Assembly (NCBI GenBank): GCA_026770575.1
Contig: MU657173.1
Location: forward strand, 743,095-807,094
DNA length: 64,000 nt
Direction: 5' to 3'
Origin: Pelagophyceae sp. CCMP2097
Lineage: Eukaryota; Sar; Pelagophyceae
Positions 1 to 64,000 of this stretch are shown piece by piece (positions within the stretch are counted from its first letter, which is position 1; every line of letters begins with the position of its first letter). A model generated the notes under the pieces. The model was not told where the DNA came from and ran no database searches. It saw only the letters and a list, made by a program, of their open reading frames with translations. A program made the position numbers and the translations under genes.

Positions 1-623
1 GGAAGCCCCGGAGAGGCAAAAGAGCAGCGGCACCATCGTGTTGACCATGGCCGCAGAGCACTCGAATTGCCGGAAGAATCACGCGGCTGACCTGTTCAAC
101 GATCGCCTTCTTTGGCGAAGGTGTTCCGCAAAACGGTGCGACTTTTTCCAGGTTTCCAGGTCGCGTGGCGTGCTGTGCGACGACGACGGCGCCGACAACG
201 CCGTCGTGTGCGTTTGTCGGCTGCTGTGCAAAAAGCTGCGACGCTTCCGCACCCTCCCGTCGCAGCACCGCGGCTCCCGAAGGCTCGACTCCCGGGGGAG
301 CGCTCAAGCCCCTGGGAGGGCCAGAGCGTCGCAGCGGCGAACTCTGCCCTCGTCCATAGGGGCCTCGGAGCCCCGGGCGCGCCCCCGGGTCCGCTCGGGG
401 GGCATGCCGGCCGCGCGCGCCCGGTCGTGCGCCGGCGCAGCCGCGCTCGCGCTCCGCGTGTTTGAGCAGCGCGACCTGCTCACGCCCGTCCTACGGCTTG
501 TGGCCTCGCCGAACGGCCTCTTCGTGACAAAGCACGTCGCTCGCGACGCGCGCGCCGTGGTGCTGGCCCTGCGCAAGCTCGTCTCTGGCAGGACCGCATT
601 TCCAAGGGCACGGCGATCCTCGA

Positions 624-782
624 GGTGCACATTTGCTTTGGGACGCCGAGACGGGCGCACTGCTGACGACGCTCGAGGGGCACGCCCGCAGCGTCTTGTG
701 CTGCGCGTTCTCGCCCGAAGGCGAGCGCGTCGTGACGTCGAGCCAAGACGGGACGGCGCGGCTCTGGAATGTCGCGCCTTAA
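624..782 (+). CDS. WD40-repeat protein, 3' end only
   Basis: The frame ending with TAA at 780-782 reads as the last WD40 blade: an LLWDAETG strand, then LEGHARSVLCCAFSPEG, then VVTSSQDGTARLWNVAP and stop. This is the GH...SPDG...DGT.RLW signature of beta-propeller scaffold proteins. The 5' part of the gene is not resolved. Upstream sequence (about 480-600) could encode another exon, but I could not fix splice sites, and the gene may begin outside the window. No partner or pathway can be named. Confidence 0.6.
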   Translation, partial: GAHLLWDAETGALLTTLEGHARSVLCCAFSPEGERVVTSSQDGTARLWNVAP

Positions 783-1787
783 CGTCGTCCACGCCTATGC
801 ACGTACGTCGACCACGCGCCAGCTACGCCCGCGCAGCGGCGATGACGCCCGCAGGCGGTGGTGATCTGCGGCAGCCCGAGGCTGCGGGCGAGGCACAATT
901 TTACACGTTTGTAAGGAATTGAAAATCCATATGCCGCGCCTTCCGGCGTACGGTGCCGCGCGCATACCGTAGCCCGCGGGGGGCGCGTGCTGGAAGCTTT
1001 GGGGCTTGCGCCCTCTGCGGTAGGCTTCAGCTCGAACGCCCGCCTCAACGGAGCTGCTGCCAGTGGCAGTGGCGGTGCTGAGAGGACCCTGCGGGAGCAG
1101 GACGTTCCACCGCACGATGCAGCCTGCGCGGCTGCCTCTGCTGGAAGCGGGCGAGCCTTGTGCAGGGAGAAGCCCGCAGCGTCGTCTCTCGACGGAGTTG
1201 CAAGAAGACCCCGGACCTTTCTGTGCGCTGCCGGTATCGATCCCGCGATCACCGGTCCAGTGCATCAGCCGCATGGCCCCGCCGCGTGGCCGAGGCCTGT
1301 GTCGTGGCATCTGCCGAATCAATGCGAAGAACTGGCGCAGAGAACTGCGGACATCCTCTTCCGACACCGCCTCCGTCGAGGCGGCCCGGACATGCCCAGC
1401 ACCTTCCATCCCGTAGAGGTGCTCCAGTGAATGAGCGGCGCAGGTTTGACGCCCAGATGTGGCCGAAGCGTTTCGTGAGCCTTGGCGGCGGCAAGGTTAG
1501 ATCCTCTCCCAGGGCAGGCAGACGAGGGACGCGGCCGGCTCGACCGTGGGGCATACGGGTGCGCCGACCTTGTGACCTCGGGGAATAAACACCGTCCAAT
1601 CCACGTGAGCCAGGGAGCCTTCCCCGGAGTTTCCGCCGCGCCCGTTTCCAGAAGAGTTCGAGTGGCGGGCCCGGCCCGGGCCGCGGTGTTAAAGTAGAGG
1701 GATCCCGAGGAGACAGCGATTGTCGTCCGCGGGGTGTTGTTGGGCGTTCTGAGACGCGGATGTATGCGAGACGCGGATGTATGCGTC
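783..1787. other. about 1 kb without a recognised gene
   Basis: Two overlapping minus-strand frames are open for more than 160 codons (795-1409 and 1319-1816), but neither shows a motif I recognise and their composition differs from the clear exons. A 17-nt unit (gagacgcggatgtatgc) is tandemly doubled at about 1751-1784. This may be intergenic DNA, a remnant or an unrecognised element. Confidence 0.4.
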
Positions 1788-2538
1788 CTACTCCCGCTCG
1801 TCGTCCGCGTCCTCAAAGTCCTGCGCCGTCTTGCCTTCGTCCCAGCCGCCTAAAAAGCGAATTCACCGCCGAAACGGCCTCCCGCGAAGACCGCAAAAAC
1901 GCACCCGCCGGCTTGTAGAACCCCGGCGGCGCGACCCTGTTTCCGACCAGCGTCCAACTAGCGTCGAACGGCGGAATCCGGGGCCGCGTCCCTGCAAGGC
2001 AAGGGGGCCTCACGTCCACTCGAACTCCAAGCCCGTCTTGGGGTTGACGTAGCGCGGGGCCTCGTGGTCGCCCAGGACCGCTTCCAGGACCTTGTCCAGG
2101 TCGTCGACGTCGCACGTCACCGCCAGCACCGGCGCTTGCTCGGGGAACCTACGTTTCAGAGTCTTCGGTTTTTGCACGGGGTGGTGATGAAACGCACCGT
2201 TCGTTGGCGAGATGGAGCTTGAAAATCTCGCAGTCGCCGGGGAGTTTTTTATAAAGAAGTAAACCGTCCCCCGGCTGCGCCAGCGACGCCAGCGCCGCGG
2301 CGGCGTTTGCCGGGACGGCTTCGCCGGCGTAGGCCTGAGGTTGGAGCACGCCTGGCACGCCCTCTTTGGCGGTGCGGACGACGCCGGAGAGAAGCATGCC
2401 CTCATTCGTGTTTGGATTGATCTGGCTCCCATCCGCCCGCAGCGGCCAATCAGCCTACACTATCCATCCGATAGGCGACGCGGGTTGGAGCGATAGGCGA
2501 CTCACCTTGGGGTCCTTGCGGATCCTGCGCGGCGGCAT
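1788..2538 (-). CDS. small conserved-looking protein of unknown function (5 exons, 179 aa)
   Basis: I do not recognise this family. Five exons join in frame: 2538-2506, 2454-2198, 2148-2014, 1957-1905 and 1849-1788. The start MPPRRIRKDPK is followed by a 51-nt intron with a GTGAGT donor. The middle reads GDGLLLYKKLPGD and DVDDLDKVLEAVLGDHEAP, and the end is very acidic (DFEDADDERE, stop). Introns are 51, 49, 56 and 55 nt, the typical size in this window. There is no signal peptide or membrane segment. It lies downstream of, and on the same strand as, the MDR oxidoreductase. The acidic tail and basic start suggest a nuclear or ribonucleoprotein role, but that is a guess. Confidence 0.7.
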
Positions 2539-2827
2539 CTCGAAAGCGCGGCGCGTGGGACCCTAGTGCAGCCGGGCCCGGGTCGGAACCGCACGCTTTC
2601 GACGGTTTCGGAGAAGGGCACTCGCAAGTTCGAAAGTGCTGGCGCGCATGGCGCTGCTGCAGCACCAGGACGAGCTCGTACGAGGGCCACCCGAGCGTGC
2701 CCTCGCGCCCAATGGTACACACGGCACCGGACGCACGGGCGTTGAGCCTTTGGACCGGGGGCTGCTCCGTCTCCCGAGGGGCACCGTCGACGTTTTCGCA
2801 GCGCGCCCTGCGCCCAAAGAGCACGCT

Positions 2828-4050
2828 TTACGTCCGGTCGTCGACATGCCGGATGGGCGCCGGACTCACGTCGACGACGAGCTTGCCTTTTGTGCGCCTC
2901 GAACGCAGCTTTTCAAACGCCTCGCAGAGACCGGCGCTTTCAAACGCCACGGCCTCGACGCGGGGCTTGAGGCCGCATGCGTCGACGAGCGCCGCCGCCT
3001 CGGCGAGCCATTCCGATGCGTGGGGCATGGTGATCCAGAAGAGTTTGAACGCCCCGCGGAACGTGTCGACGCCGCACTTCTTAAGCCCTGCGCGGCACCA
3101 TGTCAACGGCGATCCGCCGAGTACGACGTAGTTGCCTCGCCGCTTTGAAAGGAGTGCAGGGCGGATCTGGAGCATTGCGGCGTAGTCCGAATCACGCGAA
3201 TCGTTTGAAGAAACGCAGTCTAAGACGACGTCGAACGGGCCGTGTACAGCGACGTCCGCCTTCAATTCTTCAAAGACTTCGCATTTCGTGTAGTCCAAGA
3301 CCTTTGCCGCGCCGCAATAACGCACAAACGCCTCGTTGGCGCCTGAGCAGATGGCGGTGACTTCCGCAGAGTACTTTGCGATGGCGATTTGGACGGCGCA
3401 GTGCCCGACGCCCCCGCTCGCCCCAATGACTAGGATGCGGTCGCCGCGCCGGGCCACGGGCTCCAGAGCCTGCAGCACCGTCGTCCAAGCCAGAGGCAGA
3501 GCCGCCCCTCCTAGAGTGAGAGAAGGACACTCGGAACGGGAGTTGAGTTAGGTAGAGAGAGATATGGGTCGGGCGTATCTTCCTCTCATAGAGAAAGCGT
3601 CCCGGGGACCTTTGAAAGCGTTTTACGGACCTGGAACGTGAGCGTCTCCGGCTTTTTCGCGATTTGGTCAATTGGCGCGGCCACGACCTCGGCGAGCGAA
3701 CCTTTCAGAGAGCCCCAGGCGAGCGCCGCCGGGTCGCAGGCGAGGCCGTAGACGGCTTGGTCCTTTTGGAAGCCAGAGTTTTTGGGTGCGTCAAGGACAT
3801 AACCGGAAAAGTCAAACCCTGGAGTGGACCCTTCCAGGCTCTGCGCGGCCCACGCCATCGACGGGACCTTGTCGCCGAGAACGAATTTGGAATCGACGGG
3901 GTTCAAACCTGCGCAGACGACTCGGCAGACGACGGTGCCGCGGCGCAGCAGCGTTGGGGGCACCGAAAAGCGCCGTTTCCGACACTTGCCCAGGCGGACG
4001 CCGCCGGGGGCTGCGGCGTCGAAGACGGCGCAGCGCATCTCCGGCGCCAT
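2828..4050 (-). CDS. zinc-free MDR-family quinone oxidoreductase / enoyl reductase-like (368 aa)
   Basis: Medium-chain dehydrogenase/reductase related to quinone oxidoreductases and RTN4IP1-like enzymes, which reduce quinones or enones with NADPH. Exon 1 (4050-3627) carries the GroES-like domain, with CAGLNPVDSKFVLG and TPGFDFSGYV. Exon 2 (3510-2828) begins RGAALPLAWTTVLQALEPV and holds the Rossmann motif LVIGASGGVGHCAVQIA, then DVVLDCVSSN. The C-terminal KLRSRRTKGKLVVDV is the usual family ending. The donor is C|GTAAAA and the intron is 116 nt. No catalytic-zinc cysteine/histidine set is seen, as expected for the quinone reductase branch. The physiological substrate cannot be told from sequence. 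Confidence 0.85.
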
Positions 4051-4242
4051 CTGACAGCGACGCGAGGAGAAGCACCGTCCCCGAACAACGAGGAATCCGA
4101 AACTCTTCGGGGAGACCTCGACTCCTGCGGGGTGCTCACCCGCGCCTCGCGTCGCGGTCTCTGGCTCGAGGGAGTCTCGTGCTGGAGGTCTCGAACCGCG
4201 GCGACGGGCCACGCGCAAAAGTTACAAAAGTCGGCTCAGTGT

Positions 4243-6312
4243 TCACATGTACAATCCCATGGTGTAGATCGAACAAGGGCCCTCGGGCTTCTGCGTTGGA
4301 GGCTGCGTCGCCGGCAGTTCGCTCGCCTTTTGCCGTTTGACGGCCGCGGCGCACCCGTCGCCGGCGTCGGCGCCGCCGCGGTTCAGGCAACCTCCAACAG
4401 CCGCCGCCGCCTCGCGCGGCTCGGAGCGGTCTCGTCGGCCAGCGGGCTCGACTTGTATCTCCGGTCGCCGCCACTCGTCGTCCGCATCTCCGGCGGCGCG
4501 CTGCCGCTTCGACGCGTCCGCCGGGGGCGTGGACCGAGGCCGCGGCGAGAGGTCTAGAAGCCCTTCGATATTGACCGACAGTCTATAATGACCCTTGTCG
4601 TCGCGCAGCCCATCATCCAACGCCTCGCGCCGCCGCAGCGTCTCGGCGGCCGCACAACGCTGCGCCGCCACTACCGCGCGCGCCAAAGCGACGGCGTTGT
4701 CGCGTGGCCTCAGCGACGTGCCCTCGTCGCGCGTCGGCGACGTGCCTAGAACTTCCTTCGTCGTGCCTTCGATTATCGTCGGCGCGCCCCCGTCCGTTTC
4801 GTCCGTGTCTTGCCAAGCTACGCAGTCGGCGTTTGGCGCGAGGGTGAGGGGCCTCGCGAGGAACGGCGCCGCGAGGCGGAGGCACGAGTCTTCTAAGAGG
4901 ACATGTCGCGTCACCACACGCTCCCGCGCCCAGGCCGTGTAGCCCTCGCGCGCGCAGCGACACCACAGCTGCAGAGCCTTTGCGGAAACGCCGTCGAAGC
5001 GCGCCCCGCCGCCGTTTTGCCGCTTGAGCGTCCGGATCTCGACGAGCGGATCGATGAGCTGCGCGGGCCAATTGTCGACCTCACTTTCAATCGAAGATTC
5101 GACGAAGAGTTGGCGGACCTGCGTCTCGGCGAGCCACGAGTCTTGGCCTTCGCTCCAGCTGATCAGGTAGCGCGGGACACCGACTTGATTTTCAAAGGCG
5201 ACTATTGTGCCGTATAACACGCCTGCACCGTGATGCCGCCGGCCCACGACGTCGCCGTCGTGGAAGGCGCGACCGTCGGCCGCAGGACCGGCGTCCTGGG
5301 GCCTCGCCGGGCCTTTGTGCACATGATCACCCGCCTTCGTTGTCGTCGCTGGCACTGCGCCGAGGTTCCGAAAGTGCGAAGGCGTGCGCGAGGCAACGCC
5401 CGGCCGCACCGCTAGGCGCTCGGCCTCGGCGCCGCCTTGAGTGCAGAGCGCCGTCGGGACGCGGACGACGTGGCCGTAACGACTTGTCCACTTTGATGGC
5501 GGTGCATCGTTGAGCTGCCTCTCCAGCGAGGCGAGCAACGCCGGCGACTCGGCCATTGCTTGGGCGTCGTCAAAAAAAGCTGCGCCGTCGCAGACCACGC
5601 CGAGGACGACGCGCACGATTCGCTCGCGCATGAAGGGGAGGGGTCCAAATTCATCAAACTTTTCGTTTCGGTCACTGTCGTCCAAGCAGACGTCGTTCAC
5701 GGACGGCGCAAAGGCAAACGAACCAAAGCCGAGCCTCTCCAGCCGCGCCTCGAGCGCGACTGCGAACGCAGCACCGACGCGACAATCGTCGAGGCCGCGC
5801 CATTCTATCGGGAGGCACAAGCGCGCGTCCGGTTGGCGCCTCGCGTCTTTGAACCAGACCAGGCCCGCCGCGCGGCAGAAATGGAGGAGATTTGAAGTCT
5901 CCGCGCCGCCGTACGCCCGGAGCACGAGGCGCGAGACGGAGATGAGGAGGTGGGCGATTTCGTCTGGAGAGACGGCTGCGCAGCCCATCTCGTCGACGAA
6001 GAAAGTGTCGGTCGACACCATGCGGCACGCCGCCTCGAGCAGCGCTCGGTGCGGCGCGTACGAATCTCCGAGTCCGTCGCCGTCCAAGGGTGTCAAAGGC
6101 GTCGTCGTATGCGGCTCGCCCTCGAGCGCTTCCACGCGGTCGAGGACCTTTCGGTTCGCAGCGAGGCGCTTCTCCACGGTCTCAGGCGCCGAAACGAAGC
6201 GCAATGGCTCTTCTGGCGCCGCGTAGACTTTTCCAAACCGCGAGAGGTGCGCTCGCGCGAGGGCGGGAGCGGACTGCGCCTCGGACTCGCCCGGAGCCGG
6301 CTCGAGCGACAT
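4243..6312 (-). CDS. large unknown protein with a Tudor/chromo-like module (about 689 aa)
   Basis: A single long exon from MSLEPAPGES to GLYM and stop. I chose this ATG because the longer frame upstream overlaps the end of the 2OG-oxygenase gene and is arginine-rich shadow sequence. The N-terminal half is rich in helices (LLISVSRLVLRAYGG, AAFAVALEARLERLGFG) and matches nothing I know. In the middle, GTIVAFENQVGVPRYLISW followed by SEGQDSWLAETQVRQLF looks like a small beta-barrel of the Tudor/chromo/MBT kind. The C-terminus is disordered with basic clusters (SKRQR, VKRQK) that could be nuclear localisation signals. A chromatin role would fit but is inference. Confidence 0.6.
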   Translation of the reverse strand: MSLEPAPGESEAQSAPALARAHLSRFGKVYAAPEEPLRFVSAPETVEKRLAANRKVLDRVEALEGEPHTTTPLTPLDGDGLGDSYAPHRALLEAACRMVSTDTFFVDEMGCAAVSPDEIAHLLISVSRLVLRAYGGAETSNLLHFCRAAGLVWFKDARRQPDARLCLPIEWRGLDDCRVGAAFAVALEARLERLGFGSFAFAPSVNDVCLDDSDRNEKFDEFGPLPFMRERIVRVVLGVVCDGAAFFDDAQAMAESPALLASLERQLNDAPPSKWTSRYGHVVRVPTALCTQGGAEAERLAVRPGVASRTPSHFRNLGAVPATTTKAGDHVHKGPARPQDAGPAADGRAFHDGDVVGRRHHGAGVLYGTIVAFENQVGVPRYLISWSEGQDSWLAETQVRQLFVESSIESEVDNWPAQLIDPLVEIRTLKRQNGGGARFDGVSAKALQLWCRCAREGYTAWARERVVTRHVLLEDSCLRLAAPFLARPLTLAPNADCVAWQDTDETDGGAPTIIEGTTKEVLGTSPTRDEGTSLRPRDNAVALARAVVAAQRCAAAETLRRREALDDGLRDDKGHYRLSVNIEGLLDLSPRPRSTPPADASKRQRAAGDADDEWRRPEIQVEPAGRRDRSEPREAAAAVGGCLNRGGADAGDGCAAAVKRQKASELPATQPPTQKPEGPCSIYTMGLYM

Positions 6313-6347
6313 GGCAAGCTCCTCGAGCTCGAGCTCCTCGAAGCGGC

Positions 6348-7717
6348 CTAGACGCTCCGTCTTGCTTGAGACTTGAACTGGAATCGAAGACGCGGGGAGG
6401 GGCCGTCGCAGTAAAAGACGCCAAAGAGGTCGAGGTACGTCGGCGCGGCAGTTTGGACCGTCGAGTGGACCGTCGAGTCCACCGCGTACGACCTCTCGTG
6501 GTACATGACGACGCCGGCCGTCGGGCCTCGCATCCCGATGGGGCAAGCCGCAAAGACCGTCTCCTCGCCACCTTGCGCGTCGTTGTCGTCGCCACGAAGT
6601 TTGGAAGAGCGGAGCCGGGCGCAGCCGAGCCTTAAACCGAAACAGACGTCGTCTGCCACGTCTTGGCCGGGCTTTCGGCGGGCTTGAAAAGCTTGGAGCC
6701 GGTCATCAATTGAATCGCCGGGCCAGTCTTCATTCCAGTTTGCGAAAGCTTCGTGCGCGATGCGCAGCCGCGTCTCCAGCGTCTGGTGGTACCCGTGCAC
6801 CGGCGCGCTTTCGAGGTGCGGCGCCGCGAATGCATCTGGCATGTACGTGTGCGTCAGCCTGTGCCGCGGGAGGCGGAAGCCCATGGCTTCCAAATCCATC
6901 GCGTCCGTCGGCGGCAGGCGGTCGTGGCCCGCGGCGGAGAAGAAGATCAAAGAGTAGCGTTCTCGGTTGCCTTTGAGGGGGAGGGTGCAGTGCGGTTGGT
7001 TGCCGTTGAACTCTTGGAGCACCCCGCGGCACGGGAGGACGCCACGGTCCTGGCACCTATCTGGCGTTTCGGAGATGCGTGCGCCGCCCCGCCATGCCGA
7101 TGCGTGCATCGCCACCCCGCCATGCCGATGCGTGCGTCGCCACCCCGCCATCCCAGGGCGCCGCGTTGCCAGAGCTCTTCCCGTTGCCAGAGCCCTTCCA
7201 GGACGCTGCTGACGCGCCAGAGCTCGCCGCCTCGAAAGTCCCCGAGGGCGATGATCGCCGACGGCCCGTCGTTGGACGCGTCGACGTGCATCTTGGCCTC
7301 GTAGGATACGTTGAGTTGAATCGATGCAAAGGCGAAATCGTCGCGGAGGAGCGACCGCCCGAACCGCGCCAGCAGCTCGCACAGTATGGGGCGCCGCCTG
7401 CCGTCGGTGGAGCGTTGCGAGCGGTCTTCGGAGCGTTCCGAACTCTGCACGAGGGATCCGTTCAGAGCTCTGTACGACGCCGGGGACGGCGGGGAATCGT
7501 ACCTCGCGATTTCGCTGACCCGCGCGGGCGCGTTCCCTCGACTCAGTGCGCCAAACGTCGCCGACCGCACGGCGACGTTGGAGTCCTTGCGGATGTTCTT
7601 TCGGTCGACGTTTTTCGGTATCGTCGTGGAGCGCAGCGCTTGGAGGACTGTTGTAGCGTCGATCTTGGATGGCAACTGACGGAGGTCGCCGTCGCCGTCG
7701 ACCTTCAAACGGACCAT
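6348..7717 (-). CDS. 2OG-Fe(II) oxygenase-like protein (401 aa)
   Basis: Two exons, 7717-7214 and 7049-6348, both in phase 0. The double-stranded beta-helix core is readable: MHVDASNDG supplies H-x-D, IIALGDFRGGELW follows, and after the intron QPHCTLPLKGNRERYSLIFF supplies the distal histidine and the arginine that normally binds 2-oxoglutarate. So the full HxD...H...R set is present. The long C-terminal part (residues about 210-401) shows no known domain. There is no signal peptide. The substrate is unknown; relatives hydroxylate proteins, nucleic acids or small molecules. The 164-nt intron is longer than its neighbours because it carries tandem repeats (see 7087). Confidence 0.7.
7087..7155. 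repeat. 28-bp tandem repeat inside an intron
   Basis: The unit ccccgccatgccgatgcgtg plus catcgcca occurs twice almost perfectly (7087-7114, 7115-7142) and then partially. It lies wholly within the intron 7050-7213 of the oxygenase-like gene. Confidence 0.85.
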
Positions 7718-7965
7718 GGCCTGCGTCGAGCGTTCACAGAGGTGACTCCTTCTGGAGTGCCCTTGTTGAGCAGTTGTCGAGGCGAAAGGGTTTTCAAAAC
7801 CCGGTTTTGGGCCCACCCAGTGACTCGGGGATCCCACGCCTCGTATACGACTGCGCACAAGATATACGCACGTCTCGGCCGAGTTAAAGCAGCTGGGCAA
7901 CGCGCCGAAGGATCTTCGCTGAAAAACGTCAAGTTGAGAGTTTACACTCGAGAGTCGGGCGGAGC

Positions 7966-7986
7966 ATGTTCGGAACATGTTCGAAC
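7966..7986. promoter_or_regulatory. cluster of overlapping GTTC/GAAC palindromes
   Basis: Three overlapping palindromes are seen: ATGTTCGGAACAT (7966-7978), GAACATGTTC (7973-7982) and GTTCGAAC (7979-7986). They lie in the 429-bp spacer 7718-8146, 250 bp upstream of the oxygenase-like gene start. They could be a dimeric factor site. The rest of the spacer shows nothing I recognise. Confidence 0.3.
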
Positions 7987-8146
7987 CAAGCGACGCGCCG
8001 CGTTGCGCCGCGCGCGGCCTCCTTCCATCACCCCACTCGAATCAAGGAAGAGCAGTCGCGTCGACGCTCGTCTGGCTTGGAGCCATGCACTTCTCGCCGC
8101 AGGAGTCGTTGCACATACTATTATCAGCTGCCGTTCGGGAGCGGAG

Positions 8147-9625
8147 TCAACTCCGACTTGCCTTCGAGAGCGGCGCGCGCGATTCCTCGACGTCGGCGAG
8201 GAGCGGCGATTCCAGAGCTGTGTTGGTGTCCACTTCCGCGAGGCGCACTGCTGCGGCGGCGACGGAAAATTCCCAGTCGTGGCCGCGGATGATACCGAGC
8301 TGCGCGAGAAACGAGGCGGCGCAGGCGGCGCTGGCGGATAGGAGGATGGCGGGCGCGGCTTGTTGGTTTAGACGGAGGCCTAAAACCAAGACGAGCCCTA
8401 AAGGCACGCCCACAAAGACCCAGGCAAAAAGATTGGCATAAGCGATCTTGTTCGGGAGTCCGGCGCCGCTGAGGCCGCCCTGCAGAGTAATGTTGAGGCC
8501 GTTGACTCCGGTCATTAGAGCGAGGAGAGGGACGCATCTCCTGCAGAGCTTCACGGAATCCGCCTCGTGGAGGTAGAGCCTTGCTAAAGGGTCCGTTACG
8601 AGCACTAGGCCGAATCCGATGAAGACGGATAACGCGGCGGCGAGAGCGATGCCGAGCGTGGCGAACCTTTTCGCCTTTTGAGCGTCTCCCGCGCCGACGG
8701 CGGCACCGACTTTGATAGAAAGGGCGACCATGAGTCCCAACCAGCCCATCTCGAAGCACGCTTCCAAGTTTAAACATGTCGCCAGAGCGCCGACGACTGC
8801 GACGGCGGACTTGCGAGTGCCACCCAAAAGGACTGCAAATTCAAGGGACCACCACTCTATCAAAGTAAAGGCCAGTCCTGGTAAAGCGAGAGCCAAGTAC
8901 TGTTTCAAACCGCTCGCAGAGAAAGCGGCCCTGCGCGGGACGAAGACGTGGCCCAAGCCATAATAAATCATGGTCGGCATTTGCAGAAAGACGTACAAAG
9001 AGTTATAAACTGCACTCGCCCAGGCGGCGCCGAGCCAGCCGTAGCGGTCGATGAGGACGACTTGGATGAGAGGCGAGGCGCAGAAGACTGCGAGGCATAT
9101 GTAAAAATTCGCCATCACCAAACCTTCAGCAGTCATGACCCTCTGCAAGATCGTCATAAGAGCCATCCCCACCAAAGCCGGTAAAAGCCTGAGAGCGTAG
9201 TCTTGCGCCATGGTGCTGAGGAGGACGGGCTGGCCGAGGAGGATGAGCAATCGCTTTGTATTTAACGCAAAGAGCACAGAGGGCACACAACCGACTGCCA
9301 CCACCACCAAAGCCCGTTGGGCATACACGCCCTGCAGCTCGATGCTCTTGCCGCCGCCGCAAGCCTGCGGGCTCAAAGTGCGCAGGGCGGATATTAAGCC
9401 GTATGCTACGCTCATTCCGGTGACATTAAAGTAGCATCTCGCCATGGCCATCGCGTCGAGCTCCGCGGCACTCCCGCTGCGGCCGACGAGGTACAAGCCC
9501 ACGGAGACGGGCACGTACTCCAGCAAGTTGGCGAAGCCCGTGGGGACGGCGATGCGCACGAGTTCGACGGCGTCGGTGAGCCATAGGCGCTTCACCGGCG
9601 CATCCAATACCGCATCGGCCCGCAT
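8147..9625 (-). CDS. MATE-family multidrug/metabolite efflux transporter (492 aa)
   Basis: Intronless. About twelve hydrophobic segments are arranged as two six-helix halves, typical of MATE antiporters that export organic cations or metabolites using H+ or Na+ gradients. The first half begins VELVRIAVPTGFANLLEYVP, with VGLYLVGRSGSAAELDAMAMA as the first loop. The second half begins YLALALPGLAFTLIEWWSLE, the family's internal repeat, followed by GALATCLN. The linker YYGLGHVFVPRRAAFS joins them. The start MRADAVLDAP was preferred over upstream codons that give arginine-rich sequence. The acidic tail contains LESPLL, a possible dileucine sorting motif. Length is normal for eukaryotic MATEs. The substrate is unknown. 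Confidence 0.9.
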   Translation of the reverse strand: MRADAVLDAPVKRLWLTDAVELVRIAVPTGFANLLEYVPVSVGLYLVGRSGSAAELDAMAMARCYFNVTGMSVAYGLISALRTLSPQACGGGKSIELQGVYAQRALVVVAVGCVPSVLFALNTKRLLILLGQPVLLSTMAQDYALRLLPALVGMALMTILQRVMTAEGLVMANFYICLAVFCASPLIQVVLIDRYGWLGAAWASAVYNSLYVFLQMPTMIYYGLGHVFVPRRAAFSASGLKQYLALALPGLAFTLIEWWSLEFAVLLGGTRKSAVAVVGALATCLNLEACFEMGWLGLMVALSIKVGAAVGAGDAQKAKRFATLGIALAAALSVFIGFGLVLVTDPLARLYLHEADSVKLCRRCVPLLALMTGVNGLNITLQGGLSGAGLPNKIAYANLFAWVFVGVPLGLVLVLGLRLNQQAAPAILLSASAACAASFLAQLGIIRGHDWEFSVAAAAVRLAEVDTNTALESPLLADVEESRAPLSKASRS

Positions 9626-9974
9626 GGTGGAGGCCTCGAGGCCGGCGTGGCAGGCTCCTCGAGACTTGGGCCGCGTCGGGCCTGGAGCTCGTGAGACGTC
9701 ACGGCGCCGGTGAGGTGAGCAACGATCGCTGAAAGTATGGCGATAGTTGCTGCGAGGCCCGGGGTCCAAGTGGTTCTCACCGACGGCATCGAGGTCCCTT
9801 GTCGAGGTCCATTTGCAACCCGCATGGGTCCTCGGAAGGGCCCAGGAGCAACAAGTTCGCCACGAGTGGCCGTTAAGTGTTTTCGGGGCCGTGATGGTGG
9901 ACTCTCAGACGTACTCTGAGGCAGGCGTTTCGCGCCTCCGCGCAAGGGCCCATTTCTATTCTCCGCGGGTTGGA

Positions 9975-11201
9975 TTAGACGTCCACCGTCTCGGCCGGCT
10001 TTGGTGATTTGCGCGCGGCTTTGGGCGGTGTGTCCGGCGGGGTTTCTTGCGGCGCGGAGGCGTCGCGCGGCTTGGTGCGCGGCGGAAAGAGGTCCGAGGC
10101 GAGGTAGGCAGGCAGTTTGACGTTGTCGACGAGGAGGCGGCGGAGCAAGTAGACAAAGAGAGCGAACTCGTCTCGGCCGAGGCCGTCGTCTCGGCCGAGG
10201 TCGCACAGATGCCACGCGCGTCTTAAAGCGTCCGTACTCGGCGGCGTTCCCCCAAAGCAGTCGTTGAACAAAGGAGTCGTCTCTAGAGCCTTTTTCAAAG
10301 CCGCGCCGGAGACGAAAATCGTCTCGTCCTTTGGTTTGTCCTCGGGCATCTTGGCGTTTGGCACCACGCTCCGCTCGCCCACCTCTTCACGGCCGAGCGC
10401 GGCCACGTCGAAGAAGAGGTCGCGCCAGTCGTCGGCGCCGACTCGGAGCTCCCAGGCGCGGCAGCGCCACCGCCTTAGACGAGAAAGATAGCATTTGACG
10501 CAGATAGAAATTTGCCACCCGACGCCGAAAAACGAAAAGCCGATGGACGCCGTCGTCCCCAGCAAAGGGTCCCTTGAAGCAGGGAGGCCGGTGAGGTCGT
10601 CGGCGTCCTCGCCTTCCCGCAATTTCGTGGTGATCCAGTCCTTAGCGCGGTCCTCCAAGCGTTGGAACATAGTAGAGAGCAGCCGCCGGTCTCTCAAGGC
10701 GAGCTCGCTGCCGGCCTCGACGCTCGTGCCGTCGATCTTGACCGGCACGCTCTGTATTCGCGCCCTCATGAGTCGCGCCTTCAGTCAAAAGATCTCCCAC
10801 GAGATGTCTCCAAATAGGCATCCTCACAGATCGGCAGGAACGCACCTTGGCCCACGGCGCTACTTTGTTCTCCTTGCGCTCGAACATGAGCTGGACGGAC
10901 TCTTCGTACAAGCCGAGCTTCCACTCGACTTCGACACTGCCAGCGTACCCTCGAGCTTCAAAAGTTGCGTAGGCGAACCTATGAATTGCGAGTCAATGCG
11001 AGACCTTAATGCGAGTAAGAGATATATGTTGATGCTCGAAGCGCACCTCAGGAACTTGTCGACTTCCCTTTGGATGAAGTAACCTTTCTTATCTTCCGCC
11101 TTGGTCTCCGGAACCGGCTCCTCGCCAGTCTCCTGCACCGACGGCGCCCCGACGTTCGTCGAGAGCGACTGCGACCGCCCACTGCCCCCGAAGCCGAACA
11201 T
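9975..11201 (-). CDS. EH-domain protein, probable endocytic adaptor (363 aa)
   Basis: Three exons, 11201-11047, 10978-10846 and 10778-9975, start MFGFGGSGRSQSL. The C-terminal third carries an EH (Eps15 homology) domain: FGGTPPSTDALRRAWHLCDL, then GRDDGLGRDEFALFVYLLRR. DLGRDDGLGRDE is an EF-hand-like loop. EH domains bind NPF peptides in endocytosis and membrane recycling. The middle (LSTMFQRLEDRAKDWITTKL) may be a helical lipid- or protein-binding region, but I do not recognise it. The C-terminus is Pro/Lys-rich and disordered. Introns are 68 and 67 nt with GTGCGC and GTGCGT donors. Family membership rests mainly on the EH domain. Confidence 0.75.
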
Positions 11202-12007
11202 GCCGCCCGAACCGCGTCTTTGCGCGAGGAAGCTTCCCAGGCGAGGGAAGGCCTTCCCTCCAACCAAAATGACTCACCCTCCCTTCGCTAAAGTTTGGCG
11301 AAGATTTCCAGCAAACAACGAAAAATGTCTTACAAAAAAATCCATCATGAAACGATTTCCACTCAACTACAAATTTCTCGTCCTACAAACGAGGTATGGG
11401 GCCACTTATGGTCGCTGCGTCGCGGGCTGGTGGCGGCGCGGTCCCCGACGAAGGAAGTTTGTTTATGGGCTCGATCCGCCGACCGTGAAGCCGCTTTCAA
11501 GAATAAAACGGTGTAAAACTTGACACCATTTCCGCGTAATTGCGGATTTGCATGGGCGTTTTAAGTCAAATGGGGCCCATAACTTGCAAAATAGAGCCCA
11601 TAGCCTAAATTTTGGGTCTTATCCCGAACCTCCATGGGCCACTAGGTCGGACTCTGGCGATGCCAAGGCCTACAGCCGGCCCCAATGAAGCGGCAGGGAG
11701 GTGGAACTCAGACGAAGACAACGGAAAACCACCTCAAACCAGCTTTTGGCGACGCTATAATCGAGATTGCGCGCGGAATACGCGAAAAACGGGAGAGTTC
11801 CACCTCCAGCCCGAAACCTTGGGTCGGGCCGGACATGTCCAGCCACTCAAAGTCTTCTCAAACGTGCTGTGGAGGTTTGGAAATGAGCGGCTTTTTCATG
11901 TTGAACCCCCCTTGTATAATAAAAGTTTTCTTTCACTCGCTCTCGCGGGGAGCGCGGTTCCCGGAACGATGAACGATACAGTCCTTTACGCGCGGCCCGC
12001 CGCCTAT
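11202..12007. other. intergenic region, AT-richer, no gene seen
   Basis: This 800-bp stretch lies upstream of the EH gene and beyond the 3' end of ISCA2. It is less GC-rich than the coding DNA (for example 11280-11400) and has a TATA-like tataataaaag at about 11913. A plus-strand frame at 11612-12073 overlaps the ISCA2 end and looks spurious. Confidence 0.5.
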
Positions 12008-12776
12008 TCAGTCCAAAGCCGGGTTGTCCTCAAAGTTCTTGACGGCGAAGGAGGAGCCGCAGCCGCAGGCTGACTCGGAGAGCGGGTTGTTCCTAACGAA
12101 GCGCGTTTGACTTTTGCAGGAATACATTTCCTCGATCGAGGACCATGGCGTTCCTCGAAGACGGTGCGGCAGGGATTGAACCCGGAAGGGATGGCCTCAG
12201 TGGAGTGCATAACAAAAGAAAAAGAGTGCACGAAAACTCACGTGACTGCAAAGGCGCTGCCCATCATGTCGCTCTCGTAATCAATCGTCGCGCCCTTGAC
12301 GTACGCCAGCGAACTTTCGTCGACGACGAAGGGCATCTCGTCGCGTAGGAAGACGACGTCGTCCTCCTGCAGGGCCGTGGTGCACAGCTCTGTGGAAAAC
12401 ACGTACGAGAACCCCGAGCCTGCGTCGCGCGTGCGGGCCGCACGCCACGCAGCCGAGACTTACAGCCGCCGCTGTCGACGGCGAGGCGGAGGCGCATCGC
12501 TGAAGCGTTCTTCGCGCTCAGCGCCGCGATGCGCTGTAGAGAGATGGATGATATTCCACGACGATTCACGAACCGCGCCGCCTCCTCTCCGGGACCGCGA
12601 CGAAAACTCGAGGGCTCGCGGGTCTAGCAAATATGCGTCCGGTCGAGGCGCACCTCTGCGGTGGCTTTGGTCACGATGATGTCCGGGAGCACGTTCGCAG
12701 TCTGCACGGCAGAGAAACGTCGCACCGTCGGCGCGCGCGCAACCCGCGCGAGATACGCGACCGCGCGCGGGAACAT
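12008..12776 (-). CDS. ISCA2: mitochondrial A-type iron-sulfur assembly protein, ISCA2-like (157 aa)
   Basis: A-type carrier that helps build 4Fe-4S clusters in mitochondria. Four exons: 12776-12654, 12533-12464, 12419-12242 and 12110-12008. The N-terminus MFPRAVAYLARVARAPTVRR is an arginine-rich presequence. The HesB fold follows: RIAALSAKNASAMRLRLAVD, SGGCSGFSYVFS with the first cluster cysteine (split by a 44-nt intron), VVDESSLAYVKGATIDYES, and the C-terminal SACGCGSSFAVKN with the C-x-C pair. All three ligand cysteines are present. The NNP...CGCGSSF ending and the VVD.SLAYVKGA motif match ISCA2 better than ISCA1. It is divergent from TRM7 with only 149 bp between the starts. Confidence 0.9.
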
Positions 12777-12925
12777 GATGGGGAGGCCCGAGGGCAAAGG
12801 GCGGCGTCGTCAGGACTGTTCTGGCGGCACTGCAAACACTACGGCTTCGCTGAAACTTTGTTTAGCGACGCTTTTTGTTGTGTCTCGACGCGACGTCGCC
12901 CGCGCCGGTCGTGGCGCCGTCTGGC
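12777..12925. promoter_or_regulatory. bidirectional promoter region of ISCA2 and TRM7
   Basis: 149 bp separate the divergent start codons, so promoters and 5' leaders of both genes must lie here or within the genes. I see no clear TATA box. Confidence 0.5.
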
Positions 12926-14635
12926 ATGGGCAAGTTCAGCAAGGACAAGCGGGACGCGTACTACCGCATCGCCAAGGACGCGGGGCTGCGGTCTCGCGCA
13001 GGGTTCAAAATTATCCAGGTTAGGAGCAGTTCCTACCAGAGAGGCGATGACGAGACGGTCCCCTATAACCAGAGAGGCGATGACGAGACGGTCCGGGTTT
13101 GTCCGCGGTCCTTGGGCCTTCCGGAAAATGCTCGACCGGGTCCCCTCCAACCGGTCCCTCCTCAGCTCGACGAGAAGCTGCAGCTGCTCGCCGGCGTCAC
13201 AAAGGTGCGTGCTCTCGAGTGGTGCCGTTGAATTGCTCTCGAGTGGCGGCATGCCGTTGACGTCTCGATGGCGGCATGCCGTCGACCCTCCATCGCAGGT
13301 CGTCGACCTCTGCTCCGCGCCGGGCGGCTGGTCGCAGGCGAGTCTAGCCTCGTTGCATCGTCCTTTCCCCCTTTGTCGACGCTCAGCGTTCGACAGGTCT
13401 GCGCAGCGACGCTCGCTGCGGGCTCGACGATCGTCGCAGTCGACCTCAAGGCCGTCGCGCCCATAGACGGCGTGAGAGCAGCCTGCGAGAGATCCGAACA
13501 CTGATGGAGTGTGACACTGTCATCCACCCTGCCAGGTCGTCCGCATCATCGGCGACATTACGGACGAGGAGACGCTGCGGCGCGTCGAAGCGGCCCTCGG
13601 TGAGGTCTCCATGGCCGGTTCTGACTGCGGGTGTCAATCCGCAAACGCTTCAAGCGACCCGGTCCGCGGCAGGCGGCTCCAAGGCCGAACTCGTGCTCTG
13701 CGACGGCGCGCCCGACGTCGTGAACTTGGGCGACGTCGACGCGCATCTACAGCATCAATTAGTGCTCTGCGCGGTCGACGCGGCGATGCGCTTGATCGAC
13801 AGAGAGGGCACCTTCGTCTCCAAAGTCTATCGCGGCCGAGGCATCGCAGACCTCTTCGTGAGCGCATGCGGGGCACCGCGCAGCCACGAGGGGCGAAATC
13901 AAGCGCCACACGCAAAATAGGCGCCACACGCAAAATAGGCCCGCCTCGATGCCGTCTTCGAGCACGTCACTCTCGCAAAGCCCCGGACGTCGCGCAACGT
14001 CTCTCTCGAGGCCTTTGTCGTCTGCCGCGGCCTACGCTCGACGCCAAAGTCGCGCGGCGAGACGGCGAGGCACTTTCCTTTTGTCGCGTGCGGCAGCGGC
14101 GATGACTACGACGCCGTACGTTCCAATCAAGTGGGCACCCGCCATCCACAGAGGGGCCACCTGCTATCCACAGAGCTCTCTGTGGGCCCGGGGAGCACGG
14201 CGGGGCATCCCACGTCATCCTGCGCGGATTGTGGTCGCAGGACGCGATCCGGGATTGTGCAAGTCAGACTCGAGCCATCCGGGATTGTGCAAGTCGGACT
14301 CGAGCCATCCGGGATTGTGGGATTAGGACGCATCTTACCCGCTCGACTTCCTCCTCGGCACGGCAGACATCGCCGGCTACGTTTTAAAGGCGCCCGTGCA
14401 GATGCCGCTCAACCCGACGCACTTAGCCGCGGTCGGCGGCGGTCAAGTCGTCGCCGAGGCCTCTTCAGGCCTTGCGCTGCCGATTTCTGCAATTTCGACA
14501 AAAATCCCCGCAAGCTTCCGCGCCGACGCGCACGTCGCGCCGCGGTGCGGCGGCCACACCGCAGCCTTCGACGCGGACTCGCTCCGGCGGTGGCTCGCCG
14601 ACGACGATCCTTCTGGAGAAAGCGTAAAACGATAA
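12926..14635 (+). CDS. TRM7: tRNA 2'-O-ribose methyltransferase, TRM7/FTSJ1 type (326 aa)
   Basis: SAM-dependent enzyme that methylates positions 32 and 34 of the tRNA anticodon loop. Eight exons: 12926-13018, 13166-13204, 13299-13337, 13397-13471, 13536-13599, 13673-13857, 13939-14115 and 14327-14635. The start MGKFSKDKRDAYYRIAKDAG is diagnostic. The K-D-K-E catalytic set is present: K in RAGFKIIQ, D in CDGAPDV, K in FVSKVYRG and E in SLEAFVVC. The SAM motif is VVDLCSAPGGWSQ, then STIVAVDLKAVAPIDG. The tail SYPLDFLL matches TRM7 rather than bacterial FtsJ. Intron 3 (13338-13396) appears to use a GCGAGT donor; a GT alternative also keeps the frame. Three introns carry tandem duplications. Confidence 0.92.
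13036..13094. repeat. 26-bp repeat pair inside TRM7 intron 1
   Basis: ccagagaggcgatgacgaga plus cggtcc occurs at 13036-13061 and 13069-13094, separated by 7 bp, wholly within the first intron. Confidence 0.85.
13903..13938. repeat. 18-bp tandem duplication carrying the 3' splice site of TRM7 intron 6
   Basis: gcgccacacgcaaaatag occurs twice in a row, at 13903-13920 and 13921-13938. Both end in a candidate TAG acceptor. Using the first would leave an in-frame TAG six codons later, so only the second is productive. Confidence 0.8.
14247..14320. repeat. 30-bp tandem repeat inside TRM7 intron 7
   Basis: atccgggattgtgcaagtc(a/g) plus gactcgagcc occurs at 14247-14276 and 14277-14306, followed by a partial third copy. 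It makes this intron 211 nt, the longest of the gene. Confidence 0.85.
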
Positions 14636-14679
14636 GTCGACGTGATTAGAAATGGCCGTCTGCGCTCCGCGCGGGGCGC

Positions 14680-15566
14680 CTACTTGGGCCCGATGACGGT
14701 GATGATCTTGTCCGCGCCGTCGGTTTTTACAGAGCCGAGGCCAATGGTCACAATCTGCCTAATTTCCAATAATTTCCAAATTTGTGCCTGAGACGGTACC
14801 CTACGCTGCGACGCACTGCATCTCCTTGCGGCAAAACGGGCAGTGGCCACTCGTGACGAGGACGTCGATGCAGCAGTTGTAGCACATGCCGCCGTGCCCG
14901 CAGTGCCTGGCGCGGGAAGCGTGAGCGCCACTGCGTCGACGGACGAGGCGCGCCACACAGACACGTTGGGCGCCGGTCTGCACAGGATGACGGCGTTCTT
15001 CGCCTTTTCGAAGCAGATTGTGCAAGTGTCCGTCGGGTCGAGCGGCGTCTTTGGAGACTCGACGTCGGCCGCATCGGCGGCGGCTTCTGCGGAAGCGTTG
15101 GCGGCTTTTGCGGCATCGTCGGCGGGGACGGCCTTGACCTCGACGGCGTTGCTGAAGAGCGAGAGGCCCGCCGCGATGGTGGCCCCGGTCTCGGGGAACA
15201 TGGCTTCGCCGCTGCGGAACCTACGCGACGCGATTGCCATTGCGATACGGCGGCGACTGCGATCCGGCGACAGCGATGGGACGCCTTACTTGGAGCACGC
15301 CTCGAAGCGGTTGTTCTGCTTGAGGATGAGGAACTCGGGCCTGACAAAGGAGCGTCCGGCGGCGGCGGCGAGGCCCGCGTCGCGCGGCGGGATACGCACT
15401 TGCTTGCGTGGCGCATCTTATTGTGCGCCTCAATGCGTTTCCGACCCATGTCCGCCGGCTCGTCGCCGTCCGCGTCGTCGAAGTTGTCCCGCAGCTCCAA
15501 GGCGAGCATCGTCAGGCGAGTGAAGCCGATGCCCACAAGGGCCACAACGACAAGGCTGATCATCAT
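14680..15566 (-). CDS. membrane-anchored RING-finger protein, probable E3 ubiquitin ligase (207 aa)
   Basis: Five exons, 15566-15400, 15340-15290, 15220-14984, 14906-14817 and 14758-14680, join in frame. The N-terminus MMISLVVVALVGIGFTRLTM is a transmembrane anchor. An acidic/alanine-rich spacer follows, then a C3HC4 RING: CTICFEKAKNAVILHCGHGG, MCYNCC and CPFCRKEM. The fourth intron falls inside the RING. The close-packed HCGHGGMCYNC form resembles IAP/MUL1-type RINGs that act at membranes. The last exon adds IVTIGLGSVKTDGADKIITV. The true start may lie slightly upstream, since the frame stays open to about 15650. It is convergent with TRM7, 44 bp away. Confidence 0.8.
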
Positions 15567-16133
15567 ATTGCCCGGCCGCTGCGGCCCGAAGAGGCCCGAG
15601 TCGCCAGAGGTGCCCGCGTAGGCCGAGATGGCGCCGAGACGACGCGCCGAGATGACGCCGGGAGCAGCCTAGCCCGAAAAGAACTGGAGAATCTCCTTCT
15701 CATCAGAAGTTCTTCTATTCCTACTACTAGGAATTCCTACTAGGAATCCTATGTGACTATGACATACTGAATCCTAGAGTTCTGTAGACTAGATCTAGGC
15801 GACGACGCCTGTGCCGCGGGCCGCACGAAAGGGTCCTTCCTCGAGGGCCCGGCGGGGCGCACGAGGTGTCCGATCGCGGTCTCTTTAGTCGGCATACGAG
15901 GAAGAGCACGGCGGTGTGCGAGGCGGCGGAAACGGTAACAGTCACGGTTTCGGAAACATCCTCAAGGCCATCGTTGACTCGTGGTTGACCATGCGTCTGC
16001 GCGGCCGTGGCGGGCGCGACTGCATCACCTTCTTAAAAATGGCCGCCCAAGGACGCCGATGCGTCCCCTGCGGCGGCGCGTCGGCGCGTAAAGCGCCGGC
16101 CGGCGGCGTTTGCCCCGGCGGCGTTGCGGCGTG
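15567..16133. other. intergenic region with short palindromic repeats
   Basis: No gene is seen. Around 15715-15755 ctactaggaattcctactag is followed by aggaatcct, giving a perfect AGGAATTCCT palindrome plus a direct repeat in an AT-rich patch. This is probably promoter DNA of the RING gene. Confidence 0.45.
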
Positions 16134-18368
16134 CTAGCGGCCGCCCATGGGGTTGCGCTGCGACACGCCTTTTTCCGTCTTGCGCGACGTGGAGCCGAGC
16201 TGCGTGCCCTGGCCGCGGAGGAGCGACTTTGGCTTCGCTTTGATGTCTCCGCACTTTGGAATGTGGCGCTCCCCGGCCGCCTGGTTGAAGCGGCGCTGGC
16301 AGTTCGGGCACTGGACGTACGACGGGTCCACCTTGGCCGCCGCCGCCGGCCGCACGGGCAGCGGCTTGCCCTGGGCGGTGGCCGCCGTATCCTCGCGCAT
16401 GCTGCGCATGGCGTCGCGGAGGGCCTCGGACTGCTGCTGCCACTTCTTCTGCGGCTCGCCCGGCGCCGCCGGCGCCGCCGCGGAGACCTTGCGCGCCTTG
16501 GCCTCCTTCTTCACCTCCAAGACGCCCTTCTTGAACAGGTTGCGGTCTTCCCCTTCCAAGCCCTTTGCGCGCACGGCCGCCGCGTTGAACAGCTTGCGCT
16601 GCTTCTTCGGCGCGCACTTCGGGCAGCACCGGATGCCGTCCTTGGCCTCGAAGCGGTCTAGGACCTTGCAGGCGACCTCGCGGCCGCACGTGACGCACTC
16701 GCCGACTTCCCCGACCTCCATGGCGTCGTCCGGCAAGCCCGAAGTGCCAAACTCGGCGTGCGACGCCGGCGTTTTTGACGCGCGCGCCGGCGCCGCGCTA
16801 AAGGCGCCGTCGTCGTCGTCGTCGTAGCGGTCGCGCTGCGTCGAAGCGGGAGCCCGCCGCGCGCCGCCGCCGCGGTCGTCGCGCGGCGCGGGAGACTCGG
16901 GCCGCGCGCCGCTGCGGCTGAAGCCCTGCGCTGGCGCCGCGTCGCGCGTGTCGCGCGTGTCGCGCTGGTCGCGCGTGTCGCGCTGGTCGCGCGTGTCGCG
17001 CTGGTCGCGGTTGGATGCGCGCGAGGAGAGCGGCGCGGGCGACTGCGGCCGGCTGCGGCTCGGCGCGTCGTCGGCGGCCTTTGGCTTGTGCCACGTCGTC
17101 GTGCCCTGGGACTTGTTGTGATAATAAGTCTTTGTCGTTTTCGCGTCCGTGTGGCTCGTCCAGCCGTCTGGCAAGTCGTCGTCCCGCGGCCGGCGGCGGT
17201 CCGCGTCTTTGCGCGGCTGCGAGGCCGCCGGGGCGTCCGACTTCTGCCGGTCGAACGCCGACAGCTGCGCCTCCAAGTGCGCCACGCGCGCGCCCGCGGA
17301 AGACTTGCCGCCACCCACGGCGACGTCGTCGAAGTTCACGTTCGTCTTTGCCGGCTCGTCGTCGTCGTCGCGCGCCGCCGCCTGGAACGCCGGCACTTCA
17401 GAGTCGTCGTTCCACTCGGGCCTTCGGGCCGCCGCCGCCTGCGGCCGGCCGGGCCGCCGGCGGCGCTCGGCTGCGGGCTCGGCTGCGCCGCGCGAGTCTT
17501 TCCCGGCCGTGCTGGCCCCACCGTTGACCAACTCGTCGCGCGAGGGCCGGCGGTGCGCCGCGCCGAGGCGCTGCTGCGCGGAAGCCATCTCGCTGGCTGA
17601 TTGCGTCCGCAGCTCCTTGGCCGCGTCCCCTTCGCGCGACCCCATCGACAACTTGAGGTCCGAGAGAGAGTCAGCTCTGGAGAGGCCGCCCTCGTCGCCG
17701 GACCCCGCGCGCGGCCGCGACCGGTCGCGGCCGCCGTAGGAGATTTGGATCGAAGGGTGCTGCTGCTGCACGACCCTGCGGCGCGGGTGTCACAAAGGGC
17801 GCGCGTCACAAAGTCAAAAAGGGCGCGCGTCACAAAGGGCGCGCGTCACAAAGGGCGCGTCAATCAGGGCGCCCGTCCGCCTTGCCGGGACGCTGCGGCA
17901 GACGTGGCGAGGCGCCTGGCCTGGGAGCCGGAGAGCTTGCGGCGCCGGACGTTCTCGAGCAAGTCTTCGAAGTCCGACTCGGGCCTGCGCGGAAACGTCA
18001 AAGCGGCGCCGGCCCCGGTCCTCAACGGAGCCGTATGAGGCCCATCCCCACCCGGCGCGCCGCCCCGCCGCCGCGCCGGCCCCCCGCCCGGATGCGGCGG
18101 TGGCCGCGCCGCTCTCCTCTTAGAAAGCCCTTGGCCGCGGCGTCGCGAGGCGTTTGCGCGCTTCGCCGGGTCTTTCTGCGCCCCTTGGCCGGGGCGCCGG
18201 TGCGCGCATGCCGTCGGCGGCCTTGGCTGCGCCCGCCGCGGTGGGTCCAGGCGCGTTGCCGCCGGGCGGCCGCGTCCATGTGGTCTTGGACGTTGAGGCA
18301 TGATGAAAGTACTGCTTGCCCGTCTTCTTGCAGACGTGGCCGCTCCAGCCCGGCGGCAGCGCCTCCAT
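16134..18368 (-). CDS. two-WW-domain protein with C-terminal ZC2HC-type zinc fingers
   Basis: Exon 1 starts MEALPPGWSGHVCKKTGKQY and contains a WW domain ending TTWTRPPGG. The large last exon (about 17771-16134) has a second WW (LPDGWTSHTDAKTTKTYYHN, TTTWHKP). It also has a CVTCGREV...CCPKCAPKKQRKLF zinc module and a C-terminal CPNCQRRFNQAAGERHIPKC finger of the ZC2HC1 kind. WW domains bind proline-rich peptides; ZC2HC proteins are often ciliary. Between them lies a short exon (PESDFEDLLENVRRRKLSGS). No GT donor exists between the first WW and the following stop, so that intron would need a GC donor, and the junction is tentative. The coding region also holds an in-frame 18-nt repeat (about 16941-17011). 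Confidence 0.65.
16941..17011. repeat. in-frame 18-bp coding repeat (RDQRDT)
   Basis: gcgctggtcgcgcgtgtc on the plus strand recurs about three times and encodes tandem RDQRDT hexapeptides in the WW protein, a charged low-complexity stretch. Confidence 0.8.
17787..17870. repeat. tandem repeat of about 16 bp inside an intron of the WW gene
   Basis: gcgcgtcacaaaggg recurs four to five times between the PESDFEDLLENV exon and the large last exon, just upstream of the CCGCAG acceptor. Confidence 0.8.
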
Positions 18369-18650
18369 TTTAAAGACAAGGAGAGCCCGCCCGCCGCGGC
18401 CGTCCGATCGCAAAGGCCGTTAAGAGACCCGCGAGAAGGCACAGCGAGCCAATTTCGAAAGAACCGCGCGGACTCGGGGCACCTGAGATAACCACTTGAT
18501 CCAAGAGGCAGCCGCGCGGCTCGGGGGAAGGCTTACGCGACGCGTGTCGTGGACGAGCACAGGACTCTCCGGCCGCGGCTCCCGGGAGGTGCGCAGCGGC
18601 GCAAGAAACCCTCCAAAAAAGCACTTTTTCCTCAGGGGTCCTCGGCACCG

Positions 18651-18773
18651 GTCGCGCGAACGCCCGCGGGAAAGGCGATGGAAACGGACGGCGCGGAAAG
18701 GACCGGACGCCGAAGAACGAACCCAGTGCACGCGTGAGGGCCTCCTTTTGTGCCAAAATCAAATCCTGCGACC
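18651..18773 (+). repeat. orphan copy of the MYND-gene leader repeat
   Basis: This sequence is a diverged copy of the repeats at 39861-40005 and 44139-44290, which lie just upstream of the two MYND/RING/Sel1 genes. Shared stretches include acggaaacggacggcgc, cgaagaacgaacc, gtgaggcc and gccaaaatcaaatc(a/c)tgcgacc. No MYND gene follows here. The rest of the 18369-18901 spacer shows nothing recognisable. Confidence 0.75.
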
Positions 18774-18901
18774 CTGACTCATATTATGCATTTCGCACCG
18801 ACTCATTTCGCACCGACCTCGGTCCGAGCGAGTCGGAGAGTGACGACGGTCGAGGTCACGGCGAGGTGCAAAAAAAATCGATGTGCAACGTTGTACTTTA
18901 G

Positions 18902-20017
18902 TCACGCTGCTGCGCGGCCTGCCGCGGCCTCCGGCGCGGCCTCGAGCGCGGCCACTGGCGCGGCCTCGTGCGCGTCGCGCGCGTCTTGCGAGTCGTGCTC
19001 GGGCCGCGGCGGGAGGGCGCCGAACTTTTCCGGGGGCCAGACGCGGACGATGACGCGGCCCTTGACCTACGGGGTCGGCGTCGGGGTCGGGTTGGGGCCT
19101 TTGAGCCAGGCGGCGGGCCCCGTCGATGGAGCCTCTGCTGCCGCTCAAAGGCTGGCCTCGGCATGCGCGGCATTGACGCGGCGGTCTCGCGAGGGCCTCG
19201 GGCACGGCGCCGTAGTATCGCGAGTCGTTTGAGTTTCCGGTGTTGTCGCCCAAGAGCCACACACAGCCTTTGGGCACCACCGCCTTCGACGCCGCCGCGC
19301 CAAACGCGCTACGCAGCCAGGGTGCGGACGCGAAAGCCGGGGCCGCAGACTCACGGCGGGATTGGCTCGCCGGCGACAGCAGCGACGCGCTTGCACACCG
19401 TCCTACGTGGTCCTTTTTCGGCATTGTGTCTCGGCGGTCCCGGCGCGGCGCTTCCCCCGACGCTGTGAAGCGCTGCTGGGCGTTTGTGGGGGATTTCGCA
19501 ATGACGACGTCGCCGACCTTGACTCGGCCGAACCGAGGTGTGAACCGTTCCATGATGACCACGTCGCCTGTGCGTCGCAGCTTTCGAGCTTTTGAGCACC
19601 GGAGCAATTCCGAGCACCGGTCCCACGAGGCTTCTTCTCGATGCCTTACGAGCGCCGGCCGCACGGGGCGTCACGCACCGGCTTCGGAGCACGTTGGGAG
19701 CATGCTCGGCCCGCAGCACATTGTGACCTCGAGGACATACTCGTGGAGGCAGTGCAACACCGCGCCAAACTGAATAAGCTGCAGCGCCTGGTGCGCCCAG
19801 TCCCGGGCCTACGCGCCGCAGCGTCCGCCGCGCATAGCCCAAAGGCCCCGCGGCGGCGGCCCAAAGACGGCCTTACCGACTCTGTGGGTGGGGCCTCTGC
19901 CTGAGGTGCATGCGTCGACGCCCTTCGCCGGGCGTGCGTATCCGGCCTAAGCCGCTCCCAGGCGCGCGACGCCGGCGGCCGCCGTATAGCGCGCGCGGCG
20001 GCGGCGAGGAGCGCCAT
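18902..20017 (-). CDS. mitochondrial inner-membrane signal peptidase, IMP1-like (235 aa)
   Basis: Type I signal peptidase family; IMP proteases trim inner-membrane proteins on the intermembrane-space side. Six exons: 20017-19877, 19808-19679, 19567-19462, 19402-19355, 19308-19191 and 19066-18902. The N-terminus MALLAAAARAIRRPPASRAW is presequence-like. GPSMLPT holds the catalytic serine, FGRVKVGDVVIAKSP follows, TVCKRVAAVAGE holds the catalytic lysine, and VPKGCVWLLGDNTGNSNDSR is the classic box D/E region. The end is GRVIVRVWPPEKFG plus an alanine-rich tail. The last intron best fits a GC donor (GAGGCCCTC|GCGAGA), which keeps VPEAL; a GT alternative would delete those five residues. Confidence 0.85.
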
Positions 20018-20426
20018 CGGAACGCGGTCCGCACGGCTCTACCTTGCTCTTGGCGATCTCCGGCAACAAGTTCCTTCCTCGGCATCGTCCGGCCCCGTCG
20101 TTCAACCGGGCGCGGGCGCGCGCAGGCGTGACCTGGCTCTGCCGTTTCTGCCGCTGCGGCTGCTGCTGCTGGCCGCGGCGATGGACGTTGGGGCGGCCTT
20201 TGCCGTGGCACGGCGCGTCTCGTCAGAAACCGACGCCGCGTCCCGTCGCAGCGCCGCTCAACCGTCGCCGCCGCGGCGACTCGCGAATTCGTAGGCGCCG
20301 CGCGGGCTTCGTCGGCGGCAGACTCCGCCGCGATGACGCGCGCTGGCTCGGCGCGCGCGCCGGCGGCGCGCTCCGCGACGCGCGGCGGCAAGGTGCGCCG
20401 GCGGCGACGCGTCGGCGCGCGGTCCG
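20018..20426. promoter_or_regulatory. bidirectional promoter region of IMP1-like and POP genes
   Basis: 409 bp between divergent starts, very GC-rich, with no clear core-promoter motif. Upstream ATGs in other frames (for example 20333) make the exact POP start uncertain. Confidence 0.4.
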
Positions 20427-22192
20427 ATGCTGCTCCGCGCAGGCGTGCGTATGTTTAGTCAAGTCGCGGTCCAGAGTAAGTCCCCCGAGGCCGAGGTGGC
20501 GGCGGCCCCCGCCGAAACGGATAAGTTGCGCGCGCTGCACAACGGCTTCGTGCGTTTCCCCGGGGGCGCGGGCGCATTCGAAACCGTCTCAAGGGAGAGC
20601 CGTTTGTGGCTGGCGGGACTGGGAAGGAAAGTCGACGCTGAAATAGGAGCTCTGATGTTTGGCCCCTAGGAGCTTCCCATGCACCTGGAAGAGATATCGG
20701 TCGTGACGACGGTGGATGCGGCGAGGCGCGTCGTGGCGCACCTCATGGCGTCTTTCGAGTCGGACCCTCTGCGGTTCCACGCCGTGGACACTGAGGTCGA
20801 TATTGACATCAACAACGTCGGGCCAGTGGGCAACGGCCGAGTGACGTGTTTTACCGTCTACTCGGGCGGCGACTTCTCCTACGTGGGCGCCGACGTCGGC
20901 GGCGACGTGCAAGGGGCGGCGTTGTTCGTAGACGTGTTGAATCTATCGGTCTTTGAAGTCTTCCGGCCCTGGATCGAATCCGCAGCGAGGAAAGTGTATC
21001 ACAACTACGGGTTCGACCGGCACGTGATTGAGAACCACGGCTTTACTCTGGGCGGCTTCGCCGGCGACACGATGCACATGGCGCGGTTCTACGACTCGTC
21101 CAGAGACAAGTTCGGCCGCGGCTTCTCTCTCGCCGCGTTAACAGAGGACTTGATCGACGGCCGGGCCAAGGTGGCGATGAAGGACTTGTTCCCCGACTTT
21201 TTCAAGTCTGTCAAGAAAGAAGGCCTCGGGATGAAGGCGACGATTGCGACGACGCAAAGTTCGCCAGAAACGAGAGACGCCTTCATCGTCTACGCCGCCT
21301 ACGACGCCAAAGCCACGTGGCTCTTGCACGACGTTTTAAAGACGCATTTGACAAACGAGCCCTGGGCGCCCATGTCGAACCCGGCGTTTGAGAAAGGGAC
21401 TGCCGTTTTGAGAACCAATTACGACCTGTACTCCAAGTACTACGTCCCTTTCGGCCACGTCCTGACGCAAATGGAGCACGAGGGCATCTACGTCGACCGC
21501 GCCGGCCACTTGGAAAAGGCGCGGCTCGACGCGGCGGCAAGGCAGCGCGGGCTGACTGCGACGTTTCGGAATTGGGCGAAAAAGGTGCTCGGCGCAGAGG
21601 CCGACTTTCTCAATCCATCCTCCGCGGCGCAAATGCAGACGCTGCTCTTCGGCGGGTCCAGGAAACCAAACGGCGACTTGGTGCCCACGCAGAGGCAGTT
21701 TTCCATTCCAAAGGACGTGATGGACAGCATGCAAACGGCAAACACTCTGCAAGATGATCTCGTCCTCATGCTCCCCGAAGAGTATTACAAAAGACCAGAC
21801 ATCACCGGCCTCCAGCTGAAAGCGATACTTGCCGAGCGCGGCCTGCCGCAGACGGGGACCAAGGAGGTGCTGGTGCAAAAGTTAGTGGACAACGACCGCA
21901 ACGAGCACTTGAAGACAAGAGGCATCGTGCGAAAAAAAAATCCCAAGAACAACGTCTTCCTCTTGGCCGCGGCGGTGCCGGGGGCTTTGGCGGTGCTGGG
22001 GGTGCCGGGGGCTCTGGCGGTGCCGGGCAAGGCCGTGAAAAAGATGACCGTCAAGGAGCTGCGGGAGGAATTGGAGGCAAAAGGCCTCGTTCACGGGGGC
22101 CTCAAGAAGGACGCTCTGCAGCGCAGCGTCGAGGCGCACCGCGCCGCAGCGCCCGGTTCGCCGACGGCCGCCGAATTGAAGGCGGCAAACGA

Positions 22193-22252
<60 letters not shown>

Positions 22253-23949
22253 GAAGCGGGAGCACGCCGCCGCCTTCGACGAATTCAGCGACGACCCGCG
22301 TCCGCACCGGGGGGGCTCGCGCGCGGCCGGGCCCTTTCTCCGGAGACGTCGACGAGGCTGAATGGATGACCCGCCTCTGCGTTCCATGTTCTCGAACCGC
22401 CTTTTGTAGACATCAAGGAGCTGCTGACGACGCTCCGCGGCCGCGGCATGTCCATGGGCAAGGAAACGTCTCGAGACGAGCTCGTCGCCATGTTGACGGG
22501 CGACATGGAGTACATGGACGCGCTGCGCGCGCACGCAGGCCGCGTCCCGCGCATCCTTGGGCGATGGTGTTTCGACGTTGTCCCAGGTACGCGCCGCAGC
22601 CGCGCCTGTTCCCGCGCGCGCCGCAGAAGAAGCAGGCGACTTTTATTCTGAAGAGCATTTGCGGCGGCAAGTTGGTCCCTGCGACTTGGACCAAAGGCGG
22701 GTCCCCGTCCGTGACGACCCTCGACCTGCAGAGACTGGCTGGCAAGGACCCAAAGGCAGGCAAGTTCGGGGTCGTGTACGAGTGCTTCGGGGGCACGGAG
22801 GCTTCCAAGGAGCTTTCGATTGCGCTGGAAGCGGTGAATGAGCTGTCCTTTGTGGAGAAGATGTTGTCGACTTTTATAATTCCGTTGCAGACTTTAGCGG
22901 ACAGCAATTCGCGGGTGCACACGCAGCTCAACATCGGCGCGGAGACGGGGCGGCTCTCCTCGAAGAAGCCGAACCTCCAGAACCAGCCCGCGCTGGAAAA
23001 GGACGTCTTCCAGATCCGAGCGGCGTTCCGCGCCGAAAAAGGCAACAAGCTCATCGTAGCAGACTATGGCCAGCTCGAACTTCGAGTGCTGGCGCACGTC
23101 GCCGACTGCAAGTCCATGATCGAGGCCTTTGAGGCGGGCGGGTGCTTCCACTCGAGGACGGCCGTGGGCATGTTCCCCTACATCCGAGCCGCGGTCCAAA
23201 ACGGCGAAGTCTTGCTGGAGAAGGGGATCGACCCGGCCGACGCGGGCAAGCCTTTGGTGAAGGACAAGTACGGGTCGGAGCGACGCCAAGCCAAAATGAT
23301 CAACTTCTCCATCGCGTACGGCAAAACGGCCCACGGCCTCGCCGAAGACTTCGGCTGTACCACACAAGAAGCAAAGCTGAAGATCGACGCCTGGTACAGC
23401 GACCGGCCAGAGGTGCGCTTCGAATGCGGGGGGGGTTCTTCGACTGCGGTTGTATTCCACTGCGGCATGGTCGAATCGCCTCCTAGGTGCTCAAGTGGCA
23501 GGAGGTGAACAAGAAGAGCGCCATGACAAAGGGCTTCGTCTCGACGATTATGGGCCGGACGAGGAAGCTGCCCGACGCGTCGTCGGAGCTTGCGACTTTG
23601 CGCAACACGGCCATGCGCGCCGCGATCAACACCCCCATCCAAGGGTCCGCCGCCGACATCGTCACCTTGGCCATGCTCCACCTCTTCGACTCGCCGGTAC
23701 TCCGCCGTCTGGGCTGGAAGCTGCTGCTGCAGATCCACGACGAAGTTATCTTGGAAGGTCCGGAAGCGTCCGCAGACGAAGCGTACTCCGAGGTCAGCTT
23801 CACAACCCGGGCCACCCATCCGAGACCCAAAGCATTCCTAGGTGAAGCGCATCATGCAGTCGCCCTACGACGAAGAGGGCCTCGGCCGCCTCAAGGTCGA
23901 GTTGCCAGTCGACGCAGCAATCGCAGACACGTGGGCCGAAGGCAAGTAA
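20427..23949 (+). CDS. POP: organellar family-A DNA polymerase (POP type) with SAP-like inserts
   Basis: Replicative polymerase of plastids and/or mitochondria in plants and protists. Exon 1 (20427-20585) gives a presequence-like start. Exon 2 (from 20670) encodes a 3'-5' exonuclease: HAVDTEVDI (exo I), YHNYGFDRHVIEN (exo II) and YAAYDAKATW (exo III). After it come two SAP-like motifs (LQLKAILAERGLPQTGTKEV; VKELREELEAKGLVHGGLKK), a run of about 20 alanines, and a third SAP-like stretch (IKELLTTLRGRGMSMGKETS). The polymerase motifs are A, VADYGQLELRVLAHV; B, RRQAKMINFSIAYGKTAHG; and C, LQIHDEVILE. Later exons are 22410 onward (an internal junction near 22560-22650 is unresolved), up to 23412, 23487-23792 and 23841-23949. 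Confidence 0.9.
22194..22251. repeat. GCG trinucleotide run encoding polyalanine
   Basis: About 18-19 uninterrupted GCG/GGC units lie in frame within the POP gene, giving an alanine tract between the second and third SAP-like motifs. This is a likely length-variable microsatellite. Confidence 0.9.
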
Positions 23950-23988
23950 GTCGTACTTTAAAAAAGCGCCGTCCAAAGCGAGCGAGTT

Positions 23989-25616
23989 TCAAATAGAGGT
24001 GCACGGCGCTTCGTCGGCGCGCGGCTTCTTGGGTGGTCGGACGTCGTCGCTCCCGGGCGAGTCGCGGCATGCCGGCGGCGGCGTGACGGCACGGTCGCCG
24101 CCGCTGCCGTCGCTGTCGGAAATCGCGCGAGGGCGCGCGCACTTGAGCAGCTCGACGGCGGCGCGGATGGCCGCGAGCGCGGCGTCGGCGGGCTCGAGGA
24201 GCGAGTTCCGAGAGAGCTGCATCGCCAGCGCAATGTGGCGCGGCGGCCTAGAGGCACGTCGAGAGCGGCGGCGAAGAGAGTCACTCACACGTCGACGTTG
24301 ACGTTGTAGACGGGGACCCCCTTATCCTTTGCCCTTCTGAGCGCCTCTCGCGTCACTTCGACGACAAAAGAAGTCCCGATGAATAAAACTGCGTCCGCCT
24401 CGTCTAGCCAGGAATCCCAGGCCTCTGCCTCGAAGAAAAAGTGTGTGTCGTACATCTCGTCGAAGAGGAGCGCCAGCCTAGGCAAAACATGCAGCGCAAA
24501 GGAGACGGGCGGTCGGGACGTACGGGACGAGCGTGCCTACAAAAAGCCGCGGTCAAAGGCTGGCGAGGAGGCAGCCCGGGCCTCCGAGCACGTACCGCCG
24601 CACTTTGGACACGCGGGGGCCTTTTCCACGTGCAGCGCGCGGATGGCCATCACGTCCTCTTTCGAAATTTCCGACTCATCGAACCACTCCTCCCCTGCCG
24701 CCTTGACCGCGCACTTCTTCGCCCCGCCAAAACGCGCGCAGCGGTAGAGTCCGACTCGGCCGTGCGCTTCGACGAGCTGGGCGTCAGGAACGGCGTTGAC
24801 ATGAAGACCATCCACATTCTGTGTGACGACTTTCACACCCGCAGACAGACGGCAAAGAAAGGCCAGGTCGTCGTGCGCCCGAGACGGCCGCGCGGACCGC
24901 ACGCGCTCGCACTCGAACGCGGGGAGCCAGAACCTGCGATGCGGACGTCGCGCGCGACACAGCCAAAGGGGCCACAAAGCCGGTGTACAAGGGGCCTCTT
25001 ACTCGTTGTACCATTTCGGAGCATCCTTCTTAAACTCCTTGCGCGTCCCGAGCGTCGTCACGTTGGCCGACCAGACGGCGCCGGCGCCGGATCTATAGAT
25101 TCGGCTTCCGAGGGGACGGTATCAAAGGGGGTGACTTCCAAGGAGTGCCGCAGACCGCGCGGACCCGCGTCACGCACCGGAACGCGGCGATGCCCGAGGC
25201 GACGGAGAGGCCCGCGCCCGTGATGACCTTATGGCGGCGGTGACGCCGGCGCCGCGGGGCGAGGCGCCACGACGGCCGCTGCCGCTGCCAAAGGCCTCTG
25301 CTGCCAGACGCCTCTGCTGCCAGAAGCCTCTGCCAAACGCCATTGCTGGCAGACGCCTCTGCCGCGGCTGCGCCGGGTCTGCCGGCGACAGACTCTGTAT
25401 CGGACGACGACGTTCTTCGACGTCGCGATCAGCGCCGCGATTTCCTATCGCCATGATGCGTCGGCGCCGCTGCATAGGCCGCCCGTATGCGATCCGCCGC
25501 ATATGGCGACTCGCCTGGATGATGTCGGATCGGGGCCGCGGCGGTTCTTGCGAGGATGGTGGTTCCTTTGCAGTGGCCGCGCGGCCCTGCGCGGTCCGCG
25601 CGACGTGCGTGGCCAT
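23989..25616 (-). CDS. sirtuin-family NAD-dependent protein deacylase (359 aa)
   Basis: Eight exons join in frame: 25616-25515, 25444-25406, 25227-25178, 25092-25003, 24933-24596, 24536-24524 (13-nt microexon), 24477-24289 and 24247-23989. Motifs are VVITGAGLSVASGIAAFR, VTQNVDGLH, LVEAHGRVG with the catalytic histidine, CPKCGGTLVPLALLFDE, and FIGTSFVVEV. It removes acyl groups from lysines with NAD. Oddities: the usual GIPDFR reads GIAAFR, and the first zinc pair is spaced C-x8-C (RCARFGGAKKC). The first intron needs a GC donor (ATCCAG|GCGAGT). The last exon is a disordered basic tail with KKPRADEA, a possible nuclear signal. The end lies 39 bp from the POP stop. Confidence 0.85.
25293..25363. 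repeat. degenerate 15-bp tandem repeat in a sirtuin intron
   Basis: gcctctgctgccaga recurs about five times with substitutions inside the intron 25228-25405. Confidence 0.75.
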
Positions 25617-25937
25617 ATGCTGCGGAGCGCGTACTCGGCCTTTGACGCGCCGGGGCCGCACCCGCGTGGACGGGTGGCGTGGGCGCCTCCGCTCCTTGGC
25701 CAAGTTCACTTCTTCGCAAGGGATTCGAAAGGGAAAAGACGGAAATTTTAGGGAAAATGCACGGGCGGAAAGTTTTGCAAGCTGATGTGCCCAACCCCCA
25801 ACGGGGCCAAACGCCCGGCGTGCCGTCCCGTACGACCGCGGCCCCCTTTTCGCGCAGCACCAGGGGCCTTCCCTGCGCGCTGGATCCGGCTTTCGGCGAC
25901 CCAAGGGCTTTCTGGATTTTCGGCGACTAATTCAACG
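25617..25937. promoter_or_regulatory. bidirectional promoter region of sirtuin and IspD
   Basis: 321 bp lie between the divergent start codons. No distinct motif was recognised. Confidence 0.4.
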
Positions 25938-27133
25938 ATGTTGACCCGACTGCTAATCGCCTTGCTCCCGTTCGGGCTGGCCTTCGCGCCGCCGCGCGGG
26001 CTGCGCGCGGCGCGGCCGCAGGCGCAGGCGACGCGTCCTATACCGGCGCCTTGGTTGAAACAGGGGTCGTAGATTCGGACCCTCGAACGCAGGCCTGTAT
26101 GCAGCGGCCGACGACGTCTCCGTGATCCTGTGCCGCTCCTGCGTCTTCGCCACCCCGCCCGGTGTCGTCGAACTGACTGGCGCCTCGTCTAGGCTCGCTG
26201 GCGGCACGGGCTCGCGCATGAAGGCGGCGCGTGCCCTCGCTTGCTCGTTTCCCGCGCGAGCCGCTTCTAGGACCGGCCGAAGCAGTTCTTGGAGCTGCAG
26301 GGCAAGCCGATCCTGGAGCACTCGCTGGACCTGTTTCTGTCCCTCGAGGGCGTCGGCCAGTGCGTTTCCGTCTCCCGCGGCGCGATACTCACCGCCCTCG
26401 CAGCCAGAAACGGAAACGCAGCCAGAAACGACGCGGGCCAACGAATTTCCATAGGCTCGTCCTCGTCATCAATGCAGAGTACCGCGACATGTTCGCAAAG
26501 TACACGGACGCGCGCCTCGTGAGTGGAAGGTCGCGCGGCGAGCCGGATGACGGAGGACGCCTTGGGTCGAGACGGAGGACGCCTCACGTTGAAAGACGAC
26601 GCGCTCTCAGGTCTTCGCGGACCCGGGCAAGGAGCGCCAGGACTCTGTGAAGAGCGGCTTTGCGAAATGCGCCAAGCGCGGCTCCGGCGTCGTTTGAAGC
26701 GCTCTTGTGCAAATGCTAACGCTCGCAACGCAGGTCCGCGGCGCTCATCTGCATCCACGACGCGGCGCGGCCGCTGGTGACGCCGGTGGAGATTACCAAC
26801 GTTTTGCAAGACGCGCGCACTCATGGCGCGGCTGTGCTGGGCGTGCCGATGAAGGCTACCGTCAAAGAGTCTGAAGACGGCCAGTTCGTGCTCCGCACAG
26901 TGGACCGCTCGCGACTCTGGGAGGTGCAGACGCCCCAGGTCATCACGCCGGCGCTTCTAGCGCAGGGGTTTGCAAAGGTCGCTGCGGAGGGTTTGGCTAT
27001 CACGGACGATGTCTCGATGATCGAACAGTTGGGTTTACCGGTCAAGTTGACTCTTGGAGAGTACACCAACCTCAAGGTCACCACGCCCGACGACATGATC
27101 GTCGCCACGCAGATCCTGGACCAGCGCAAATGA
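25938..27133 (+). CDS. ISPD: plastid 2-C-methyl-D-erythritol 4-phosphate cytidylyltransferase (IspD)
   Basis: Third enzyme of the plastid MEP isoprenoid pathway; it joins MEP and CTP to give CDP-methylerythritol. The start MLTRLLIALLPFGLAFAPPR is a signal peptide with an A-FAP junction, the stramenopile plastid signal. Nucleotide-binding LLAGGTGSRMKADRPKQFLE follows, then LVLVINAEYRDMF, FADPGKERQDSVKSGFA, CIHDAARPLVTPVEI, WEVQTPQVITP, ITDDVSMIEQLG and KVTTPDDMIVA. Two introns must use GC donors to keep the frame: GCG|GCGCGT before 26271, and AA|GCGCGG (26676-26733), where no GT occurs in the needed phase before the stop. The first junction (near 26030) is less certain. Confidence 0.9.
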
Positions 27134-27243
27134 TTTCACTCTGGACCGCGCCCCACCGCGCGAGGCGCCGAGGCGCACAGACGCACTTAGTCACAATAAC
27201 AACAACAGTCTTCCGCCCGCGTTGCGGGGTTTGCGAATTTTCA

Positions 27244-27897
27244 TCACGCCGATGCGGCATTCGCGGCGGCGGTCGTCGCGGCGTTGGCGGCGGCGGTTGT
27301 CGCCACGGTAGCGGCCGAGCTCGACTCGAACTCCCATTCGCGCCGGCAGATCGGGCACGAAGACTTGGAGTTGAGCCACTGCGAGATGCACCTAGAGGCG
27401 CGTCGCGGGCGAGATGGAGGTGCGACTGCGAACTGCATGCACCGATTATGCACTCACTGCAAATGGAAAGCGTGCGCACACTTCCCCCAGACCACGGGTG
27501 CGCCGTCGCCAGGGTACTGCACGCCGGGCGGGCCTGATAAGGGCAGGCATCGTTTCGACGAGGCGTTTGGGGGGGGTATATGTGCCCCAACGGGCGGCCA
27601 GTGGTGCCGGTGCGTTGCTGTAGACGCACATCCTTCAAACGGCATTTGACAAATACCGCAGACGTCGCCGTCGCAGTGGTCGCCCCAGGTCCACCGCGCC
27701 ACCGCGCGCCAGGACTTGATCCGCACCTGGCGAAAAGGGTGTGGAGGCAGGCGAAGGAGGCAAACGGGCTGGAGAGGCGAAGAAGCCAGACAAGGAGCTG
27801 TCTCGAGACGGAAATGCTTCCGCACCGCCCGACGCTCAAGGGCCGTCTCGATTGCGGCGGCGGCGGGTGCAGATAAGAAGGATACCTTGAGCGGCAT
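27244..27897 (-). CDS. APC11: anaphase-promoting complex RING subunit APC11 (110 aa)
   Basis: Catalytic RING-H2 subunit of the APC/C ubiquitin ligase that drives mitotic exit. Four exons: 27897-27886 (only 12 nt, MPLK), 27726-27630, 27533-27458 and 27391-27244. VRIKSWRAVARWTW is the APC11 start, then DVCGICQMPFEGC, GDGAPVVWGKCAHAFHLQCI, SQWLNSKSSCPICRREWEF. All zinc ligands are present. Family members are about 85-90 residues and end at REW.F; this one adds an Ala/Thr/Asn-rich tail of about 27 residues. It is divergent from the OFD1-like gene (177 bp) and convergent with IspD (110 bp). Confidence 0.95.
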
Positions 27898-28074
27898 GGG
27901 CGCTCTGGTTCGGCGGCGGCGTCGCGACCGCTCGCGAGCCCGGTTTAGCGATCGTACACTTTGTTTTTTTGTGCAGTTGGGCAATTGAGTTGGGAATTAC
28001 AATTATTGTAGTTGGGTTAACGTTTCGAAAATCCCCCCGCGCGGCGGCGCTTACGCGGCGGCGCTTACGCGGCC

Positions 28075-31000
28075 ATGTCGGCGCTGCTGGCGAAGCTGGC
28101 GCTGTCGCCGGAAGAGTTGAAGGAGGGCCTGCGCGCGCATCTGGTGGCGTCGGGGCTGGTGGACGCGATGACGGCGCAGTTACGTCGGAAGGTCGTCTCA
28201 GAGTTCGACGGCGGCGAGTCTTCCTCGGGGTCCCCCGAAAACGGGCTGAGCTCCCCTTTGGGCCTCTCGACGAGCGTCTTTAGGCATGAGCGCGAAGAAG
28301 GCGTTTTCGTTGAAGGACCGGCTGAGATACTCGGTTCTAGTCGATGACTTAAAGTCCCAGAATCTTTCCCACGCCCTCGCCGTCCTCGTGCCGGAATGCG
28401 GCGGCGAGGCGGCTTTCTCGCGAGGCGAGCTCGCGGAGGCTCTAGGATTGCCGCCACCGGCGCAGGGCAGCTCGGTGCTCGACGACGTAATAGCGCGCCT
28501 CCAAAAGACATCAAACAGAGGTTCGTCGCTCCGTCCGATGCCGTGCATCATCGAAAATTTAGGCGAGGCTTCGACGCAGACGTCTTCTATTGGGGGTGAC
28601 GAGTCGACGCTTCATGAACGTCTTCGGACGATTTCAGAAACGTACGCCTCGCGCCGTGCAAGGCGCCGCGAGGATGAGGCGGTGCGCAACACACTGCTGC
28701 CCCGAAGACCCTTTGACAAAGGCCCTTTTCGACGTTTCAAGGGCCGTTAGGCACCGAAATCCATCGAGGAGTTGGCGCGCGCGTCCGAGGCGCGCTTCGC
28801 CGAAGAGCTAAAGTCCCAGGTCCAGCGCATCAGGGACGTCGAGGTGGTGCGTCAATGACCGGGTGTGCCGACGGAGTTGTGGGATGCCAGAGGCAAACGC
28901 CAGAGGAAAGAGGCCGTCGGGCGCGAGTGGCCGTCGTGAATCGCCTTTTGTAGGCGCGCGCCTTGCGCGCCGCGGAGGCGACGCACCGCGACGAGCTGGA
29001 TCGCGTCACGGACGCTTTGAAGGCCGACGCAACAAAGCGCGAGCGCGACCTCGCGGCGCGCGAGCGCAACATTGAAGCCGCGTTCGCGGACCGCCTCCGG
29101 GAGAGCGGGGCGCAGGCGCACCAGCAGCGGCAAGAACTCGTCAACGAGCGCGGCGCCGCGTCCATTGGGAGGCGGGGATGTCGTGAGGCTGGGGGCGCAG
29201 TCGTGAGGCTCTGTGAAAAAGACGCATTCGCCCATATAGGTTGGAAAAGGTGCGGGACCGCGAGCGTTCGCACGGCAAGGCTCTGGACTCTGAGCGCCGC
29301 GCTTTGGAACTGCACGAGGCGAGGCTTTTGCAGATGGAAAAGGCCTTGGAGGTCCAGCAACAGCGCCACGCCACGTTCGCCGCCGCGCCCGGCGTCGCCG
29401 CCGCCGCGTTGAAGCAGGCGCAGGAAGACCGAGCCGACGCCCTGGACGAGGCCCGCGGCCTGCGCGTCTCACTCAACGACCGCGACGACCGCGACCGCGA
29501 CCGCGAAGACCGTGAACGCGACGGCGACGACTGGCGGCGCGCAGACGCCGAGGCTGCGCCGCCGCACGCGCCGCCGCACGCGCCGCCGCCCGCGGCCGAT
29601 ACAGTGTCGGTGCACGTGCAGTCTTCGCCGCCGCAGCGGGGCTCGCCGCCGCAGCGGGTCCGCCGCGACACTTTGTTTGAAGAGGACTCGCCGCCCTCCC
29701 GCGGGCCGCGCACGCCACCCGCGCCGCGCGCGCCGGATGGCGCGGTGCAGCACCTCGAGGCGGAACTGGAGGCTGAGCGCGACGACAACGAGAACTTACG
29801 GTCCGAGGTCCACTCGCTCCGCCGCCTCCTCGACGCGACTCGCCAAGCTTACGACGCCCTGGCGGGTTTACCGTCTTCGGCGTTTGGCGTTTCGTCCATG
29901 GCCGCGCTCGCTGCCGGGCTGCCGCAGCCGCCGCCGCCGCCGTCGCCGCGGACATTCCTCGCCAATCCCGTCCTCCTCGAGTCGGCGCACTTCCTGCAGA
30001 AAGCGCAGATGCAGCGGCAGGCCGAGCTACAGCGCGACGCGCAGCAGGCCCGACCTGGCGCGCCCGACTCTGGCGCGTGGCAGCAAGGCTACGGCGCGGA
30101 CGAGGCCGGGGCGCCGGCGGCGGCGCGCGTCGCCGCCGCCGAGGCGGAGCTGGCGCGCCTCCGCGGCGAAGAGTTCCGCGAGCGCGCGCGCCTCGCAAGC
30201 CTCGAGCTGGCAAGCGCTGAGCGCGCCGCGGCAGATGCCGAGCGCGCCGTCGCACAGCAACGGCTCGCCGCACAAGACGCCGCCGCGGCCAACGCCGAGC
30301 GCGCCGTCGCACAGCAACGCCTCGCCGCGCAGGACGCCGCCGACGCCGAGCACCAGGCGCACCAGGCGCGCCTCCGCGACGACGACCGCGCCACGGACGA
30401 CGCGCGCCTGGCGGAAGACGCGCGGCGGCGCGGCGAGGAGCAGCTGCGGCGGTCGGACCTCGCCTCCGAGGCCTCTAGCCGGCGCGACGAGGAGCAGCGG
30501 CGGTCGGACCTCGCCGCCGAGGCTTCGAATGCGCTGGCGGAGCGCGAGGCGGAGCGGTCGCGAGTCGACGACCTCGCCTCCGAGACTTCGAACGCGCTGG
30601 CAGAGCGCGAGGCGGAGGGTTTTCGCGTCAACGAGGCGGAGCGGTTACGCGTCGTCGACGAGGCGTCGGCGCTGGCGCAGAACGAGGCCGCCGCGCGCGC
30701 GCGGGACGACGCGCGCGCGCGCATCGACGCAGAGGCCGCCGACCGCGAGGCGCGCCGCGCAAAGGCCGAGAAGGAGGCGCAAGACCGCATCGCGCCCGCA
30801 AAGGCCGCGCTGCCGTCCGCGGCGCCGGCCGTGTCGGCGCCGCCTGTTGTGGCGCCGCCTGCGTTGACGGCGCCTCTATCTTCGGCGCCGGTCACGGCGC
30901 GCCTCTTCGCGTTGGACGACGTTGTTGAAAGCCGCTTTAAGGGCAAGGCCGCGTGGTACGCGGGCCGTGTTTCGCGTCTCTGCCAAGGGCTGAGCGCGTA

Positions 31001-32594
31001 CGGCAGCGCGACGTACGACATCGGGTACGACGACGGCGACGCGGAGCAAGGTGTCGCTGAGCACCTCATCCGGTCCGCGCCGGACGCCGTGGCGGCCGCT
31101 GTCGTGCCACCCGCCGCCGCCGCGGCGCTCGCGGCCACCGTGCTGCCCACGACCGCCGCGGTGCCCTTCGCTGCTGCGCCGCTCGTGGCCACCGTGCTGC
31201 CCGCGGCCGCCGCGGCGCCTGCGGCGGCCACCGTGCTGCCTGCGGCCGCTGCGGCGCTCGCGGCCATCGTGCCGCCCGCCGCTGCCGCGCCGATCGCGGC
31301 CACCGTGCCGCCCACGGCCGAGGTGCCGTCGGCGTCTGCGTCTGCGGCGCAATCTCGCGACTTGCAAATTTCTGACGATGAAGTTTCCGAGTCCTCCTCG
31401 CGCGCCTTTGCCGCCCTCGCCGACGAGGCAAACGACTCGCAATGCGAGTCGCAGACCACGCTCGGCGCGTCCGAAAACCGAAACGCCGCGGATGCCGCCC
31501 AAGGGGCCGAAGGGGCCGCTAAAGCGTCTGACGCGTACATCTCCGACGAGGTGCAGTCGCTCGCCGACGAGGCGCTCGGCGACGAGACGGTTTCGCCGCC
31601 GCGGTCGCGCAGGCCATCGTTGGAAGTGTCGCCCATCGGCGGCCGGGAGTCCGCCTTTCAGGCCGTGCCGCAATCGTCTCCGGCGCAGCCTCCGCGCGCG
31701 CCGCCCGACGACGCGTCGCCGGAGGACTTGCTAGGGCCCCTGGCTTTTTCGCTGAAGCGGCCCTCGACGGCCGAGGAGCGGCCGTACACTGCGGACTCTG
31801 CTGTTTCGGCGTTGACGGAGCCGACGCTTTACTCGGAGTACTCGGAATATTCAGACGAAGACGACGGCGACGACGACCGCACGCGGTCGCGCGTCGAGGC
31901 CGAGCTGCAGCGCCGCGAGGTGGTGCGGCTCGCCGCGGCGGAGCGCGAGGCTGCACAAAAGGCGGACGTCGAGGCGCGGGTCGCGAACGCTGCGGGAAAG
32001 TTCGATTCCGACCAGCTGCAAAAGTTTCAAGCCGCCTACTCGCTGGCGGACGAATCCCGCGGCTTCGTCGACGTCTCCGGGTTGCTCCACGTGCTGAAGA
32101 AGTTGACGGGCGAGTTGCCTCCACGCGCCGCGGTGCTCGCCATGCTCTCCGAGTTCGAGCTGTGGCTCCGCGGCCCCGACGGTTCGGCGGAGCCGGTGGT
32201 CGGGACGGCGAGCGTCGGGGAATTCGTGGCGCTGATGGCTTTGCAAGAAGAAACGGTCTACAAGCCGCCGCCAGAGTCGGACGCAGACGCCATTTTCCGG
32301 AAAATCATGCAAAGGAACAAACTCCGGCGCTCCGCCGACTCGGCGCCCGGCGGCATTGCGCCGGACCAGGCCGACGCGGGTATGCGGCCCGCGACGGCGC
32401 CGCCCGCGGCCGCCGCGCGCGACTCGGCGCCCGCGGTGCGCGATTCCTTCGACGAGGCTTCCGCGTCCGATACAGACGCCAGCGGTCTCCTCGACCGCAG
32501 CGGCGAACACTCCGTCGAGAACTCGGACTACTTTGACAGCCCAGCCCACCGCCAATCGCCCGGCGCCCAATCCGACGACGACTACTTTGGCTGA
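28075..32594 (+). CDS. OFD1-like LisH/coiled-coil centriolar protein with Tudor-like and EF-hand-like modules (1,379 aa)
   Basis: Six exons: 28075-28213, 28284-28520, 28563-28681, 28751-28846, 28954-29147 and 29240-32594. The N-terminus (LSPEELKEGLRAHLVASGLV, LRYSVLVDDLKSQNLSHALA, then GEASTQTSSIGGDESTLHER) matches the LisH-bearing start of OFD1, a centriole/basal-body protein. Coiled coil follows to about residue 900, with repeated AERAVAQQRLAAQDAA units. Then come a Tudor-like module (VVESRFKGKAAWYAGRVSRL, YDIGYDDGDAEQGVAEHLIR), an Ala/Pro repeat region and an EF-hand-like segment (FQAAYSLADESRGFVDVSGL). Intron 1 must use a GC donor (G|GCGAGT); no GT in the right phase exists. Confidence 0.75.
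31078..31335. repeat. degenerate coding repeat (VLPAAAAA-type)
   Basis: About four to five imperfect 50-60 bp units encode alanine/valine/proline strings such as ATVLPAAAAA in the OFD1-like protein, a flexible linker after the Tudor-like module. Confidence 0.7.
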
Positions 32595-32713
32595 AAACGA
32601 CGACTTCGGCAAGAGGCCTTGATGTCGTGTGACTGTGTACCATATTAAAAGACGTCTGTGCACCATATGAAAGGATGCACCGTATTGCAATAGGGCCTCC
32701 GCGCGGCGGAGGA

Positions 32714-34007
32714 TCATCCGCGGCGACGCGACATTTTCGCGAAGCGGGGCAGATGCTCGACCGCCGCCGCAGCGCCGTCGTGACCCTTGGCCGCGCGTGC
32801 TTGAAGAAGCGCCGCGTCGAAGTCCTGCGACACGCCGCGGCCCTTCACGTGCGACACGCCGAGGTTGAAGAGCGCGTCCGCCTCGCCCTGCGCAGCAGCG
32901 AGTCGGCACCACTTGACGGCCTCGGCGTACGACTGGGCCACGCCAAGGCCTTTGTTGAACAGCAGGCCCAGGTTGTATTGCGCGGCAGGATAACCTTGCT
33001 CGGCTGCACGCCGGTACCACAGCGCGGTGGTCTCGTAGTCGATCACGCAGACGCAGCAGGACTTGGGAGCGGCTGAGCTCGTATTCGGGGCAGAGGTCAC
33101 CGGCTTGGTAGCGGACGTCCTCGGGGCTGAGCTCCTTAAGCTCGTCGCCCGGCCGCCCGAATGTGAGGAAGATGTGCACGACGGCGCGCAGGATGTTGAT
33201 CTGCTTCTGCTTCTTCACGTCGCCGTACTTGCGGCCGTTGAAGTCCATCTGCGCGCGGACCCAGTCGATGCCGCACGCGGGCTCCTCGAGCGCCGCGAGG
33301 AAGCGCGGTGTCTGCGCCGTGGTCGCCGCGTACGGCTGCTCGCTCGGCTGCTGCGTCTGCAGGATTACCTCGATGCGGTGCAGATCGTCCATGGCGTACT
33401 TGGCGAGCCCGGCGGTGAGGGGCACTGGCAGCGCGCGGCGGTTCGACGCCTGGCCGCTGTAGTCCATGTGGCCCGCCTTTGGCGGCAGCGCCGTGGGCGG
33501 CACGCGCTCGAGCATCTTGGCCATGCCGAGGCGGTAGCGCTCCGTCGAGAAGGCGAGCTGGCAGTCGACGACGTTGCGGCTGCGCATGCCGAGGCCGCGC
33601 TGGTGGCGCAGCGAGGTGAGGTCGCCGTCGGCGCCCCAGATGACCTTGGTGATGGCCTCACTCTCCATGATGCGCCTCGCGACTTCCACACCACGCGGGT
33701 CCCGCAGGTCGACGAGGAGGCCGACGGCGCCGCTCGGGAACGGCCCCGCGCGCGACAGCGTCGGTTTGAGGTCGTTGTCGAGGCTGTTCGTCAAAAGGAA
33801 CTGGGCGACGACGAGCCTGCCGCCGAAGCCTGGCATTTCGCCTTCAAAGTCCGCCAGCACTGTTACCTCCGACACGGCCCAATTCGCCACCGTCGCAAGG
33901 ACGCCGTCGAAATCCGGCTCGGCGGGCGCCGGGAGCCCCTCGACGAGCTGCCGCGACGAGACCACCAGGAACGGGCAGCCCAGAGAGCTGTGCAGCGTGG
34001 GGAACAT
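32714..34007 (-). pseudogene. DEDDy 3'-5' exonuclease copy fused, out of frame, to Sel1 repeats
   Basis: From MFPTLHSSLGCP at 34007 the frame matches the intact neighbour at 34492-35490 almost residue for residue: LADFEGEMPGFGG (exo I), IWGADGDLTSLRHQ (exo II), NVVDCQLAF, YAMDDLHRIEVIL (exo III, YxxxD). Near 33060, after DVRYQAGDLCPEYELS, homology ends. A different frame then encodes Sel1 repeats like those of the MYND genes (ALWYRRAAEQGYPAAQYNLG, KWCRLAAAQGEADALFNLGV) and stops at 32714. Either a frameshift at the fusion point broke a chimeric gene or an unseen splice restores it. The nuclease domain itself is intact, so a truncated product is possible. Confidence 0.65.
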
Positions 34008-34408
34008 GGTCGCCGGTGCCGAGCCTCGTACGTGCGCCTCGAGGACATGTACATTGTACAGAACTCGAGGTCCGACGTCTGTTCAAACAAAGTCGCGTTT
34101 TGGCGACTCCGGACGTCATGCCAGTGTCAGATCAGTTGGCGTCACGGTGGAGTGCCAGTGGACGGACCGGAGTGGACCGAGGGTTACGAACAGGCCAACC
34201 GAGTGGTCGTATAGAGGTCACTCCCCATACCAGTGCAGTTATGTCGCTCCCAGAGGTCACAAAGGCGTACTCCTTTGGCAAAGGGATATCGCGTCCCGTT
34301 GCCGGAGAAGCATGTTTTTCTTCTATATATATTAACAAACCCGTGAGGTTCACATAGGTTCATCTCTGTGGAGGTCATTGCAGCTCGCGTTTCGGGGCTC
34401 GGGGGTGC

Positions 34409-34489
34409 CAGTGAGCTCGCCCGCGGGGTTGGGCTCGCCGGCAGCGCGCTCGCCCGCCCGAACGTGAGGAAAATGTGCACGACGGCGCA
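34409..34489 (-). pseudogene. remnant of an exonuclease 3' end
   Basis: This stretch repeats, with changes, 34588-34672 of the adjacent exonuclease gene: gagctcgcccgcgggg, gctcgccggcagcgcg and atgtgcacgacggcgc are shared. It is a short duplicated fragment with no open gene around it. Confidence 0.65.
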
Positions 34490-34491
34490 TC

Positions 34492-35490
34492 CTAGTCGTC
34501 TGCGAACGAGAGGTCGTCTGGGATACTGAGGCCCGTCGCCGTCTCCAATTCCCTCTTGACTTTGTTGAGGAAGCGGACGTCCACGCGGCTGAGCTCGCCC
34601 GCGGGGCCGAGCTCGCCGGCAGCGCGGTCTCCTGGCCGCCCGAACGCGACGAAGATGTGCACGACGGCGCGCAGGACACTGACCTGCGTTTGCGTCTTGG
34701 CGTCGCCCTTCTTTCTGCGGACGTATCGCTGCTGCGCGCGAACCCAGACGACGCCGCACGAAGGTTCCTCGAGCGAGGCGAGGAAGCTCGCCGTCTGCGC
34801 CGTGGTCGCCGCGTACGGCTGCTCGCTCGGCCGCTGCGTCTGCAGGATTACCTCGATGCGATGCAGATCGTCCATGGAGTACTTGGCGAGCCCAGCGGTG
34901 AGGGGCAGCGGAAGCGCGCGGCGGTTCGATTGCTGCGGCTTGAAGTCCAAGTGGCCCGCCTTGGGCGGCAGCTCCGTGGGCGGCACGCGCTTGAGCATCT
35001 CGGCCATGCCGAGGCGGTAGCGCTCCGTCGAGAAGGCGAGCTGGCAGTCGACGACGTTGCGGCTGCGCATGCCGAGGCCGCGCTGGTGGCGCAGCGAGGT
35101 GAGGTCGCCGTCGGCGCCCCAGATGACCTTGGTGATGGCCTCACTCTCCATGATGCGCCTCGCGACTTCCACACCACGCGGGTCCCGCAGGTCGACGAGG
35201 AGTCCGACGGCGCCGCTCGGGAACGGCCGCTCGTGCGACAGCGTCGGTTTGAGGTCGTCATCCAGGCTCTCCGTCAAAAGGAACTGCGCGACGACGAGTC
35301 TGCCGCCAAAGCCCGGCATCTCGCCTTCAAAGTCCGCCAGCACCACCACCTCTGCCACGGCCCAATTCTCCACCATCGCAAGGACGCCGTCGAAATCCGG
35401 CTCGGCGGGCGCCGGGAGCCCTTCGACGAGCTGCAACGACGAGACCACCAGGAACGGGCAGCCCAGAGAGCTCTGCAGAGTGGGGAACAT
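34492..35490 (-). CDS. DEDDy-type 3'-5' exonuclease-domain protein (332 aa)
   Basis: Intronless. Residues about 40-225 form a WRN/RNase-D-like exonuclease domain: VVVLADFEGEMPGFGG gives the D-x-E of exo I, KVIWGADGDLTSLRHQ gives the exo II aspartate, NVVDCQLAFS follows, and YSMDDLHRIEVILQTQ gives the Y-x3-D of exo III. Two metal ions bound by these residues would cleave RNA or single-stranded DNA from the 3' end. The C-terminal third (ILRAVVHIF-like VSVLRAVVHIFVAFGRPGDR) has no known domain. There is no targeting peptide. A near-identical broken copy lies immediately downstream. The nucleic acid substrate is unknown. Confidence 0.8.
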   Translation of the reverse strand: MFPTLQSSLGCPFLVVSSLQLVEGLPAPAEPDFDGVLAMVENWAVAEVVVLADFEGEMPGFGGRLVVAQFLLTESLDDDLKPTLSHERPFPSGAVGLLVDLRDPRGVEVARRIMESEAITKVIWGADGDLTSLRHQRGLGMRSRNVVDCQLAFSTERYRLGMAEMLKRVPPTELPPKAGHLDFKPQQSNRRALPLPLTAGLAKYSMDDLHRIEVILQTQRPSEQPYAATTAQTASFLASLEEPSCGVVWVRAQQRYVRRKKGDAKTQTQVSVLRAVVHIFVAFGRPGDRAAGELGPAGELSRVDVRFLNKVKRELETATGLSIPDDLSFADD

Positions 35491-35581
35491 GTCACAGGTG
35501 CCGGCGCCGCTTCCGACGACGACGATGCAGAAGCCGCGTGCGCGTGTCCCGAGGACACAACCCTAACCCTGTTAAAGGTCG

Positions 35582-35643
35582 ACACAGACACGTGTGTCTG
35601 TGTTCTGCACAGCTGATGTGTCGGACAGCCGATGTGTCGGACA
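35582..35643. repeat. inverted and direct repeats upstream of the exonuclease gene
   Basis: ACACAGACAC-GT-GTGTCTGTGT (35582-35603) is a perfect 10-bp inverted repeat with a 2-bp spacer. gatgtgtcggaca is directly repeated at 35615-35627 and 35631-35643. They lie in the 280-bp region between the divergent exonuclease and JmjC genes and could be regulatory. Confidence 0.45.
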
Positions 35644-35770
35644 CGAAGTGTACTGTGTCTATGTTTTCGAAATGTTCGGGTTCTTGCAACGGTCGGCCGC
35701 CGGAAGAAAGTTGCAAAAACCCGTAGCTTCTCTTTTAGCGAGTGGTTAGTTTTCGCGGGGCGGCGCTCCA

Positions 35771-37786
35771 ATGCTGCTGGCGGCGCTGGTCGCGACAGGG
35801 GCCCTGCGCTTGGCGGCCGGCGAGACGGGATGGTACGTTTTACGATCGGGCAATTTTGGTCGATGTATTCGCACGTCTCCGGCAGGTATGCACAGGCGGC
35901 GCGCGACCACGCGAAAATTGTCATCGAGATCGACCGCGTCGCCGCGGGGGCGCTGAGCGGCGCCGAACTTCTCGAAAAGTATATCCTCGCAGACGTGCCC
36001 GTGGTGCGCTCCGGCGTCGGCGAATGGCGCAGCGTGGACCGCCGTCAATGTCGGACCACCGTCAACGTCGGAACGCCGTCATTGTCGGACCGCCGCAGGT
36101 CATCGAGGGCGCGGTGACGTCGCCGGAGGTGCTGGCCCGGCTCCGCGCGGTGGGGTCGTGGGAGGTGGGCGCCGCCCGTGCGCCAGAGTGGTTCTCGGTG
36201 GGGTCGTGGGAGGTGGGCGGTGCGCCAGAGTGGTTCTTGGAATTGCTGGCATCTCTCGACGGCGCGAGCGACGGCGGCCTCGACTACGCCCACGAGGCGC
36301 AGATCGACGTCAAGGAATTCGGGTGCCGCGGCAATTCCAAGCAGTGCGTGCCGACGGCCGTATGGCTTTTGGGACCATGCCTTGCAGGTGCCGCATTGCG
36401 TGGTGGTACTCTGGATCTCCGCCGGCGGCGCCGGGCGTGCCGAAGCAGGGCGGCGGCGGCGCGTACGTCCATACGGACGCGATTTGCATGCCAGCGTGGT
36501 CGCTGCAAGTCTCGGGGCGCAAGGAGTGGACCTTTGCCAAGCGCGGCGATGCGGAGATAGAGGTGCCCCTCGGCGACGAGTTCTTCGGCGAAGCGGTGTA
36601 TTCGACGTTTTTGGAGCCGGGCGACTTGATGCTCTTCTTCAACGGATGGCATCCGCACTCTACGAATCCTGCAAAAGGCGCCGCGTTCACGGCGTCGATC
36701 CACGGCATAGTCACGTTCCCAGACGCCGCACAATTGCTCTGGGGGGCCGAGGGCGTCGACCGAAAGCGAGGGAGCGTGCCGTCTCAAAGGCTGTTGGAGT
36801 TTTGCCGGGACGTCCGATCCTACGGCGGCTTTGAGAACTTTAAAGGCGGGGAGATCCAGGCGGTGCAAGGCGGGGAAGAGGCCTGCGCCTCTCCGAATGA
36901 GGCGTGGCGCCCTCGTTTGCCGGCTTCGATGGGCCTCGTAGCGGACATTGACGTCGGATATCTCGCTTCGCCGGCGCTTGGGGATTTGGATCACGACGGC
37001 GACTTCGACTTGGTCGTCGGCGACTCCCAAGGCAACGTCGCAGTCTTTGAAAACGTCGGCGACTCTCAAAGGGCAAAGTTCGTCCTCCGACCCGACCGCG
37101 CTCTCAAAGTGGACCGCCTGGCCTCACCGGCGCTGGGGGATCTGGACGGCGACGGCGTCTTGGACGCCGTCGTGGGCGCCCACGACCATCTCGTCTTCTT
37201 CCAGGGCCCCGACTTCACCCTGCAACACAAAGTCAAAGTCTCTCTCCACGACAAAGTGCGCAGACGCCTCTCGCCGCTCCTCTTCGACGTCGACGGCGAC
37301 GGCGAACTCGACGTCATTCTGGGGCACGAGGGCGGCGATTTGCTCGTCAGCAGGAACGCCGGCGGCTTTTCGTTTGAAAACCCGGAAACGGCGTTCCATA
37401 CCTTTCAAAGCCTTCATTTGGGCCTTCAAGGGCGCGAGCGCTGCCGCCTCGCGAACGTGGCGTCGGCCGTGATCAACGAAGCGAGGTGCCTCGTCATCGG
37501 CGACGGCGGCACGGGGTCTTTGCGGTTCTACCAAGTGCTCGACGACGCCAAGACGGGGTTCGCTCTGCAAGCCTTCAAGGACACCTCTGGGCTGGCGTCC
37601 GTCTCGCTGGACGCCATTGCGGATTCCTTTCCCCTCGACATCGGCGCCTACTCATCACCCGCGCTCGCCGATTTGGACGGCGACGGCAAAGACGACCTCA
37701 TTCTAGGCGGCCTCTACGGCACGCTGCTCTTCTTCGACGCCGCGACACGCCCCCCCCGCGGCTTCACGGAAGACGACGACGACTAA
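35771..37786 (+). CDS. secreted JmjC-type cupin oxygenase fused to FG-GAP repeats (617 aa)
   Basis: Four exons: 35771-35832, 35886-36033, 36099-36343 and 36388-37786. The start MLLAALVATGALRLAAGETG is a signal peptide. IEIDRVAAGALSGAELLEKY and PVVRSGVGEW resemble JmjC N-termini. The cupin core is YVHTDAICMPAWSLQVSGRK (H-x-D), then LEPGDLMLFFNGWHPHSTNP (distal H), so the Fe(II) site looks complete. The C-terminal half has at least four FG-GAP/VCBS calcium-loop repeats: LGDLDHDGDFDLVVG, LGDLDGDGVLDAVVG, LFDVDGDGELDVILG and LADLDGDGKDDLILG. These build an integrin-like propeller. It likely acts as a protein hydroxylase in the secretory path; the substrate is unknown. It is convergent with HCF101, 48 bp away. 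Confidence 0.85.
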
Positions 37787-37834
37787 CGATTCACGCGAGA
37801 CGCGGTGCCCCGGGGGAGTCGTTTGAACATGTTA

Positions 37835-39675
37835 TTATCTCTCCCGGTTGGCCACCTCCCGAGCGGCGTCCTTGAGCGCCACCTTGTAGTTTGGCACAAA
37901 GGCCCGGAAGGGGTACAGCGACCGGTGGCCGTCCGACCAATCCACGCTCAGAGCATAATTTCCAGTGGGGGCCATGCGGAGCGGCCGCAGGTCTTGCGGC
38001 GGCGTCGGCGCCGGCCGGCGCTGGCCAGAGTTCTCGTCGACGCACGTCGCGCAGCGGCATTCCGACCGCAGCGCAGACGCGGCATACGTCGACGCCTCGC
38101 CGTCGTACGTCGTCGCGAAGACTTTTAAAGCCTCGTCGAAGACTACCGTAGGGGCCTTGCCGCTCACGGCCAACGCGTCTAATTCGGCATGCACAGAGTC
38201 GGCGAGCTCGAGGAAGATGCGCTTCGCGTCTGCGTCGTCGCCTCCGGCGACGTCGCCGTCGTGGAACAGCGGCTTGCCGCCGCCTTCGGCGAGCTGGGCG
38301 AGGGCGGGCTGGAAGGCGAGGCGGATGGCCGTCTCGATGCCCCACATCTCCACCAACTTGCGCGCCACCGTGCTCTGGCCAGACCCGTCGCCGAAGATTT
38401 GCTGCGGCGCGCGCAGCAGCTCGATCAAAGCAGCCCGGTCTCCTTGACCTTTCAAAAAGTGACCTTTCAAAAAGGCGTCCGCGGCCCGCTCCGCGTCCGG
38501 CAAGGGCCGTTGGTAAAAGGCCATGTTCTCCACGACTGCGACCACTGGCACCTGGACGTCGTCAAAAAGCGAAATGCCCTTGACGACGTCTGCGAAGGAG
38601 AGCTTGGCCGGCGTCGTCACCACGACTGCCGCAGTCATCTTCAAAACTTGCGATAAAGTGAGCTGGACGTCCCCAGTACCCGGGGGCATGTCGACGACGA
38701 GGTAGTCCAGGTCGCCCCAGTTCACCGAAGTCGTCAACTGCTCGACGACGCCGGCGACGCGCGCGCCGCGCATCACTGCAGCTTCGCCAGAGAGATAGCC
38801 AAAAGACATGAGCTTCATGCCAAACTTTTCAAAGGGCTCGAGGAGCTCACGGCCGTTGTGGTCCACTTCCGCCGCCAAGCGGATCTTGCCGTCGTCGGGC
38901 TCGCCGACGAGCATGGGGAGCGACGGGCCGTGGACATCTGCGTCGACGATTCCCACCTTGAAGCCTCGCGCCTTCAACGCAAACGCGAGGTTCACAGCCA
39001 CCGTCGATTTGCCGACGCCGCCCTTGCACGACGACACGGCGACGATGCGCTTCACTTGGGCCAGCGCCGACTCGCCGAGGACTTGCTGTTTCGGCGGTGG
39101 CTTTGCGGCCTGGACGACGACGGAAGCGCCCGCTTTCAGAATCTCCTGGCTGACGAGGCCGCGCACCGTCTCCAGCACCAGCGCCTCGCACTTCAGCACG
39201 GTGGCCGCGCTACGCACACCGCCATACGACACTCGCCCAAAGGAAGAGGCTTGGACTCACTCCGTGCCTTCGGCGAGGCGCACAATAACGCTCGTCGCGC
39301 TAATGTCCATCATCTCGACGCTGCCGTCGCTGACGACGTCCGCGTCTCCGCGGGGCACGTTGCGCAGCGCCTCGACGAGAGACACGCGCGCCATGAACCT
39401 GCGCGCGCGGGTCCGCGAAGAGCGTCAACGAGGCCCGCGCATCAATAAGACGGGAGCGACGCGCCTCGGCCCCCGAAGCGCCGAGGCGCGGAGACTTACT
39501 CGCCCTCCTCGGACCACTCGGCGGCGGCAGAGTCCGCGGCGGCGCTCCTCCGCACGGATGCCGACGGCGCGCGCCGCCGCCGAACCAGGCCCGAGGGCCG
39601 CGGCGCCAGCGCCGACGCCGCGCCCAGGAGCGCCGCCGCCGCCGACGCCAGCAGCGCCGCCGCCTTGAACCCCAT
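37835..39675 (-). CDS. HCF101: plastid Fe-S scaffold P-loop ATPase HCF101 (562 aa)
   Basis: Mrp/NBP35-like ATPase that assembles 4Fe-4S clusters for photosystem I and ferredoxin-thioredoxin reductase. Three exons: 39675-39500, 39398-39261 and 39209-37835. The start MGFKAAALLASAAAALLGAA, then SALAPRPSG, is a signal peptide plus transit peptide with an ASA-LAP junction (Leu where Phe is usual). Domains in order: MIP18-like (VSLVEALRNVPRGDADVVSD), P-loop SSCKGGVGKSTVAVNLAFAL, DADVHGPSLPML, DYLVVDMPPGTGDVQLTL, VAVVENMAFY, and a C-terminal DUF971 (YALSVDWSDGHRSLYPF). The three-domain order is specific to HCF101. A CRCATC cluster precedes DUF971; the usual cysteine near VENM is replaced by alanine. 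Confidence 0.92.
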
Positions 39676-39860
39676 AGACCCGACGAGACTGTCGCGGGAA
39701 CAAAAAAAGGTCAACTCGTCCGAATCGCCAAAAGCCGTCCTGTTTTTCGGCGAAGACTCTCTGTCTCAAGGGCTTAAGCTTTTGTTCAAGTTGCTTCTGG
39801 ATTTTCAAGCCGCTTTTGACGCGGGCGGGCGGCATTCAGACGGCGCCAGCAGCTCGAGTC

Positions 39861-40005
39861 CATCGCGCGAACGCCCGCGAGAAAGGCTACGACGGAAACG
39901 GACGGCGCAAACGAGGAAGGACCGGCCGACGAAGAACGAACCGGGTGAGGCCTTCTTTTGCGCCAAAATCAAATCATGCGACCCCGAGTTGCGCACCGTG
40001 TAAAC
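39861..40005 (+). repeat. leader repeat, copy upstream of the intact MYND gene
   Basis: About 145 bp shared with 44139-44290 and, more diverged, with 18651-18773. It contains cgggtgaggccttcttttgc and ends before an acctacaactgtag, which together could be the donor and acceptor of a 5'-UTR intron of about 72 nt ahead of the ATG at 40053. Confidence 0.75.
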
Positions 40006-40052
40006 CTACAACTGTAGGGTCGCCTCATCTGGTCGCCTCCATTCGAACTACG

Positions 40053-41099
40053 ATGGACGCTCCGCCGACCGCCGACCGCAAGCCCTGCTGCATCTGCGAC
40101 GAGCCGGGCGGCAAGCACTGCACCAAGTGCAAATCGCGCCACTACTGCTCGAAAAAGTGCCAGCTCGTCGACTGGAAGGAGGGTGGGCACAACAAGGCGT
40201 GCAAGCAGATGGCCGCCGACTTCCAAGACCGCCTCCTCGACGAACTTATGCCGGCGAAGCTGAAGATCAAGGAGGCGCCCGCCATCGTTGAGGACGTCGC
40301 GCCGGCAGCTGGTTCCACGGCGGCAGCGGGCTTACCGGCTGCTCGGACGACGGCGCTGGTCAAGGCCAACGTGGTGAACGACACGCCGTCCTGGCGCGGC
40401 ACGTGCGCCGTCTGCCTGGACCTGCTTCCCCTCGGAGGACAAACGCAAGGGTTCTTCGAATGCTGCTGCAAGAGGGTTTGCAAAGAATGCTACATAAAGT
40501 GCCGAGAGTACGACACGCGCTGCCCGCTCTGCCGAGCACCAGCCTACAAGTCGAATACCGAGTGGGTGAGCCGGACGCAGAAGCATGTGGACAAGGGGAA
40601 CGCCGAGGCGCAGCACATGCTCGGAAACGCTTATCTTCAAGGTTTCATGGGCCTCAAGCAGAACAAGAAGCTTGCGGCCCAGTTATTAGGGCTAGCTGTG
40701 GCGCAAGGGCATGCAGAAGCTCAGGCGAAACTGGGACGGTGTTATTATAATGGCGACGGCGTCAAAGTCGACTTCACGACCGCCGCGCGGTGGGATCAGC
40801 GCGCAGCCGAGCAAGGCTATCCTGAAGCTCAATTTAATCTCGCCATGCAGTTCTACCGCGGACATGGCGTGGCGCAGTCGTACGAGGAAGCCGTACGGTG
40901 GTGGCGGCTCGCCGCAGCGCAGGGCAATGGAGAAGCACTCTGCAACCTCGGTGTGTGTTATGAGTTCGGCCTCGGCGTGCCGCAAGACCTCCACGAGGCG
41001 CTACGCTGCTACAAGCGCACCATGGCTCAGGGCTACACTGAGGCTGCGGCGAAGGTCGCGGGCGTCGAGGCGACACTCGCGGCGTCGCGCGCTCGCTGA
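40053..41099 (+). CDS. MYND zinc finger / RING-like / Sel1-repeat protein (348 aa)
   Basis: Intronless coding region. Residues about 10-50 are a complete MYND finger (CCICDEPGGKHCTKCKSRHY, then CSKKCQLVDWKEGGHNKAC). Residues about 115-170 are RING-like (CAVCLDLLPL, CCCKRVCKECYIKC, RCPLCRAP). Then come four to five Sel1/TPR-like repeats, for example AARWDQRAAEQGYPEAQFNL and RWWRLAAAQGNGEALCNLGV. Such proteins are scaffolds, with the RING suggesting ubiquitin ligation. No membrane segment is seen. It is one of a multi-copy family: a broken copy lies at 44318, a Sel1 fragment at 32714, and an orphan leader at 18651. Confidence 0.88.
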   Translation: MDAPPTADRKPCCICDEPGGKHCTKCKSRHYCSKKCQLVDWKEGGHNKACKQMAADFQDRLLDELMPAKLKIKEAPAIVEDVAPAAGSTAAAGLPAARTTALVKANVVNDTPSWRGTCAVCLDLLPLGGQTQGFFECCCKRVCKECYIKCREYDTRCPLCRAPAYKSNTEWVSRTQKHVDKGNAEAQHMLGNAYLQGFMGLKQNKKLAAQLLGLAVAQGHAEAQAKLGRCYYNGDGVKVDFTTAARWDQRAAEQGYPEAQFNLAMQFYRGHGVAQSYEEAVRWWRLAAAQGNGEALCNLGVCYEFGLGVPQDLHEALRCYKRTMAQGYTEAAAKVAGVEATLAASRAR

Positions 41100-41363
41100 C
41101 TCAGTCGACGCGCAGCCCTCCGAAAGGATGCCGCGCGGCCGAGGCGCGACGCCGCGACGTGCCCGGGCTAGGACGCAGCAACCGTTTGATGAAGAATGCC
41201 GCCATCCCTCGGGCGGGCCGCGGAGACGAATACATAAGGAAACGTATCGGGACCCGACCCGCCGCCCGAGGGCCGCGGTGCCTCAACGATGTTGTTTTAG
41301 AATGTGGAGGGCTTCGGCCCGAGGACCGGCCGATTGTCGAGCCTTTTCCTTCGGGCGGATGAT

Positions 41364-43076
41364 CTAGTCTGCGCTGAAGTATCGGAAGAGCGTACTCGAG
41401 TTTGACTCCGCTGCTCGTTGGAGCGCGACGAGCCGGGCGTCTTCACCTTCGGGCGCGCACGGCCGCGGGACAGGCTTCAGGATCTCAGTCGTGTCGACGG
41501 CGTGCGCGCCGTCGTAGCCGCCGACGATGAGGACTTCGTTGAAGCCCGTGGTCACGGCGGCGCAGGCGTGCCGCAGTTGGGCCATGACAGGCCCCGCTCG
41601 GAACGACATATTCGCCGTGTCCAGCACTTCCGTCGTCCCGAGGAACCCTTCGTCGCTTCGGCCGCCGACGATTAAGAAGCGCGTCTCGTCGATTTGGACG
41701 CCCGCGCAGCCGGACCTCTTTGAACGCATGCTCGGCCCGGCTTGAAACGTCATACATTCGAGGTCCAAGACTTCCGTAGTGTCGAGCCTCTGCGCGCCCG
41801 CTGAGCCGCCGAAAACGACGATGCGGCCGTTTCCGAGGTTGAGAGCCGCGCATCCGGCTCGAGGAGAGAGCATGTCTGGCCCGCGGGCGAAGGCCATGGT
41901 TTCCAGCGACAAAATTTCAGTCGAGCTGGTCATCGAGCCGTCGGAGCCGCCTACGACTAGAATTCGGCCGGCGTCTAAACGCACGGCGGCGCAGCCGTTG
42001 CGCCTGAAGCGCATCATGGGGCCTTTTGAGAATGTCATCGTCGCTAAATCCAGGACTTCAGTCGAATCTAAAGACTGGGCCGAGAACCCGCCGAGGACGA
42101 GGACGCGGTGCGCGTCCATCTTCAGAGCCGCGCAGCCGCTGCGGCGGGCGAGCATGGACGGCGCCCGGTGGAACGTTTGGCTGTCCAGGTCGAGGACCTC
42201 ACACGTCGCAAGCTCGCCGTTCTGTACGGATCCCTCATCATACCCGCCGAGAACGACGACCCGCCTCTGGTCGAGGATCGCGGCGCAAAAGTAGCGGCCG
42301 GCGTTCAGGCACGGCCCGGGTGCAAAAATCGAGTCTTTGATCCACGAAGCTGCTTCGCCTAAAACGGCGTCCAGCAGGCCGTAGAAATCCAATTCCACGA
42401 GCAGCGCCTCGGTCTCCGTTTCGGCGAGGCCGCGCAGCCTCCGGGCGAACTTGGGCGCGTCTGCGTTATCCCTTAAAAAGTCGAGGATGAGTCCGAACCG
42501 CGCGCCGTCGCGGTCGATGAACACGTTCCCTTCCGAATCGAGACGAAGCATGTGGTCCATTCGGCCGAACATTCTCCCGAGCATGCAGTCCTCGATGCGC
42601 GTCAAGACCGCCCTCGACGTTTCGAAGCGCACGCCGCCGACGTTTAAGCGGACGGCCGTCTCCTCCGCGCTCTTAAATAGAGCAGAGGCGTGCTTCTTCG
42701 CCTCGCAGTCCAGGGCGGCGCGGTCCTTCTGCAGCCGGTAGCGCAAAGCGCCGACGTCGGCGTCGTCCCGGGAACGGCGCGAGTCCATCTCTTCGGCGAA
42801 TTTGCCGCGCGCCGCCTCCAGCGCCGCGCGGTCCGCCCGCAGCGCCGCCTAAAATAGGATCAAGACGCACGCCCGGCGGGAGGCTCTGCGCGTCGGCCCT
42901 TCGTCGCCGATCAAGAAGGAAAGACTCTAGAACATTTGGGGATAGATCGTTCGATTCCTATAGGATTCCTATAGACTCACCGTCTCCGCATGGAACGCGT
43001 TCTGCAGCGCCTCCAGAGCGTCGAGGTGCGCCGCGTTCGTCCGCCGCACCGCATCCAGCGTCTCGTCGAGGCCCAT
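41364..43076 (-). CDS. BTB(T1)-Kelch protein (526 aa)
   Basis: Two exons, 43076-42981 and 42848-41364. A short N-terminal coiled coil (MGLDETLDAVRRTNAAHLDA onward) leads into a KCTD-type T1/BTB domain: VRLNVGGVRFETSRAVLTRI, NVFIDRDGARFGLILDFLRD. Six Kelch blades follow, each with a VLVLGG or IVVFGG strand, a tyrosine/serine-containing loop and a STEVLDLATMTF-type strand. Such proteins usually present substrates to CUL3 ubiquitin ligases. T1 rather than classic BTB together with Kelch is not the common animal arrangement but occurs in protists. It sits between the two MYND/Sel1 copies and is not part of the duplication. Confidence 0.85.
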
Positions 43077-43254
43077 GGCGCGGCGAGGCAAGATGGGCGA
43101 ATTTGACCCAATGCAGTCGCCGAATCGAATCTTCGTTTTCGGCGAAGACCCTTGTGACGTTCTCCAGGCCGCGAGAAGTCCGTAACCCACAAATTTTAAG
43201 TCCCCAGGTCAGTCGGCCGGTCGGGACCTTCTGTAGCCGACCGACCGAGATTAT

Positions 43255-43275
43255 ACTAGGTAAATACTAGGTAAA
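43255..43275. repeat. short direct repeats in an AT-rich spacer
   Basis: tactaggtaaa occurs twice in tandem and is followed by further ggtaaat units. Flanking ccgaccgaccgag (about 43240) recurs inverted near 44088, where CCGACCGAG...CTCGGTCGG also forms a hairpin. Confidence 0.5.
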
Positions 43276-43435
43276 ATATCAATTTCAGGTAAATTACCGG
43301 TAACTACCACGTGTTTCAGCGATTCGTCGCAAAAAGCGCGGAGCTCCAGTTCGTGCTCCAACTGGTGCAGGCCCATACCATGTTCTCCCTTGAACCCTGC
43401 GCACCGCACATGCGGACCTCAAGGACGCCATCGAT

Positions 43436-43924
43436 ATGACCCTGAACTCGTTCTATTGCACGATTCAGGACGTGGCGAAAGTCTTCCACCTGCGGCCGTC
43501 GGCGTTGCCGGCCGTCTGCGCGCTGCTGGAGCTGCGTCACCCGGAGGACCAAATCCCAGGAGGCGTCCTCCTTGCTGCGCTCAAGGCGCTGGTCAGCATT
43601 GAGGACGGCACGCTGCTCGACCAGAAGCGCGCGGCAGAGGGCCGGGTACCGCTGCGCGCCGCGGAGACGGTGCTCTTGCGTGCGCCCATGGACGGTGGCG
43701 CGCTGACCGAGGACACGGCCATGCGAGACGTCCACGCACCGCGCCGAGCCGAGTCGCCCGCCCGCAAACGGCGCGCGGCAGTGCACCCGGCCAAAGACAG
43801 CATCCGCTTGAGCGCCGACCACACGGTCCAACGTCGTGCCCCCCTGCCGCGTGCAGCCGCAGAAGGCGCCAAGGCGGCGACCGACGCCGTCCGCGGCATT
43901 GCCCCCGCCAAAGCCCAGCCGTAG
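43436..43924 (+). CDS. hypothetical protein (162 aa)
   Basis: An open frame from MTLNSFYCTIQDVAKVFHLR to a stop at 43924. The first 70 residues look protein-like (ALPAVCALLELRHPEDQIPG, LLAALKALVSIEDGTLLDQK); the rest is basic and low in complexity (SPARKRRAAVHPAKD). The frame stays open a little upstream of the ATG (HADLKDAID). I recognise no family. It lies between the BTB-Kelch gene and the second MYND copy, within a spacer bordered by inverted ccgaccgag motifs, so an origin from a mobile element is possible but unproven. Confidence 0.4.
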   Translation: MTLNSFYCTIQDVAKVFHLRPSALPAVCALLELRHPEDQIPGGVLLAALKALVSIEDGTLLDQKRAAEGRVPLRAAETVLLRAPMDGGALTEDTAMRDVHAPRRAESPARKRRAAVHPAKDSIRLSADHTVQRRAPLPRAAAEGAKAATDAVRGIAPAKAQP

Positions 43925-44138
43925 CGGTGGTGGCCCCAGGCACCGAGGAAGTCGGTGAATTGAGCGTAAATTTCAACTATTCACGTCACTCCGGCCATCT
44001 CCGGCCCGACCCAGCAGTACCGACCGACCGACCGACCGACTTGGCGATACGACCCCCCTCCGACCGAGTTTCCCCCAATTCTCGGTCGGTATTTGTGGGG
44101 CATCCCCTTTGGGACTTCGCGCGGCCCCAGAGGTGGAC

Positions 44139-44290
44139 CAGCGCGCGAAAAAACGCGGGAAAGGCGACGACGGAAACGGACGGCGCAAACGAGAAAGGAC
44201 CGGCCGACGAAGAACTAACCGGGTGAGGCCTTCTTTTGCGCCAAAATCAAATCATGCGACCCCGAGTTGCGCACCGTGTAAACCTACAAC
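44139..44290 (+). repeat. leader repeat, copy upstream of the broken MYND gene
   Basis: Nearly identical to 39861-40005, including acggaaacggacggcgcaaa, aaggaccggccgacgaagaa and gccaaaatcaaatcatgcga. It shows that the duplication covered the promoter region as well as the gene. Confidence 0.8.
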
Positions 44291-44317
44291 TGCAGGGTCA
44301 TCTCCGTTCGGACTACG

Positions 44318-45357
44318 ATGGACGCCCCACCGACCACCGCGCGCAAGCCCTGCTGCATCTGCGACGAGCCGGGCGGCAAGCACTGCACCAAGTGCAAATC
44401 GCGCCACTACTGCTCGAAAAAGTGCCAGCTCGTCGACTGGAAGGAGGGTGGGCACAACAAGGCGTGCAAGCAGATGGCCGCCGACTTCCAAGACCGCCTC
44501 CTCGACGAACTTATGCCGGCGAAGCTGAAGATCAAGGAGGCGCCCGCCATCGTTGAGGACGTCGCGCCGGCAGCTGGTTCCACGGCGGCAGCGGGCTTAC
44601 CGGCTGCTCGGACGACGGCCCTGGTCAAGGCCAACGTGGTGAACGACACGCCGTCCTGGCGCGGCACGTGCGCCGTCTGCCTGGACCTGCTTCCCCTCGG
44701 AGGACAAACGCAAGGGTTCTTCGAATGCCAGCTGCAAGAGGATTTGCAAAGAATGCTACATAAAGTGCCGAGAGTACGACACGCGCTGCCCGCTCTGCCG
44801 AGCGCCAGCCTCCACGTCGAATACCGAGTGGGTGCGCCGGGGGCAGAAGCATGTGGACAAGGGGAACGCCGAGGCGCAGCACATGCTCGGAAACGCTTAT
44901 CATCAAGGTTACATGGGCCTCAAGCAAAATAAGAAGCGGGCGTTCCAGTTGGGCGATCTCGCCGCGGCGCAAGGACATGCAGAAGCTCAGAATAGTCGGG
45001 GGCTGTTTTATTATGAAGGCGACGGCGTCACGATCAACTACAAGACCGCCGCGCGGTGGGATCAGCGCGCGGCCGAGCAAGGCTATTCTAACGCTCAACG
45101 CAATCTCGGCGCGATGCTCACCAACGGCTATGGCGTGGCGCAGTCGCACGACGAAGCCGTGTGGTGGTACCGCCTCGCCGCGGCGCAGGGCGATGCACAA
45201 GCACTCTTCAACCTCGGCGCGTGTTACGCAAACGGCGACGGCGTGCCGCGGGACCTCCACGAGCTTCTTCAAGCGCGCCGCGGCCCAGGGGCACGCCGGG
45301 GCTCCCGCGGCGATGGTGGACATCGAGGCAGCACTCGCGGCGTCGCGCGCTCGCTGA
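44318..45357 (+). pseudogene. broken second copy of the MYND/RING/Sel1 gene
   Basis: This copy starts MDAPPTTARKPCCICDEPGG and is almost identical to 40053-41099 through the MYND finger. In the RING region the intact gaatgctgctgcaag reads gaatgccagctgcaag (about 44724-44739), a net one-base insertion that shifts the frame and leads to a stop at 44932. The Sel1 repeats continue in the next frame from 44832 (ARWDQRAAEQGYSNAQRNLG). A second shift near 45262 separates them from the conserved ending AAMVDIEAALAASRAR. The repeats have diverged more than the 5' half. A truncated MYND protein could still be made. Confidence 0.8.
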
Positions 45358-45824
45358 CTCGCTCGACGCGCACGCCCAGTGAGATAGAACAGTCTGTACC
45401 CTTCGTGACACTCGGCCGCTCTCTCTCCCTGCGAACGCCGCCGATCTGCATAGGAGTCGCACACTGCACTCAACGCCACTTTCCTGAATATAAATTAAAA
45501 CCCTCATGCCTCACCCCTCCGAAAGGATGCCGCGCGGCCACTCGATGAGGCGCGCATCCACGACGAGCCCGGGCTAGGACGCAGCAGCCATTTCATGAAG
45601 TCTGGCATTATCTTACTCTTGCACCCTGTAAGGCGCCTCGGGACCTCACCGCCGCCCGAGGGTGGTCCGGGGACGTCGCTGCTGCCGCGCGAGCCGGCGG
45701 GGATGGGCCCACGGGCAGACAAACCGTGGTCTTCTATAGAGTCAGAGTTGGTGAAACTTGGGACTCGCGAGAAAGCACAGACCAACCAGGGTGGGTCTTT
45801 CATAACAATTAAAACCCTCATGCT
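45358..45824. other. spacer with duplicated 3' flank of the MYND genes
   Basis: cctccgaaaggatgccgcgcggcc (about 45526-45540 onward) and gggctaggacgcagca are shared with 41117-41180 after the intact gene, so the duplication extends past the stop. aattaaaaccctcatgc(c/t)tcac occurs twice (about 45495 and 45806). No gene was recognised. Confidence 0.55.
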
Positions 45825-46624
45825 TCACTTATACGCGTCGCCCGTGTCGATCTTCCGGTGGCGCCAGTAGCTGGCGCCGTACTGCGCGTAGACCTCTTCG
45901 CCGGCGTGGATGTCGCGCAGCGCTACGAGGGTGGCGCGGCGCGCCGGCGCGGACTTTTCGAAACGCGCGTTGATCAACAAAACGTCAAAGTTGTCGTTGA
46001 CGTAGCGTCCGGGCACCGCAAACGCCAGGCGCGCGTCGACGTGCACCTGCAAAGGGCGTCGGGATGGGCATGTCGCACGCGCGACGACGAGGGGCGCGGC
46101 GCGACTGACGTTGAGCCCGAAACCCATGAGGTAGTTCTTATCCGGAAGCTGCACGGCGCGCGCGAGCGAGAGCACGACGCCTGCCACGGCGAGTGCGCGC
46201 CGCCAAAGGCGCGCGGCCGGAGCGCGAACACATGCGGGTGCCCGTTGAGAGATCCGGGAGAGGACCCCGGGAGAGGACCACAGAGCATTTTCGAGATTTC
46301 CCGGGAGAGGTCCAGAGAGGGTCGCCGAGGCCCGTAGAGCGCACCTCTGTAGTCGCATATGGCTTCTCCAGCTTCGAAATTCTTCGTCGCGAAAAGGCCT
46401 TCGCCGGCGCTTGGAAGGAGCGACTCGCGGACTTCCAAATGGCGCCACGCCGGGCCCACGCGCTGCGCCGCGGCGCCAGACTCGGCCGAGGCGCCGGCGG
46501 CGTCGGCCGCGGCGCCAAACGCGGCGTCGTCGAGGCGCCGCCGCCGGGCGAGCCACGCCAAAGCGGCCGCCGCCGCAAGCGCGACGCACGCCGCCGCCAG
46601 CGGTCTCCGAAGAAGAACGGTCAT
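45825..46624 (-). CDS. membrane-anchored SET-domain protein, probable lysine methyltransferase (190 aa)
   Basis: Three exons: 46624-46345, 46180-46110 and 46046-45825. The start MTVLLRRPLAAACVALAAAA is a signal anchor. The SET domain begins WRHLEVRESLLPSAGEGLFA, then GEAICDYRGVVL, KNYLMGFGLNVHVDARLAFA, VPGRYVNDNF (the substrate/SAM pocket region where NHS is more common) and GEEVYAQYGASYWRHRKIDT with the conserved tyrosine. SET proteins transfer methyl groups from SAM to lysines; with a membrane anchor the target is unlikely to be histone. The first intron (164 nt) contains repeated gggagaggacc units. It is divergent from the gene at 46834 (210 bp). Confidence 0.78.
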
Positions 46625-46833
46625 CGTAGCATGGCCAAGTGACCTGCTCAGACGAGGCAGACGCGACTGCGGTGCACGCGGGCCCGCGGCGCGTCTTCCA
46701 GTACGTTGATTAGGATTCGGAAGGCAGGGGACGCTTTGGTCTTGGCGCTCTCCGAGTCAGGCAGTGACTATCGCTAAATAAAAAAACGCTTACACTGAAC
46801 TGACGCAATTTTAGCGAAAGTTGCATCGTGGTC

Positions 46834-47932
46834 ATGCCGACCGAAGCGCGACGAAGGAGCATGCTGGCCCTCCTCTGCGTCCTCTGGGGCCGCGCGGCCG
46901 TCGGCCTCCAAGCCTCGTCGCACGCCCCGCGGCAATCCGCCCCCCGGACACGGTGCGCCTTTCGAAGCGTCGCCCGGGCCGGCGTTGCTCTCGCGACACA
47001 CCACGCAGGCTGCGCGCGTGCCCCGAGGACTGCCCGCCCAAGGTGTGGGCGCAAGTCGTCGAGGCGCGTCGCCTTTCGCTCGCGGTTGCGTTGCGCGGTG
47101 CGTCACGCGCGTGTTCTAGGCGGAGGCGGCCTCCCGCGAAAAAAAGTTTGGAATGATGGGCGCCGCCCTCGCCGGCTTCGGCCTCGACAAGTCAGCCATC
47201 GAGGAGAACCAGCTCCGCATCTGGGAAGAACTCAAGTGAGTCGAAAGGCCGCCCGCGAAGCCGGAAGACGCCCGCTTCCATCGATGCGCACGGCACATTA
47301 GGGCGCAGAAGTGAGGCCGGCTTGGGATGGAATGATGTTGATCGAACTATTGAAAGAAACATCGAACGGTCGAAAGAGACGTCCACCGTCGAATCGGGCG
47401 GCGCGTTGACGTTCCAAGAGGGCGCTTTCCGTAGGGCGCGCGCCGAGGCCAACCCTGCGAAGAAGTCGGGCAAGCGGAGCCTCAAGTCGGGCGACGCGCC
47501 GGCCGCCGCCGAGGTGGCGGCGCCGGCGGTGCCGGGCATGTTTAGCAATCTCAAGGCGGCGTGGGACACCATGTACAAAGAAGCTGATGGCCTTGCGTAC
47601 GCCCAGGCGGTGAGTCGAACCGCGGGAATCGGCAAAGAGCGGCTGCCGGCAGAGTCGCCGCGCGACCGTCTCCTCTCTGTAGCTGAAGCTCAATTCCGAC
47701 CTCGAGGGCAAAGGCCTGCGCGCGCCCGCGCCGGGTCGGCAAACCACGTACACGCCGGGAGGCAGACCGTGTGCGTGAAAGGCGCGATCCCGGAGTGCCG
47801 CACCCTAGGCTCCCCAAGACGGGCCCCGGCGACGCGGCGAAACCCGCGCCGCCGCCGCCACCGCCGGCCGGCGGCAAGAAGCCGAAGAAGAAGAAGAGCC
47901 GCGTCAACTCGTCGGACCGCGGGTTCGGTTGA
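46834..47932 (+). CDS. multi-exon protein of unknown function with a 9-nt microexon (227 aa)
   Basis: I do not recognise the family. Seven exons join in frame: 46834-46952, 47009-47063, 47120-47235, 47302-47310, 47435-47609, 47683-47768 and 47809-47932. MLALLCVLWGRAAVGLQASS near the start looks like a signal peptide, so secretory or plastid targeting is possible. RACPEDCPPKVWAQVVEAEA, GMMGAALAGFGLDKSAIEEN, MFSNLKAAWDTMYKEADGLA and a lysine-rich end (GGKKPKKKKSRVNSSDRGFG) follow. The 9-nt exon (AQK) keeps frame whether included or skipped. The intron after 47063 fits a GCGCGT donor, though GT alternatives exist. The stop is only 15 bp from that of the next gene. Confidence 0.7.
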
Positions 47933-47947
47933 GTACATCAAACGTGT

Positions 47948-50125
47948 TTACGGACGTGGCGTATCGGTGAGGAACGCCGCGATGAGGCGGACCTGCGCGT
48001 CGAGCATGTGTCTGCCCTCTACGCATTCGCATTTGCGGAAGTGTGCCGCGCGGAGGAAGCGCGTCTTGCTTGGATTCATGATTATCTCCGCACACCTACG
48101 CGTCGTCGAGTTTGGAGTGCGTCGGGACTCGAAAGCAGGCCTCTGAGCGCTCCTGGCATGACAGAGAACGCTCCGGACGCCGGAGTCTTCACAGGAGAGG
48201 TGGGCTGAGGAGTTTTGCGTCGACAGGCATGGCGTCGCCTTCACCGTGGCCGAGCGGCGTGCACTGGACCACGCAATCAAACGCCTCGAGTGTATTTGGG
48301 AGCGCCTCGAGGACGGAAATGCCCGGGTCCAAGTCTGCAGCGAGGCGCTGTGCGCGGCCGAGCGTGCGGTTGAACACGGCGACGGCCGCGCCGCGTTTCC
48401 GCAGCTCAAAAGCAATGGCGCGCGCCGCGCCGCCGGCGCCCAGCAGCCTACGTTGTCGGAAGACGCGTCGTGACACAGTCGTCGCCCCGATCGTCGTAGG
48501 GCGCATCGTCTCGACGTCGTGCGAGGATCCTTCGAGGGTCCTTCGGGGACGCACAGGAAGCGCGCGCGCGGGAGCGCCTCCGCGCCGAGGCTGCTGTGCT
48601 CGACGAGGCCTTGGACGAAACCTAGTTCCGGTTGCACCCCATGCTGTTTGTTCGCGTTGCGGCCACCGTCTTGCCCGGCGCCCCTCGCCTCTACTGGGTT
48701 TGCACCGTCGTGGCTGCGACGGTCGGGGTTCTCTCGAGACGCGGGAAAGCACCTCTGCCGTCAAAGTTGGCGCCGATCAAAACGCCGTCTCGGCATCGCA
48801 CGGCGTTGACGGCACCGATTGCTTGCGCTTCTTCCGTGAGCGCGTCGCAGAGCAAAACGGCTGTCTCCTTGTGCGGCTTGGTCACGACAAATCCGCCGAA
48901 GTTGCGGACGCGCTTGAGCGACTGCAGCGCGGGGCCGAGCGCGTCGGGCGTGACGTCGAGCGGGACTAGACGTCAAGCGCGTCGGGCGTGACGTCGAGCG
49001 GACGTCAAGGCACAAAACGTCTCGCATCCGAGCGCCCGCATCAACGAACAGGGGCTCACCGAGGACGACGTCTTGGGTGCCGAGTTCGCGGAGCACTTGC
49101 GGGAAGATGAGCGGCGTGCGAGTCACATCCACCGGGCACCCGACGATTGCTAAAACACGCGCCGACGGCGCAATCGACTTGACAAACGTGCGGCCGCTCC
49201 GTTCGTGCCCGACGATTGTGCCGCACGCGTTGAGCCGGACGTAGTGCTGCTCGACGTCGGGCCAGCATTCGCTAAAGAAGGATAGCATGGCTTGCGTCGA
49301 CCGTGCGTCCGCTAAAGCGTCGTAGGCGCGGCAAATGTCCGGCCCGAGCGCGAAGCCGTGTTGCGTGCGGGCGTGGGAGTGCCACTGCCAATCCACAGAG
49401 TGTAAATCGAGCTCCGCCTTCCACTGTTGGAACGCCGCAAGCGTGATGTAGGAATCGGCTTCGCCGTGTTCCACCAGCACCTTGGTCTTCAAAGCAAAAG
49501 CAAAGGTGTCTGGCGGTTTTGTGACTTTGTCGCCAAAATCCTCCGTAGGAGTGTCGAAGCCGAAAAGCGGGAGCGGGTCCGCCTGGAGCACGCCGTGGAA
49601 GCTTACTACCGCGTCCAGATCCAACCCACACCGTAAAGCTTCAAAGCAGCAGAGGCCACCGAGGCAGAACCCTATCATAGCAGCGCGGCCGTCGGTGCAG
49701 GTTTGCGCCCGGCCGAGCGTTAGCCACTTCTCCAGCAGCCCTCTGAGAAGATGCTTGTCTCTAAGAAGGTTGTTCATCTCCGCAAAGCAAGCAACGCGGT
49801 CTGTCGGGCCGCGAAGAGCGTGGGCCTTTGGGTAGAGGTCTATGGCGAGGGCGGCGAAGCCCTTTAGAGCGAAAAATCGGGCCACGTCGTCGTCGAACCG
49901 CTTCCGGCCTTGAAAGTTGTGCACCACCAAAACCAGCGGCTTCACCCCGCCGGCGTGGACGAGGAGGCCCTCGTACTCGCCCTCGAGCGTCACCGTCGTC
50001 TCGATCAACCGAGAGTCCGATTGACAGTCGGCGCGGAACTCGAGTTGGCGCACAAGCGCCGCCGCGTCGAACCGCGGCGCGGGCGCGGCGCGGCCGTGGC
50101 AGTCCTTGCCGTCCGTGGCGCTCAT
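47948..50125 (-). CDS. fusion of dienelactone hydrolase and shikimate dehydrogenase
   Basis: One continuous exon (50125 to about 49004) encodes both a dienelactone-hydrolase fold and the start of AroE. Hydrolase residues 40-290: GFCLGG with the nucleophilic Cys154, HGEADSYIT with Asp224 and TQHGFAL with His256, a complete triad. AroE starts near residue 322: RVLAIVGCPVDVTRTPLIFP. It continues in exons 48965-48752 (GGFVVTKPHKE with the catalytic lysine, IGAVNAV, ANFDGRGF), 48621-48555, 48447-48193 (LLGAGGAARAIAFELRKRGA, VFNRTLGRA) and 48095-47948 (IIMNPSKT, EGRHMLDAQ). The junction at 48966-49003 lies in a tandem duplication and I could not make it keep frame. AroE reduces dehydroshikimate with NADPH in aromatic synthesis. 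Confidence 0.8.
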
Positions 50126-50410
50126 CGCGACCGTCCCCGCGCTCGTGGACGACGCGCGACGTCGACGCGCTCGTCGCCGCGAGCAAAGAATCGCTTTTGT
50201 TCTCGAACCCGAACCCGATTGCAAGGTCACGCGATGACACTTCTTCGGGGAAATATTTTGCTCGCGGCGGCCCTCGTCGTGCGGCCGGCGCGACTCACAC
50301 CGGACGACACTAAACGACATTTAAAATTGGCACAGATGAGGTGGAGGCGGAGCGCTGGCGGAGCGGCGAATTCACGCGCTCCGCACGCTTACGCGCGCGG
50401 CGGCGAGGGC

Positions 50411-51990
50411 TCAGACCTCGAGGACGAAGACGAATAGCAAGGGCGCGATCGCGAGGGCCGAGGCGAAGGTGAACGCGGCGCAGTGGACGTAGTATTCTAA
50501 GTCGGAAAATTCTGTCTTTGGCAAAATCCGCCTGGCTGCTTTCAGCCCGATGAACAGGAAAAGCGGCAGCACCACGGAATCAAAATCTTGGGCCATGATC
50601 GTCAGCTTGACCTGCATCTGCTGCGACGTGCATAGAGCGCCGATTGAGACGACGCCGATCATGATTGCGCAGCCTCCCTTTTGCAACGCAGGCAGCGTCA
50701 GCGCGCGATGCCGGCCCGCCACAAGAATCTGCTTCCGGGGGAGTTGTACACCGGATGTGATTTCGTCAAAGGCCCAGACAAACGTCTGTATAGAGCACAG
50801 CGCCGCCGTCGCCGCCGCGCCGAGAGTGCCCAGCACGAAGACGACGACGCCCGCAGCGCCGAGCTCGTGACTGAATAAAAACGCCGCATCTTTAACTGTG
50901 GAGATGGTGACCGTCTCGTCGTCGACGGCCCAAAGAGTGAACGCGGCAGAGGCGGTGATGGACACGCTTGCGACGACGCTGAGTATGATGCCGATCCAGA
51001 TATTTAAACGCAGTTTCGGCAGCCCCGCGACGGTGACGCCTTCATGCACAGCAGCCGAAGACTGGTAAAACAATAGAAACGGCGTCAGCGAGCCGCCCGT
51101 CGCGGCGGAGATGAGTTCGTCGAATTCTGCGTTTCGAGGAAAGACCTTCCACAAGCCGTCGGGCCTCGCCGACGGCACTGAGAGTAGCGCGAGGAGGACG
51201 AATAACGAAAGGAGGCCGCCGAGCGCGAGGAGCACGTACTCTAAAGTATTGGATTTCATCCAAGTCGAGCAAAGCAACCCCGCGGCCGCGAGGAAGATAA
51301 AGGCCGCTTTCGGCACGCCCGCAATCTCCGCGATCGCGACCACGCCGGCCATCTCGCAGAATAAAGTGGCGACGCAGAGGCAACATAGAACCATGAACAC
51401 GGCCGCGGCGGCGGCGGGCCCCCACAAGTCGCGGACGACGCGCATCATGCCTCTTTGCGCGTGGACGCCGACCCGGCCGGCGAGGAGCTGGAAGAGGACC
51501 ATGAAAGGGAGGCACGCGATCTGGAACTTTACAGACGCGAGGCCGAACCTAGTTCAACCGAGTCGCTCCTCACGGCCATGCCTGCGACCATCCCAGCCCC
51601 GCTTCCGACCAAGACGCGGGAACGGACGTGGCGCCGGCGGACGCGTACGTCACGACCGCGGCGATGTCCGTGTTCGTCAGGCCCGCGAGGATACCGGGCA
51701 CGAACCTAGAGCGAGGGATCGGCTGGGGACGATCCAAAGGGCCCCACGCGACCTCGCGTCTGCAAAGGCCCCACGCGACAATGGCCCGACGAAAACGGCC
51801 CCGGTGCGCGGCCTCGAGATTGAGGCAGCTTGGGCCGTTTCCGGCGCTTCCGGCGCTCCGCAGACGCTGGGGCGCGCGACGCCACGAGACCTTCGCTCGA
51901 AGCGGTCCGCTTCGAGGCATCGCCGTGCGCGCCGGGGGCGTCGCCGTCGCGCGGCGCTGCGCCGCGGAGGAGCGGCTCGTCTTCGTCCAT
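50411..51990 (-). CDS. NRAMP-like metal-ion transporter, divergent
   Basis: Exon 2 (51705-51628, FVPGILAGLTNTDIAAVVTY) and exon 3 (51548-50411, FGLASVKFQIACLPFMVLFQ, LLAGRVGVHAQRGMM) reproduce the NRAMP order of helix 1, helix 2 and the Q-LA-R-G loop; about ten more helices follow. The DPGN metal motif of helix 1 reads NTDIA and the MPHN motif of helix 6 is not recognisable (LTPFLLFYQSSAAVHEG), so the substrate may differ from Fe/Mn. Exon 1 begins MDEDEPLLRG, an acidic dileucine motif typical of vacuolar or lysosomal proteins. Its donor is uncertain; no GT fits the phase and a GC donor (for example TC|GCGCGC) would. Confidence 0.7.
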
Positions 51991-52427
51991 GTACCGCCGC
52001 CGGAGGCCGTCAGAATTTTAGAACGAGCCTTCTCTGAAGTTTTCCCAGGGTTGGTGCGTGCGGTTCATTCGTCGTTAAATTTCCCCCGTTAAATTTTCCC
52101 ATGCCTCGTCAAAATTCCCTGCCGTGCGCGCCAGGTCCTTCGAATCTGCACCGCGAGGAAGAGGCCGCCGATGCGCCCGGGGGCGCTCCCACGACCGTTT
52201 CGCTTCGGGACGCCGCTTTTCGACGCTCCAAAATAATGTAAAAGCAACGCCGTTCGGTCCTCCTGCGACGTTGCTAGTGCCCCTCGTCGGCGCGAATCAG
52301 CGGCACTCGACGCAAGCCCAGGAAACGAACTGAAGGTATCGCCAAAACTAAACTTTAAGCGACGACAAAACGCCCCGTCCGAGCGCGAGTCTCGGGCCGT
52401 CGACGAGCCTACGGGCGCTCTGCCGCG
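51991..52427. promoter_or_regulatory. bidirectional promoter region of NRAMP-like and SF-assemblin-like genes
   Basis: 437 bp lie between divergent starts. gttaaatttccc is doubled at about 52074-52100 (cgttaaatttcccccgttaaattttccc). Nothing else is recognised. Confidence 0.35.
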
Positions 52428-53599
52428 ATGATCGAGGAGCACTCGGCGATTATGCGGCCTTTGGCGGAGACGCGCGCGCTCGGTTCGACGATGGCGCGGT
52501 GGGATAACACGCTCCCGGTCGAAACGACAAAGTTCCAACTCGCCGCGCCGGGCGCATACCGTGCGTGGGCCCCCGCAGTCGCCACGCGTTGGTGCCGAGA
52601 CGCTGGTTCGGCTGAGGAGCTGTGGAGCCTTTCGTGGAAGAGCCTTTCGTGAAGCGTCCTTCTTAGGCCTCGAGTCGGACGATTTGTCGGGTGTCAAGTA
52701 CCGCCCCGTCGGCGTAAACACGGTGCCCGATTCGGAAGTGCCGCCGTCGAAGCGCTGCAGCGTGATCTCGGAGCAGGAAACAGCTCTTGATTCGAACATT
52801 TCGGTGCTCGAAGTTTCCACAAGGTCCCGGAACAGAGAATTGCAACAACACCTCGAGGCCATCGACGCGCGCGGCCGGCGCTTCGAGGCGCAGCTGCGCG
52901 TCGAGGCCGAGGACCGATTGCGCGCCGTTGAGGCGCTCCAACAACATTTCGACGACGGTCTCGCCCGGGGTTTAAAGGCTGAAGAAGATGGTCTTATGGC
53001 CATCATGGAGTCCTTCCACGGCACGCTCATCCCGGCGCAGGAGGCGCGCATGGCCGCGAGCGCTGCGGAGATTGACGTCTTCGTCAAGGAGACTGTCCCG
53101 ACGGTCATCGACCGGCAGTCGGGGATTGTGGCTCGCAAGCTCCAAAAAGCGCACGATACCTTCGCCATCGAAAACGCCAAGATCGCAAAGCGCGAGTCGA
53201 AGATCGTCGAGCGATTCGAAGGGCACACTTCCAGGACGGCGCAGTCTTTCGAAGACGAGCGGGCTACCAGACGTTCCAAATTCACTCTCCTTCGCGAAGC
53301 CGCCGAGGACGTCGAGCGCGCCGACGACCGCCTGGAGGAGCAGCACACCGCCGCCGCGCACAACTCGCTGTTGGCGCTTTCAGCGCAGCTCGAAGCGGAA
53401 AAGGTACGCTTTTGGGACCTTTGGAAAGGCCGCACTTTGGCACCGCAAAAGTCCTTTCACCGCACTTGGCACCGCAAAAGTCCTTTCGAAACAGGCGACG
53501 CGGGAGCGCGAGGACAACACGCTGCTGGACTCGATGATGTTCTCGCAGCGCAAGTTGCAGCAAACGATCCTCGAGGCCTTTGGCGCGCAAGCCGAGTGA
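52428..53599 (+). CDS. SF-assemblin/giardin-like coiled-coil protein (324 aa)
   Basis: Three exons: 52428-52560, 52667-53403 and 53495-53599. A non-helical head (VKYRPVGVNTVPDSEVPPSK) precedes a continuous rod of heptads from about residue 85 (SEQETALDSNISVLEVSTRS) to the end (TREREDNTLLDSMMFSQRKL, QQTILEAFG). Head, rod length and the C-terminal LQ..IL..FG pattern fit SF-assemblin, which forms striated fibres at flagellar basal bodies. That fits with the OFD1-like gene at 28075. Both introns contain short tandem duplications (gcctttcgtg; ttggcaccgcaaaagtcctttc). Assignment rests on overall form, so another basal-body coiled coil is possible. Confidence 0.62.
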
Positions 53600-54069
53600 C
53601 GTCGCTCGCCGAGTGATGTCGCTCGACATCCAACGGGCCCCTCCCAGGGAAATGTGTGCGTGTGACATCGTTCGGCATCGGCGTCGGAAATGTAATCGAT
53701 CCTGTCCGAGTGAGGGTGCGAAAACCACTTGATCCGTCCGAGTGTGCGCGGGTTTGATTTAATATCCCAGGGAGATGACAGGCGCGGCGAGCCACGTGCA
53801 GTCGAGGGGGCCTGCGCAGGAGCGACTCGTCATCCACCCCGAAGGGCTTCGACCGTCTGGCCGAGTCGATTCGGACTTCTCGTCGGCGCCAATGTTAGTG
53901 TACAAATTTTTTTAAAAAGGTGAAACGGTCGAATTGCATGCAAAGTGCGGTGCGCACCTCGCAGTGGCATATGACATAGACGGAGCGTTAGTGCCGCCTT
54001 TTGGCCTCCATCGCCTCTGAGTCGACGGCCCAAACCCGACCCCGGCCGCAGCGTTCAGCTGCGGCCTCA
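53600..54069. other. intergenic region, no gene seen
   Basis: 470 bp between two plus-strand genes. gacatcg(t/c)tcg motifs recur at the left side, and there is an AT-rich run (acaaatttttttaaaaagg) at about 53903. This is probably terminator and promoter DNA. Confidence 0.4.
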
Positions 54070-54873
54070 ATGCAGCTTGGTTTTGACGATGGAGGTTCGC
54101 TCGCTTCACTCGAAACGACCTCTACTCCATTCCCAGGCCGCGCGCTCGGGCGGGCGTCGCCGCGCGCCGGCCGCGGCGTCTTGACGCCCCGCGACCGCGG
54201 AAACGACGCGAATCGCCTGCCGCCCGTGCGGCCGCTGGGCCTGCCTCGTGGCGTTGCGAGCCCGCGCGGCGCGCCGAGCCCCGCGCGCGCGAGCCCGCTG
54301 CGCGTCGCGGCGCCTTCGCGGCCGCGGCGGGCCACCGAGGGCGCGCCTGTCGTTGTGGCGCGCATGCAAACACGGCCGCAGTCTTCAATTGCAGACGAGA
54401 ATCGAGTGCGGCAGGGCACGCACGAGAAGCGGCGGCAGCACAAGATGGACGCGGCGGCGCTCGAGGCCACCGACGCAAACATCGACATGCAAGTGACGCA
54501 GCTCGCGCCTTTGCAGGGCCGCCTCCAACAGAACCGCGCCACCCTCGACCGCGCCGCTTCAGAACAGAGGCGCGCGATGCAGTCTATTCACACCTTAAAT
54601 GACGACCAAAAGGCAGCTGCGCGCTCTTTACTCGCCCAGGCGCTCAAGACGGCGCAGCAGCTGAACGCTGCGAATTTGGCCGCGGACCGAGGCTACTCGA
54701 GCGGCCACGCGACGCCGCGAGTCGGCCTGCGAGGCGCAGAGACCAAACGCCGCAAAGGCCTCGACGGCGTCGACGGCCGCGGCCTGCCCCGCCTCCCCAG
54801 GCTCCCGCTCCACGGTCGAACAGAAGGGCAATTGTCCCGGCCTGGCTCCCACGTCTCGCAGACGGCGCGGTAA
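54070..54873 (+). CDS. hypothetical protein with disordered N-terminus and helical middle (267 aa)
   Basis: Intronless. MQLGFDDGGSLASLETTSTP is followed by an Arg/Pro/Ala-rich disordered region with repeated SPR/ASP motifs. A helical segment (MDAAALEATDANIDMQVTQL, LQQNRATLDRAASEQRRAMQ, KAAARSLLAQALKTAQQLNA) is probably a short coiled coil, and the tail is basic. There are no known domains. Spacing to the convergent mutase gene is 110 bp. The compact helical core with long disordered arms would fit a cytoskeletal or nuclear linker, but no function can be supported. Confidence 0.55.
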   Translation: MQLGFDDGGSLASLETTSTPFPGRALGRASPRAGRGVLTPRDRGNDANRLPPVRPLGLPRGVASPRGAPSPARASPLRVAAPSRPRRATEGAPVVVARMQTRPQSSIADENRVRQGTHEKRRQHKMDAAALEATDANIDMQVTQLAPLQGRLQQNRATLDRAASEQRRAMQSIHTLNDDQKAAARSLLAQALKTAQQLNAANLAADRGYSSGHATPRVGLRGAETKRRKGLDGVDGRGLPRLPRLPLHGRTEGQLSRPGSHVSQTAR

Positions 54874-54983
54874 TAAACTCTGATCTGTTGTGCGCCGGGG
54901 CCTTAGTTATCTACTTGTTGGCGCTCGCCGGCGCGCCGGCCGTCGCCGTTCAAAAGTGGTAAAAGATGCGCCGCCGTCAATGG

Positions 54984-56452
54984 CTAGACTTGCGTGGCCC
55001 AGGCGCGGGGGAGTTCCAAGCCTGCTCTGTCGCACTGCTCCTTGACGTCTTCGCGCTTCAACGCGTCGGTGGGGCGGATGGCTTGGGTGAACTTTTTTTT
55101 GCGTTCGCATATGGCCTCGAGGTTTGCAAGATACTCGACGTCGCGCTTCGCACTGTCGACCAAGAACCGCCCCCGAAAGCCAATGTCGTCGGAGATGCCC
55201 AGCGGCTTGAGGTCCGCGTCGAGGTTGTAGACGAGGGGGACTCCAGTGGGGATTTCGATTTTCCGAATGTCATCGATGGGGATCTGATCCAAATGCTGAA
55301 CCAGGCACCGCAACACGTTGTTGTGCGACGCCACCAAGACGCGCTTGCCCGCCTTGATGGAAGGAGCGATGTGCTCGTCCCAGTACCTGATGGGATTTGT
55401 ACGTTTATTCGCGTTTCAAGGCCAAAGTCTCGACCCGGCTTCTCGGGGGGGAGATGCGCATTGTCGAGCCCCTCTACGGTCAAACCTCACGCCACCCTCT
55501 CGAGGGTCCGCGTTGTCCGACGAGCGTCCGGCGCTGCGTTTTACGGTAAAACGCGCTGCTGGCACATTCGTAAAGACTCGCCCGTGGGGTGCACCGCGGG
55601 GCCCATGGTGCGGTACCGGCGGTCGCGGCCGGTCCAGAACCTGCCAACGGGTGTATCGAAATGGCCGCCTCTGGAGACGGACGCACGGATGATCTTCACG
55701 CATCTTGATCGGGATTTGATCATAACCTCGTCGGAAGCGCATCAGCAGCTCGTCCCCCATGACTCGGAGCGCCTCCTCCTTGGACACGCCCTGCAGCGCC
55801 CCGTAGTGCCGCTCGTTGAGCCGCCAAGTCTGTTTCACCTAGCAGCAAATGTGCCTCGAGAACGTATTTGGGAATGACGACGTACGTCGATCCAGTGCTG
55901 GTCGCATGAGTGCAAGACGCTCCAGAGCGTGCGCACGGCTCTTTTCAAGAGCGACGTGTGCGCCTCGTCGAATTGGAACCCGAAACGTTTTAACATGATC
56001 CCAGCCTGAGAAAGAGAAACGTTTGAACATGATCCCAGCCTGAGAAAGACCTCGTCTGCGGGCGAGTCAGAAGAGGGGCCGCTCGAGGACCACGCTGCGT
56101 CTTGGCCCCGTCGTTGAAGACGGCGGAAACGCAAGGGTCTCGGAGGAGGCGCCCCTCGACGTCCGGGCGGTGCGCGCCTCGCATCAAGACGAGAGGCAGA
56201 TGAGCCTTTGTGGACTCAAACGACGCCGGTCCCGACGTGGATGGCCTCTTCTCGGCCGTGGTCGCTGAGGTCGACGTCGACCCAGCCGGTGAACCTGATA
56301 TTCGGTCGAAAACGCCTGGTGGTGGTGTGACGTACACACCTCTTCGAAGCGTTCCATTCCGACTGTCCGTGGCGCAATAACACCAACTGGTGCACGCCCC
56401 GCTCCGTAGCGCGCCGCAGCGGCGCTCTTCGCCGGAGGCACCGCAGGAGCAT
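54984..56452 (-). CDS. PGAM: 2,3-bisphosphoglycerate-dependent phosphoglycerate mutase (317 aa)
   Basis: Glycolytic/gluconeogenic enzyme interconverting 3- and 2-phosphoglycerate through a phosphohistidine. Six exons: 56452-56340, 56294-56225, 56005-55886, 55838-55687, 55640-55545 and 55386-54984. [11 protein letters not shown] holds the active histidine, then [31 protein letters not shown] with the proton-donor glutamate, [29 protein letters not shown] and [11 protein letters not shown] with the second histidine (AHGNS in most relatives). [19 protein letters not shown] suggests organelle import. The third exon's acceptor is duplicated: a 34-bp unit (tctcag plus gctgggatcatgtt) occurs twice, and only the inner copy keeps the frame. 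Confidence 0.9.
55989..56052. repeat. 34-bp tandem duplication including the PGAM 3' splice site
   Basis: aacatgatcccagcctgaga plus aagagaaacgttt occurs at about 55993-56026 and again immediately after. Each copy carries a ctgagaaag (minus-strand CTTTCTCAG) acceptor. Confidence 0.8.
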
Positions 56453-56791
56453 CGCGTATGCGGCGCCTGCAAGGATGGAGGGCCGGCTGAGAATCGAGGC
56501 GCACTTGCACCCAACGACGTGTGTGCGTGTCAAAAAGGGGTCCAAAAGTGAATCCAAATGTTGAGGCGTCATCATGATGCATTCCGATCTCCGCGACGTC
56601 GGTGCGGCACCCGCGGCCGCAGAAACCCGCCCGCTGCCGCGCCCCCGGGCCATACGGCCTTCGCGCGGAACTATGAGCGACGAAGAAGGGCCTCGAACCT
56701 TCCCGGCTCGTGCCGGGCGTCATCGGGCACCAAGGCCGGTTCACGTTTGAAGTAACACTCTTAGTGTACACCAAAACTAATGATTGACGGT

Positions 56792-58078
56792 TCACGGCGG
56801 CGCCTTGCGCTTCTTGGCCGACGGCGGCGCCGCCGCCACGGTTGCCGCGCCGTTTTCCACGGCGGCGGGGGGCGCCAGCGTGTTTGGTCGTCGGTACCTA
56901 AAAGCGCAACTCGCGTGGGGACGCGTCGAGAACACTCTTGCGGCACCCCGGCAAGGCTCCCACGTGGGATAGACGCCGCGGGGCACGTCCACGGCACGGC
57001 AAGCGACGGTGGCCGCGGGGCGGCGATTGTAGGAGTCCCTAGTTGGCTTCTGTCGAGCCGCGGGCCAGCGCGCGAGACGAGACGAGCCTATGCCGCACAA
57101 CGACGCCCCGCGTATTCGACTGACCCGGGATGCGGATGCCCCAGTGCTTCTCGAGGCAGAGCTGCAAGTCGATTGCGTCGAGCGTCTCCGAGTTGCGGTG
57201 CCTGCGTCACGCGTCACGCGTCAGGTGTCAGGCGTCCAGACGGCCCTCTTTCAAAGCCGAGGGCCTTTTCGAAAAGCCGAGGGCCCTTTCCCAAAGGCAA
57301 ACTCACTTGGCGTACTCGGCGGCCCGTTGGCTACATGCAGCAGCGGCTCGAGGGGCGGATGGTCGTGCGCGGCACAAAGTCCGATAGGTTGCAAAAGCAC
57401 AGAAAAACTCACGTGACCCGGGTCACAAAGTCGTCGGCCATCTGCAGCACGAGCGCCTCCGCGCCGGGCTCCTGCGATGCGGCCGTGATGCCGAGCGTCG
57501 AAAGCCCGCGAGTGCGACGTACCAGTTTGAAGTTCGGGTCGACCTCCCTCAAGAGTTGGGCCAACCGCGCGCCGTACAAGTCGCCGCCGATGCTGCCGTC
57601 GGCGTTGTGCGGAGGCAGCGCCAAAGGCGCCTCGGAATCGTCAAAGGGTGGCGGAGACGCCTCGACCTGCAGAAAGCGCGTCCGAGGCAATGGAGACAAT
57701 GGAGACCAAAGTGAGAGAAGCGCCCTTCTGCCTCCAGGGCCTCGTCTGGCTCGCAGCCCCGGGTGCATGCGACGGACCTTTTCGTGGGTGAGGTCGACGA
57801 GAGGTCGCAGTTTGGCCATTTCCGAAATCGTCTGTAAACGTGCGTCCGAGTCGCGCATGCGACGGACGACGCGCGCGGAGGGCGCACCTTGCCCTTGGGC
57901 AGCGCCATCGCCTGAGCGGCCGCGCGCGCAGCGAACCTTGCAACTCTGACAACGAGGACTCGGAAGCTGCGTCGAGTCGGCGATCGTTTGGCGGCGTCGA
58001 CTCGGACAGGCTCCTCGTCGGCATCTTCACCCCATATACTTCGAGTGTCGCCGCCGTCTCGAGATCACGAGGCATCAT
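56792..58078 (-). CDS. TAF12: TFIID/SAGA histone-fold subunit TAF12 (about 246 aa)
   Basis: General transcription factor subunit; its histone fold pairs with TAF4. Exons 58078-57937, 57911-57778, 57666-57413, 57330-57307 (24 nt), 57201 to about 57121, and 56897-56792. The diagnostic fold spans three exons: ALVLQMADDFVTRVTQRAAE, YAKHRNSETLDAIDLQLCLE and KHWGIRIPG, closely following the TAF12 pattern of ADDF...AKHR.S.TL...D...LE..W...IPG. The N-terminus is disordered. The tail ends SAKKRKAPP, a nuclear signal. The exon 5 donor (CA|GTCGAA) is weak and an extra exon may exist. The intron 57202-57306 contains duplicated agccgagggccttttc and gcgtcac units. Confidence 0.78.
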
Positions 58079-58290
58079 TCGAATGACGTGCGACGGAGGG
58101 CCATTCTTTAGAATTAATCTCGCCGTTCATCCCGCGCGCGTGCCGCACGGGCGCAGTGCGTCCGCGCGCGCCTGCTCTGCGGCTCGCCGCCGCCGCCCAA
58201 GCCGCGCCGCTCGTGCTGCCGGCGCGTCGTCGACGCGGTCGCTCCACGGCGCTTCGCTTCGCGGCGGTCGCTTCGCGGTCGCGCCGAGCT

Positions 58291-61200
58291 TTAGGGCGCG
58301 GTGAGGATCATTTCAATCGCAGCCTTGGCCGCCTGGGCAAATGGCTGTGCCGTTGTCTTGACGCAGACCTTTGCCGAGTCGAATCCTGCCTTGAAAGTCA
58401 GCTCAACGAGGAAGTGGTGCGCGGGGCCGCGCGTCTTAATGGAGAAGTAGACCACCTCGTGCCCATCCGTGTTGGGCACGGAGCGTCTGGCCACAAATAG
58501 AGCGTTGCGCGCCTCGAGCTTGCGCTGCGCGGCCTCGATGTTGGCGCCGGTCGGGAGGTTGGAAACGGTAGAGTACGTCTCCATCGACTCATCGATCTGC
58601 TTCCAAGTCTGGATAAACATCGTCCGGTCCATCGCGCCTAAAGGGGTTTCACGTCGAGCGGGGTTCGGGCTCCTGGGGTGGCAAGGTCGAGAGGCACTCC
58701 AGGCCGCCTGAATGCGCTCGCCACAAAGTATCGTCAAGTCGCGTACCGTCGGGCGAGAAGAGCAGGTCAAAGGGCAGCGGCACGGCGAAGTAGAACACCG
58801 CGCCCGTCGAGGCGTTCTTCACTGCGATCTGCACGGCGAGCGCCACGGCCGCCGCGGCGGGGGCGACCATGGCGGCGGTACAGTTGCACGCCACGGACGC
58901 GGGCGCCGATGCCCCGGGCCGGAGCGATCCGCCAGGGAAGCCGACCTGCGGGGCCACGGGCGCGACGCCAAAGGGCGACTTGTTGAACTGCACCAAGAAA
59001 CCCGTGATCGGGGCCTGTGACGAGTTTGAAAACTCAAGGTCGAGCGAGAAGCCTCCAAAGGCCGACGACTTGGCAAACGCCGCCTTGACGGCGACGCCGC
59101 CCGACGCCGCCGTCGCGGAGCAGACGAGCTGCAGCGGCGCCGCCGCGGGCGCCGAGCCCATCATCAAGTCCATGACGTCGTTGGACGGCGCCGACGAGGG
59201 CCCGCCCATGTCGAGCATGCCCATGTCCAGAAGATCCACCTCGCTGGACTGCGGCGCGGCGTGCGCGCCGTTCGACGCCGAGATGGCCTCGGAGAGGCCG
59301 CCGTCGGCGTCTTCGTCCTCGACGGCGTCGTCGAAGTCGTCGTACGTCTCCGCGCCCCCCGGCCCCTCGTCGGCGCGCGCGTCGCGGAGCAAAAACGCCT
59401 CGGTCGGCCGGTGGTACACGCTCGCCAGAGTGGCGATGCGGCCCAGGAGGTCGCCCAAAGTGTCCGGGTCCAAGGCGAAGGTGTCATCCGCGATGCTCGG
59501 CTTGTCCGCCAGGACCACCGCCTTGGCCGCGTCCGGGTTCGAGCTCAGCAGGCGCCAGTAGATGAGGCCGCGGTCGCGCAGGTCCGGGTTGTCGCCGTGC
59601 GCTTCCGTGGCAAGCTGGAGCGCCTTTTGTACGAGTTCGTGGGCGCGGCCGAGCTGCGGTTGCTTGAGGAACAGTTTGACGCACGCGGTCAAAAGCTGCA
59701 GCTGTACCGTCTGCGCGTCGTCGGCAAACGCCTCGAGAAACGTTTCCAAAAGCTCGTCTGCGTTTTCGATTTGCTCCGAGTACTCGCCGATGATCCAGAC
59801 CATGGAGGCTTTCGCCTCTGGCTCGTCCAGAGACTCGAGATTCTCACAAAGCGTCGCGATAATCGACTCGTAGCGGTTCGGGTACCGGCGGAAGATGTCC
59901 TTGGTCACGATGACGGCCTCTTGCACCACGTAGTTGACCTTGGTTTCGATGAGCTCCAGGAGCACGTTGATGCAGCGCTGCGCAGCCTTGTCCAGCTTGA
60001 TCGCGCAGCGACCGATGGCGCGCACGGCCCGCCGCACAAAGTCCACGTCCACCTCGCGCGAGTACTCCTTGAGCTCCATGAGCACCTATTGGAAGCGTGG
60101 TGGACAAAAGCTCTTCAAGACGTCAAGCATCAGAACCCCCCCCGCATCGTCCGAAGGCGCACCTGGTCGACGTTGCGCTCCGAGACTAGGCGGATCATGA
60201 TCTCGAGCTTCTCGAGCTTGACGTAGATGGGGTCGTTGTATTTGCAAAAAAACACTTTCATGTCGCCCTCGAGGATGCGATCATCGTGCTGCACAATTAA
60301 ATTGATATTGCGCAAAGCGACGTAGCAGATCTCCGGCTCCGAGTTGAGCAGCGTCACCAAAGGCGGCGCCAGCTTCTTGCGCACGGCGGCCATGGTTTCG
60401 CCGTCGCGGTCCAACGCGCCGGCGAACTTGATGATCACTTTCACCGCCGACATGACCACGGCAGAATTCGCGTGCTGCAGTCTCGGCGAGACGCGCTCGA
60501 TGATGCTTTCGGCCTCCTTGGCGCCGGGCGGCTCGTATTTCGCGAGGGCGTCTAGAATTGAGACCTGCCCCCACTCCGTGCACTCGTTCATTGCAGCCAG
60601 CAGCTTCCCCAGCACCGCCGGCGACATGTCCAGCACGCTGTCATCACCAGAGGCCTCTGCGATTTCATTCAGAGCCGCGACGGCGTTGGCGACGACGGTC
60701 GGGTTGGCGTCGGAGACCAGTTCGCGCAAAAGTTGCACAAAGCCGCGGTCTAAAACTAGTTCCGGCGAAATGTCGTACAGCTTGGCCACGCACACCGCCG
60801 CCGTCTTGCGCACGTACGGGTCGTCGTCCTTCAAGCACTTGAGCAGAGGGTCCATCAAGTACCTCCGTTCGAGAATCATCCCGGCAACCCTCCAGCGACG
60901 GTCCCTGCAACGTCTCAAGAAGGATGGCCCCTGGCGCCCACCTCTTCATATAAACACCGTTGGCTTTTCCGGGTTGCCGCAAAGCGCGCGGGAGTGTACT
61001 CGGTGATTTTCTCGACGCGAATGCAACCCATGGTTCGAATCGCCAGCGCGCGCACCTAACGGCCGCCTCCACAGAGCCCAAGGCCAAGGCGGCGCAAAAG
61101 TCGGACCAACTTTTTCAAGAGGCAGCACCCTCGAAAACCCGCGCAATGCCTTTCCAAAAAAAGGACCGCACCAGCGGGTTGGGATCGCAGGCGTCTTTCA

Positions 61201-61611
61201 CAAACGTGTTCACGGCCAGGAGGGCCATGTCCGGGTGCGTCTTGGCGTAGTTGATGAGGTAGAGGTAGACGAGCTTCTTGAGCTCGATGTTGCCAGTTTG
61301 AATACCTCAACGCAGATTCGAAAACGAGTCCACGCCGACTCTCCAATTGTCAACGCTTCACGGAAACAAACCCTTGCGGCTTTCATCCCGCCGCCACAAT
61401 ACAGAGGAGGCGCACAGTTGACGATGTCGGTGAAGAGCATGGACACATCCTTCCCCACGGTCATGTTGGCAATGACCTTTTTGACCGCGTCGACCTTCTT
61501 CCCGTGCGTCGCAGACTGCAGCTCCGCGCGCAGCTCCTGCGTCTCGCCCTTCTTCGTCGTCGAGAAGAACCGGCCGTCGCCCGCGCCCTTGGAGTCCTTG
61601 GCCTTTGACAT
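58291..61611 (-). CDS. beta-adaptin, large subunit of AP-1/AP-2 clathrin adaptors (923 aa)
   Basis: Six exons: 61611-61416, 61305-61172, 61055-61000, 60862-60163, 60085-58747 and 58637-58291. The start [20 protein letters not shown] leads into the HEAT trunk with near-invariant stretches: [80 protein letters not shown] and [21 protein letters not shown] hinge with LLDMGMLDM and SEVDLLDMG (clathrin-box-like) follows, then the ear: [20 protein letters not shown], which places the last junction at G|GTACGC. One beta gene often serves both AP-1 and AP-2 in protists, so I do not choose between them. Confidence 0.93.
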
Positions 61612-62037
61612 GCTGCCTGGCGCGACGCTCGCGAGCGCGGAAGAGTACAAGGGCCTCGAAAGAGGTCTGCGGAGCGTGTGTTCCCGCCGCGGCTACTCGG
61701 CCATGCGCACGCGACCTGCGCGGCGCCGCAGTGATGAGCGCAGTCCCGCCGCGCCGAGAAAGCCAGGGCCGCACTCGCGTCAGGGACGAAATTCCGCCAA
61801 AGACCCTTCCACCGCGCCTCGGCGGCAGCGCAGAGCGGCCTTTGGCGGGGCCGCGCGGGACGCACCTGACGCCGCCGGCTCCGACGCGCTGCCTGCGAAA
61901 CTCGCGGGCGTGTGCGGGGCCGCCGAGGACTTGAGCGCGCTCGTGTGGAGCTCGCGAAAGCGCTCTCTCCCTTTTCGAAATTCGTTCTTGTAAACTTTTC
62001 GGCGACATCCGAGACGGCGCCGGCAATTGAGAGGCCG
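61612..62037. promoter_or_regulatory. bidirectional promoter region of beta-adaptin and the P4H-like gene
   Basis: 426 bp lie between divergent starts. Open frames on both strands have no recognisable content and I treat them as spurious. Confidence 0.4.
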
Positions 62038-63163
62038 ATGCGCATGCTGCTCGTTTTCGGCGGCGCGTCGTGCCTGACGGCGCGCGGCGCGCTCCGAAGG
62101 CCTTCCAATCGCGGCGAAACCTCGCGCGGCGCGGCCGTCGGCGCCGCGGCGGTGCCTTCCGGATCCGACGCTGGGACTCTCTGGGTCGACGACGCCTTTT
62201 CCGGACTCACCTACGCCCGCCGAAACCCGGACATCATCCTCTTGAAGGACTTTCTCAATGAAGCCGACTGCGAGAGGTGCTTGTAGAGAGGCCTTTCCTA
62301 ATCTCTTGGAGAGGCGTGCGTAGGATCCTGGAGCGCGCCCGCGCCAAGACGCTCTCCCGGTCGCCGGTGGCGTACGGCGGCTGGACCGGCGACGTGGCCG
62401 AGCTGACGCAGCTCGTCGCGTCGGGCCCGGCGGCGTGGGCGGCGCTGCTGAACGTCTGGGCGCACCAGACCGAGCCTCGCCTCGAGCTCGCCTTTTTAGC
62501 CGCGGCGACGTGGCTCGCGACGACACTTCTTGCAGCCGCAGGCGCGACGCTCTGGGCGCGGCAGCGCGAGGAAGCGCTCCAGGCTTTGCGGACGTCTTCT
62601 TCAGTGACGCTAGACTACGCCGGGGACGATGCCGTCGCCCTACGGCTCCAGGCGCTCCTCGGCGCAAACGTCGCGCGCAGCCGCTTCGAGGCGACCACGG
62701 TCATCCGCTACGAGCCGGGCCAGGTCCTCGCGCCGCACTACGACGCGACACCCAACGCCGACGCGCAACGCGGCGCCCGGAGCCGCGGCAAACTCACCGC
62801 CCACGGAAACCCCGCTGTAGGTCGAACGGCCGGGCGGCCAGACGCTATTGACGTTGCTCGTCTACTTGAACGACGTTGACCGCGGCGGCACGACGCGCTT
62901 CGGCAAGTTGGACCCGCCCCTCGAGCTCGTACCCAAGCGCGGCGACGCATGCCTCTTCTTTCCCGCGACGGCAAGAAGGCCGCGCCCCTTTCTAGGAAAC
63001 CGACGGCCGTCGCGGGGGTCGTCGCTTGAGTGAGTACTTTCAGGTCGATGGCGCCGTCGACGACCGGCTGGAGCACGAGGGCACCAAAGCGCTCGAGGAG
63101 AAGTGGCTCGCGCGCATCTGGGTCCACCAGACTACGGCGAATACGCCCGCGTTGCGGCAATAA
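62038..63163 (+). CDS. prolyl-4-hydroxylase-like 2OG-Fe(II) oxygenase (315 aa)
   Basis: Four exons: 62038-62276, 62324-62762, 62821-62970 and 63044-63163. The start MRMLLVFGGASCLTARG is a secretory signal. NPDIILLKDFLNEADCERIL is the family's entry motif. The catalytic core is VIRYEPGQVLAPHYDATPNA (H-x-D), TLLTLLVYLNDVDRGGTTRF, VPKRGDACLFFPAT and LEHEGTKALEEKWLARIWVH (distal H and the 2OG lysine). A hydrophobic stretch (LELAFLAAATWLATTLLAAA) is inserted between the entry motif and RTSSSVTLDY. Two introns must use GC donors: GAC|GCGCAA (no GT exists in the whole 58-nt intron apart from the acceptor) and ACG|GCAAGA. It likely acts in the ER or Golgi. Confidence 0.87.
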
Positions 63164-63673
63164 GTGAAAAGCGACGAGCGAAGAAGAGGCCTCGCACCCT
63201 GAAAGAGGCTTCGCACCCTGGCAAGGCCCGCGCCACTCGGGGCCCTGCGGCGGCGTGGCCCGCCGGGCCGCCGCACGCCGCGTGGCCTGACTCGCTGCGG
63301 TACTCGGTACGGCGGCGACCGGGAGCGCGGGCTGCCGGAGGCGTGCAAAGCGCGCTTCTCCCGAAGTAGACTTCTCCGAGAAGTCTGGCAAGCGCTATGG
63401 GGATTTGAAACAACTTTGAAGTTGACGCACTATTCAACGAATTCCACGCGAGTCCGAGTCCCCTTGGTACGGGTCAGAGATGACCTGGCAATCGCCTGTG
63501 CATATCCGCCGGCTGCTTCGCAGTCTCGATCTACAACATCGTAAACTTTTGTCCGAAACTCGAAGGTCTCAACGGAACTGCCACAGAACAAGCAACCTGT
63601 TTGAACAAGACATCAAAGAACAACCAAGCAGGCTCCACCAACAACAAGTACAAACCCTACCACGGCCGGCGAG
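63164..63673. other. intergenic region, no gene seen
   Basis: 510 bp, turning AT-richer at 63380-63660. gcctcgcaccctgaaagagg is followed by cttcgcaccctgg, a short duplication at about 63189-63220. Confidence 0.4.
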
Positions 63674-63847
63674 ATGTTCACCCTCCTCCTCCTTGTGGCC
63701 ACGCTCACGCGTCCGTGCACCGCGTCCCGCGGGGCCGCGCAACACGGGCCTTCAGTCCGACGGAGCTTGCCACGGAGCGTGGGATGCACCCTCTTGAACA
63801 AGAGCCGCTCGATGAGCGGGCCCTCAAGGGCGCACCCCACTCGATAA
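63674..63847 (+). CDS. possible first exon of a secreted protein, cut by the window edge
   Basis: MFTLLLLVATLTRPCTASRG is a good signal peptide with a short n-region and cleavage after CTA or TAS. The frame stops at 63847, so if real it must splice before then. No downstream exon can be identified within the remaining 150 bp. The other frame here (63601-63993) is longer but basic and low in complexity. Confidence 0.3.
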   Translation: MFTLLLLVATLTRPCTASRGAAQHGPSVRRSLPRSVGCTLLNKSRSMSGPSRAHPTR

Positions 63848-64000
63848 CGCGCAGGCGCGCGGGGCTGCGCCTTTCGCGGCTCGCGCACGGCGCCGCCCAA
63901 AGACGCGGCGCACCGCAACGTCCAGTTCGACGCGCGGCGGCTGCAGGCGACAACCGGCTGCGCGCACCTGTGTCGCCTCGTCGGATTCGATGAGCCTCGA

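Follow-up and report, generated by a model that had tools for sequence, protein, structure and literature searches.

Structure of the Fusion Gene

The 64,000-nt window analyzed here, positions 743095–807094 of contig C10 of the Arctic alga Pelagophyceae sp. CCMP2097, carries on its minus strand, from 50125 to 47948, one five-exon gene in which a dienelactone hydrolase (DLH) domain is followed by a dehydrogenase domain of the shikimate dehydrogenase (SDH) superfamily. By using a script that scans the minus strand for GT/GC–AG joins, we obtained one exon chain that gave P0001, a 582-aa protein annotated at NCBI and publicly named "dienelactone hydrolase family-domain-containing protein"; once four GT–AG introns (94, 131, 107, and 97 nt for introns 1–4) are removed, this protein is reproduced letter for letter. 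Because the chain yields P0001 exactly, its outer coordinates coincide exactly with the two ends of the annotated coding region. P0001 is listed under the sources ncbi and nr and under no transcriptome source. The features of the gene are as follows:

Exon 1, 49060..50125, minus strand: begins with the start codon (50125) and covers the entire DLH domain, the linker, and ~36 residues from the beginning of the dehydrogenase domain
DLH domain (PF01738), 49268..49963, minus strand: residues 55–286 of P0001
Cys154 (49664–49666), Asp224 (49454–49456), and His256 (49358–49360), minus strand: placed by the DLH alignment
Linker, 49169..49216, minus strand: residues 304–319, between NACGT (DLH end) and ARVLAIVG (dehydrogenase start), as placed by the alignments
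Intron 1, 48966..49059, minus strand: 94 nt, GT–AG, with one copy of a 26-nt repeat
Exon 2, 48753..48965, minus strand: dehydrogenase half that binds the substrate; contains Lys388 (48868–48870), Asn409, and Asp424 (48760–48762)
Exon 3, 48555..48621, minus strand: connecting region FVQGLVEHSSLGAEALPRARF
Exon 4, 48193..48447, minus strand: Rossmann half, with GAGGAARA (452–459) and NRT (475–477)
Exon 5, 47948..48095, minus strand: C-terminal stretch that includes Gln568, together with the stop codon

A frame similar to NRAMP metal transporters (PF01566, 59.6 bits) occupies positions 50411–51553 of the window on the same strand and ends 285 nt upstream of the start codon of the fusion gene.

The Join between the Two Domains

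Exon 1 (1066 nt) is open throughout and corresponds exactly to residues 1–355 of P0001; reading on from the complete DLH domain, it reaches the dehydrogenase start, SARVLAIVGCPVDVTRTP. This bears out the initial annotation, which had described a single uninterrupted minus-strand exon running from the DLH domain into the dehydrogenase start. Its statement that later exons complete the dehydrogenase also stands, with the refinement that the domain begins in exon 1 and receives the rest from four further exons. The splicing of intron 1 joins QDVVL to VPLDV, in agreement with DAVLVPLDV and KAVLIPLDV in the unfused dehydrogenase relatives P0007 and P0006, respectively.

Both sides of the join are marked by conserved sequence: the DLH domain ends with NACGT in P0001 and in its relatives P0002 and P0003 and with NAAGT in P0004 and P0005, and close variants of the ARVLAIVG dehydrogenase start of P0001 are found in P0006–P0010. 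The gap between the two is ~16 residues (~48 nt), all within exon 1. The linker contains neither a stop nor a Met, and the sole Met of residues 242–420, Met280, lies inside the DLH domain. Because only ~48 nt separate the domains, with no space for the 3′ and 5′ ends of distinct genes, two separate eukaryotic genes hardly fit this arrangement. There would be no room either for a second promoter between the DLH domain and the dehydrogenase start within exon 1, and one mRNA presumably covers both halves.

An assembly error at 48966–49003 had been feared as the cause of the join. This whole interval belongs to intron 1, on the dehydrogenase side of the gene, with the domain join ~170 nt or more upstream of it. 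A perfect 26-nt direct repeat with a spacing of 38 is present there, one copy at 48976–49001 in intron 1 and the other at 48938–48963 in exon 2; because these copies straddle the end of the intron and the start of exon 2, the 3′ part of intron 1 resembles tandemly duplicated coding sequence. With the interval in the intron and the second copy in exon 2, we rejected an artefact at this place as the origin of the join.

According to the genome paper, AllPathsLG was used to assemble the CCMP2097 genome from Illumina reads, the annotation came from the JGI pipeline, and transcriptomes were sequenced in the same study (PMC9756366, section 14); the published assembly comprises 85.8 Mb in 1716 scaffolds (PMC9756366). 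Exon 1 has a single match, at 100%, in the assembly that we searched (66 Mb and 638 contigs, the published one being larger), and a further copy could lie in the part beyond these contigs. That two adjacent genes were joined artificially, through an erroneous base, a collapsed sequence, or a faulty gene model, would suit a short-read assembly and a gene with an internal repeat, but is very improbable given that no splice is required for the join, which falls within a single open exon, that the repeat lies elsewhere, that the linker is so short and continuous, and that exon 1 is matched only once. The DLH–dehydrogenase fusion is thus confirmed as one real predicted gene.

The Hydrolase Half

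The PF01738 match in P0001 reaches 87 bits against a cut-off of 21 and covers positions 5–215 of the 217 of the profile, that is, the full alpha/beta hydrolase fold. The initial annotation of a complete DLH domain with Cys154, Asp224, and His256 was correct in its numbering, and the three residues, which we take to be the catalytic triad from what is known of the DLH family, are invariant in all five aligned DLH rows. The context of Cys154, GFCLGG, fits G-x-C-x-G-G.

The four DLH relatives P0002–P0005 (273–372 aa) are all stand-alone proteins. In particular, P0002 (326 aa, 47–51% identical) has the Cys-His-Asp triad and the NACGT C-terminus of P0001 but no dehydrogenase; the two proteins also have in common a KDCHGR motif, located in exon 1 of P0001 and right after the start of P0002. 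Likewise, the best fold match of the DLH half in the PDB is 7jiz (TM 0.82 by target length), followed by 8vb3, 7jka, and 4zi5, and the solved DLHs 7jiz, 8vb3, and 4zi5 (P91) share the fold of this half but stand alone, without a dehydrogenase. AF2 modeling gave pLDDT values of 77–94 in 20 of the 28 ten-residue blocks of residues 21–300 and below 50 for residues 180–205. Judging from these sequence and fold similarities, the N-terminal half belongs to the dienelactone hydrolase family and is a putative Cys-His-Asp hydrolase.

Two alignments were folded, of which A4 leaves the dehydrogenase half at low confidence and A7 the DLH half, the latter because its alignment holds no separate DLH rows. 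In both models, the placement of the domains relative to each other is of low confidence (pTM 0.52 and 0.55).

The Dehydrogenase Half

The Pfam scan of spliced P0001 gave, besides DLH, only PF08501 (61.4 bits, 327–411) and PF01488 (34.9 bits, 442–512), and no dehydroquinase or other shikimate-pathway domain. The catalytic residues Lys388, Asp424, and Gln568 are kept, the first two being invariant in all 46 aligned rows. P0001 therefore combines PF08501, a Rossmann domain, and the catalytic Lys and Asp by which members of the SDH superfamily are recognized, and both of its active sites are complete.

The substrate pocket is different. We take a Ser-x-Ser, an Asn before VT, and a Tyr near the C-terminus to be the shikimate contacts of canonical AroE, and P0001 departs from this pattern at all four positions (Thr335, Thr337, Val382, and Met540), where the 63 other SDH loci mostly have Ser (57/63), Ser (60/63), Asn (53/63), and Tyr (60/63). 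Moreover, the genome contains a separate gene, on contig C4, for a type I dehydroquinase–SDH protein with SDH_C, whose pocket residues are Ser, Ser, Ser, and Tyr. In this protein and its Arabidopsis counterpart (2o7q, 2gpt), an SDH-superfamily domain is also the C-terminal part of a fusion, but its partner is type I dehydroquinase, whereas that of P0001 is DLH. The unusual pocket and the existence of the C4 gene both speak against the initial assignment of the dehydrogenase half to AroE of the shikimate/quinate branch.

In a tree, P0001 falls with 4k28, from Pseudomonas putida KT2440, into a 75-row group (SH-aLRT 100) apart from the other SDH loci; this is one quick tree of 140 rows, in which the branch of 4k28 is long (1.7) and its exact place unsure. 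Beyond P0001 and P0006–P0010, the group, hereafter the class, comprises 51 database rows, 17 named loci (16 Pseudomonadota and 1 Actinomycetota), and 4k28. Because the canonical SDH 2egg scores slightly above 4k28 in the sequence search against the PDB (106 and 103 bits) and 2hk8 and 4k28 are tied in the structural comparison, the class placement rests on the tree and the pocket residues. The structural re-alignment list for P0001 covers residues 316–582, and the 5-ketofructose reductase structures 7cok and 7col are among the top matches of the dehydrogenase half. The first pocket Ser is replaced by Val in 4k28 and in most of the class and by Thr in P0001; the N-terminal DLH is found in P0001 and not in 4k28. 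The class of 4k28 may be the RifI2 of the literature; the RifI2 paper is cited in PMC7144000. On the basis of tree and pocket, the C-terminal half is most likely not the housekeeping AroE but an NAD(P)-dependent dehydrogenase from an accessory class whose members are mostly proteobacterial.

No second, stand-alone class gene was found among the two PF08501 matches of the CCMP2097 genome, which are the fusion and the C4 gene. Two further candidates were rejected, that on C25 being a glutamyl-tRNA reductase and that on C41 a Rossmann-like frame. Other DLH matches of the genome lie on C47, C28, and C18, and DLH is the sole Pfam match in the scan of C47.

Distribution and Origin of the Fusion

The initial annotation regarded DLH as an unusual partner, which our searches support. 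Among 33 fusion-length matches, taken from the 7998 candidates sharing most words, DLH occurs once, in P0001 itself; in the others listed, the partner is type I dehydroquinase (23 matches) or, without it, shikimate kinase (3), EPSP synthase (1), or chorismate synthase (1), and four matches have dehydrogenase domains alone. Pfam accessions beyond those in the scans of P0001 and of the C4 gene bear here the names that we take them to have. No second species with the fusion appeared among the best ~8000 candidates scored in each protein search. In bacteria, four loci (L037, L056, L058, and L060) drew attention as possible fusions, with frames extending, stop to stop, 208–561 codons upstream of the class gene, and were rejected: in Pfam scans of the whole frames, the upstream part had no match, DLH included. 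The fusion is already present in a public gene model with computed Pfam domains, and no report of a DLH–shikimate dehydrogenase fusion was found in the open-access literature; in the main text of PMC9756366, the words "dienelactone" and "shikimate" are absent. The fusion pairs domains of two familiar families in a new way and was seen in a single species.

None of the five closest unfused dehydrogenase relatives, P0006–P0010, carries DLH, and P0001 is the only DLH carrier of the six. P0006 comes from Chrysophaeum taylorii, the sources of P0009 are MMETSP and EukProt, and P0007, P0008, and P0010 are counted as eukaryotic on sequence grounds. The dehydrogenase of P0006 (293 aa) is 56% identical to that of P0001, with VTRT and TKPHK in both, but a hydrophobic N-terminal extension is found where P0001 has DLH. 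All five relatives have an N-terminal extension, strongly hydrophobic in four: P0006, P0008 (whose sequence may lack its start), P0009, and P0010 have a 19-residue hydrophobic stretch ahead of the domain with Kyte–Doolittle values of 1.9–2.4, and P0007 has a lower value, 1.06. In P0006, P0009, and P0010, the hydrophobic segment is followed by a basic run, as in a membrane anchor. To our knowledge, an anchor-like hydrophobic N-terminal segment is unusual for the SDH superfamily.

The DLH domain occupies the place of this short, mostly hydrophobic extension. P0001 and P0006–P0010 lie together on one side of a branch of the 140-row tree (SH-aLRT 99), which leaves the branching order among P0001, P0006, and P0009 unsettled. 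The simplest story, drawn from this one tree, would be a bacterial transfer into an ancestor, followed by the replacement of the extension by DLH in the CCMP2097 lineage. The fusion is apparently young and specific to that lineage.

In bacteria, we examined the neighborhoods of 17 loci, picked by pocket motif from 80 of at least 435 confirmed candidates. Their genomes gave 90 matches to DLH, and we counted as class genes the 29 matches to the dehydrogenase profile that reached at least 214 bits. None of the 17 genomes has a DLH match and a class gene within 20 kb of each other; the nearest pair on one contig is 43 kb apart (G001 C7) and the next 161 kb. The test is weak, because a DLH match is present on the contig of only 4 of the 29 class genes. 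The link of DLH to shikimate/quinate metabolism proposed initially thus receives no comparative support, either from these 17 genomes or from the five unfused relatives, all without DLH.

Possible Functions of the Fusion Protein

The explanation that we favor overall, with a probability of about 0.6, is that of a genuine single gene, apparently the product of a young fusion, encoding a soluble two-enzyme protein composed of a hydrolase and an accessory-class dehydrogenase; both activities, like the cell location of P0001, the order of the steps, and the substrate, are predictions. The hydrolase half may act on a hydroxylated cyclic or polyol acid in its ester or lactone form, opening it and freeing a hydroxyl group that the dehydrogenase tethered to it would then oxidize. 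This hydrolysis-then-oxidation mechanism is the likeliest one but still less likely than not, and unrelated activities in one polypeptide seem about as likely. Coupling is plausible but unproved. Gene fusion can suggest sequential enzymes, yet the fusion stands alone here.

The most serious alternative, although somewhat unlikely as a full account, is a real fusion of metabolically unrelated halves with separate substrates, in which DLH replaced the hydrophobic extension and thereby altered location or solubility. Its odds overlap those of the favored explanation, a real fusion being common to both. It gains from the extension present in all five unfused relatives and from the failure to see DLH and the class fused or adjacent elsewhere, among the matches listed and in the 17 bacterial genomes, but a mere carrier role would not require that both active sites be kept. 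Unlikely, in our opinion, is a dedicated channeling enzyme of an undescribed algal route, where hydrolysis of a cyclic polyol acid ester or lactone would be followed by oxidation by the bacterial-type dehydrogenase.

A dedicated enzyme of quinate/shikimate catabolism, with DLH opening quinide-type lactones or phenolic quinate esters and the other half acting as a quinate/shikimate dehydrogenase, makes the initial idea specific and is a special case of the favored explanation. We consider it improbable, because the Asn and Tyr of most other SDH loci are Val382 and Met540 in P0001 and because other members of the superfamily use other polyols, as shown by the 5-ketofructose reductase among the top matches. 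The initial reading is thus partly supported, being right on the fusion and too specific on shikimate.

Should the two halves work one after the other, the fusion would hint at the kind of substrate that a widespread class of SDH-like enzymes handles and also at a bacterial-type metabolic step in pelagophytes; if they do not, it is still a clear case of short-linker gene fusion in an alga. The chance that it reveals a new metabolic step is modest.

Around the class gene of Paenalcaligenes (L011) are two SDRs, a PIG3-type reductase, and a GMC oxidoreductase, which may hint at the catabolism of hydroxylated compounds; such an oxidoreductase theme is absent in the scanned neighbors of L013, L030, L044, and L060. 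At L037, L044, and L060 (G009 C32, G012 C1, and G015 C27), related dehydrogenase genes form a convergent pair, and at L044 and L060 FG-GAP repeat matches are found in an upstream frame.
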